In this document: positions 1 to 37,407 of the stretch, one piece after another
Layout: each line of letters opens with the position of its first letter
How positions within the stretch are numbered: the first letter of the stretch is position 1
Notes under the pieces: generated by a model
What the model was told of the DNA's origin: nothing
Databases searched by the model: none
What the model saw: the letters and a program-made list of their open reading frames with translations, nothing else
Source of the DNA: Planctomycetota bacterium
Lineage (GTDB): Bacteria; Planctomycetota; Brocadiia; Brocadiales; Brocadiaceae
Direction of reading: 5' to 3'
Assembly: GCA_023261445.1 (NCBI GenBank)
Contig: JAHFOX010000010.1
Span: 1-37,407, forward strand
DNA: 37,407 nt
Position numbers and translations under genes: made by a program

Positions 1-145
1 GTTCCTCTGTAAGATAAACCTGGAGTTGAAAATTGTCGGCAGGCTCTGGCTCTGTTTGAGCCTTTGCTATATTTGAAATATATAAAACTGGGAAAAATAG
101 CAGAAAAATTGATACCGCTATTAAGAAGCTTCGTCTAGTTATCAT
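1..145 (-). CDS. Secreted protein of unknown function, N-terminal part only
   Basis: This reading frame is missing from the ORF track because the window edge cuts it. It starts at the ATG whose complement lies at 143-145, after an AAAGGGA ribosome binding site, and runs off the left end after 48 codons. The product opens with MITRRSFLIAVSIFLLFFPV and then a likely signal peptidase site at AKA-Q, so it is probably exported to the periplasm or outer membrane. The mature part begins with an acidic, proline-containing stretch (TEPEPADNFQL). Too little is present to name a family. A TGAGAATG motif lies 20-27 bases before the start codon; the same motif precedes the porin genes at 3728 and 5438, so this gene may share their regulation. 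Confidence 0.7.
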   Translation of the reverse strand, partial: MITRRSFLIAVSIFLLFFPVLYISNIAKAQTEPEPADNFQLQVYLTEE

Positions 146-164
146 AGTGTCCCTTTAAGAACAG

Positions 165-191
165 CATTCTCAATGCACCTGTTTGAGAATG
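165..191. repeat. Inverted repeat CATTCTCA / TGAGAATG
   Basis: A perfect 8-base inverted repeat separated by 11 bases lies between the lipoprotein gene that ends at 239 and the secreted-protein gene that starts at 145. It could be a weak terminator for the upstream gene. It could also be a pair of half-operators, because TGAGAATG is the core of the Fur-like boxes at 3749 and 5463. There is no T-run of the kind a strong terminator would have. Confidence 0.45.
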
Positions 192-238
192 GGGAAAATC
201 TTATATTCTGTTGCGCATATTTACGCTTTATACAATCT

Positions 239-724
239 TCATGAACTGCCTATTATATCTTCTAATTTTTTCAAAAATTCCCGCTCAATAGTGCCATCTG
301 ATACAACTCTAGTCCATCGGTATGCCTGACTGCCGCCGGGAGCCTTCGTTTCCACTTGTGCATTTACGGAAACATAAGTCTTGTTTTGTTCGCCTGTTAC
401 TCTAATAATTAAACGGTAACGTTCTTGCCATTGTCCTTCCAAAAACAACCCCGTGGTCTTAGTCTTCGACCATCCCTTGCCCCATTTAGTTCTTAAAACC
501 CCATTTTCATGGTCTTTAACTTCAATTGGAATTCCTTCTGTCGCTTGAATTAAGGCATTCCAGACAGTTTCTATATCTTTGTCAAAGTAATCGGAAACAC
601 TTGTCATGTTTCTATGCCCACGGCTACCTGTAGCGCATCCCGTTAGAATGATGGTAAATAGGGCTATCGTTAACGACGTCATAATAGCAATATATCCAGC
701 ATACGATAATCCTTTTTTGTCCAT
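239..724 (-). CDS. BamC-like outer membrane lipoprotein
   Basis: A 161-residue lipoprotein. The N-terminus carries a hydrophobic signal ending in the lipobox LTGC (cysteine near residue 30), so the mature protein should be lipid-anchored. The body (about residues 45-155) reads like the helix-grip fold of BamC and similar DUF proteins: DIETVWNALIQA, then a strand-rich part with WGKGWSKTKTTG and WQERYRLIIRV. BamC is an accessory lipoprotein of the outer membrane beta-barrel assembly machine, but single-domain relatives occur outside that complex and I cannot tell which applies. The start has no clear ribosome binding site; a second ATG at residue 15 would still leave a usable signal peptide. 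It is followed at 145 by another secreted protein on the same strand. Confidence 0.6.
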   Translation of the reverse strand: MDKKGLSYAGYIAIMTSLTIALFTIILTGCATGSRGHRNMTSVSDYFDKDIETVWNALIQATEGIPIEVKDHENGVLRTKWGKGWSKTKTTGLFLEGQWQERYRLIIRVTGEQNKTYVSVNAQVETKAPGGSQAYRWTRVVSDGTIEREFLKKLEDIIGSS

Positions 725-887
725 AATGTTAAAAATATTAACAGATATAATCTTCTTTTACAAATACTTTGTTCAGCCTTTCGAGACAATTATCTCATGG
801 TTAAAGCAACGTATTTGCTAATTATATTAATTTTCCTGAATGTATTAATTCCTCATATGTGTCCCTTTCTTGAAATTGTTTTATTGG

Positions 888-1205
888 TTAACTCAAAGGT
901 ATTCGCAATCCTTTTTTCGTAAACTGATTCTGCGAATCCTTCATTTTTTGATATATAGACGACCAAGACCTTTTTGCATATACTATTGGAATTCCCTTGT
1001 TCTCAGCATGCTTCTTTATTTTATGCGCAAGATTATGGTTTACAAAGTCGTAAAGCATAATTATAAAGTCCATCGTTTCAGGAATTCCGTCGCGTATCTT
1101 CTGCCCACTCCTGCCAGTCAGATGCTTAATCTCATTAACCCCAATTTTATCAAGCTCCTTTGGAATACTACCCAAATGATCACCACCAACAATAAGTGCG
1201 GACAT
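888..1205 (-). CDS. DUF2325 family protein
   Basis: A 105-residue soluble protein that starts with the hallmark of DUF2325, SALIVGGDHLGSIPKEL: a Rossmann-like beta strand and glycine loop. It continues with a conserved middle (IPETMDFIIMLYDFVNHNLA) and the family's usual ending (GIPIVYAKRSWSSI). No biochemical role is established for this family to my knowledge. The start codon follows a strong AGGAGG site. It lies 73 bases after the EB_dh heme protein gene on the same strand, and I read it as the last gene of the cytochrome-porin operon. It has no cysteines or CxxCH, so it is not itself a cytochrome. A cytoplasmic regulatory or ligand-binding role in that operon would be a guess. Confidence 0.8.
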   Translation of the reverse strand: MSALIVGGDHLGSIPKELDKIGVNEIKHLTGRSGQKIRDGIPETMDFIIMLYDFVNHNLAHKIKKHAENKGIPIVYAKRSWSSIYQKMKDSQNQFTKKGLRIPLS

Positions 1206-1278
1206 TTTTTAGAATCCTCCTTCTGATTAAATAATAAAAGTTTGTTCGTATAAAGATGACAAACATAAAAGTAATTTG

Positions 1279-2250
1279 TTAATTTCCAATCCGTTCCAGC
1301 ACCATAGGATGCCATTGAACGGATATACTCTTTTGCCCGTTTCTGTCTTTTTGCCCACCATCCCATACCGCCATATTGAAATATGTTTTTCCGCCAGGAA
1401 CGAACTGTATATCATCATGGTCTTTTGTAATTAATGAACGATACATAATTACAGTCCATATCCCATCCTTATACTTACTACATCCATTCACGTCCTGATG
1501 GTCTTGTGTGGTAAGCGTGCCAAAACCTTCTGCGTTTAAATCCTCTACTGTCCTTCCTCTTTCTGGCTGAGAAAGCAGGTTATTGGCAGCTATCCCTCCC
1601 GACAAATGTTCTACACTGGTCATCAATTCCTGATAATTGTATGGGCTGTAAGGATTCAAATAAAAATCATCGTGCATATTCGGATATCGCTTCTGCATAT
1701 CTTCTAGCTCATCCTTAGCAAGCAAATCTGCCTCCCAGTCTGCCTTCCAATGCCAGATGTTTACGGGTTTTTCCCTGTCTCCCATCCTTGGGCTAAAATG
1801 TTCCGCTGGAGTTATATCCACTACACCTAAAGGAAACATTAAAGCCACAGCATCTCTAAACTCCTGAACTGCAATTGCTCTGGCATTCTTTGTTGGATCT
1901 TTCCATGAAATCTGGAAATAAATCATAATTCCATCATGAATCGCCTTTACCTCAGCACTATTGACAGAACCACCACCATTAGGAAACGCCTTGTCCTGTT
2001 TCTGGAGCGTAACCTTAACTGTCTTTGCATCTTTAAATGCGCCTCTTAATGATTCCACATCCATGCGATAAGGTTTGTCAATTTGTACATATTTGACGGT
2101 CAATACTTCTTTAGCAGCAGTAAATTCTTCTTCACTCATTCCCTTAACTCCTGGTGATATTTCTTCGGCTGCATGTAACGAAGCGCTAAGAAATACACAA
2201 CTCAGGAGGACTACACCATATCTTTTTAATACCATGTAATACCTTTTCAT
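1279..2250 (-). CDS. EB_dh family heme b-binding periplasmic protein (NxrC/EbdC-like)
   Basis: The protein has 323 residues when started at the ATG at 2250; the ORF track begins two codons earlier at a TTG. A signal peptide ends near SLHA-AEE. The body matches the ethylbenzene dehydrogenase gamma domain (PF09459), a beta-sandwich that holds one heme b. Supporting motifs are MIYFQISWKD, FRDAVALMFPLG and NIWHWKADWEADL. In characterised members (EbdC, NxrC) the heme is held by a Met and a Lys; the Met of VALMFP and the Lys of HWKADW are plausible candidates, but this is an inference. These proteins normally pass electrons from a molybdenum enzyme and its iron-sulfur subunit, neither of which is nearby. 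The start is only 14 bases after the stop of the cytochrome-porin gene, which implies translational coupling and a shared electron path. Confidence 0.85.
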   Translation of the reverse strand: MKRYYMVLKRYGVVLLSCVFLSASLHAAEEISPGVKGMSEEEFTAAKEVLTVKYVQIDKPYRMDVESLRGAFKDAKTVKVTLQKQDKAFPNGGGSVNSAEVKAIHDGIMIYFQISWKDPTKNARAIAVQEFRDAVALMFPLGVVDITPAEHFSPRMGDREKPVNIWHWKADWEADLLAKDELEDMQKRYPNMHDDFYLNPYSPYNYQELMTSVEHLSGGIAANNLLSQPERGRTVEDLNAEGFGTLTTQDHQDVNGCSKYKDGIWTVIMYRSLITKDHDDIQFVPGGKTYFNMAVWDGGQKDRNGQKSISVQWHPMVLERIGN

Positions 2251-2264
2251 AGTCAACAGTATTC

Positions 2265-3728
2265 TTAGAATCCTATTACCATACCCATCCTGTAGGAGTC
2301 GTCAAAAAAAGCTGACTTTGGGGCATTTCCGTCTGCAAAGGCTGCCCCAACAACAAATTTTATGTTGGCCCTGATGAGGACAGTAATGTCAGTACTGTAT
2401 CGGTTAAAGCTGTCGATGTCCCCGGCATCGTAAGACGGGTTCATGTTCTCAAAGCGGACTGCTGGGATAATCCATGGTAAGGCTACCCATCTGAGTTCGG
2501 CAGTATAGAGGTCGGCATCAAAGTTCTGACCGCTTTTATCCTCTATGGTTACATCACTGTCGGTTCTGTCTCTGAAGTAGGTAGCAGCTCCAAAGAGGTT
2601 AAAGTTCCACCAGTAAAAGTCGGCTTCCATGCCATATCGCCAGAAATGATTTCCACTGTTATGGAAACCTGTTCCACCAACCGGATCATTGAAGAATCCC
2701 GCATTTCCTCTGTAAAAGAAGCCAGAAAGAGTAAGGGATTTCTCCTGCCAGTTTTCAGTAGCCTTTTTGGACTCCTCTACCGTACCACCCCCTAACACTC
2801 CCATACCACCTATCTTATAGGAGATGCGGGCGTAGTAGTCCTTGCTGTTATTTACGTCAAAAGGATTATCAGCACTTTGAACATTGGTCTCAGTATTCTC
2901 CACAATTGTACTTCCAAAGTTTACCGTATTCTCTTCCCATACACCCAAAGCATCTTCTTGAGGCTCACCATTTACGATGCCAGCCGACCACAGGAGGCCT
3001 CCGTTCCCCTTTGGCCCATTCTTGCCGCCAAAGAATTCCACCCCATTCTGAAAAGGAAAGAAGGTAGTAAAATTGGCCGTGGGCAGTGTAGCCCAAGTAC
3101 TAAAGAGGTATGGGGTTGTACCAATAATGGATAGATTTTCAGATCTAGGTGTTGCACGGGGTTCAAATCTCCCGAATTCGACGTTAAATAGTCCTCTATT
3201 CTCAAAAAGTGTCGGACTATAGACCCCAAATAAACGTTCCACATGTGTCTCACTCCCTTTAGTTGACCCTTCGTTCTCAAATAATGGTGCAGCTCCAAAC
3301 CATGCAAAACTTTCTCCTAGCGTTCCTCCCGTAAGTAATTCTAACTCTCCAATACCATCAAAAGCTGTTTTACCGCTAGAGTTCTTTGGATTAACTGTAA
3401 ACTCTGATGTAACTAACAAGGCTATGGGAGGTAAGTGAGCTATCGTAGATGGCCATACAGTATTGGGGAAGACCTTTTTCCATGCCTCTCCACCCAGTGC
3501 CACAGGTGAGTCTTTTACGTATACCTCATCATCCTCTGGAAATCTGTAGCCATTGTCTTTAAAAGCCTTACCAAAGGGATTCAAAGCAGGGAAAGTTGCC
3601 CAGTGGCAAGTGGTGCATGACGTCTGATATTTCCTTGCAAAAATGGGTAAAGCATCAGCCCTTTTTGACATGTACAATGTTAACGCAAATATAAAACATA
3701 TGAATACAAACCTTAATGGGAAATTCAT
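2265..3728 (-). CDS. Cyc2-like fused monoheme cytochrome c-outer membrane porin
   Basis: 487 residues. A signal peptide (about 1-26) is followed at once by FARKYQTSCTTCHW, a single c-type heme site at residues 38-42. Next comes FPALNPFGKAFKDNGYRF, and then about 400 residues of alternating, aromatic-rich strands with glycine/asparagine loops ending in GMVIGF, as in outer membrane barrels. This order, the single heme and the total length match Cyc2, the fused cytochrome-porin that takes electrons from extracellular Fe(II) in iron oxidisers (about 485 residues in Acidithiobacillus). The FAR...CxxCH...P.L.PFG..FK..GY pattern is the Cyc2 signature as I know it. The actual donor or acceptor here is unknown. 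An AGGAGG site precedes the start, and a Fur-like box lies 21-35 bases upstream, so expression probably answers to iron or another metal. Confidence 0.8.
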   Translation of the reverse strand: MNFPLRFVFICFIFALTLYMSKRADALPIFARKYQTSCTTCHWATFPALNPFGKAFKDNGYRFPEDDEVYVKDSPVALGGEAWKKVFPNTVWPSTIAHLPPIALLVTSEFTVNPKNSSGKTAFDGIGELELLTGGTLGESFAWFGAAPLFENEGSTKGSETHVERLFGVYSPTLFENRGLFNVEFGRFEPRATPRSENLSIIGTTPYLFSTWATLPTANFTTFFPFQNGVEFFGGKNGPKGNGGLLWSAGIVNGEPQEDALGVWEENTVNFGSTIVENTETNVQSADNPFDVNNSKDYYARISYKIGGMGVLGGGTVEESKKATENWQEKSLTLSGFFYRGNAGFFNDPVGGTGFHNSGNHFWRYGMEADFYWWNFNLFGAATYFRDRTDSDVTIEDKSGQNFDADLYTAELRWVALPWIIPAVRFENMNPSYDAGDIDSFNRYSTDITVLIRANIKFVVGAAFADGNAPKSAFFDDSYRMGMVIGF

Positions 3729-3748
3729 ACAATCCTCCTATAATGCAC

Positions 3749-3763
3749 TAAGACTCATTCTCA
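3749..3763 (-). promoter_or_regulatory. Fur-like operator before the cytochrome-porin gene
   Basis: On the coding strand the site reads TGAGAATGAGTCTTA, close to the classical Fur box half-sites TGAGAAT/ATTCTCA (7-1-7 arrangement). It shares 12 identical bases (TGAGAATGAGTC) with the box before the porin at 5438 and sits at a similar distance from the start codon. A position over the promoter is consistent with metal-dependent repression. Confidence 0.6.
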
Positions 3764-3932
3764 ATATAAATCAAAAATAATAATTTCTATATTGTCAGGT
3801 AAATGCAAAACCGGCTTTTTCCGAATTGTTTTTCGCAAGGCATTTCTCCTGTATAAATAAGCCGAAGAATGACACCGCGCAAGGTATTGATACTTTTTTA
3901 TGTGTCCAACAAACTATAAACTTATAAACCTA

Positions 3933-3964
3933 TCCAAGCCCTATAAGATTTAAAAGGGCTTGGA
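3933..3964 (-). terminator. Probable terminator of the porin gene
   Basis: A 10-base perfect stem (TCCAAGCCCT / AGGGCTTGGA) with a 12-base A/T-rich loop lies 56 bases past the porin stop. On the minus strand it is followed by AT-rich sequence (AGGTTTATAAGTTTATAG) rather than a pure T-run, so termination may be partial and some read-through into the cytochrome-porin operon is possible. The rest of the 3729-4019 spacer shows only the Fur-like box and the ribosome binding site of the next gene. Confidence 0.6.
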
Positions 3965-4019
3965 AGGGTTACTTCAGTCTTATGTTTTCACTGGAGTCTG
4001 GTTTAACACGGAGATTGGA

Positions 4020-5438
4020 CTAAAAATAAGTTGCGACAGAGAACAAGAATGCGTTATTGGCTATATCCTCCATATCTCTTTCTTCTATGTTAATCTGATA
4101 ATCTAATTTAAAAACAGTATCTTCGGTATAACGGTAGTTCAATCCAGGTGTAATGCGATTTCTTAGCCAATGAAGATCTTCGCCGTTTTCCAACCCGGCA
4201 GTTTCTACCTGATCCCATCTAAGAACGCCTGTAAAAGTTGAGTTTTCTGTAAAAAACTTTGGTGCTAAATTTCTTAATCCTGAAGGCATAAAGTGATAGC
4301 GGGCTTCTAAATAATATCCCCACATATCATCAGTGATACCAGCATCCTCGGCGAAATCATTTGTCTCTAAAAATGCATAAGCCCCTTCGCCTACAAATTC
4401 AAATGGGCCTTTTTGATAGGCAAAATCAAATGCTGGAATGGTCAGTTGGTTTTCATTATTCTCATCATATCTGCTTGTATAAGCAGAGCCGCCAAATTCT
4501 AATCCTATAAATGGACTAAATGCCACACGCCCCACAACGCCGGGGCTTTGGTTATAGTCATCAAATGGAAAATCATTTCTGGTCTCCCTTATTCCTTCTT
4601 CAACCTCAAAGTGTGACGTACCATCAGCATCTAAACCGTGAAATACGCCATTAGTAACATAAATCTCATAATCCAGCTTGCTCAATTCTGATGGATAAAG
4701 ACTTCCAAAAAAGCCCATTCCCATATCGCTAAGGGTAGTAGGAATAATATATTGATTTACCAATGGGCGTTCGGTCAAATCCTGTAATGGCGAATCGTGA
4801 ACAAGGTTAAATTTTCCTAACGGCGACAGAATGATTCCACCCCTCCAGTTAATCCAATCTGTAATTAAAAAATCAATTGTTGCAAATTCAAGTTTGACTT
4901 CTCCGTCACTTTCTTCAGATATGCCGCCATGCTCGAATTCTATTTCTGATGCAAGTTTTACACGGTCTGAGATATCGGAAAATATAAATGGTATAAACCT
5001 TGTCTGGTCAAAACCATTTTTACTATCCTCTTCCGATGCCCTGAACTGGAAATCCATATAACCACCGACATACGTATTCCTGCCAAATCTCCTCGCAAAT
5101 GGTTTTGTGTATTGATCGGAAAAGGCGGGGGCAAGTTTTTTGTCTTTAAATTCCGCGCTCTTCTTGGCATAGTAGAGGTCTCCTGATTCAACAGACGCTT
5201 TTCCCGCGTCGGTTTCTGTTTCTTTTTTCTGAACCTCTTCTTTTATTAATGCAATCTCCTTTTCTTTTTGAACATCCTTTTCAATCTGCTGCTTTAGTAA
5301 GTTTTTTAATTCAGTCAATTCCTTTTCAAGTGTTTCAACCTTCGTTTCCAACGACTTCGTTTCTGAAGACTGCGCAAAGGCATCAACAACAAAAGAAGAC
5401 ATAGCCAAAGATATTACAACTAAAATAAAATACCGCAT
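4020..5438 (-). CDS. Outer membrane porin with N-terminal coiled coil (OprP/OprO-like)
   Basis: 472 residues from the ATG at 5438. The ORF track begins 27 codons further upstream, but that extension runs through the Fur-like box, and only the inner ATG follows a G-rich ribosome binding site (AGGGGGGATG). A signal peptide (MRYFILVVISLAMSSFVVDA-FAQ) is followed by a coiled coil at about residues 28-75 (SLETKVETLEKELTELKNLL), as in trimeric porins. The rest is a strand-rich barrel with motifs such as YVGGYMDFQFRA and WINWRGGIILSPLGKFNL, ending in the terminal phenylalanine typical of barrel assembly (VATYF). It resembles phosphate-selective-type porins of the OprO/OprP superfamily, but the substrate cannot be read from sequence. 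The Fur-like box suggests induction when iron is scarce. Confidence 0.8.
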   Translation of the reverse strand: MRYFILVVISLAMSSFVVDAFAQSSETKSLETKVETLEKELTELKNLLKQQIEKDVQKEKEIALIKEEVQKKETETDAGKASVESGDLYYAKKSAEFKDKKLAPAFSDQYTKPFARRFGRNTYVGGYMDFQFRASEEDSKNGFDQTRFIPFIFSDISDRVKLASEIEFEHGGISEESDGEVKLEFATIDFLITDWINWRGGIILSPLGKFNLVHDSPLQDLTERPLVNQYIIPTTLSDMGMGFFGSLYPSELSKLDYEIYVTNGVFHGLDADGTSHFEVEEGIRETRNDFPFDDYNQSPGVVGRVAFSPFIGLEFGGSAYTSRYDENNENQLTIPAFDFAYQKGPFEFVGEGAYAFLETNDFAEDAGITDDMWGYYLEARYHFMPSGLRNLAPKFFTENSTFTGVLRWDQVETAGLENGEDLHWLRNRITPGLNYRYTEDTVFKLDYQINIEERDMEDIANNAFLFSVATYF

Positions 5439-5462
5439 AATCACATCCCCCCTAAAAATTAT

Positions 5463-5479
5463 AATGAGACTCATTCTCA
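5463..5479 (-). promoter_or_regulatory. Fur-like operator before the porin gene
   Basis: AATGAGACTCATTCTCA contains a perfect 6-1-6 palindrome (AATGAG-A-CTCATT) overlapped by a near-perfect 7-1-7 palindrome (TGAGACT-C-ATTCTCA, one mismatch). This overlapping dyad is typical of Fur family sites. It lies 27-41 bases before the chosen start codon and shares its core with the box at 3749. Confidence 0.65.
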
Positions 5480-5800
5480 ACATAATGAACGATATTATAG
5501 AAAAACAAAAAATTGTCAAGAATATTTTTAAAAATATTTTGTAACAATTCTTAAAGGCTGTAATTTAAGGGAATGAATGATTAATGATGTGCGTCTTTAA
5601 CTATCCTAAAGAATGTTGCATTTGCTGAGGTTGGCGCTGACAGCCTGATTTGTTTAAATTAACTGATATGCCATGCCATAAATAAAAAACGTAAAAAGAG
5701 GATGGAGCTATGTAACAAAAGGAATTAATCTGTTTATTATTGAATACGCTTATTTACAAAGTGTGTTACTATAAAAAGTAAACATGATGCCTTGCTAATC
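5480..5800. other. Intergenic spacer, about 320 bases
   Basis: An AT-rich spacer between the porin promoter and the 3' end of the rhomboid gene. I see no coding frame, strong hairpin or repeat. The promoter of the porin gene must lie in its left part. No -10/-35 pair on the minus strand is convincing by eye. Confidence 0.6.
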
Positions 5801-6481
5801 TTATGAGTACTTGTGGCGCGATTTTGGAAATATTTTTATAAGGATGATACCCAAAACGAATCCTCCAATATGTGCCCACCATGCCACACCTCCACCGTGA
5901 GCGGAGGAAATTGATGCCGTGCCGCTGAAGAATTGAATGAGGAACCAAAACCCCAGCACAATAAGCGCCGGTAATTCAAGAAATTGCCAGACGATAAACA
6001 GAGGCACAAGAACTAATACACGCGCCCTTGGGAATGTAACCATATAAGCGCCGAGCACACCGGCAATTGCTCCGCTGGCGCCTACACAGGGGACTCCGGA
6101 TTGGCTATTGAGATAGACATGCACAACTGCTGATCCGATGCCACAGATTAGGTAGAACATTATGAATTTGAACCTTCCGAGTCTGTCTTCAATATTATCC
6201 CCAAAAATCCACAGATACCACATATTACCTATAAGATGAATAAACCCTCCATGAAGGAACATGAAGCTTAAAAAAGGGAAATAGGTATTTACGATGGTGG
6301 AATCAGGTATGTCAGAAGAATAAAATACTTTGATTGGAACGACGCCAAATTGAAAAAGAAATGAATCTAGTTTTCTGCCTAAAGAGACCTCAAGAAGAAA
6401 AACTAGGACATTTATAGCAATTATGGTAACGGTAACAAGCGGAAATGTGCCAGACGGATTTCGGTCTCGGATAGGTATCAT
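5801..6481 (-). CDS. Rhomboid family intramembrane serine protease
   Basis: A 226-residue polytopic membrane protein that cleaves substrates inside the lipid bilayer. The catalytic dyad is visible: Ser136 in GASGAIAGVLG and His204 in WWAHIGGFVLG. The L1 loop motif FLHGGFIHLIGNMWYLWIFG (about 76-95) and the DNIEDRLG segment are also characteristic. About six membrane helices can be counted, starting with VTIIAINVLVFLLEV. The N-terminal MIPIRDRNPSGTFPLVT is the usual cytoplasmic lead of the bacterial rhomboids that are common in planctomycetes and Chloroflexi. No strong ribosome binding site precedes the start. It lies 76 bases downstream of the amidase gene on the same strand; there is no clear functional link between the two. 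Confidence 0.92.
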   Translation of the reverse strand: MIPIRDRNPSGTFPLVTVTIIAINVLVFLLEVSLGRKLDSFLFQFGVVPIKVFYSSDIPDSTIVNTYFPFLSFMFLHGGFIHLIGNMWYLWIFGDNIEDRLGRFKFIMFYLICGIGSAVVHVYLNSQSGVPCVGASGAIAGVLGAYMVTFPRARVLVLVPLFIVWQFLELPALIVLGFWFLIQFFSGTASISSAHGGGVAWWAHIGGFVLGIILIKIFPKSRHKYS

Positions 6482-6557
6482 TTAATTTTTGTAACAAATC
6501 AACAGGAAACTAATGAGGCAGATTTGTTGATAAAATGAATCAAATTATTTTATTAAA

Positions 6558-7151
6558 TCAATATCGGACAGTATGAGCGAGTAATTTATAATATGGAAAA
6601 TTTCTTCCGGGGCATTCTGTTTCCCTGAAATGTCTATGCATTATAATATTTTCTGATAGAATATGGCATCGCTCCTGGAGATATTCTACTAACATTGAAA
6701 GTGAAGCCATCTGTGCTGCTGTTGGGTATGAATCGTTAAAATTTCCGACAAGACATATTCCTATGCCATAGTGATTATATTCTTGGACGCCTGCATGAGC
6801 GCCGTCTATCTGACTTACCCATCTATTGCCAATCTCAATCTGTCCATCGCCAGAGCCTTTTCCGTTTCCTATCACAAAGTGATAGCCTAGTCCATTCTCC
6901 CATCCCCGTTTTTCCCTGTGATATTTATCAAACTCAGCGGCACTGCCAGATTCTGAAGCACTGTGATGAATAACAATGTACTTCCAGTCACGTACGTAGT
7001 AACGATCCAATTGACTATATATGTAGGGTTCTGGTTTTTTTGGAGGTTTCATTATAGTTACAGGTTTGAAAGTGGGTGGGGCATAGCAACCACATAAATA
7101 AAAGACGGTAATAATACAGAGGAAAATATAACTTTTCCATCGAAGGTGCAT
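6558..7151 (-). CDS. N-acetylmuramoyl-L-alanine amidase lipoprotein (Amidase_2)
   Basis: 197 residues from the ATG at 7151, chosen over the ORF-track start at 7178 because it alone follows a GGAG site at good spacing. A signal with lipobox LCGC suggests a lipid-anchored, periplasmic enzyme. The catalytic domain is of the amidase_2/PGRP type, which cuts the amide bond between MurNAc and the stem peptide. Zinc ligands are expected in YIVIHHSAS (His), IIMHRHFRETECPG (His and Cys), and the domain also shows GLGYHFVIGNG and GIGICLVGNFN. All key residues are present, so it should be active. This supports the presence of peptidoglycan in the organism, in line with murI at 18.3 kb. Confidence 0.88.
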   Translation of the reverse strand: MHLRWKSYIFLCIITVFYLCGCYAPPTFKPVTIMKPPKKPEPYIYSQLDRYYVRDWKYIVIHHSASESGSAAEFDKYHREKRGWENGLGYHFVIGNGKGSGDGQIEIGNRWVSQIDGAHAGVQEYNHYGIGICLVGNFNDSYPTAAQMASLSMLVEYLQERCHILSENIIMHRHFRETECPGRNFPYYKLLAHTVRY

Positions 7152-7645
7152 AAGTAATCTCCAGTAGCAATTTAACACTTGAATGTATAACTGAGGGGGT
7201 CTTAATTATTTTGAGGAAGTATATCATAAGTGTATTTTTTGTCAAATAACAATTTTGTTTTATTCAGAATCAAGTTAAAATATCACTAAAGAAAAAAAGA
7301 AGGTGATATTGTTTATGTACGTTACGTAAAATTCTTAAGCTATGGATAAAATTGCCATTTTAATTTTTTGCTTGACATCTAACATTATGAATGGTTTATG
7401 TAAAAAACCAAACATTTTTTGATATGTTGAAGATAAGAAACACTTCTTTAACCCTATAGCAGACATTAAAAAAAGTTGTCGTTGTGAGGTATTAACCTGA
7501 AGCCGCTCGTTTTTCTGAAATGTTTGATAAGCACGGATTGCATTGTTCATTTCAATGTGTAATTGTTTTTGAATTAATGCGCCATCAATAACACTTTCTT
7601 CTGATGTTTAGTATGTTGAAATAACAAGGGAGCAATTGTACCGCT
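7152..7645. other. Spacer between divergent genes with one doubtful small ORF
   Basis: About 490 bases separate the divergently transcribed amidase and binding-protein genes. Promoters for both must lie here, but I cannot pick a convincing pair. The region is AT-rich. It contains an unexplained minus-strand frame (7335-7550, listed separately) that stays open upstream of its ATG to about 7610 without another good start codon. Confidence 0.6.
7335..7550 (-). CDS. Doubtful small protein or gene remnant
   Basis: A 71-residue frame starting MNNAIRAYQTFQKNERLQVN. The same frame continues upstream of the ATG for about 19 codons (GALIQKQLHIE just before it) without a stop, and that part also reads like protein, so the true N-terminus may be missing or use an unusual start. 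There is no ribosome binding site. The AYQ...VNTSQRQLFLM pattern faintly recalls the N-terminus of FliS, but the rest does not fit. It may be a small unknown protein or a decayed gene; coding status is uncertain. Confidence 0.25.
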   Translation of the reverse strand: MNNAIRAYQTFQKNERLQVNTSQRQLFLMSAIGLKKCFLSSTYQKMFGFLHKPFIMLDVKQKIKMAILSIA

Positions 7646-8620
7646 GTGGGAAAAAACAATAAAAACCAAAAACACCGAAACTGCATCGTAGTATGTTGTT
7701 TTATCGTTACAATTATTCTGCAAGCTTTATTTTATATTCACGAAGTAGATGCCGTTGAAAATACGGTCATTATTGTTCAGAGCCAGCAAATCCCGGCATA
7801 TAACGAAGCAATTAAGGGGTTTGAGGAAGAATGTAAAAGGAAAAACATTTCCATAAAGGCAATATACGACCTAAAAGGAGATGCAGAAGAAGGTAAAAGG
7901 ATTGTTAAAAATATTAAGGATAGTGAAATCAAACCAAAATTGTTTTTAGTGGTAGGCGTACTTGCTGCAGCCATTGTAAAGGAACAGTTCGATGATATCC
8001 CAGTCATATTTTGCATGGTTATTAATCATGAACGATTCAATTTACAGGGAGCTAATGTCACGGGTATTTCTACAGAAGCATCTGTAGAAGACCAGTTTGC
8101 TATTCTAAAAGGACTTCTTGGTACATATAAGAACGTAGGAGTCATTTACGACCCGGGAAAAACAGGGAAAATTGTATCAGAGGCAGTTGCGGCATCAAAA
8201 ATATTTGAATTCAATCTCATCAAATCAGAGGTCACTTCTGAGACCGAAGTTGCATTAGCTTTAAAAAATATTATAAATAAAATTGATGCCTTATGGATGA
8301 TACCGGATAGTACAGTAATTACAAAAAAGTCACTAGACATTATTTCTAAAACAGCTTTAGAATATCACCTGCCCATATTTTGCACCTCCGACGCTATTAT
8401 AAAAGCGGGGGCGCTTGTTTCTGTTTCTCCAGACTATAGATATATAGGTCTTCAAGCAGCCCAAATTGCACAAACGTTATTAAGTAACCCCACGATAACT
8501 TCACTGGGTATTAAGCGGCCGGATAAATTAAAATTAACATTAAATACGCAAACGGCAGAGTTAATTGGTGTAAATTTATCACCCATTCGCTCTTATCCTA
8601 ATGTGATTTTATATCCGTAG
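7646..8620 (+). CDS. Periplasmic substrate-binding protein (ABC_sub_bind, PF04392)
   Basis: 324 residues from a GTG start; an AGGGAG sequence lies about 13 bases upstream, rather far for a ribosome binding site. A signal peptide (hydrophobic VVCCFIVTIILQALFY, cleavage near VDA-VEN) sends it to the periplasm. The two-lobed binding-protein fold of PF04392 is shown by VIIVQSQQIPAYNEAIKGF, KLFLVVGVLAAAIVKEQF, IPVIFCMVINHE, NVTGISTEASVEDQF, GVIYDPGKTGKI and ALWMIPDSTVI. No ABC permease or ATPase gene is adjacent. Instead the next gene, 22 bases on, encodes a sensor kinase, so this protein more likely presents a ligand to that kinase than feeds a transporter. The ligand is unknown; members of this family bind small molecules such as amino acids. 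Confidence 0.87.
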   Translation: MGKNNKNQKHRNCIVVCCFIVTIILQALFYIHEVDAVENTVIIVQSQQIPAYNEAIKGFEEECKRKNISIKAIYDLKGDAEEGKRIVKNIKDSEIKPKLFLVVGVLAAAIVKEQFDDIPVIFCMVINHERFNLQGANVTGISTEASVEDQFAILKGLLGTYKNVGVIYDPGKTGKIVSEAVAASKIFEFNLIKSEVTSETEVALALKNIINKIDALWMIPDSTVITKKSLDIISKTALEYHLPIFCTSDAIIKAGALVSVSPDYRYIGLQAAQIAQTLLSNPTITSLGIKRPDKLKLTLNTQTAELIGVNLSPIRSYPNVILYP

Positions 8621-8642
8621 TAGTTTTTAACGCTGGAATTGT

Positions 8643-10289
8643 ATGATTAGTATCCGTACAAGACTTATTTTTTATATGAGTATGTTAGTGATTATTGTCG
8701 GAGCGGTCAGTTGTGTATTTTTTTTAATCTATTCAAAAAAACAGCAAGAGGAATCACTTAAAAAATTGGGCGGATCCCTCGTTATGCTGCTTGCGCAGGA
8801 CAACGAAGTGAAAGATGCCCTGAGTTATTCACAACGAGCATTTCTCGACACTCCCATTCATGTGGTAAATGAGCTTGATATAGAAAAGGAAATTGGTTAC
8901 TTGCGTGTGGCAACTAATCAATCAATTTTGGTTGAGGAAAGAGCCCCTTGGATTGATATTGACATGGAGGAAATTCCAATCTGTAAGGACTCCGGGATTA
9001 CAAATGTGCCAGTGTCAAGCCAAATATGGGCAAGAGGGGGTGTGCGTGTTGTAGAACTACACCCCAATTCAAATATATCGGTCACTAATCGTAAAGTTGA
9101 TTGTGTAGGGGGGTTTTTTTACGATTTCACTGTCTCTGTTATTGGGAAGCAGACATTTTCGGAGGAAGAATTTGCTGCGCAGATTTTGGGGGAGGCTAAA
9201 GTCAGCGATAAGACTATACAAGAAAATTTAGGCTTTGTTCAGATTGGGTTGTCCACGTATAAATTAAATGAAAGGGTTAAAAAAATCATTTGGAGAATAA
9301 TTATTCCAATGGGATTAATTATCATTTTCGGAGGAATGGGCATAACATTATTTCTGACCAAATACTTTGTTTCTCCCCTGCGACACATTGCAAATATTAC
9401 GCTTGATATTGCAAAGGGAGACCTCACAAGGACTATAGATATTTGTTCTGAAGATGAGATTGGACAACTCTCCAAGAATTTTAATCAAATGACCACGGAG
9501 CTCAAAATATCGCATGATGAAAAAGAAAAGATTCTGGCACAATTACGTCAACACGTTGAAGAACTGACCAAAACAAATAAGCAATTGAGTGAGGCACAAG
9601 AACGATTGGTGCGTTCAGAGAAATTAGCCGTCGTTGGCAAGTTGGCGTCTGGTATAGGGCATGAGTTAAGAAACCCATTGGGAGCCATTAGAAATGCCCT
9701 TTTTGTAATTAAAAAGAAAACTGCAGGCATAAATACTTTAAATGATATTCAAAAATTAGATCAGCTAATTGAAATTGTAGAAAAAGAGACCGAAAGAAGC
9801 GTAAAAATCGTTAATGACCTGCTAGGATTTTCAAGAACTACAAAGCCTACTGTGTCACCTACAAGCGTCCGCGCTGTTATTGAATCTTCTTTTTTAAGAC
9901 TAAAAATGCCTGAAAGAATTGAAAAGGTCATTCAACTGGAAGATAACCTGCCATTGGTATCTGTAGATACTACTCAAATTGAAATGGTGTTTATGAATCT
10001 CATACAAAATGCCTTCGATGCTATGCCTACGGGTGGACAAGTAACTATTAATGCGAAAAGAGAAAATGGCTTTTTGGTTATTACCTTTTCTGATACAGGA
10101 TGCGGTATTCCTGATAACATTAAAGATAAAATATTTGACCCTCTATTTACAACAAAATCAAAAGGAATGGGATTGGGCTTGGCAATTAGCTCCAACATAA
10201 TACAAAGACATGAAGGATTTATTGATTTAAAAAGTAAAGAAGGGGAAGGCGCCAGTTTTATAGTTAAATTACCAATTGCAAATGTTTAA
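8643..10289 (+). CDS. Membrane sensor histidine kinase with HAMP domain
   Basis: 548 residues. One membrane helix at about 8-30 and another at about 215-240 enclose a periplasmic sensor region of some 185 residues that I cannot assign to a named family. A HAMP linker (about 240-293, SPLRHIANITLDIAKGDL) and a coiled coil (about 290-325) lead to the HisKA domain with the phospho-acceptor His340 in GIGHELRNPLGAI. The ATP-binding domain shows the N box NLIQNAFDAMPTGG and the G boxes DTGCGIPDN and GMGLGLAIS, so it looks complete and active. It sits between a binding protein and a receiver-cyclase with spacers of 22 and 9 bases, which makes these two its likely input partner and output. Confidence 0.93.
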   Translation: MISIRTRLIFYMSMLVIIVGAVSCVFFLIYSKKQQEESLKKLGGSLVMLLAQDNEVKDALSYSQRAFLDTPIHVVNELDIEKEIGYLRVATNQSILVEERAPWIDIDMEEIPICKDSGITNVPVSSQIWARGGVRVVELHPNSNISVTNRKVDCVGGFFYDFTVSVIGKQTFSEEEFAAQILGEAKVSDKTIQENLGFVQIGLSTYKLNERVKKIIWRIIIPMGLIIIFGGMGITLFLTKYFVSPLRHIANITLDIAKGDLTRTIDICSEDEIGQLSKNFNQMTTELKISHDEKEKILAQLRQHVEELTKTNKQLSEAQERLVRSEKLAVVGKLASGIGHELRNPLGAIRNALFVIKKKTAGINTLNDIQKLDQLIEIVEKETERSVKIVNDLLGFSRTTKPTVSPTSVRAVIESSFLRLKMPERIEKVIQLEDNLPLVSVDTTQIEMVFMNLIQNAFDAMPTGGQVTINAKRENGFLVITFSDTGCGIPDNIKDKIFDPLFTTKSKGMGLGLAISSNIIQRHEGFIDLKSKEGEGASFIVKLPIANV

Positions 10290-10298
10290 GGAATAGAA

Positions 10299-11447
10299 AT
10301 GATAAGTGAAAATAAGACACCTGGTAAAATCAGCGTCATGTTGGTAGATGACGATCTTTCCATATTACAAACAACCTCCGCGGTGCTGGAAGAAGAAGGA
10401 TATGATGTCCTGGCTTGTGGAGGAGGGAAGGAGGCGATTGATAAATTTAACGATTCTGTCCTTGCAGTGATACTGGATATTACTATGCCGGATATTTCAG
10501 GGTTTGAAGTCTTTGAAATTATCAAATCCAAGAATCATTATGTTCCTATAATTTTCCATACAGGCTACAGCGAAAAAGAAAAGAGAATAGATATTCGCAG
10601 GCACTTTCGGCCTCATGCCTATGTGGTTAAGGGCAGTGACCCGGAACAACTGCTTGACACCGTGGCAGGCGCCGTAGAATCTTATAAAAATATCCTAGAA
10701 AATGTTAAACTAAATGAAGTTCTCAAGGAACGGAACAAGCTAATTGAGGAATTCAACCGTTCTCTTGAAGACAAGGTTAAAAGACAGGTAGAAGAAATCC
10801 AGAGGACAAGCCGTTTAAAAAGATACGTTTCTCCGCAAATTGCTGAATCTATTATCTCCAAAGGCAGTGACAGATACCTTGTTAACGCAAGAAAATTATT
10901 GACGATATGCTTCTCTGATTTAAAAGGTTTTACTCAGGCATCCGAGAAGATGGAGCCAGAGACTACAGTAAAATTACTAAATGAATATTTTGCCGAAATG
11001 ACCACACTCATTTTTAAATACGGAGGCACTATAGACAAATTCATTGGTGACGGTATCCTTATATTTTTTGGCGATCCAATTAATTATGAAAATCACGCTG
11101 AACGAGCGGTCAAAATGGCTATAGATATGCGCAACAAAATTCAGGAGCTGCGAAAGCACTGGCTTGAATACGGCAGTAATATTGATATATGTTCTGGTAT
11201 CAATACCGGATATGTTACAGTTGGAAATGTCGGTTCGGCAGTCCAGATGAACTACACTGTTATAGGCCACGAAGTTAACATTGCGCACAGGTTACAACTC
11301 GAAGCCAAGGTAAGTCAAATCCTGATTACATCAAACACGTTGGCAGGATTAAAAAATATGGTAGAAACTGAGGAAATTAAGAATGTAAAGTTAAAGGGGA
11401 TTTATAGCCCTATGACCGTCTTTAATGTCATAAGATATAAGGAGTAA
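10299..11447 (+). CDS. Response regulator with class III adenylate cyclase output
   Basis: 382 residues. The receiver domain (1-125) has the acidic pocket D17/D18, phospho-acceptor D60 in VILDITMPD, T88 and K111. A coiled-coil linker (about 135-175) leads to a class III nucleotide cyclase (about 195-382). The metal-binding aspartates are D207 (FSDLKGFT) and D251 (FIGDGIL); N327 and R331 stabilise the transition state (VNIAHRL). K247 and T320 (YTVIG) fit the adenine-selecting pair of bacterial adenylate cyclases, so cAMP is the expected product. A His replaces the common Asp in GHEVN, but that position is not catalytic. It is co-transcribed with the kinase upstream, so phosphorylation probably tunes cAMP synthesis in place of direct DNA binding. 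Confidence 0.92.
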   Translation: MISENKTPGKISVMLVDDDLSILQTTSAVLEEEGYDVLACGGGKEAIDKFNDSVLAVILDITMPDISGFEVFEIIKSKNHYVPIIFHTGYSEKEKRIDIRRHFRPHAYVVKGSDPEQLLDTVAGAVESYKNILENVKLNEVLKERNKLIEEFNRSLEDKVKRQVEEIQRTSRLKRYVSPQIAESIISKGSDRYLVNARKLLTICFSDLKGFTQASEKMEPETTVKLLNEYFAEMTTLIFKYGGTIDKFIGDGILIFFGDPINYENHAERAVKMAIDMRNKIQELRKHWLEYGSNIDICSGINTGYVTVGNVGSAVQMNYTVIGHEVNIAHRLQLEAKVSQILITSNTLAGLKNMVETEEIKNVKLKGIYSPMTVFNVIRYKE

Positions 11448-11581
11448 ATCAAATAGATAGAAAATTAGTGACATGGAAGTCAAGTGTTTCATCTATAAAG
11501 AGTAAAGAATAATTAACCATGGCTTCAAATCAATCTCCAGTCTAGGAAGTTTTAGAAAAATACGATACTTAAAGTTTTGTC

Positions 11582-11610
11582 TTGACAATGTTAATTGAAT
11601 AGTTTAGAAA
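11582..11610 (+). promoter_or_regulatory. Candidate sigma70-type promoter of the TonB receptor gene
   Basis: TTGACA, then 17 bases, then TAGAAA (4 of 6 matches to TATAAT). It would leave a leader of about 95 bases before the receptor start. I see no Fur-like box or riboswitch-like fold in the leader by eye. Confidence 0.4.
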
Positions 11611-11712
11611 ACGCACCTATCCAACATAACAACTATGATTTAAATACAGTTTCAGGCTAAATATCTAACTGCAATTTCATTGGTTTTGGTCTAAGAAGAA
11701 ACAAAATTTTTT

Positions 11713-13965
11713 ATGGTAGAATGGATAAAAACCATGAAGCGTTTGTTTGTGTTCTTAATGTTCCAAAGCATATTACTCTTGAACATTATTCCCTTCCTTC
11801 CATCCACAACTTATGCAGAAGGCGCTGATACACCATCTACTCCAGACCAAAAAACAAGTCACTCTATTGAAACTACAACAAATAGCAGTGGAAACAATTC
11901 AAAGAGCATGGAATCTGCCATATCCGAAGAACTCTCTGCTGAAGCCATTTGGTTTGGCGCCGGCGAAGAAGTAACTATTGCCACAAGGCTCAAAACTCCA
12001 ATCGGCAAGGCGCCCAGCGTTGTGACCGTGATTACGGATGAAGAGATAAAGAATCTGGGTTATCGCACCTTGGTTGAAGTGCTGAGGATTGTGCCGGGTT
12101 TTGAGATTATGAAATTTGCCGATTTCGGGATGGAAAGCCCTTCTGTGAGGGGGCTGGCTACCGTAAACGGTGCAAACAGAATAAGGCTGATGCTAGATGG
12201 GCATTTTGTAAATAATCCTTTACGTGGCAGGGCTTTTAATGAATTTGATGATTTCCCTGTAGAAAATATAAAAAGGATTGAGATTATACGAGGACCTGGT
12301 TCTGCAATGTACGGAGAAAATGCTTTTTCAGCGGTTATCAATATCATTACCAAAGATGCAGGGGATATTGATGGCGTAAAGCTTACCAGCGGGTATGGAA
12401 GTTTTGATACGTACGAAGAAAACGTCTTGTTTGGAGAAACTAATGGAAAGGTTTCTATCTCAGGAATGGCGCACTACCGACAGACAAGCGGTTTTGATGG
12501 TATCATAGAAAGTGACAGCCAGACAAATATAGACAATGCCCTTTCTCCATTTGGAATTCCTGCCGCGTCTCAGGCGCCGGGGTCAGTGCATGACGGCAGG
12601 CAAGAATACGACGTGAACTTGAAGGTGGTTTATGAAAATTTATACTTTTTAGGATGGTACGGCAATAAGAATCAGGAACCTTTTGTTGGGCCACAATATG
12701 CTTTAGCAGATGGCTCTAATGTTGAAGATAACCATGTATTTGGCGAGGTTGGGTATAAAATGACGTTTGAGGAAAAACTTACCATAAAGCCCCGGATATA
12801 CTACGATCAAATTGACACTGACATTTTTATTAAATCTTTGCCGGAGGGTACCACTTTACCTCTGGATACCAATGGCGACGGTATAACAGATACGTTTAAT
12901 TATTATCCCGATGGATTCGTCGGTGATGGTATAGTAAGTGAAAAGATAGTTGGCACAGAAATTCCATTCGATTATAATTTGTTCGATGGGAATATACTTA
13001 CACTTGGATTTGAGTATCGTCTGATCAATCAAACAAACGTCCAGTTTTTAACCAACTTTGATCCAGTAACTATGGCACCGCTGCCTTCCACTCAGGATTT
13101 TTCAGACACATACCCTTTTTTACAAGAAGCCACCAGGAGAGTAGCGTCGGTTTATGTGCAGGATACGTGGGATATTACTGACTCATTAAATCTCACCATT
13201 GGGGCAAGACATGACCAATACAACGATTTTGGCGGTGCAACCAGTCCACGGTCCGGTTTATCCTGGGCGTTTATGGAAAACGCATCGCTAAAAGTGCTTT
13301 ACGGAGAAGCATTCAGGGCGCCCAGCTTTATAGAGATGTACACTACCAATCAACCCGCTGTACAGGGTAATCCCGATTTGCAGCCTGAGCTTATTAGAAC
13401 TTATGAACTTGGGCTAAGTTATAAATTTAATAAATACGTTACAAGCAGTGTTAATTATTTCATAAATGATATAAAAGACCTCATTGCCCTGCGTCCGTTG
13501 GAATCAGATACACGCACATCACGTTATGAAAATTTTGGAGATGCACATGTACAAGGCATAGAAATGGAGACCAAGATAGATATAAGCAAGGGGAACTATG
13601 TTTTTATGAATTATACATTCCAAAACCCGGAAGACGACAATGGAGATAATCTTCCATCTGTATCGAAACACAAGGGTAATTTTGGAGTGAATGTACAACC
13701 TTGTAAACATATTAACACCAACCTCAGCACTTTTTTTAGTGGCAGACGTTTCAGAGAGGAAGGTGATCCGCGAGAAGATATGCCATCTTACGCGTTGCTT
13801 AATCTTTCTGTTATTGGAAAAGAGTTCTTCAAGACAATGGAAGTACAGGGGACAGTGTATAATCTGCTTGATAAAGACTATAGCGACCCGGGTCCTGTTT
13901 CCTTATACGAAGATTTACCCCGTCCCGAAAGGACATTTTTTGTTGGATTGAGCTATAAGTTTTAG
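11713..13965 (+). CDS. TonB-dependent outer membrane receptor
   Basis: 750 residues. A signal peptide is present (LFVFLMFQSILLLN, cleavage near TYA-EGA); a second ATG at codon 8 is an equally good start. A Ser/Thr/Asn-rich linker leads to a TonB box-like EEVTIATR and the plug domain (about 90-215) with APSVVTVITDEEIKNLGYRT, VRGLATVNGANRIRLMLDGH and the IRGPGSAMYGENAFSAVINI signature. The barrel follows, with FRAPSFIEMYT and QVQGTVYNLLDKDY-type C-terminal strands, ending in FVGLSYKF. It resembles receptors of the BtuB/colicin I group that take up iron complexes or cobalamin; the ligand is unknown. An extracellular loop holds DTNGDGITD, which looks like a calcium site. The gene follows the kinase-cyclase operon on the same strand after 265 bases. 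Confidence 0.93.
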   Translation: MVEWIKTMKRLFVFLMFQSILLLNIIPFLPSTTYAEGADTPSTPDQKTSHSIETTTNSSGNNSKSMESAISEELSAEAIWFGAGEEVTIATRLKTPIGKAPSVVTVITDEEIKNLGYRTLVEVLRIVPGFEIMKFADFGMESPSVRGLATVNGANRIRLMLDGHFVNNPLRGRAFNEFDDFPVENIKRIEIIRGPGSAMYGENAFSAVINIITKDAGDIDGVKLTSGYGSFDTYEENVLFGETNGKVSISGMAHYRQTSGFDGIIESDSQTNIDNALSPFGIPAASQAPGSVHDGRQEYDVNLKVVYENLYFLGWYGNKNQEPFVGPQYALADGSNVEDNHVFGEVGYKMTFEEKLTIKPRIYYDQIDTDIFIKSLPEGTTLPLDTNGDGITDTFNYYPDGFVGDGIVSEKIVGTEIPFDYNLFDGNILTLGFEYRLINQTNVQFLTNFDPVTMAPLPSTQDFSDTYPFLQEATRRVASVYVQDTWDITDSLNLTIGARHDQYNDFGGATSPRSGLSWAFMENASLKVLYGEAFRAPSFIEMYTTNQPAVQGNPDLQPELIRTYELGLSYKFNKYVTSSVNYFINDIKDLIALRPLESDTRTSRYENFGDAHVQGIEMETKIDISKGNYVFMNYTFQNPEDDNGDNLPSVSKHKGNFGVNVQPCKHINTNLSTFFSGRRFREEGDPREDMPSYALLNLSVIGKEFFKTMEVQGTVYNLLDKDYSDPGPVSLYEDLPRPERTFFVGLSYKF

Positions 13966-13991
13966 CGCTTCTTAGAAAATTCCACAGATTA

Positions 13992-14018
13992 CCCATTCTC
14001 AAGGATAAGATAATGGGG
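13992..14018. terminator. Weak hairpin between convergent genes
   Basis: A CCCATT / AATGGG stem with a 14-base loop sits between the receptor and CoaB-like genes, which converge here. The stem is only 6 bases and no T-run follows, so it is at best a weak bidirectional terminator. Confidence 0.3.
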
Positions 14019-14046
14019 CTTGTTTACGAGTTCTTACTCCGCGCAT

Positions 14047-14739
14047 TTATACCTTTAAAGGTGTCAGTTGTTTTGATATTATATCCATCAATTTATTTGA
14101 AATATCGTGTCTTGTTTCGCATATCGCCTCAACCTTTTTATCGGAATTAATCAAATAAGCTACGTGCTTATTTCCTGCAATATCATTCTGATTATTGGCT
14201 ACAACTAGATCTGTACCGTTTTCCCTTAACGATGTATATGCCCTTTCGATAAGATCATTTTTTGATAAGCCTACCTCTAATTTAAAACTCACAAGAAAAG
14301 CATTTTGCCATGACTGTCTTATCAACTTTATAATCTTTTGGGTCTTTACTAAAGTTATCGTCAGTTTGTCATTATTTGATGATAATTTGCCATTAATATG
14401 CCCTGCTGGGGTATAATCCAGCACTGCCATAACATGTACAATGGCATCAAATGACGTATCTTTTAATTTTTTCTGGATAGCGGCTAACAACTCATCAATT
14501 GTCTCTATCTCAATAAAGGTGAGTCTCCCGGATAAATCGTTATTTAATAAAGTAATGTCTGGAGTAATACTGTCTGTTCCGTAAACAAAGGTTACAAAAG
14601 CGCCTCTGTTAAGGGCTTCAATAGCAATGGTGGCCCCCAATTTCCCCGTTGACTTGTTGCTAATATATCTTACGGCGTCTAAATAACCCCTCGTTGGTCC
14701 GGAGGTTATTAAAATATGTTTTCCTGATAAATTCTCCAT
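14047..14739 (-). CDS. Phosphopantothenoylcysteine synthetase (CoaB-like domain, stand-alone)
   Basis: 230 residues. It matches the DFP/CoaB domain that joins cysteine to phosphopantothenate in coenzyme A synthesis. In order: the nucleotide-binding start HILITSGPTRGYLDAVR, the conserved YISNKSTGKLG, GAFVTFVYG, a central HVMAVLDYTP, the lysine-containing LVKTQKIIKL, FLVSFKLEVG and DLVVANNQND. Most bacteria carry CoaB fused to CoaC (about 400 residues); here only the synthetase half is present, so the decarboxylase must be encoded elsewhere or this is a paralogue with another role. It is divergent from pncB, and the two cofactor genes share the 168-base spacer in between. Confidence 0.8.
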   Translation of the reverse strand: MENLSGKHILITSGPTRGYLDAVRYISNKSTGKLGATIAIEALNRGAFVTFVYGTDSITPDITLLNNDLSGRLTFIEIETIDELLAAIQKKLKDTSFDAIVHVMAVLDYTPAGHINGKLSSNNDKLTITLVKTQKIIKLIRQSWQNAFLVSFKLEVGLSKNDLIERAYTSLRENGTDLVVANNQNDIAGNKHVAYLINSDKKVEAICETRHDISNKLMDIISKQLTPLKV

Positions 14740-14868
14740 ATCTTTTATACCTTTTTTACTCTAATCGAATTGTCTAAAAATATCTTCGTAAGCCATTTTT
14801 ACGCAATTGTAATATTTCCAAGATTATATTGCAATACCAAAGCAATGCGGTTAAGGTTATAAAGGTCT

Positions 14869-14898
14869 TTGCTTGACCACAAATTAATTTGGTATAAT
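14869..14898 (+). promoter_or_regulatory. Promoter of pncB with consensus extended -10
   Basis: A perfect TATAAT preceded by TG (TGGTATAAT) lies at 14893-14898. A TTGCTT at 18 bases spacing is a moderate -35; TTGACC is a better hexamer but sits too close, at 14 bases. Transcription should start about 14904-14907. The start codon is at 14908, so the message would have almost no leader. Confidence 0.65.
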
Positions 14899-14907
14899 GT
14901 TTCGTAA

Positions 14908-16284
14908 ATGAATAAGCCGAAATCATTATTTTTACCAGAAGATTCGCTTGGTATTGTTACCGACTTATACCAGCTTACTATGGCGGCAGGATATTTTGAA
15001 CATCGAATGCAGGATATTGCAACCTTTGAATTGTCTGTCCGTCACCTGCCAAAAAATCGCTCTTATCTGGTTATTGCTGGATTAGAACAGGCACTGCAAT
15101 ATCTAACACACATTAAATTTTCAGCAGAAGCAATTAAATTCTTAAGGGAATTACCCGCATTCAAGCAGGCTAGTAATGAATTCTTTGAATATTTAAAGAA
15201 TTTTATTTTTAGCGGCACCGTTTACGCTATGCCTGAGGGAACTATTGCTTTTGCGGGGGAACCACTGATTCGGGTTACTGCGCCAATTATTGAAGCCCAG
15301 ATTGTTGAAACATATCTTCTTTCGATAATTAACTACCAGACATTAATAGCGACTAAGTCATCAAGGATTGTGTATGCAGCTAAAGGACGTGATGTGGTTG
15401 ATTTTGGCACTCGGCGCGCTCATGGGCCACAGGCCGGCGTGCTGGCGGCAAGGTCTAGTTTTATTGGTGGTTGCAATGGTACCTCCAATGTGTTTGCCGC
15501 TTACGAGTTAGGCATTTCAGCCGTAGGAACCATTGCGCATTCATGGGTTATGGCATTTAAAAATGAACAGGACTCCTTCAATAAATTTCATGAAATATTT
15601 CCAGATAACACTATCCTGCTTATTGATACGTATGATACATTAACAGGGGCAAGACATGCAGCAAAGATAGGTGAGAAATTAAAGGGAGTCCGTATAGACA
15701 GCGGCGACTTGCTTAAACTCAGCAAAGATGTGCGAAAGGTTTTAGATGCCGAGGGCTTGCAGCATGTCAAGATTATTGCCAGCGGCGATTTGAACGAGGA
15801 CCGCATAGACGATTTATTGAAAAACAGCGCACCGATAGACTCCTTTGGCGTAGGTACGGAGATGGTGACCTCCAAAGATGCCCCTGCGCTAGGCGGAATC
15901 TATAAGCTGGTTGAGCAGGAACATGACGGGAAATCCATCCCAATGATGAAGTTCAGCGAAGACAAAATTACGTATCCATGCAAAAAACAAGTATATCGCA
16001 ATAGTGATAAATACGGCAATTTTATGCATGATATAATTGGGTTTGAAGGCGAAGAAATTGAGGGGAAGCCGCTTTTAATGCCAGTTATAAAATATGGTAA
16101 GATATGTTATAATCTGCCAACAATCTATGAAATCCAGCGCACCGCATTGGACAACCTTGCACACCTTCCAGAACCTTTTAAACGTTTAAAGAACGCCCAA
16201 ACATACCCTGTAATCAAGAGCGAGGGGTTAGAGACAAAAAGAAAAGAGGCCGAAAAAATGTTAAAAGGCATTAATGTAACGTAA
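14908..16284 (+). CDS. pncB: Nicotinate phosphoribosyltransferase
   Basis: 458 residues. The enzyme converts nicotinate and phosphoribosyl pyrophosphate to nicotinate mononucleotide in the Preiss-Handler salvage route to NAD. Family motifs are present from the start (DLYQLTMAAGYFEH) through VDFGTRRAHGPQAGVLAARS, the active-site loop with AHSWVMAF (catalytic His region), the phosphate-binding VRIDSGDL and KIIASGDLNEDRI, and the SFGVGTEMV segment. Length and order are as expected for the bacterial long form. The next gene, 201 bases on, is nadE, the last step of the same pathway. The lack of a ribosome binding site and the very close promoter suggest a leaderless transcript. Confidence 0.95.
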   Translation: MNKPKSLFLPEDSLGIVTDLYQLTMAAGYFEHRMQDIATFELSVRHLPKNRSYLVIAGLEQALQYLTHIKFSAEAIKFLRELPAFKQASNEFFEYLKNFIFSGTVYAMPEGTIAFAGEPLIRVTAPIIEAQIVETYLLSIINYQTLIATKSSRIVYAAKGRDVVDFGTRRAHGPQAGVLAARSSFIGGCNGTSNVFAAYELGISAVGTIAHSWVMAFKNEQDSFNKFHEIFPDNTILLIDTYDTLTGARHAAKIGEKLKGVRIDSGDLLKLSKDVRKVLDAEGLQHVKIIASGDLNEDRIDDLLKNSAPIDSFGVGTEMVTSKDAPALGGIYKLVEQEHDGKSIPMMKFSEDKITYPCKKQVYRNSDKYGNFMHDIIGFEGEEIEGKPLLMPVIKYGKICYNLPTIYEIQRTALDNLAHLPEPFKRLKNAQTYPVIKSEGLETKRKEAEKMLKGINVT

Positions 16285-16393
16285 AATTTATTTGCCAAAC
16301 ACGAAACCACATATTAAATTAGGACACAGTATTTTGTATATGTATAGATTAGAATCCATGAATTATTGTGTAGTGAGTATGCAAAATTGCGCA

Positions 16394-16447
16394 GTAACTC
16401 AAGACTTTAGTCTTGAAGAATGCCTCAAACCTGAAGGTTTGAGTTAC
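16394..16447. repeat. Twin hairpin element between pncB and nadE
   Basis: Two perfect hairpins lie side by side: TCAAGACT-TT-AGTCTTGA (16399-16416) and CTCAAACC-TGAA-GGTTTGAG (16424-16443). In addition the outer arms GTAACTCAA (16394-16402) and TTGAGTTAC (16439-16447) can pair with each other, so the RNA or DNA can adopt two exclusive folds. No T-run follows, so it is not a typical terminator. It resembles REP-type intergenic repeats; a regulatory role on nadE is possible but unproven. Confidence 0.75.
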
Positions 16448-16485
16448 ATGTTACTATCGAAAAAAAACTCAACGTTAAAGAAAAT

Positions 16486-18126
16486 ATGAAAATTGCGCTT
16501 GCACAGATTAATCAAACAGTAGGCGACTTTCAAAAAAATGTTGAGAAAATCTGTTTGTTCATTAACAGAGCAAGAGATCAAAATGTCAATCTAATCGTTT
16601 TCCCAGAATTAGCAGTTACGGGTTATCCGCCAAAAGATTTTCTGGACAATCCCTCTTTTGTAGATGGAAATTTAAAAGCTTTAGAGAAAATAGCTTCTAG
16701 TGTGTCTGGCATTTCTGCCATTGTGGGTTTTGTGGATAAAAACAAGAGACCACAGGGCAAGCTCGTACATAATGCAGCAGCATTTATTCAAGATAAAAAG
16801 ATTGTCTCTGTTAGCCACAAATCACTTCTTCCGACATACGATGTCTTTGATGAGTGTCGTTACTTTGAACCGGCACATGCCATTTCCACGGTAAAATTCA
16901 TGGGCTACACGCTGGGTATATCTATCTGTGAAGACATCTGGAATGATGAGGAATTTTGGATGCGTCCATTGTATGAGAAAGACCCAATAGAAGACCTGAT
17001 ATCTAAAGGCGCCGATGTTATTATAAATATTTCTTCATCGCCTTTTGCCGTTGGAAAACATGACAAAATAAGACTGCGTATGCTCATCCACGATGCAATA
17101 AAATATAAAGTTCCTTTTGTTTATGTAAATCAGGTTGGAGGGAATGACGACTTGGTTTTCGATGGGAATAGCACTGTAATAAATTCTGAAGGAAAGCTTA
17201 TTGCACAAGCAGCCGCTTTTGAAGAAGACTTGATGGTGGTTGATATTGAGAACCCAACAATACAGGCACAACCAAAGGCACATACCCATATTGAATCCGT
17301 TCATAAAGCCTTAATAATGGGACTTCGGGATTATGTAACAAAGTGTTGTTTTAAGAAAGTAATTGTTGGATTGAGCGGCGGTATTGATTCTGCTGTAACA
17401 GCAGCGCTGGCTGTAGAATCGCTGGGTAGAGACAATGTTATAGGTATACTTATGCCGTCTCAATTTTCTTCACGGGGCAGCATTGATGATGCTGTAAAAC
17501 TTGCTCAAAACGTTGGGATTACATATAAGGTCATACCAATTAAAGATATATTCGAAACTTACCAGCATACTCTAAAACAGGAATTTAAAGGGCGTCCGTT
17601 TGACATTGCCGAAGAAAACTTACAGGCGCGTATAAGGGGCAATATTCTTATGGCACTCTCTAACAAGTATGGATATCTTGTCCTGACAACGGGCAACAAA
17701 TCGGAACTGGCTGTAGGATACTGCACCCTGTATGGAGACATGAGCGGTGGGCTGGCTTTAATATCAGACGTTCCAAAAACAATGGTATATGAGTTAGCCA
17801 GATACATAAATCGAGAAGGAGAAATTATCCCACAGAATTCTATTGATAAACCGCCTTCTGCGGAACTAAAACCTAATCAGTTCGATCAGGATATATTGCC
17901 TCCTTACGACATCCTTGACGGCATCTTGAAGGCGTATGTAGAAGACGCTAAGAGTATCAGTGAAATTATTAGTATGGGATTTGATGAAAAGATCGTGCGC
18001 GAAATCATCAAAAAAGTAAATAGGAATGAATACAAAAGACGTCAGGCAGCGCCTGGCATTAAAGTAACATCTAAGGCATTTGGGTCAGGGAGGCGAATGC
18101 CCATCGCACATAATTACATGTGCTAA
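16486..18126 (+). CDS. nadE: Glutamine-dependent NAD+ synthetase
   Basis: 546 residues in two domains. The N-terminal nitrilase-fold glutaminase (1-270) has the catalytic triad Glu41 (FPELAVTGYPPKDF), Lys112 (HKSLLPTYDVFDE) and Cys148 (ISICEDIWNDE). The C-terminal ATP pyrophosphatase domain (about 275-546) carries the P-loop SGGIDS at 297-302, RIRGNILM and TTGNKSELAVGY. Ammonia released from glutamine is channelled to amidate deamido-NAD at the expense of ATP, completing NAD synthesis. All catalytic residues are present. It follows pncB on the same strand, so two NAD-synthesis steps are grouped. No clear ribosome binding site precedes the ATG. Confidence 0.96.
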   Translation: MKIALAQINQTVGDFQKNVEKICLFINRARDQNVNLIVFPELAVTGYPPKDFLDNPSFVDGNLKALEKIASSVSGISAIVGFVDKNKRPQGKLVHNAAAFIQDKKIVSVSHKSLLPTYDVFDECRYFEPAHAISTVKFMGYTLGISICEDIWNDEEFWMRPLYEKDPIEDLISKGADVIINISSSPFAVGKHDKIRLRMLIHDAIKYKVPFVYVNQVGGNDDLVFDGNSTVINSEGKLIAQAAAFEEDLMVVDIENPTIQAQPKAHTHIESVHKALIMGLRDYVTKCCFKKVIVGLSGGIDSAVTAALAVESLGRDNVIGILMPSQFSSRGSIDDAVKLAQNVGITYKVIPIKDIFETYQHTLKQEFKGRPFDIAEENLQARIRGNILMALSNKYGYLVLTTGNKSELAVGYCTLYGDMSGGLALISDVPKTMVYELARYINREGEIIPQNSIDKPPSAELKPNQFDQDILPPYDILDGILKAYVEDAKSISEIISMGFDEKIVREIIKKVNRNEYKRRQAAPGIKVTSKAFGSGRRMPIAHNYMC

Positions 18127-18131
18127 TAATC

Positions 18132-18234
18132 CAGAAGCCGGAGGTTAGAAGTTGAAGGTTGAAATACAAAACAGAAAAAAATTTATAACTTTTACAATGG
18201 CATCTTACTTCTAACATCTAGCTTCAGGCTTCTG
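18132..18234. repeat. Long imperfect inverted repeat between nadE and murI
   Basis: CAGAAGCC at 18132-18139 and TTAGAAG at 18145-18151 are matched in reverse complement by CTTCTAA (18208-18214) and GGCTTCTG (18227-18234), giving a long interrupted stem with a central AT-rich loop. The purine-rich arm carries the GGTTAGAAGTTGAAGG pattern seen in dispersed intergenic repeats of several genomes. A small mobile palindrome, or its remnant, is the likeliest explanation. It may also slow transcription between the two genes. Confidence 0.65.
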
Positions 18235-18272
18235 ACCGCTGGTTTCTAAATTTCTGAATAGTAGCAAATTTA

Positions 18273-19121
18273 ATGATAAATCATAGTGCAAAACTACCCA
18301 TCGGTGTCTTTGATTCAGGTGTAGGAGGGATATCAGTTCTTGCTGAGATAATAAAAGCGCTGCCTTCTGAAGAATTCATTTATTTTGCCGATACGCTCAA
18401 TTCCCCGTATGGTGTCAAACCGGAGAATGCCATTAGGTCTCTAGCTATAAAAGCGGCTGATTTTCTGTCAAATTTAGGCATTAAATCGCTGGTCGTTGCA
18501 TGCAACACCGCTACAAGCGCTGCAATTAGCGAACTTCGGGAAATGTATAACTTTCCAGTAATTGGGATGGAACCAGCTATAAAACCTGCTGTGGGGCTTG
18601 GACTAAAAGGCAAAATTCTTGTAATGGCAACTCCGCTTACCCTAAAAAGCAAGAAGTTTAAAGAGTTGGTGTATAATTACAAACATCTGTCGGAAATAGT
18701 ACCGCTTCCTTGTGCAGGCTTAGTTGAAATCATTGAACGATGTAACACTAACGGGCGAGAAATAGAAGAGTATCTTTTTAACTTGTTTTGTCCAATAAAC
18801 AAAGAGAAAATTTCAACTATCGTTCTTGGTTGTACACATTATGTTTTAGTTAAGCAGGAAATCATAAAAGCAGTAGGGAAAAGTATCAATGTTATAGATG
18901 GTAATTACGGAACAGCCAGACATCTAAAGAGTGTCCTTCAAAACGAAAGGCTGCTTAACAACGTTATTGACGGCAGCGACACCCTTATGCCTATAAAAGC
19001 GAATGTAAGATTTTATGTCTCTGAAAATGAAAAAGAAGTGATAATGACATGCAAACGATTATTACAAAATGAAGGAATAAACTGTGAAGAGAAAAATTTA
19101 AACTATGTAAATACTCAGTAA
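18273..19121 (+). CDS. murI: Glutamate racemase
   Basis: 282 residues. It interconverts L- and D-glutamate and so supplies D-glutamate for peptidoglycan. The two catalytic cysteines are Cys77 (VVACNTATSAA) and Cys187 (IVLGCTHYVLV), and the N-terminal loop IGVFDSGVGGISVL and YFADTLNSPYG are canonical. Length is typical. With the amidase at 6.6 kb it argues that this organism makes or at least handles peptidoglycan. The stop is 19 bases before rubrerythrin, so the two may be co-transcribed, though rubrerythrin has its own strong ribosome binding site. Confidence 0.96.
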   Translation: MINHSAKLPIGVFDSGVGGISVLAEIIKALPSEEFIYFADTLNSPYGVKPENAIRSLAIKAADFLSNLGIKSLVVACNTATSAAISELREMYNFPVIGMEPAIKPAVGLGLKGKILVMATPLTLKSKKFKELVYNYKHLSEIVPLPCAGLVEIIERCNTNGREIEEYLFNLFCPINKEKISTIVLGCTHYVLVKQEIIKAVGKSINVIDGNYGTARHLKSVLQNERLLNNVIDGSDTLMPIKANVRFYVSENEKEVIMTCKRLLQNEGINCEEKNLNYVNTQ

Positions 19122-19140
19122 AAAGAAAGGAGAATTTAAC

Positions 19141-19632
19141 ATGTCAAGCATGGACAATCTGAAGAATGCCTTTGCGGGTGAATCGCAGGCAAATAGAAAA
19201 TACCTCGCTTTTGCCAAAAAGGCTGAGGAGGAGGGTTTTAAACAGATAGCAAAGCTCTTTAGAGCCGCGGCTGAGGCAGAGACTGTGCACGCACACAACC
19301 ATCTGCGAGCAATATCAGGCGTGCATAATACGAAAGAAAATATACAAGATGCAATCGGGGGTGAGACGTATGAGTTTACAAAGATGTACCCGCAGATGAT
19401 TGAAGAGGCAAAGAAAGAGGGGAATAAACAGGCATTGCAGAGTTTTGAGTTTGCCAATAAAGTGGAAAAAATACATGCCGACCTTTATCAAAAGGCATTA
19501 AAAGATTTGGGTAAGAATGAATCAGTTGATTATTATGTTTGCAAGGTCTGTGGAAATACGGTTGAAAAAGAAGCGCCGGATAAATGTCCTATCTGCGGCG
19601 CATCTAAATCAATGTTTGTGAAGATTAACTAA
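19141..19632 (+). CDS. Rubrerythrin
   Basis: 163 residues. A ferritin-like four-helix domain (1-125) carries the di-iron ligands in AFAGESQANRKYL, AEAETVHAHNHL and FEFANKVEKIHADLY. A C-terminal rubredoxin-like domain binds one iron through CKVCG and CPICG. Rubrerythrins reduce hydrogen peroxide in anaerobes and micro-aerophiles, taking electrons through the rubredoxin iron. The protein is somewhat shorter than the 190-residue classical form but complete in motifs. A good ribosome binding site (AAAGGAG) precedes the ATG. Its presence fits an oxygen-sensitive lifestyle. Confidence 0.95.
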   Translation: MSSMDNLKNAFAGESQANRKYLAFAKKAEEEGFKQIAKLFRAAAEAETVHAHNHLRAISGVHNTKENIQDAIGGETYEFTKMYPQMIEEAKKEGNKQALQSFEFANKVEKIHADLYQKALKDLGKNESVDYYVCKVCGNTVEKEAPDKCPICGASKSMFVKIN

Positions 19633-19730
19633 GTTAGACTGCTTTTATCAGCACTTCTGTGTGTGGTGGATTCTAATTGACAACAAAATGGATATGCTGT
19701 AAACTTTTGAAGTATGCTTGAAAGTTAGTC

Positions 19731-19776
19731 TTACCTTCGGTAAACAAGGAATGGCGTTATGTCAAACCGAAGGTTA
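19731..19776. repeat. Paired small hairpins, ACCTTCGGT / ACCGAAGGT
   Basis: TTACC-TTC-GGTAA (19731-19743) and AACC-GAA-GGTT (19765-19775) are each self-complementary and also complementary to one another (9 perfect bases, 24-base loop). This is the same two-hairpin, mutually pairing design as the element at 16394. It lies about 100 bases after rubrerythrin and could act as its terminator, although no T-run follows directly. Confidence 0.55.
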
Positions 19777-19868
19777 ACGATTGATTAATATTGATTTTTT
19801 AACCTCTGTTGCAATGCATAACAATACATGAATTTAAGGTATTACTTACAAATACTTAATGTAAAAAT

Positions 19869-21389
19869 ATGTTCATTAAAGTACGTACAGAATTTTTCAG
19901 CAAAAACCTGTTTTCCCTCCTCATTGCAGCGTCCCTCGTTATACATGGGGTTGTCATCTTTCTATCGCCGCAGGCAAACCAGATTATAAGTCTAAATTCG
20001 CTTCGAGAGCGTTTTATCCGCGAACCTGAAGAATATGCAGTTGCGTTGGAACTCGAAGATACCAGTACGCAAGCACAAAATGAGTCTTTAGAAAAAGAAC
20101 AAAATAAAGACGAGGTAAAGAAAGAAAAAGAACCCGAAAAAAAGAAGGAAAAATTATTTACAGACACTTCTGATAACAGGGAGGATGAAGAAGTAAAGGT
20201 TGATACAGATAAAATCGGCGAAAAGGGTGCTGTAGCGAAGGATAATTTTTCTAACGATAAGCAACCAGTGAACAATGAGCCACACGCCGAAGGCCGTTCG
20301 AAAGCGCCGCTTTTGGGTAAGGGACAGGTAACAGTTCCTGGCGATGGTCAGCAGCAACCACAAGAACAGCAAACCACGGCGCAGGCTTTTATTGCAGGGG
20401 ATAGCTCTGATAATAAAAATTCTCCACCCAAATATGCGAATCTGCCGCAGGGATTAGAAAAACAAGAGGATGCTATAAAACCTGTTCAAAAGCCACAACT
20501 GCAAACCCCTTTTGAAAGAAAGGAACAGGTGTTATCTGAAAAAAATGACGAAGAACATACAGAGGTAAAAACGGTCAAGCTGAACGAACCGGTAAAAACG
20601 GAAAATAATGAGCAAACTCCACAAAGGAAGCGTCTCAATATTGGGCGTGGTGTTGCACAAAAGGAAGAGGTGGAGACAATGTCTGAACGTGAAGGTATAC
20701 TGATTACAGATGAACAGAATGAAGTGGGTAAAAAAACAGAAATAAAGGAAGATTCATTGGCATCTTCAAAGGAACATGAAGCAGTAAAGGATAAGAATGA
20801 TGTAAAGAAAGAAGAAAATAATGAAGCAAAAGAAATGAAGGTTAAGCAGGAAACAGATGTGCTTAAGCCAGAAATACAACAGCCTCAATCAGAAATGGCT
20901 GGTTTTGAACCACAACGCAGACTTGAAAGAGGATTGAATGAGGAGGAGAGTCCCAGCAAGATTGAAAAGCCTAAGGTGTTTTTTAACGTCAATGCAAAGA
21001 CAGAAGGATCAAATAAAGACCCCGTGCTCTTTGAGGATACAATATCTAATGCGGCTATTTCGGGTGCGCCGTCTTTCAACGTGCAAAAACATGAATATGC
21101 CCCTTATTTCAAGCATATTCGTGACAGAATATCATTATATTGGTTTCTTGGATATGGTACCCGTGCTGAAATAAAGCTAGAAACTAAAGAGGATAAACCG
21201 ATTATTATAGAGTTTAAGGTCTTACCCGACGGCTCTATTGATGATGTTAAGGTTGTGGATGATGCAGGGAATTTTAATCTTGCCTCACGGCTTATTTCCT
21301 CTGTTGAAAACGCATCGCCATTAAATCCTTTTCCACCAAATATCAAGGAACCGTCAATTGAAGTAAGATTTAATTTCTATTTTTTCTAA
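19869..21389 (+). CDS. TonB/TolA-like energy-transducing protein with long charged spacer
   Basis: 506 residues. A single N-terminal membrane helix (about 14-33, FSLLIAASLVIHGVVIFL) is followed by roughly 370 residues rich in Lys, Glu, Gln and Pro (for example KKEKEPEKKKEK), a flexible span that can cross the periplasm. The C-terminal 95 residues form a TonB/TolA-type domain with SLYWFLGYGTRAEIKLE, IEFKVLPDGSIDDVKVV and NPFPPNI, ending in an aromatic tail. The next two genes are ExbB/TolQ and ExbD/TolR, so this is the output arm of a proton-driven motor. Whether it serves TonB receptors such as that at 11.7 kb or a Tol-type envelope function is undecided. Typical TonB is about 240 residues, so the spacer is unusually long. 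Confidence 0.88.
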   Translation: MFIKVRTEFFSKNLFSLLIAASLVIHGVVIFLSPQANQIISLNSLRERFIREPEEYAVALELEDTSTQAQNESLEKEQNKDEVKKEKEPEKKKEKLFTDTSDNREDEEVKVDTDKIGEKGAVAKDNFSNDKQPVNNEPHAEGRSKAPLLGKGQVTVPGDGQQQPQEQQTTAQAFIAGDSSDNKNSPPKYANLPQGLEKQEDAIKPVQKPQLQTPFERKEQVLSEKNDEEHTEVKTVKLNEPVKTENNEQTPQRKRLNIGRGVAQKEEVETMSEREGILITDEQNEVGKKTEIKEDSLASSKEHEAVKDKNDVKKEENNEAKEMKVKQETDVLKPEIQQPQSEMAGFEPQRRLERGLNEEESPSKIEKPKVFFNVNAKTEGSNKDPVLFEDTISNAAISGAPSFNVQKHEYAPYFKHIRDRISLYWFLGYGTRAEIKLETKEDKPIIIEFKVLPDGSIDDVKVVDDAGNFNLASRLISSVENASPLNPFPPNIKEPSIEVRFNFYFF

Positions 21390-21431
21390 TATTTTAATAA
21401 GCATATTTAACAAACAGGAGGGAATAAAACT

Positions 21432-22049
21432 TTGGAATGGCTGATAGGCGGCGGTCCTATAATGATACCGTTGTTAATTTGTTCTGTCCTAGCCTTGGCA
21501 GTTATTATTGAAAGGGCAATTAATCTGCGCAGAAATAAAATTCTGAAACCAGAGATTATACAAACCATTGAGGCAATACGAAGCCATGACGATATACCTT
21601 TTGCAATCTCGAAATGTGAAGTAATATCAGGTCCATTTTCAAATTTGCTGCGCCGCATACTCACAAATAATCATCTTACGCGAGAGGAAAAGTTTATTGA
21701 TATACAGGCAGCCGGACGGCAGGAAACAAAGATGCTTGAAAAGAGGCTCTTGGTGCTTGAAGTAATCACCGCAGTGGCGCCTTTGTTGGGATTGCTTGGA
21801 ACGGTATTAGGGCTGGAAAGTATTTTTGGGATCATATCTGAACTTGGTCTGGGACAGGCAAGGGCATTTTCAGGCGGGCTTGCTGAAGCCATTCGTACTA
21901 CAGTTTTCGGGCTTTTTATTGCAATTCCGTCTTTAGTGGCGTATAGCTATTTTGATAAAAAAGTAGATACATTTATTCTTGAAATGGAAGAATATTCTAT
22001 GCACCTCCTCAACAAACTATATCCGGCTAAAGGATTTGACAAAAAATAA
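21432..22049 (+). CDS. exbB: ExbB/TolQ/MotA family proton channel protein
   Basis: 205 residues from a TTG start, which is supported by a strong AGGAGGG site nine bases upstream. Three membrane segments fit the family: about 6-24 (PIMIPLLICSVLALAVII), about 110-130 (VITAVAPLLGLLGTVLGLES) and about 150-175 (TTVFGLFIAIPSLVAYSYF). The conserved GLLGTV turn and the Thr-containing third helix line the proton path. With ExbD it forms the inner membrane motor that energises TonB. It sits between the TonB-like and ExbD genes on the same strand, 42 bases after the former. Confidence 0.92.
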   Translation: MEWLIGGGPIMIPLLICSVLALAVIIERAINLRRNKILKPEIIQTIEAIRSHDDIPFAISKCEVISGPFSNLLRRILTNNHLTREEKFIDIQAAGRQETKMLEKRLLVLEVITAVAPLLGLLGTVLGLESIFGIISELGLGQARAFSGGLAEAIRTTVFGLFIAIPSLVAYSYFDKKVDTFILEMEEYSMHLLNKLYPAKGFDKK

Positions 22050-22115
22050 ATCTTCTAGGCAAGCCCCTTGCTTTACTACAATATAGTTCTAAAGGAGTTT
22101 TTTAATTTATAAACC

Positions 22116-22529
22116 ATGAAATTCCGAGAAAAACGCATTACAAAATCTATCATAAATCTTACACCAATGGTAGATATGCTGTTTTTAATACTTTTGTTTT
22201 TTTTGGTTACATCCAGTTTTATAGAACAGCCAAATATCAAACTAGAACTTCCCTCAACCAAATATGCATCCACAAGCAAACTTGAAGAGCGGGTATTAAC
22301 AATTTCTGCGGATGGAAAGCTATTCTTCCAGAACGAACCTGTCGAAAGAAAGGCCCTTATCCCTGTATTGAAAAACGCCTTCTTAAAACAGGACGACAAA
22401 ACCCTTATTATGCGCGCGGACAAGAATGTGCCTTACGGTGTTATCATTGATGTCATGGATGCGGCTAAAGGAGCAGGTTTAAAGAAGATTGTTGCGCCGA
22501 CTATTTTTGAACCTGAGAAAAAACCTTAG
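22116..22529 (+). CDS. exbD: ExbD/TolR family biopolymer transport protein
   Basis: 137 residues. A short cytoplasmic N-terminus leads into one membrane helix (about 20-42) that contains the essential proton-carrying aspartate in INLTPMVDMLFLILLFFLV. A periplasmic domain follows (LELPSTKYAS, LTISADGKLFFQN, LIMRADKNVPYGVIIDVMDA). Family length and motifs are complete. An AAAGGAG sequence lies 18 bases upstream, further than usual, so translation may be modest relative to exbB. It closes the TonB-ExbB-ExbD operon. Confidence 0.93.
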   Translation: MKFREKRITKSIINLTPMVDMLFLILLFFLVTSSFIEQPNIKLELPSTKYASTSKLEERVLTISADGKLFFQNEPVERKALIPVLKNAFLKQDDKTLIMRADKNVPYGVIIDVMDAAKGAGLKKIVAPTIFEPEKKP

Positions 22530-22665
22530 TTCGATGCTCAGGAAGATCAATTTCTTTCCGTTTGTTATGAGAGTTAGGCATGGAATAATTTAGTTGCACC
22601 TTGACAGCTAATTCCTTACAATAACAGCCAATTTATGATTTTATAAGCTCAAGGAGTATTAACAG

Positions 22666-23112
22666 ATGCTAAAGAAGAAATTCGTAAAAGACAAATGTGT
22701 GACGTGCAAACAGTGTATGATAGAATGTGCCGTAAGACATTCTACTTCAAGAAACCTGTATGATGCATTTGCAGAAACCCCTAAACCTAGATATCGCTTA
22801 CAAGTATCTATAAAAAAAGACAAACCACATATGACAGTGTGCCAAAACTGTGCAAAGCCTAAGTGCGTGGAATCCTGTGAGTATGGAGCTATTACAAAAT
22901 ATGAGGACGGCAATGTGATTATTGACACAAAAAAATGTGTCGGGTGCTGGGCATGCATAGAGGCATGTCCTTTTGGAGCGATTACCAAAAATACAGAACT
23001 CAATTTTGCATTCAATTGTGATGACTGCATGGGATTTGATACTATGGCTTGTGTTGAAGCATGCAAGACTGATGCACTGGTATATACAGAGAAATATACC
23101 AGCAAAAATTAA
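22666..23112 (+). CDS. Four-cluster ferredoxin-type electron transfer protein (CooF/HycB-like)
   Basis: 148 residues with four cysteine groups: CVTCKQCMIEC, CQNCAKPKCVESCEYGAI, CVGCWACIEACPFGAI and CDDCMGFDTMACVEACKTDAL. This pattern matches the small iron-sulfur subunits that link enzymes such as CO dehydrogenase, hydrogenase or DMSO-type oxidoreductases (CooF, HycB, DmsB families) to partners; up to four 4Fe-4S clusters are expected. There is no signal peptide, so it works in the cytoplasm. The ribosome binding site AAGGAG is good. No catalytic oxidoreductase subunit is adjacent, and the genes that follow concern glycans, so the partner cannot be named from context. Confidence 0.88.
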   Translation: MLKKKFVKDKCVTCKQCMIECAVRHSTSRNLYDAFAETPKPRYRLQVSIKKDKPHMTVCQNCAKPKCVESCEYGAITKYEDGNVIIDTKKCVGCWACIEACPFGAITKNTELNFAFNCDDCMGFDTMACVEACKTDALVYTEKYTSKN

Positions 23113-23124
23113 TTAAACCTTATA

Positions 23125-23811
23125 ATGATTGTCGCAATACATCAGCCGCAATATCTGCCTTGGATTGGCTACTTTGATAAGATAGATCGTTCAGATGTAT
23201 TTGTGTTATTGGATAATGTACAGTACAAAAAAAACGAGTTTCAGAACCGTAACCGTATAAAAACATCTCAGGGTTGGCAGTGGATTACAGTCCCCGTTTT
23301 GTATAAATATACTGAAAAAATAAATGAAGTAAAAATAAATAATACTGTAGACTGGCAGAGGAAACACCTGAGTGCGCTGATTTGTAATTACTCGAAGGCG
23401 CCTTTTTTAAAAGAACATCTGGGGTTTTTTGAAGAAACATTCTCAATACATTGGGAATGTCTGGTAGAAATTAATATCCATATAATCAAATATCTAAACA
23501 AGGCGCTGGGGATTAATAAAGAAGTACTGGTGGCATCTAACCTTAAATTGCGTGAAGAACCGACTGAACGACTAATTGACATCTGTAAATATGTTCAGGC
23601 TGACACGTATTTATCTGGCGAAAGTGGCGCAAATTATATGAACGTTGATGCGTTTACTCAGGCAAAAATCCATGTCAAATTTCAAGACTTCCATCATCCC
23701 GTTTATCAGCAACTTTACGATAAATTTGAACCACTTATGTCAATAGTAGACCTTTTGTTTAACCACGGCACCCATAGTTTGGAAATTATAAGGAACCAAA
23801 ATAAACGATGA
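23125..23811 (+). CDS. WbqC family protein
   Basis: 228 residues. The N-terminal IVAIHQPQYLPWIGYFDKI and VFVLLDNVQYKKNEFQNRNR are the WbqC (PF08889) signature. Members are found in O-antigen and other glycan gene clusters, where an amide- or acyl-transfer role has been suggested but not generally shown. It overlaps the next gene, a PIG-L deacetylase, by four bases (ATGA), a sign of translational coupling. The ferredoxin gene ends 12 bases upstream. The pair of WbqC and PIG-L, with DegT and WecA-type genes further on, points to modification of an amino sugar in a surface polysaccharide. Confidence 0.9.
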   Translation: MIVAIHQPQYLPWIGYFDKIDRSDVFVLLDNVQYKKNEFQNRNRIKTSQGWQWITVPVLYKYTEKINEVKINNTVDWQRKHLSALICNYSKAPFLKEHLGFFEETFSIHWECLVEINIHIIKYLNKALGINKEVLVASNLKLREEPTERLIDICKYVQADTYLSGESGANYMNVDAFTQAKIHVKFQDFHHPVYQQLYDKFEPLMSIVDLLFNHGTHSLEIIRNQNKR

Positions 23812-24425
23812 ATGTGCTGGCTTTAGGCTCACATCCTGATGATATTGAATTCGGCTGTGGCGGCGCTCTTTTTCTATATGCCAAAAAGGGACATCAAGTG
23901 TTCTTGCACATATTGACTAAAGGTGAGTCCGGAGGGAATGGCGCCATTCGAAAGGAAGAACAATTGAATGCCGCAAAAATACTTCACATCAAAGAAGTTT
24001 TTTTCGGTGATTATGTGGATACTCAGATTCCAGTTGACAAGGCGCTGATTTCCGAAATAGAGTCTATTCTGCATAAAGTTAAACCTGATATTATATTTGT
24101 AAACTATCCCGATGACACTCATCAGGATCATAGAAATCTTGCAATGGCAACCATATCGGCAACACGTTACATTAGAAATGTGCTATTTTATGAAGGACCA
24201 ACCACACAGAATTTTACTCCAAATGTGTTTGTTGATATCGGTGAAGAATTAAATGCTAAACTGGATGCGCTGAATGCCCACGCAACTCAAGCGCTTAAAA
24301 CAAATATCGAGGGAGTTTCAATTACCGATATAGCAAAGGCTGCTGCGACCTTTCGTGGTATTCAGGGCAGGGTGACTTATGCCGAAGGGTTCGTCTCGGA
24401 ACGGCTATTTATTACAATATGGTAA
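23808..24425 (+). CDS. PIG-L family N-deacetylase
   Basis: 205 residues. Zinc-binding residues of the LmbE/PIG-L family are seen in LGSHPDDIEFGCGG (His, Asp) and DDTHQDHRNLAMA (His). The family removes the acetyl group from N-acetylglucosamine-type sugars linked to lipids, inositol or malate. The KGESGGNG loop and EVFFGDYVDTQIP are typical of the bacterial short form. It overlaps WbqC by four bases and is followed by an aminotransferase, which suits a pathway that makes or edits amino sugars. The BshB1 deacetylase of bacillithiol synthesis has the same fold, but no other bsh gene is present here. Confidence 0.9.
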   Translation: MNVLALGSHPDDIEFGCGGALFLYAKKGHQVFLHILTKGESGGNGAIRKEEQLNAAKILHIKEVFFGDYVDTQIPVDKALISEIESILHKVKPDIIFVNYPDDTHQDHRNLAMATISATRYIRNVLFYEGPTTQNFTPNVFVDIGEELNAKLDALNAHATQALKTNIEGVSITDIAKAAATFRGIQGRVTYAEGFVSERLFITIW

Positions 24426-24699
24426 ATATATATTTTACTTTAAATGGTAAATTTTTCTCGCATTTAGTATAGTTAACGTAAACATATTGTTGAAATATAA
24501 TACTCTAGTTTGTAATCTTATGCTCTACTTTGTATTGGGTATACCGCTATACAAGGGATTTTGCAATTTCTCAGACAGTTCTTTTCATGCCTTACACTGT
24601 TTAACTATTCTGGTATTTTCCAAAACCTATATTTTACATGGAATTGCTTCTCCATCGTTGTATACTTATTCAAAAATAGATGTATCGCTGCCACTTTTA

Positions 24700-25776
24700 A
24701 TGTTGCTTTCAGTATTTAACGAGAAGAAAGAAGCCATTATTCCTCATTCTAAGCCAACGATTAACGAAGAAGATGTTGTTGCCGTCTCAAACACGCTTCG
24801 TTCAGGAAATATTGCACAACGGGAGATGGTAGAAAAATTTGAGCGTGAAATAGCCAATTATATTGGTTTAAAAGGTGGCGTTGCAACATCCTCTGGTTCT
24901 ACAGCCCTCCACTTAGCCTTGCTTGCATTAGATGTTACAAAAAAGGACGCAGTAGCCATTCCAAGTTATGTATGCACAGCGGTTCTGAATGCCGTTAATT
25001 ACATCGGCGCTTCCCCAGTCCTGATAGACATCCATCCCGATACGCTTAATCTGGATGTAGAGGATTTAAAAAGAAAACTAACCAGGCATGTCAGAGCCAT
25101 TATTGTTCCACATGCATTTGGTCTTCCTGCAGATATTGAAGAAATTACGGGACTGGGCATTCCTGTGGTTGAAGATTGTGCCCAATCTATCGGCGCTACT
25201 TACAAAAATAAGAAGGTTGGCTCATTTGGCAATGTCTCTGTTTTCTCATTTTATGCCACTAAGGTAATTACCACAAGTGAAGGAGGAATGGTGGCTTCAA
25301 ACTCAAATGAGCTTTTGGGAAAAGTAAGAGACCTAAAGGATTATGACAATAAAGAGAATTACATTACACGATATAATTATAAAATGACCGACATTCAGGC
25401 ATCATTGGGACTTTCACAACTGAAAAGATTAAATCAGTTTATTGAAATACGCCGAAGCATTGCCCAAAGGTATACTGACGAACTTAAAGATTTCTGTGCC
25501 TTGCCAATCAATCACAAAAGTGACAGTAAACACATATATTATCGCTATATAATCAAGCTGCGCAGAGATGTAGAAGGTTTTCTGAAATTGTCGAAGGAGA
25601 AGGGTATAAACTGTGAGAGACCCATATTCAAGCCTTTGCATAAATATCTTAATTTATCAGGTTTCCCCAACACAGATAGTGTCTGGAAGCGGGCGGTATC
25701 AATTCCTATCTATCCAACACTTACAGAAGAAAATATAAAAACTATCATTGAATTCGTTAAAAGCTGTAAACCATAA
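24700..25776 (+). CDS. DegT/DnrJ/EryC1/StrS family sugar aminotransferase
   Basis: The PLP enzyme installs an amino group on a nucleotide-linked keto-sugar. Homology begins at IPHSKPTINEEDVVAVSN. The ORF track extends to a TTG at 24487, adding some 71 residues of cysteine-rich, low-quality sequence unlike the family, so I start at the ATG at 24700 (358 residues), although that ATG has no clear ribosome binding site. Key features are GGVATSSGSTALHLAL (phosphate pocket), PVVEDCAQSIGATYKNKKVG (PLP-ring aspartate region) and FSFYATKVITTSEGGMV, where the lysine forms the Schiff base. The C-terminal part (RYNYKMTDIQASLGLSQL) is complete. The gene lies between the deacetylase and the lipid-carrier transferase in a glycan cluster. 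Confidence 0.9.
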   Translation: MLLSVFNEKKEAIIPHSKPTINEEDVVAVSNTLRSGNIAQREMVEKFEREIANYIGLKGGVATSSGSTALHLALLALDVTKKDAVAIPSYVCTAVLNAVNYIGASPVLIDIHPDTLNLDVEDLKRKLTRHVRAIIVPHAFGLPADIEEITGLGIPVVEDCAQSIGATYKNKKVGSFGNVSVFSFYATKVITTSEGGMVASNSNELLGKVRDLKDYDNKENYITRYNYKMTDIQASLGLSQLKRLNQFIEIRRSIAQRYTDELKDFCALPINHKSDSKHIYYRYIIKLRRDVEGFLKLSKEKGINCERPIFKPLHKYLNLSGFPNTDSVWKRAVSIPIYPTLTEENIKTIIEFVKSCKP

Positions 25777-25791
25777 AATTTACATAGGAAA

Positions 25792-26952
25792 ATGTTAAAG
25801 TATTTTGTGGAAGCCAAAAGCGCAATTCGTATCTATTCGGTAGGTATTCTTTTTTCCCTTGCCTTTCTACTGATTCCGGGGGTGCAAAGGCATTTTGATT
25901 CCAATCATGTTCTCTGGCTCTATATTCTGTTGTTTTCTTATATAATCGCCAATGTCACCACGCCGGCGGTAAAGTTCATTGCGACTCGTTTCAATGTAGT
26001 TGATAAACCCGGAGGGCGCAAGATTCATTCCAATGCCACACCTCTTATGGGGGGGCTGGCAGTTTACATCGCCTTTGCTGTCACTATTATCCACAATGAC
26101 GTTTACTCGCCTGAATTAAAAGGCGTTGCCGTAGGCGCAACGATTGTTTTTATAATGGGACTTATTGACGATATAAAATCACTGCCGGCGATATTAAAAC
26201 TGATTGTTCAGTTGGTTGCCACGTATGTTATGATACGTTACGGCGTTGTCGCAGATTTTTTGCCAAACGTATGGTGGGGGAAATTCTTTGAGATAGTGAT
26301 TACAATGCTTTGGGTAATAGGTATCACTAATTCTCTAAATTTCTTTGACGGCATGGATGGACTGGCAACAGGATTAGTCATTGTAAGTGCCTTATTTATG
26401 GGGATGCTTGCTATTCAATCCAAACAACAGTATTTAATGTATCTTTCTATCGCGCTAGTGGGCAGCGGACTTGGGTTTCTTCCATATAATTTCAGATATA
26501 AGCAATGCGCCAGTATTTTTCTGGGTGATGGAGGCAGCACCTTTATGGGATTCACGCTTGCAAGCCTGACAATTATGGGTGGATGGGGAGCCACGGAACC
26601 TATTAAAGCGTATGCCATGCCTATACTCATTCTGGGAATATTCATATTTGACATGCTTTATACCACGGCTACAAGAATTAAAAATAAGCAAATTTCTGAT
26701 TTTGGCGAATGGTTAAGTTTTACAGGAAAGGATCACATGCATCATCGCCTTGAGAAGTTGGGATTTACAAGGAAGCAGGCCGTTTTTTTTATACTGCTCA
26801 TTTCAGCTACGCTTGGTTTAAGCGCCCTCGTATTGAGAAATGGAAACACGCTTGATGCCTTGTTGCTTCTGCTACACGCCGTCCTGATCTATCTTGTCAT
26901 TGTAATTCTCATGATACGAAGAAAGAATAAAAACAATGCAGCAAGCACTTAA
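25792..26952 (+). CDS. WecA/MraY family undecaprenyl-phosphate sugar-1-phosphate transferase
   Basis: 386 residues with about ten membrane helices. It moves a sugar-1-phosphate (often GlcNAc) from a UDP-sugar to undecaprenyl phosphate, the first step in a lipid-linked glycan. Motifs in order are DKPGGRKIHSNATPLMGG, MGLIDDIKSLPA (acidic pair), NFFDGMDGLATG, FLGDGGSTFMGF and the cytoplasmic HMHHRLEKLGFTRKQ loop. The sequence around the last loop is of the WecA/TagO type rather than MraY. An AGGAAA site precedes the start, and the aminotransferase ends 15 bases upstream. It is the likely membrane entry point for the sugar built by the preceding genes. Confidence 0.92.
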   Translation: MLKYFVEAKSAIRIYSVGILFSLAFLLIPGVQRHFDSNHVLWLYILLFSYIIANVTTPAVKFIATRFNVVDKPGGRKIHSNATPLMGGLAVYIAFAVTIIHNDVYSPELKGVAVGATIVFIMGLIDDIKSLPAILKLIVQLVATYVMIRYGVVADFLPNVWWGKFFEIVITMLWVIGITNSLNFFDGMDGLATGLVIVSALFMGMLAIQSKQQYLMYLSIALVGSGLGFLPYNFRYKQCASIFLGDGGSTFMGFTLASLTIMGGWGATEPIKAYAMPILILGIFIFDMLYTTATRIKNKQISDFGEWLSFTGKDHMHHRLEKLGFTRKQAVFFILLISATLGLSALVLRNGNTLDALLLLLHAVLIYLVIVILMIRRKNKNNAAST

Positions 26953-27319
26953 TATTTCATCTTCCACTATTTGCCAAATTAAAGATTAAAGAGTTTTGGA
27001 TAGTCATAAAAAGAAATTCATAGTGGCGCATAATTTCTTACTCCCGTAAGTTCAGAGTAGCGGTACACCCTTAACTTCCTATTCTTTCCTGTTATCTCAT
27101 GTCCAATTTTGTGTGCATAGTGTACCACCCCCGAACTGCATGATACTTGCGCTTACATATCCTTATGTGATAGACTTTCTTTTATTATCGTTTCTTATGT
27201 TGCAATGTGTATTATAAAGCATTTTCAAATGCGATATACTGCAATTAATAATATTGCTTTTTGTAAATACAATAACTTTCTTCTTCCGTTTACTATGGTA
27301 AAGTGTTCCGGGTAAAAAT
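26953..27319. other. Intergenic spacer, about 370 bases
   Basis: No coding frame is evident. The only structure I can see is a small CTTAC-TCCC-GTAAG hairpin near 27040. A promoter for the following gene is expected here, but no convincing -35/-10 pair stands out. I see no repeat shared with the other spacers. Confidence 0.55.
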
Positions 27320-29770
27320 ATGCAAACAAAGTCAATCCGTAGTTTTTTATTACTGTGTATTGCCGCAATTGGCTGTTATGCAACCATTGCACAGGTTATA
27401 TTGATTCGAGAATTTCTGAATGTCTTTTATGGCAGTGAATTATGTTTGGGTATAGTGTTTGGGGCATGGTTTCTTGGTATTGCAACTGGTGCATTTGTTG
27501 GTGCAAAAGTTGAGCATAACTTTAAGTATGCGTTCAACGTTTTTATTGTTACGTTGTTAGTTATGTGTTTTGTATTACCCTTCCAGATTGTTTCTGTGCG
27601 TGGCATACGCGGTGTTTTGGGTGTTGGAGTTGGGGAGTACGTTTCTATATTGCCGCTGTTTTTCACTTCTTTTGGCTTAATAATGCCGTTTAGTTTTATT
27701 ATAGGTTTTATATTTCCATTTTCTTCGAAAGTTATTCGCGCCGCCCACACAGATGGCGCAGTGGATATTGGCATTGTTTACATCGCGGAGTCCATAGGCA
27801 GTCTTATTGGCGGGCTTACGTTTTCGTTTTACATGGTATCGAGGTTTTGTCCATTTGAAATTATTACATTGTTGAATGTAATTGTATTAATTTTTTTAAC
27901 TCTTTCAATTTTTCTCTCTCTAAAAAATAGAAAAGTTCGTTCTGGTCAAAAAGAAGATAAGGCGGTAAACAGATGGCTTGGCTTTGTTTCGCTGGGGTTA
28001 CTGTTGATCGTTATAACGATTTGGTTTTCTTCGATACCTGACAGGGTTGAGGCATTATCTGCGAAAATGCGGTGGAGTACATTGAACCCGCAAATTGAAT
28101 TGATAGCCTCAGCAGATTCAAAATACCAACATATAGACATAGGGAGGCAGTCTCAGCAATATAGTATTTATATTAATGGTCAATATGCGTCGGCATTTCC
28201 TAATGAATATGAATACGCCCAGGTTGCCCATCTGGTTATGGCGCAGCACCCATCCCCGAAACACGTCCTTTTGATTGGTTGTGGGCTAGGCGGATTTCTT
28301 TCGGAAATGCTTCTGTATCCAATTGAAAAACTTGATTATGTGGAACTAGACCAAAACCTACTGCACACTGCCGAAAAATATCTAACATCCTCTGACAAGC
28401 AAGCGCTGACCGATAGGCGCGTGACTGTATATCATCAAGACGGTCGTTATTACGTAAAAAACACGTCAATAAAAAACCACTATGATATTATTCTGATAAA
28501 TATACCTGATCCGTCAACTGCCTTCCTGAATCGTTTTTATACACTCGAATTTTATAAAGAAACGCAAGACATTTTAAAAGCAGATGGTGTTTTAGCCACC
28601 TCTGTTAGTTCGGCAGTAACCTATATTGGCAAGGAAGTTGGAAGTTATACGGGTTCTCTGTATCGCACACTGCATAGGGGATTCCAGCATGTACTGGTAA
28701 CACCGGGTCAGACTAATTTTTATTTTGCATGCAATGAGGATGGAATCATTACCCTGAACATTGAAACCCTCATGAAGCGATACAAAGAACATCAGATAAA
28801 TTCTGATTACTTTACAGAACATCTTTTCTATACCCTTCTTCAACCAGAACAGGTTAAATTTATAGAAACACAACTAAATCAGAGAAAAGACCTGCTCATC
28901 AATACCGATGCGAAACCTGTTACTTATTTTCTAAGCCTTGTATTGTGGGATTCCCTTACAGGCGGGCGTTTGCACGGTTTACTCCGCAAATTGAAGGATA
29001 TGGGATTACAATCGTTTTTAATTCCTATTATAATTGCTTTAGCTGGAAGGATAATCTACGTTGTTTTGAGGCAACCTGAACGTTTTAACTTTTATTGTAC
29101 AAAGCAGCTTAAAGTAAACTGCCTAATTGCGGTGGCAACAACAGGGTTTGCAGGCATTGCATTTGAAATTGTAATCCTCTATGCCTTTCAAAATATCTAT
29201 GGTTATATTTATGAGAGAATGGGCGTTATTGTTGCTGTTTTTATGATTGGGCTTGCACTCGGCGGCTATATTGCAAACCGAATCATCCAAACAACCATTC
29301 GCAGAAGCCGTCTCCAGGCGGAGACTAGCAATGTTTCAATGTTATACGAAACGGCACAGTTGTCTATGGGAGCTGGCTCATACCGATGGATAAATATTCT
29401 GATGCTTTTTGAAGGGATTATTGGATTATATGCTATCATTCTGCCATTCATAATCAAGGCGTTGTCATTTTATTCAATATTGGCTGAGGTTGGGTTGGTT
29501 TGTTTAATTGGAGTGGGAGGGATATTAACGGGCATTGAGTTTCCGCTTGTTAATAAAATATTTATGCAATGCAATAAAGATGTTGCTATATCCGCAGGGA
29601 CAACGAATGGCGCCGACCATATCGGCGCCTTTCTGGGGGCAATACTAACAGGGGTTGTTTTTTTGCCTCTTCTTGGTGTGTTCGGGGCTTGCCTTATTTT
29701 AGCCGCACTAAATATATCAAGCTTAATCTTGATAGCAATATTTAAGGCGAAAACATTGAATGTAAGATAA
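27320..29770 (+). CDS. Membrane-fused spermidine synthase-like protein
   Basis: 816 residues in three parts: N-terminal membrane helices (about 1-240), a cytosolic SAM-binding spermidine synthase-like domain (about 255-470) and more helices (about 600-810). The middle has HVLLIGCGLGGFLSEML (SAM/dcSAM loop), YVELDQNLLHTA and VYHQDGRYYVKN. At the catalytic site, where true spermidine synthases read D-x-x-D-P, this protein has INIPDP, so the catalytic aspartate is replaced by asparagine. Such fusions are common in planctomycetes and deltaproteobacteria and their substrate is unknown; a transporter or small-molecule alkyl transfer role is possible. The gene stands alone, with spacers on both sides. 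Confidence 0.85.
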   Translation: MQTKSIRSFLLLCIAAIGCYATIAQVILIREFLNVFYGSELCLGIVFGAWFLGIATGAFVGAKVEHNFKYAFNVFIVTLLVMCFVLPFQIVSVRGIRGVLGVGVGEYVSILPLFFTSFGLIMPFSFIIGFIFPFSSKVIRAAHTDGAVDIGIVYIAESIGSLIGGLTFSFYMVSRFCPFEIITLLNVIVLIFLTLSIFLSLKNRKVRSGQKEDKAVNRWLGFVSLGLLLIVITIWFSSIPDRVEALSAKMRWSTLNPQIELIASADSKYQHIDIGRQSQQYSIYINGQYASAFPNEYEYAQVAHLVMAQHPSPKHVLLIGCGLGGFLSEMLLYPIEKLDYVELDQNLLHTAEKYLTSSDKQALTDRRVTVYHQDGRYYVKNTSIKNHYDIILINIPDPSTAFLNRFYTLEFYKETQDILKADGVLATSVSSAVTYIGKEVGSYTGSLYRTLHRGFQHVLVTPGQTNFYFACNEDGIITLNIETLMKRYKEHQINSDYFTEHLFYTLLQPEQVKFIETQLNQRKDLLINTDAKPVTYFLSLVLWDSLTGGRLHGLLRKLKDMGLQSFLIPIIIALAGRIIYVVLRQPERFNFYCTKQLKVNCLIAVATTGFAGIAFEIVILYAFQNIYGYIYERMGVIVAVFMIGLALGGYIANRIIQTTIRRSRLQAETSNVSMLYETAQLSMGAGSYRWINILMLFEGIIGLYAIILPFIIKALSFYSILAEVGLVCLIGVGGILTGIEFPLVNKIFMQCNKDVAISAGTTNGADHIGAFLGAILTGVVFLPLLGVFGACLILAALNISSLILIAIFKAKTLNVR

Positions 29771-29884
29771 GGTTTGTTGAGATACGGCTGTATAAAATAC
29801 TTGTTTTGTTGATGTAAAACGTGTATGCTTTGATTATTAGAATTTTCGTAAAATGTTTAAGTTCAAATGAAAAGGAGTTGTTTA

Positions 29885-30661
29885 ATGAAAAGATTTGTGA
29901 CATCACTATTTTTGGTTTTGCCCTTAGTATCTGTAGTTTTCTTGCACAGTGTATTCGCTGATTCTAAAAAGCCCGCCAGTCCGCCTCCTGAGCAAGTATA
30001 TATGAAAGAAAAACCAGATGCGCCTTCACAAGATGCGAATTCTCTTTCTGGTAAAATTGTGGAGACGATGAATAGCGGCGGTTATACATATCTTTGCATA
30101 GAAAAGGATGGTAAAAAAACATGGGTAGCTGTGCTGGAAATGAAAGTGGCCGTTGGGCAGGAAATCTCTTTACAGCCGGGTTATGAAATGGTCAATTTCA
30201 CGAGTAAGACACTTAACCGAACGTTTGATAAAATTATTTTTTCTACTGGACCAGCATCAGATCAAGGCGCAGGAGATACAAAGGACTTCCACGGCAAAAC
30301 AATGAGCAAAGGTACAGAAGTGGCTGTAAATGAGAAAATAAGTGTTGAAAAGGCTTCGGGTAAGGATGCGTATACTATTGCTGAACTTTATGCAAAAAGC
30401 GTTGAACTCGACAAGAAAAACATTGTGGTAAGGGGTAAGGTTGTCAAAGTATCATCTGGAATTATGGGGAAGAATTGGCTGCACATTCAGGACGGAAGCG
30501 GAAATCAGAAGGATAGTAGCAATGACCTTGTTGTGACGTCACAAGATATAGCTTCAGTTGGTGATGTTGTAACAGCAACAGGGACTTTATTTAAAGACAA
30601 GGACTTCGGGAGCGGTTACAAGTATGATGTAATAGTGGAACAGGCAAATATTAAAAAATAA
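29885..30661 (+). CDS. Secreted two-domain OB-fold protein (NrfJ-like plus nucleic-acid-binding-like OB)
   Basis: 258 residues from the ATG at 29885, chosen because AAAGGAG precedes it; the ORF-track start at 29867 overlaps that site. A signal peptide (LFLVLPLVSVVFLHS, cleavage near VFA-DSK) exports it. The first module (about 45-125) reads GKIVETMNSGGYTYLCIEKD and TWVAVLEMKVAVGQ, similar to small periplasmic proteins annotated as NrfJ-related. The second (about 165-255) is an OB fold with IVVRGKVVKVSSGIMGKNW and LHIQDGSG. No catalytic residues can be named. Proteins of this kind are often found near cytochrome or respiratory genes, but here the neighbours do not say which. Confidence 0.75.
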   Translation: MKRFVTSLFLVLPLVSVVFLHSVFADSKKPASPPPEQVYMKEKPDAPSQDANSLSGKIVETMNSGGYTYLCIEKDGKKTWVAVLEMKVAVGQEISLQPGYEMVNFTSKTLNRTFDKIIFSTGPASDQGAGDTKDFHGKTMSKGTEVAVNEKISVEKASGKDAYTIAELYAKSVELDKKNIVVRGKVVKVSSGIMGKNWLHIQDGSGNQKDSSNDLVVTSQDIASVGDVVTATGTLFKDKDFGSGYKYDVIVEQANIKK

Positions 30662-30708
30662 CATCAAACTTGCCAAATTCTTTCAATTGATATTTTATTG
30701 CACTGTGT

Positions 30709-31851
30709 TCAAGACCATATACCCGGTATAGGTCTATCACAATCTTCACACTTATTATCTTTAAGATGGTTCTCTAATATTGAAAAACCTGACCGTTTTA
30801 TTACGACATGCTGGCAGTGTGGACAGTATGTATTCTCGCCTTCATGCCCCGGTACATTGCCCACGTAAGGGAAATGAAGTCCTGTATCAAGCGCAATTTT
30901 TCTAGCCATTTCCAGCGTCTTTAGTGGTGTTGGCGGCAGGTTTTTGATTTTGTATGTAGGATGAAAGCGTGTGAAATGAACTGGAACATCTTGTCCAAGA
31001 TTTTCCTTAATCCATGCACACATTTCCCGAAATTCCTTTTCACTATCGTTGAGTGTTGGCACGACTAACATAACAATCTCAAACCATATCCCAATCTTTT
31101 TTAGATTTATTAGTGTGTCTAGGACGGGCTTTAATTCGCCTGAACAGGTCTCCTGATAAAATTTTTCGGTAAAACCTTTTAGGTCAATCTTTACTGCGCT
31201 CAGGTGTTGGCACAACCCAGCTAAAGGTTTTTCCTGAATGTAGCCGTTCGATATCATCACGCTTTTAATGCCGTGTTTATTGCCCAGTTGGGCTGTATCA
31301 AACATATATTCATAAAAGACCACTGGCTCGGAATAGGTATAGGCAATGGTTTGGCTACCGCTTGCCCTTGCCTCCTTTACTACATCTTCTGGCGTAAGCA
31401 TAATACTTTCAATCTGCTCAGGTCTATATTGTGAAATCTGCCAATTTTGGCAAAACTTACACTCAACATTACATCCTGCGGTGGCTAGTGAATAAGCCTT
31501 TGTGGCGGGCAAATAGTGAAATAAAGGTTTTTTTTCGACTGGGTCTATATTCAAAGCGCAGACGCGTGAATGTACTAAGGTGTAGTAAGTGCCGTCTCGA
31601 TTTTCTCGCACACCACAATAACCGCGCTCCATATCGGCAATAGTGCATTTGCGTGGGCAAAGTTCACATTCCACCCGCAGGTCTTCAAGTTTCTTGTAAT
31701 GCATGGCTTCCTTTACAGGAAACCCCTGATTAACACCCCTGAGCGTTTCGGGCGTATAAATGTCCTCCGCCCATGCCGAAAGCTTATTTCCAAGGCAAAG
31801 ACTGCATGCGCCGAGCAATCCCGCTTTTAATAATGACCTTCTGTTAATCAT
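30709..31851 (-). CDS. amrS: AmmeMemoRadiSam system radical SAM enzyme with twin-arginine signal
   Basis: 380 residues. The radical SAM cluster is CNVECKFC (Cys127, 131, 134), preceded by a cysteine-rich lead CELCPRKC...GYCG (62-79) typical of this PflA-like group. The C-terminus has a zinc-ribbon-like pair, CPHC...CEDC. The function of the AmmeMemoRadiSam group is not settled. The N-terminus is odd: NRRSLLKAGLLGACSLCLG fits a Tat signal (twin arginine, hydrophobic stretch), with LGAC as a possible lipobox. SAM is cytosolic, so an exported radical SAM enzyme is unexpected. The AMMECR1 and MEMO partners are not in this window. It is transcribed opposite to its neighbours and has its own promoter region. 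Confidence 0.85.
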   Translation of the reverse strand: MINRRSLLKAGLLGACSLCLGNKLSAWAEDIYTPETLRGVNQGFPVKEAMHYKKLEDLRVECELCPRKCTIADMERGYCGVRENRDGTYYTLVHSRVCALNIDPVEKKPLFHYLPATKAYSLATAGCNVECKFCQNWQISQYRPEQIESIMLTPEDVVKEARASGSQTIAYTYSEPVVFYEYMFDTAQLGNKHGIKSVMISNGYIQEKPLAGLCQHLSAVKIDLKGFTEKFYQETCSGELKPVLDTLINLKKIGIWFEIVMLVVPTLNDSEKEFREMCAWIKENLGQDVPVHFTRFHPTYKIKNLPPTPLKTLEMARKIALDTGLHFPYVGNVPGHEGENTYCPHCQHVVIKRSGFSILENHLKDNKCEDCDRPIPGIWS

Positions 31852-32069
31852 AATACACCGTAGGTAAGAACTATAGAGTTCAGGAGTCGGAATGCGGAGG
31901 CAAGTTTTTTAAATATGCTCCAACTCCGAATGCTTATTTTAATTAATTATATTGCTATTGTATTTGTATGTCAAGCTATACATAATAATGGTCAAAGTAA
32001 CAGGATAAAGGCTGAGTATTTGATATACAGGAATAAGAAAAGAAGTTCATTACATGGGGCAGTTTTGGT

Positions 32070-32807
32070 ATGGAATCTTTATACGAAGAAGTTGCAAGTT
32101 TATTGGTTAAGCAAAAACAGTGTGTTGCGCTGACCGGCGCTGGTATTTCATTGGAGAGCGGCATACCTACTTTCAGAGAAAAAGGCGGACTATGGGAAAA
32201 GTACGATCCAATGGTATATGCCTCAATTGATGTGTTTAGAAAAGACCCCTCAAAATACTGGTCGTTACGGGACTATTTTATTAAGGACTACGACAAGTAT
32301 CAGCCAAATAAAGCTCATTATGCTTTAAAGGATTTGGAGGATATGGGAATAGTGAGATGTGTGATAACACAGAACATTGATGGTCTGCATAAAAAGGCTG
32401 GAAGCAAAAATGTAGTTGAGATTCACGGAAGCATTAGGGAGATTTATTGCACTAAATGCGGCAAGGAGTATGAAGCGCCGCATATCCCTGATGGTATTCC
32501 GCCTTATTGCCTATGTGGTGGCGTCCTCAAACCGAACACTATCTTATTTGGCGAGGAGTTGCCGCAGGATGCGCTTTTGAAGGCAAGAAACGAATCCATG
32601 TCATGCAAAACCATGCTTCTCGTTGGCACTTCTGCCATTGTTTATCCGGCGGCATCCTTACCTAACACTGCGAAACAGAACGGAGCAAAGATTGTAGAGA
32701 TTAACATCGAGGAAGCTTTTTCAGATGCAGATTATTTCATAAAGGAAAAGGCAGGCACGGCCCTTCCTAAAATTGTTGAGGAGATACGAATAATTGACAA
32801 ACATTGA
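32070..32807 (+). CDS. Sir2 family NAD-dependent protein deacylase
   Basis: 245 residues. It removes acyl groups from lysine side chains using NAD, releasing nicotinamide. Motifs: ALTGAGISLESGIPTFRE (NAD-binding GAGxS loop), ITQNIDGLHKKAG, the catalytic His in VEIHGS, a zinc site CTKCGKEYE with CLCGG, ILFGEELP and LLVGTSAIVYPAA. The second zinc pair reads CLCG instead of the usual CxxC, but one more cysteine is close by. Cytoplasmic and of typical bacterial length. Nicotinamide produced here could, after deamidation, enter the salvage pathway of pncB and nadE encoded in this window. Confidence 0.94.
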   Translation: MESLYEEVASLLVKQKQCVALTGAGISLESGIPTFREKGGLWEKYDPMVYASIDVFRKDPSKYWSLRDYFIKDYDKYQPNKAHYALKDLEDMGIVRCVITQNIDGLHKKAGSKNVVEIHGSIREIYCTKCGKEYEAPHIPDGIPPYCLCGGVLKPNTILFGEELPQDALLKARNESMSCKTMLLVGTSAIVYPAASLPNTAKQNGAKIVEINIEEAFSDADYFIKEKAGTALPKIVEEIRIIDKH

Positions 32808-32886
32808 CATTAATTTGATGTATGCAAGGAATTCCAAAGACAAGCTGGTTTGAACCTGTTCATATAGGTATTTCAATTTTAGGATT

Positions 32887-33363
32887 ATGACATCAGGTCA
32901 TTTAAAATTCATAGCAGATGCCATGCTTGGCAGACTTGCAAAGTGGCTGAGACTGCTTGGATACGATGTGGTCTATGAATCTTCTATCTCTGATGACGAT
33001 CTTATTGCCATGGCACTTAAAGAACATCGCATAATATTGACAATGGACAGGAAATTGACGGAACGCAAGTCAGCGAGAAATTCGCTCTGTATCAAGAGTG
33101 ATGACTATAAAGAACAACTTAGAGAGGTTATCAGGCAATATAGTATTGATTACAAGTCCGATATTTTTACGAGATGTTTATCTTGTAACGTGCGATTAGA
33201 TTGTGTCGAAAAGAAAAAAATAAAGGACAGGATACAACCGTATGTTTACTCGACGCAGGATAAATTCTACGTCTGTCCGCAATGCAATCAAATCTACTGG
33301 GCTGGCACTCATAGAGTTAAAATACTAGAGATATTAGATGAAATACTGAAGAATAGAAATTAG
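32887..33363 (+). CDS. Mut7-C RNase domain protein (PIN-like)
   Basis: 158 residues. The N-terminal part, KFIADAMLGRLAKWLRLLGYD, and the LTMDRKL motif define the Mut7-C (PF01927) PIN-like domain, whose acidic residues are thought to act on RNA. The C-terminal third has two zinc-ribbon-like cysteine pairs, CLSCNVRL and CPQCNQIYWAGTH, as in the full-length bacterial family. Activity in bacteria is little studied. The start follows AGGA at good spacing. It lies 79 bases after the Sir2 gene on the same strand and may belong to that transcript. Confidence 0.9.
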   Translation: MTSGHLKFIADAMLGRLAKWLRLLGYDVVYESSISDDDLIAMALKEHRIILTMDRKLTERKSARNSLCIKSDDYKEQLREVIRQYSIDYKSDIFTRCLSCNVRLDCVEKKKIKDRIQPYVYSTQDKFYVCPQCNQIYWAGTHRVKILEILDEILKNRN

Positions 33364-33504
33364 AATGCGTATGGTAAAAAACAGATTAATGCCCTATTCC
33401 AACCGTTTCCGACTTATATTTGACAATTTTCTGGCGGTTTTGTATAGTTAAACAGGTCAGTTAAGTCCAATTACGAAAATAATATGTTTGAATGAGATAG
33501 TACA

Positions 33505-34434
33505 ATGAACAAATGGTTAACATCTTTAATATGTTTTATCTTGGTTGTACTTCAGCAAGTTGCTTTTTCCTCAGAATCGAAACAACAAAGTGATGTTGTA
33601 GCAACTGTTAATGGCAAGAAAATAACTCTGGAGGCGGTGACTAAACGGCTTACAGATTTTAAAGATGCTGATTCTGAAACGCTAAATGCTGTAAAGCAAG
33701 AAATCATTGACCAATTAATTACCGATATTTTGCTGGAGGAATTTATTGATAAACAAGGTTTAATTGTTGCTCCGGAGGAGATCGAAAGGGAAGTGGAGCG
33801 GATAAGGAGCGATATCGCTGGCAATCAGGAATATAATGGTCCATCTTTGGAAAAGGTTCTCGCAGCCGTAGGTTCCGACATAAATGAATTCAAAAAAGGT
33901 ATAAAACATTCTATTGCCCTTGAAAAATATTTTAATAATAAAGTTGATGATGAAACACTGATGAAATTTTTTGAAGAAAACAAAAGCCTATTTAATGGCG
34001 AGTCTATCAGGGTTAGTCACATACTAATAGATACAAGGGATTTGAAAACGCAGGAAGAATTTTCGAAAGCACTGGAAAAAATTAAAAATATCAAGAAAGA
34101 GATAGATAGGGGAGCTTCTTTTGATGAGCTTGCAAGAAAACACTCTGCTCATTTATCAGCCCAGGAAGGCGGAGACATGGGGTTTATTCAAAGAAAGGGT
34201 TCCCTCGCAAAACCGTTTTTAGATGCAGCATTTTCGTTGCAAATAGGCGAGGTAAGCGAACCTGTTAAGACGGAATATGGATATCACCTTATAAAAGTTA
34301 CCGACAAAAAGGAAGGCTCCAATATAAAATTTGCAGATATTAAGAGGAATGTGCGTTTAGAGGCAATAGATGCGGAGATTCTTAAATTACTCGAGCGTCT
34401 TCGTAAAGAAGCTCAGATTGTAATTAATCAGTAA
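33505..34434 (+). CDS. Periplasmic peptidyl-prolyl isomerase (SurA/PrsA-like parvulin)
   Basis: 309 residues. A signal peptide (WLTSLICFILVVLQQVAFS) exports it. The N-terminal chaperone region (about 28-165, VVATVNGKKITLEAVTKRL and a SurA_N-type helical part) is followed by one parvulin domain (about 170-275): IRVSHILIDTRD, FDELARKHSAHLSAQEGGDM, GFIQRKGSLAKPF and YGYHLIKVTDKKEG. It should help fold exported or outer membrane proteins such as the porins and the TonB receptor. One parvulin domain rather than SurA's two makes it more like PrsA or the short SurA-like forms. It converges with the lipoprotein gene, with 4 bases between the stops. Confidence 0.93.
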   Translation: MNKWLTSLICFILVVLQQVAFSSESKQQSDVVATVNGKKITLEAVTKRLTDFKDADSETLNAVKQEIIDQLITDILLEEFIDKQGLIVAPEEIEREVERIRSDIAGNQEYNGPSLEKVLAAVGSDINEFKKGIKHSIALEKYFNNKVDDETLMKFFEENKSLFNGESIRVSHILIDTRDLKTQEEFSKALEKIKNIKKEIDRGASFDELARKHSAHLSAQEGGDMGFIQRKGSLAKPFLDAAFSLQIGEVSEPVKTEYGYHLIKVTDKKEGSNIKFADIKRNVRLEAIDAEILKLLERLRKEAQIVINQ

Positions 34435-34438
34435 ATGC

Positions 34439-35140
34439 CTAGAGTTTTTCCCGGTGTGCATAATCAAGAATTTCTTTTGAAGTAATAAGTTTCTGGGCTA
34501 GTTCGTATATAAGTATTTGAATTGCCTCATCAACGGCAGGCGCAAAATTAGGACCAGTAGTCATCCACCATTCGTGTTCAACTTTTGAACTTACAAAGTC
34601 AAAACCTTTCCCTTCTACGATAATTTCTGACTCCCAAATTTTATGCAGTTTTGGATCTAAGAATGATGCCGTGATTGAAAGGTTATGTTGTCCAATAGCC
34701 CTCCATACAGACACATCCATATGAAGTTCTATTTCTGAATTCTTTAAACTAACGGCTAAAACTCCGTCCAATGCCTCTTTATTCAAAAATTCCTTATTCT
34801 GTAAACTATCTATGAATATTGCCTTTTTAAATACGATTCGTGACATTTCCCCGATCTTTGAAGAAAGAGTTTCGCCGATTGGAAAAATAAAGTTTGGAAA
34901 AACATAATAAGGCGTACCGGCCTCATCCTGTTTCAAAGGTACTTCCTGGACATAATTGCGCAGTGTTGGTTCAATATAAATACCAACAGTAAGCGGTAAA
35001 GGAGTTATTTGATAAAGTCCTTTATCAAGTTTTGGGGAAAGCCTTACATGCGGTCTGGTTCCGCTTAAACAACCGATTAAGATGAAGGAGAGGATTAAAA
35101 AGAAACAATATTTATACAAGGTAGATTTTGTGGGATTCAT
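34439..35140 (-). CDS. Lipoprotein of unknown function
   Basis: 233 residues. A hydrophobic N-terminus with lipobox LIGC (about residue 24) marks a lipoprotein. The mature part shows GIYIEPTLRNYV, PIGETLSSKIGEMSRIVF and DGVLAVSLKNSEIELHMD, a mixed alpha/beta pattern reminiscent of small outer membrane lipoproteins (YajG/DUF type), but I cannot assign a family. A late segment, WWMTTGPNFAPAVDEAIQIL, may form an amphipathic helix pair. It converges with the parvulin gene on the opposite strand, so the two share a terminator region, and no clear ribosome binding site precedes its ATG. Confidence 0.75.
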   Translation of the reverse strand: MNPTKSTLYKYCFFLILSFILIGCLSGTRPHVRLSPKLDKGLYQITPLPLTVGIYIEPTLRNYVQEVPLKQDEAGTPYYVFPNFIFPIGETLSSKIGEMSRIVFKKAIFIDSLQNKEFLNKEALDGVLAVSLKNSEIELHMDVSVWRAIGQHNLSITASFLDPKLHKIWESEIIVEGKGFDFVSSKVEHEWWMTTGPNFAPAVDEAIQILIYELAQKLITSKEILDYAHREKL

Positions 35141-35248
35141 AATAGGTTACGATTTATGGTTTATATTTTAAATCAAAAATCCCTAATAGTAAACCTAAAA
35201 TTTTCTGTTCTGGTTTTTCTGGGTAGGATAAATATTACAATAAAATGG

Positions 35249-35830
35249 CGGCATTTATAAATTGCTTTTCATTTTTTCCGCTTTATAGTTACGTCATTGC
35301 TTTCCCTGCCGATCAATACAGCCCCTTTTATATTCTTCAGTCAATTATAAATCGGGTATGTTTTCAACAGGACAAGGCTATTGGTTTTGGAGCTTAGAAT
35401 TTCACCGGTTGTTGTTTTGCCCTTGCCATGTCGGACAATTCTTACAGGCAAGCGCAAATTTGTGCTTTGTAAAAAAACACTTTTTCTCAATAGGACGGCC
35501 TACAAAAAATTCTTTAGCTGCTTTGTTTATATTTGTTACATTGAACTCCGTATCAAATACAACTATAGGATATGTTATTGCGTTAAAAATTGGATCGAGT
35601 TTTTCCTCTGTTTTACGCATCTTTGGACGATATGCATATATATTACTAATGTCCAAGCTGAGCTTCGGTTTCGCCAAATGTGTTGATGCTGTTTTTGGAC
35701 TATATTTTTTTGTAAGCAATTTACATTCTCGCAAAACAATCCCGTAACCTGTCTGGATCAGGGTCAGATTTTTAGTTTCTTTACAAAATTACTTGCCAGA
35801 AATTCATTTCTATGGATTAGCAATTGGCAT
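35249..35830 (-). pseudogene. Decayed PAS-domain sensor gene
   Basis: The ORF track shows only a 110-residue piece (35402-35734), but PAS-like sequence continues in other frames. Upstream (to about 35830) another frame reads NEFLASNFVKKLK and joins LTLIQTGYGIVLRECKLL in the central frame, with no start codon and a stop just before it. The centre has the PAS core IFNAITYPIVVFDTEF and a CKNCP segment. After a further frameshift near 35418 the domain carries on as GKTTTGEILSSK and LLKTYPIYN, then a stop, then LKNIKGAVLIGRESNDVTIK, the usual end of a PAS domain, and another stop. Two frameshifts and several stops indicate a dead gene, probably a sensor kinase or PAS regulator. No kinase domain remains downstream. 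Confidence 0.72.
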
Positions 35831-36018
35831 ACCGTAAAATATATTATAGATATTGTCTGATGATTAATTTGCACAAGTAGTTAAGTAATTAGTATATAAG
35901 TGAAAACAGATATTTACAGACAGATAGCCTTGTGCATAAAGGTATTACTGTAAGTGAGGGTGTTTCATGGTGGTAATCAGCCAATATTCAAAATGTGTGT
36001 AATTTGGAATACGGATAT

Positions 36019-36480
36019 TCAGGGCATTGAAAATATTTGTTCTGGAAGTCTTATACTAAATACCGGGCAGGGAGCTTTTTGTATAACCCTTTGAGCAACG
36101 CTTCCAATTAATATGTGTTCCAAGCCAGTTCTGCCATGTGTGCCCATTACTATTAAATCCATCTGTTTATCCCTGGCGGTTTTTATTATCTCGACATATG
36201 GAATGCCTTTAACAATAATAGTCTCAATGGTAATACTTTTTTGTATATTATCTGGTATTAAACTAGTAAGTTGAACCCTTAATTCGTCAATCTGTTTGTC
36301 ATCCAATAACAAGTCAATTTGCTTGAGCATATCTCTTACATCATTTACATGGGTTTCTACAACATGTATCAAATATAATGAAGCCTTGTTTTTAATTGAT
36401 AGGTCAGTTGCGTAGCTAAGTGCGTGTGTAGAACAAGCCGAGAAATCAACAGGGCAAAGTATTTTTTTTAGTTTGATCAT
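36019..36480 (-). CDS. Universal stress protein UspA family
   Basis: 153 residues. The N-terminal KKILCPVDFSACSTHALSYA and the C-terminal ATP-binding motif GTHGRTGLEHILIGSVAQRV (G-2x-G-9x-GS type), followed by APCPVFSIR, are diagnostic. The presence of the nucleotide motif places it with ATP-binding members. It acts in the cytoplasm during stress or starvation; targets are unknown. It lies 95 bases downstream of the small secreted protein gene on the same strand, separated by a strong terminator, so it probably has its own promoter. Confidence 0.93.
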   Translation of the reverse strand: MIKLKKILCPVDFSACSTHALSYATDLSIKNKASLYLIHVVETHVNDVRDMLKQIDLLLDDKQIDELRVQLTSLIPDNIQKSITIETIIVKGIPYVEIIKTARDKQMDLIVMGTHGRTGLEHILIGSVAQRVIQKAPCPVFSIRLPEQIFSMP

Positions 36481-36494
36481 GCTTTAATAAAAGA

Positions 36495-36532
36495 AAAGGC
36501 AGTTGTTAATTGTTTCTTTAACAACTGCCTTT
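36495..36532 (-). terminator. Strong intrinsic terminator of the small secreted protein gene
   Basis: A 15-base perfect stem (AAAGGCAGTTGTTAA / TTAACAACTGCCTTT) with an 8-base loop lies 43 bases past the stop at 36575. On the minus strand it continues into TTTTCTTTTATT, a U-rich tail. This is the clearest terminator in the window. Confidence 0.9.
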
Positions 36533-36574
36533 CACATTATGAACTTAGTTAAATCCTGTGGTGTTATATCAGGA

Positions 36575-36919
36575 TTAGTGCTGTCCGCTTGGATGGAGTG
36601 CGCTAGCCCCTAAATCCAATGATATAAACCTAATATTTTTTTCTTCCAAAGTAACTTCAGTGTGAGCGCTTGCGCCGCCGTGTTCATGAACTGTAATTGA
36701 ATATGTTCCAGGTTTTAATTCAAATACACATGTGCCATTCTTGCCGGTTGTGCATGAGTTTTCGCCAACCTTTATTTCTGCCCCCTCGATAGGTGTTCCT
36801 ATGGCGATTGCCGTAACCCATAATTTTGCAGGTTTAACCTCATAAGCCTGAGCCTTTGATATGCCAATCCCTGCGATTAACGCTACACCGATGAACCCTG
36901 CAAATATGTTTTTAAACAT
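36575..36919 (-). CDS. Small secreted protein with carboxypeptidase-regulatory/PEGA-like fold
   Basis: 114 residues. A signal peptide (FAGFIGVALIAGIGISKAQA-YEV) is followed by one beta-sandwich domain: LWVTAIAIGTPIEGAEIKVG, SCTTGKNGTCVFELKPGTYSI and a strand with THEV-type ends, as in carboxypeptidase regulatory-like or PEGA domains. Two cysteines (NSCTTGKNGTC) could form a disulfide. A histidine pair at the very end (LHPSGQH) and VHEHGG might bind metal, but this is speculative. The function is unknown. A good GGAG site precedes the ATG, and a strong terminator makes it a single-gene unit, which suggests substantial expression. Confidence 0.8.
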   Translation of the reverse strand: MFKNIFAGFIGVALIAGIGISKAQAYEVKPAKLWVTAIAIGTPIEGAEIKVGENSCTTGKNGTCVFELKPGTYSITVHEHGGASAHTEVTLEEKNIRFISLDLGASALHPSGQH

Positions 36920-37143
36920 AGTCCGTATCTCCTTTCTTATATTTATGATTAATACTTATATATAACATAAAACTTAATTCTAAATTAATTTACCTCCTAT
37001 CCTCCACCCCCTTTCGCCAATTGTCATCATTTGCTAATAAATATTGCAATATTATACATTTTAAAATTTCCTCGTCAAGATATATATTTGCTTCAAAAGA
37101 CCGGCGGGTTTTATTAATAAATTTTGCCGCATAGAGAGAATAA

Positions 37144-37407
37144 TCATTCTTTCCTCGTTTGGTTAATTGTTACAATAAGTTTTCCTTCGTTATCCTTAAA
37201 TCCTTTGCCGTATAATCCAATAGTATCATCGTTCATGGTCAGATATAGAAATTCACCATCTTCGCTTGGGCGGATATGGATTGATCCTGAAGTTCCCATC
37301 GGGAATAGCCTGCCACAATCCCCAAACCTGCCAATAAGCATACCAATAGGTTGATCGGGAAGTACATAATCTTTCAAGGCATTTACAGGAATACCATCGG
37401 CTGTGTG
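37144..37407 (-). CDS. C-terminal part of a PA-IL-like lectin-domain protein
   Basis: The ORF track starts at a TTG (37377), but the frame is open to the window edge (HTADGIPVNALKDYV...), so this is the 3' end of a larger gene of which 87 residues are visible. The pattern GMLIGRFGDCGRLFPMG, then GEFLYLTMNDD and a closing KDNEGKLIVTI is characteristic of the PA-IL/LecA-like beta-sandwich, which binds sugars or acts as a C-terminal module of larger secreted or caspase-like proteins. In LecA the ND of the L-x-x-ND motif helps bind calcium and galactose, and it is present here. What lies upstream is outside the window. Confidence 0.65.
   Translation of the reverse strand, partial: HTADGIPVNALKDYVLPDQPIGMLIGRFGDCGRLFPMGTSGSIHIRPSEDGEFLYLTMNDDTIGLYGKGFKDNEGKLIVTINQTRKE

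Follow-up and report, generated by a model that had tools for sequence, protein, structure and literature searches.

An operon of minus-strand genes lies at the start of the window, by which we mean the whole 37,407-nucleotide stretch analyzed here, from an anammox bacterium of the order Brocadiales (Table 1). The earlier note had described three of these genes, for a cytochrome-porin, an EB_dh protein and a DUF2325 protein, and all three were found where it had placed them, including the 14 bases between the stop codon of the porin gene and the EB_dh ATG at 2250. The operon is longer than this, with a second porin gene upstream and, downstream, a lipoprotein gene and an FMN-binding/ApbE flavoprotein gene, which is the last of the operon. 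Contig C6 overlaps the start of the window by 120 identical bases, and the joined FMN_bind/ApbE reading frame is intact; flavoproteins of this type have been linked to iron assimilation in other organisms (PMC8238504). The second porin family, of which 13 members were aligned, corresponds to no Pfam family, and searches with Pfam, NCBIfam and PDB profiles assigned no family to either porin. Rhomboid and amidase-like genes occur near the cytochrome-porin gene in two families of the order (window 5801-7178; L068:10991-12345).

Table 1. Positions of the operon genes and predicted operators in the window.
Feature	Position	Strand	Remarks
FMN_bind/ApbE flavoprotein gene, first 48 codons	1..145, start 145	minus	runs off contig
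Lipoprotein	239..724	minus	lipobox LTGC; conserved beside DUF2325 and ApbE genes
DUF2325 protein, 105 aa	888..1205	minus	PF10087, E=5e-17
NXR-C paralogue (EB_dh, heme b type)	1279..2250 from its ATG	minus	PF09459, Sec-type signal, Met and Lys ligands kept
Cyc2-type monoheme cytochrome-porin, 487 aa	2265..3728	minus	signal peptide, ALPIFARKYQTSCTTCHWATFPAL, predicted barrel
Palindromic predicted operator TGAGAATGAGTCTTA	3749..3763	minus	20 nt before cytochrome-porin ATG
Second predicted outer-membrane porin, family F8	4020..5438, ATG 5438	minus	coiled-coil N-terminus, C-terminal beta-signal ..VATYF
Palindromic predicted operator TGAGAATGAGTCTCA	5465..5479	minus	just before second porin gene; same sequence there in other Brocadiaceae

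The N-terminus of the cytochrome-porin, ALPIFARKYQTSCTTCHWATFPALNPFG, agrees with the Cyc2 signature in every letter and, read as ALPIFARKYQTSC-TTCH-WATFPAL-NPFG, matches the published spacings (PMC8406198). That signature, AXPXFAR[Q/K][T/Y] - CXXCH - PXL, was called unique to Cyc2 by Keffer et al. (PMC8406198); in ALPIFARKYQTSCTTCHWATFPAL its first element precedes CXXCH and PXL lies 4 residues past it. Cyc2 proteins are expected to have at least 365 residues, a signal peptide and a single CXXCH, and the window protein has 487 residues, one CXXCH and a hydrophobic N-terminus. The match is not a chance one, since the signature is fixed or almost fixed across a family of 30 Brocadiales proteins. 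The earlier note's assignment of the protein to the Cyc2 type was right as to this signature. The strict pattern fits 21 of the 30 members, and most of the others fall short by a single spacer residue or letter; one member has a truncated contig and hence no CxxCH, and the divergent pair L053 and L054 departs further. When the family HMM was compared with four Cyc2-type proteins, all proteobacterial and the only use to which plasmid matches were put, it matched the 60-residue heme segment alone (E 1e-12 to 1e-16), as expected given that the barrel is poorly conserved in the Cyc2 family. An outer-membrane barrel, which in Cyc2 has 16 strands and is fused to the heme segment, is predicted only indirectly, from a conserved C-terminal beta-signal in the family (..Y.MG..IGF, with a C-terminal F in most members), the signal peptide and the absence of any other strongly hydrophobic helix. 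An AlphaFold2 model built from six sequences reached a pLDDT of 27, too low to bear on the fold, a scan of viral contigs yielded no additional sequences for structure prediction, and by a rough score of strand periodicity the cytochrome-porin could not be told from NXR-C and ranked no better than a soluble control.

The EB_dh protein matches PF09459 at E=8e-37 (127.9 bits against a gathering score of 33.3) and Kuenenia NXR-C (PDB 7b04) at E=1e-139, with residues 3-323 of 325 aligned; the latter match marks the window as anammox DNA. The heme b ligands of Kuenenia NXR-C are Met155 and Lys305 (PMC8387239), and both are conserved in the porin-linked proteins, only the Met being readable in the truncated copy of G005. 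The description of the partner as a heme b EB_dh protein was therefore right as to family, but it is not a generic member; it is a duplicate of the NXR-C of the anammox nitrite oxidoreductase. A second NXR-C copy, 79% identical, is encoded in the same genome next to nxrB (contig C64). A tree of 23 proteins placed the three porin-linked EB_dh proteins in a clade of their own (support 100/100), none of them adjacent to nxrA or nxrB, whereas the remaining proteins had nxrB adjacent wherever the flank could be inspected; fixed differences between the two groups fell mostly in one stretch, Ks179-219. The nxrB-adjacent second copy, the retained ligands and the separate clade point to an NXR-C duplicate that moved into the porin operon and stayed intact there. 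That the EB_dh protein of the window is the housekeeping NXR-C was ruled out by the copy beside nxrB and by the tree. Its location is presumably periplasmic.

Gene neighborhoods in the Brocadiales

Relatives of the cytochrome-porin were found in 26 of 59 Brocadiales genomes, mostly fragmented MAGs in which the absence of a gene or regulator is weak evidence. Planctomycetes bacterium GWA2_39_15 (G001; L059/L079) has the full run of second porin, cytochrome-porin, EB_dh, DUF2325, lipoprotein and FMN_bind/ApbE genes, and REEB58 (G005) has the same order up to its contig end. The three-gene order set out in the earlier note is to this extent conserved, but most relatives across the order are followed instead by genes for a cupredoxin-like protein, Rieske protein, cytochrome b, cytochrome b C-terminal domain and octaheme cytochrome, so the EB_dh pairing is a rarer, lineage-limited Brocadiaceae version of a cytochrome-porin that is more widespread among anammox bacteria. 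In G001 both arrangements occur, each once. Gene context did not strictly track the porin phylogeny, and the EB_dh-linked porins were rejected as a single clade; the EB_dh-linked copy of G001 grouped with Rieske-linked copies, which indicates past switching of context or gene conversion. A different family of the order has two genomes (L045, L075) in which a cytochrome-porin, second porin, DUF2325 and lipoprotein share one neighborhood, and the run in L075 also includes ApbE and an EB_dh protein that is longer and diheme.

The operon is undergoing loss in the related genomes G006 and G013, where the second porin is retained alongside decayed remnants. The cytochrome-porin has decayed in both (L064:6613-8337 and L065:7912-8346, respectively), and in L064 the EB_dh gene has decayed too and a DDE transposase lies nearby. 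Two other loci were seen. In nzgw514 (G014, L061) three genes for multiheme cytochromes (6, 10 and 5 CxxCH) are followed directly, on the same strand, by a cytochrome-porin gene, with no EB_dh gene adjacent. A contig binned as Dehalococcoidia (L080, JACVQG010000047.1) carries a 71% identical anammox porin with a Rieske/cytochrome b operon and is probably misbinned Brocadiaceae DNA.

A palindrome common to the operon and feoB

A 15-nt palindrome, TGAGACTNAGTCTCA, precedes both the cytochrome-porin and the second porin gene, and G001 has an equivalent site 15-16 nt before its cytochrome-porin copy. Allowing at most two mismatches, it occurs at four places in the 2.08-Mb genome of the window, namely before feoB, the second porin, the cytochrome-porin and one other, as against five matches for a reversed control pattern, so that here the positions of the sites are informative and their count is not. 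Over 57 genomes, with at most one mismatch, there were 122 palindrome sites as against 15 for the control pattern. With 13 or more of its 15 positions matching, the palindrome lies upstream of feoB in 26 of 30 Brocadiaceae, and at 16 of 26 sampled loci feoB or the gene for the second porin, DUF2325, lipoprotein or cytochrome-porin starts just past it, compared with 8% for random positions within the same loci. In genomes in which the other genes are not together with the cytochrome-porin, they have palindromes of their own: the second porin in six further genomes, the DUF2325 homologue, directly, in six other genomes, and the lipoprotein homologue in G003 (L149). The palindrome is found before several Rieske-linked porin genes (L073, L074, L080) and is lacking before others (L060, L062, L063).

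Because feoB and the genes of the operon have this palindrome in common, the module is a predicted member of the feoB (iron) regulon. The earlier note had left the choice between metal oxidation and extracellular electron transfer open; the palindrome, which that note had not picked up, ties the operon to iron status. A reading of it as a Fur box was given up after a negative search for the matching regulators: the 91% complete genome gave no match to PF01475, for which control genomes did give matches, and none for the DtxR family. Conservation of the feoB operator across the family alongside this result implies that there is an iron-type regulator. Elsewhere in the window, no close match to the palindrome precedes the TonB/ExbB/ExbD-like genes recognized by eye at 19869-22529 or the TonB-dependent receptor gene at 11713-13962 (Pfam). 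The same palindrome was seen before HMA_2-domain operons in G006, G013 and G012 (L064, L065 and L143), those of G006 and G013 including a heavy-metal P-type ATPase and CbiX, and these are possibly ferrosome-like iron genes of anammox bacteria.

Discussion

Nitrate-dependent Fe(II) oxidation and the export of electrons from the cell are both reported for anammox bacteria, but in the openly accessible part of the literature we found neither a dedicated outer-membrane iron protein of these bacteria nor a report of Cyc2 in the Brocadiales, Scalindua included; one paper does place Cyc2 in Bythopirellula, a planctomycete outside this order (PMC10732223). The candidate is now specific, a protein with the Cyc2 signature together with a partner that arose by duplication of nitrite oxidoreductase subunit C, and it comes with a defined, iron-linked regulon with a recognizable operator, consisting of feoB, two porins, DUF2325, the lipoprotein and the flavoprotein. 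The unexplained iron chemistry of anammox bacteria thereby becomes testable gene by gene.

Our tentative preference, held at somewhat less than even confidence, is that the operon codes for an iron-regulated conduit taking electrons through the outer membrane, with an assimilatory, outward job. The Cyc2-type protein would place one heme c in an outer-membrane barrel and would exchange electrons with two periplasmic carriers that the operon also encodes, namely the heme b protein derived from NXR-C and the FMN protein, whose flavin would be attached by an ApbE domain of its own; a direct path between the porin and the EB_dh protein is possible. The operator would be repressed by iron. When iron is scarce, electrons would flow outward to reduce Fe(III) at the surface, and the resulting Fe(II) would enter via a porin, perhaps the second one, for import by FeoB. 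It is co-regulation with feoB that suggests a role in iron supply and hence this outward flow. The potential of the Fe(III)/Fe(II) couple goes up when Fe(II) is very low, which makes the assimilatory reading easier. Cyc2 matches in metagenomes need not signal an iron-based energy metabolism, the window gene being wired to control by iron status.

Against the assimilatory reading, every Cyc2 protein tested in the literature covered oxidizes Fe(II) and none reduces Fe(III) for uptake, and the negative search of the 91% complete genome for proteins of the Fur and DtxR families also weighs against it. A possible but doubtful alternative is that electrons flow inward for energy, from Cyc2-type oxidation of dissolved Fe(II) at the surface through the NXR-C-like heme b to the reduction of nitrate or nitrite, i.e. 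the nitrate-dependent Fe(II) oxidation of anammox bacteria. Fe(II) oxidation is proven for the Cyc2 proteins tested biochemically (PMC8406198). The Met/Lys heme b of the NXR-C/EBDH type is a high-potential one (PMC8387239) and would more favorably accept electrons from a Cyc2-type heme, which lies at +208 mV in Mariprofundus (PMC8406198), than reduce it, making the direction from Cyc2 to heme b the downhill one. Porin relatives in other lineages, some of them without the palindrome, precede operons for Rieske/cytochrome b and octaheme cytochromes; such a respiratory setting counts for the inward reading and against the assimilatory one. However, an energy pathway would not need an operator in common with feoB, the gene is patchy in the order and decayed in two Brocadiaceae, and electrons from the EB_dh protein would have to cross at least one further membrane to reach the anammoxosome. 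It is the regulon evidence that puts the assimilatory reading somewhat ahead.

An outward flow might also be respiratory, with Fe(III) or Mn(IV) minerals or electrodes as extracellular acceptors and iron-linked control because the minerals are the acceptor. This we consider unlikely. Anammox dependent on extracellular electron transfer has been reported, with an unspecified porin-cytochrome complex (PMC7188810), and Rieske/cytochrome b and multiheme cytochrome genes do lie beside several homologues, but the window operon itself is without a multiheme cytochrome, a single heme is poorly suited to contacting solids, and Cyc2 was argued by Keffer et al. to act on dissolved iron (PMC8406198). With still lower probability, the duplicated NXR-C might have been recruited as the redox partner of a Cyc2-type oxidase in the outer membrane and still be able to dock to NXR-AB or its partners. 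Extracellular Fe(II) would then supply the electrons that drive nitrate to nitrite and feed anammox; were this true, a dedicated wire would join iron to the nitrite/nitrate enzyme. Least probable of all is that the paralogue serves mainly as an alternative gamma subunit of nitrite oxidoreductase under iron limitation and adjoins the porin by coincidence, for although it is 79% identical to the true NXR-C and keeps the heme ligands, nxrB is missing from beside all three porin-linked copies, the nxrB-adjacent copies make up the rest of the tree, the fixed differences are mostly confined to one stretch, and the porin-EB_dh order is retained in three genomes.

The operon resembles several known systems in part. 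With Cyc2, the fused cytochrome-porin of Fe(II) oxidizers (Keffer 2021, McAllister 2020), the window protein shares a signal peptide, one CxxCH within AXPXFAR[QK][TY]...PXL, a length of about 490 residues and a C-terminal beta-signal, and its family has HMM similarity to Cyc2-type proteins of Burkholderiales and Methylocystis. It differs in that only the heme segment is similar, it belongs to an anammox bacterium, any iron oxidation by it is putative, its partners are a heme b protein of the NXR-C type and a flavoprotein where Cyc2 has Cyc1 or a cupredoxin, and the operator is one that it has in common with feoB. The EB_dh protein shares PF09459, Met and Lys heme ligands and a Sec-type signal with NXR-C (PDB 7b04) and the gamma subunit of EBDH (2ivf), but unlike NXR-C it is encoded away from nxrA and nxrB, belongs to a separate clade and stands behind a cytochrome-porin gene in an iron-regulon operon. 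As in the FMN_bind/ApbE flavinylation clusters (Meheust 2021), an operon for redox proteins outside the cytosol encodes a fusion of FMN_bind and ApbE that carries an export signal, but a PepSY/MsrQ-type membrane electron-transfer core was not noted and the pairing is with an outer-membrane cytochrome. The Mtr and Pcc porin-cytochrome conduits have in common with the window operon the function proposed for it, an electron path through the outer membrane, whereas they use separate multiheme cytochromes where the window protein would have a single heme fused to its predicted barrel.
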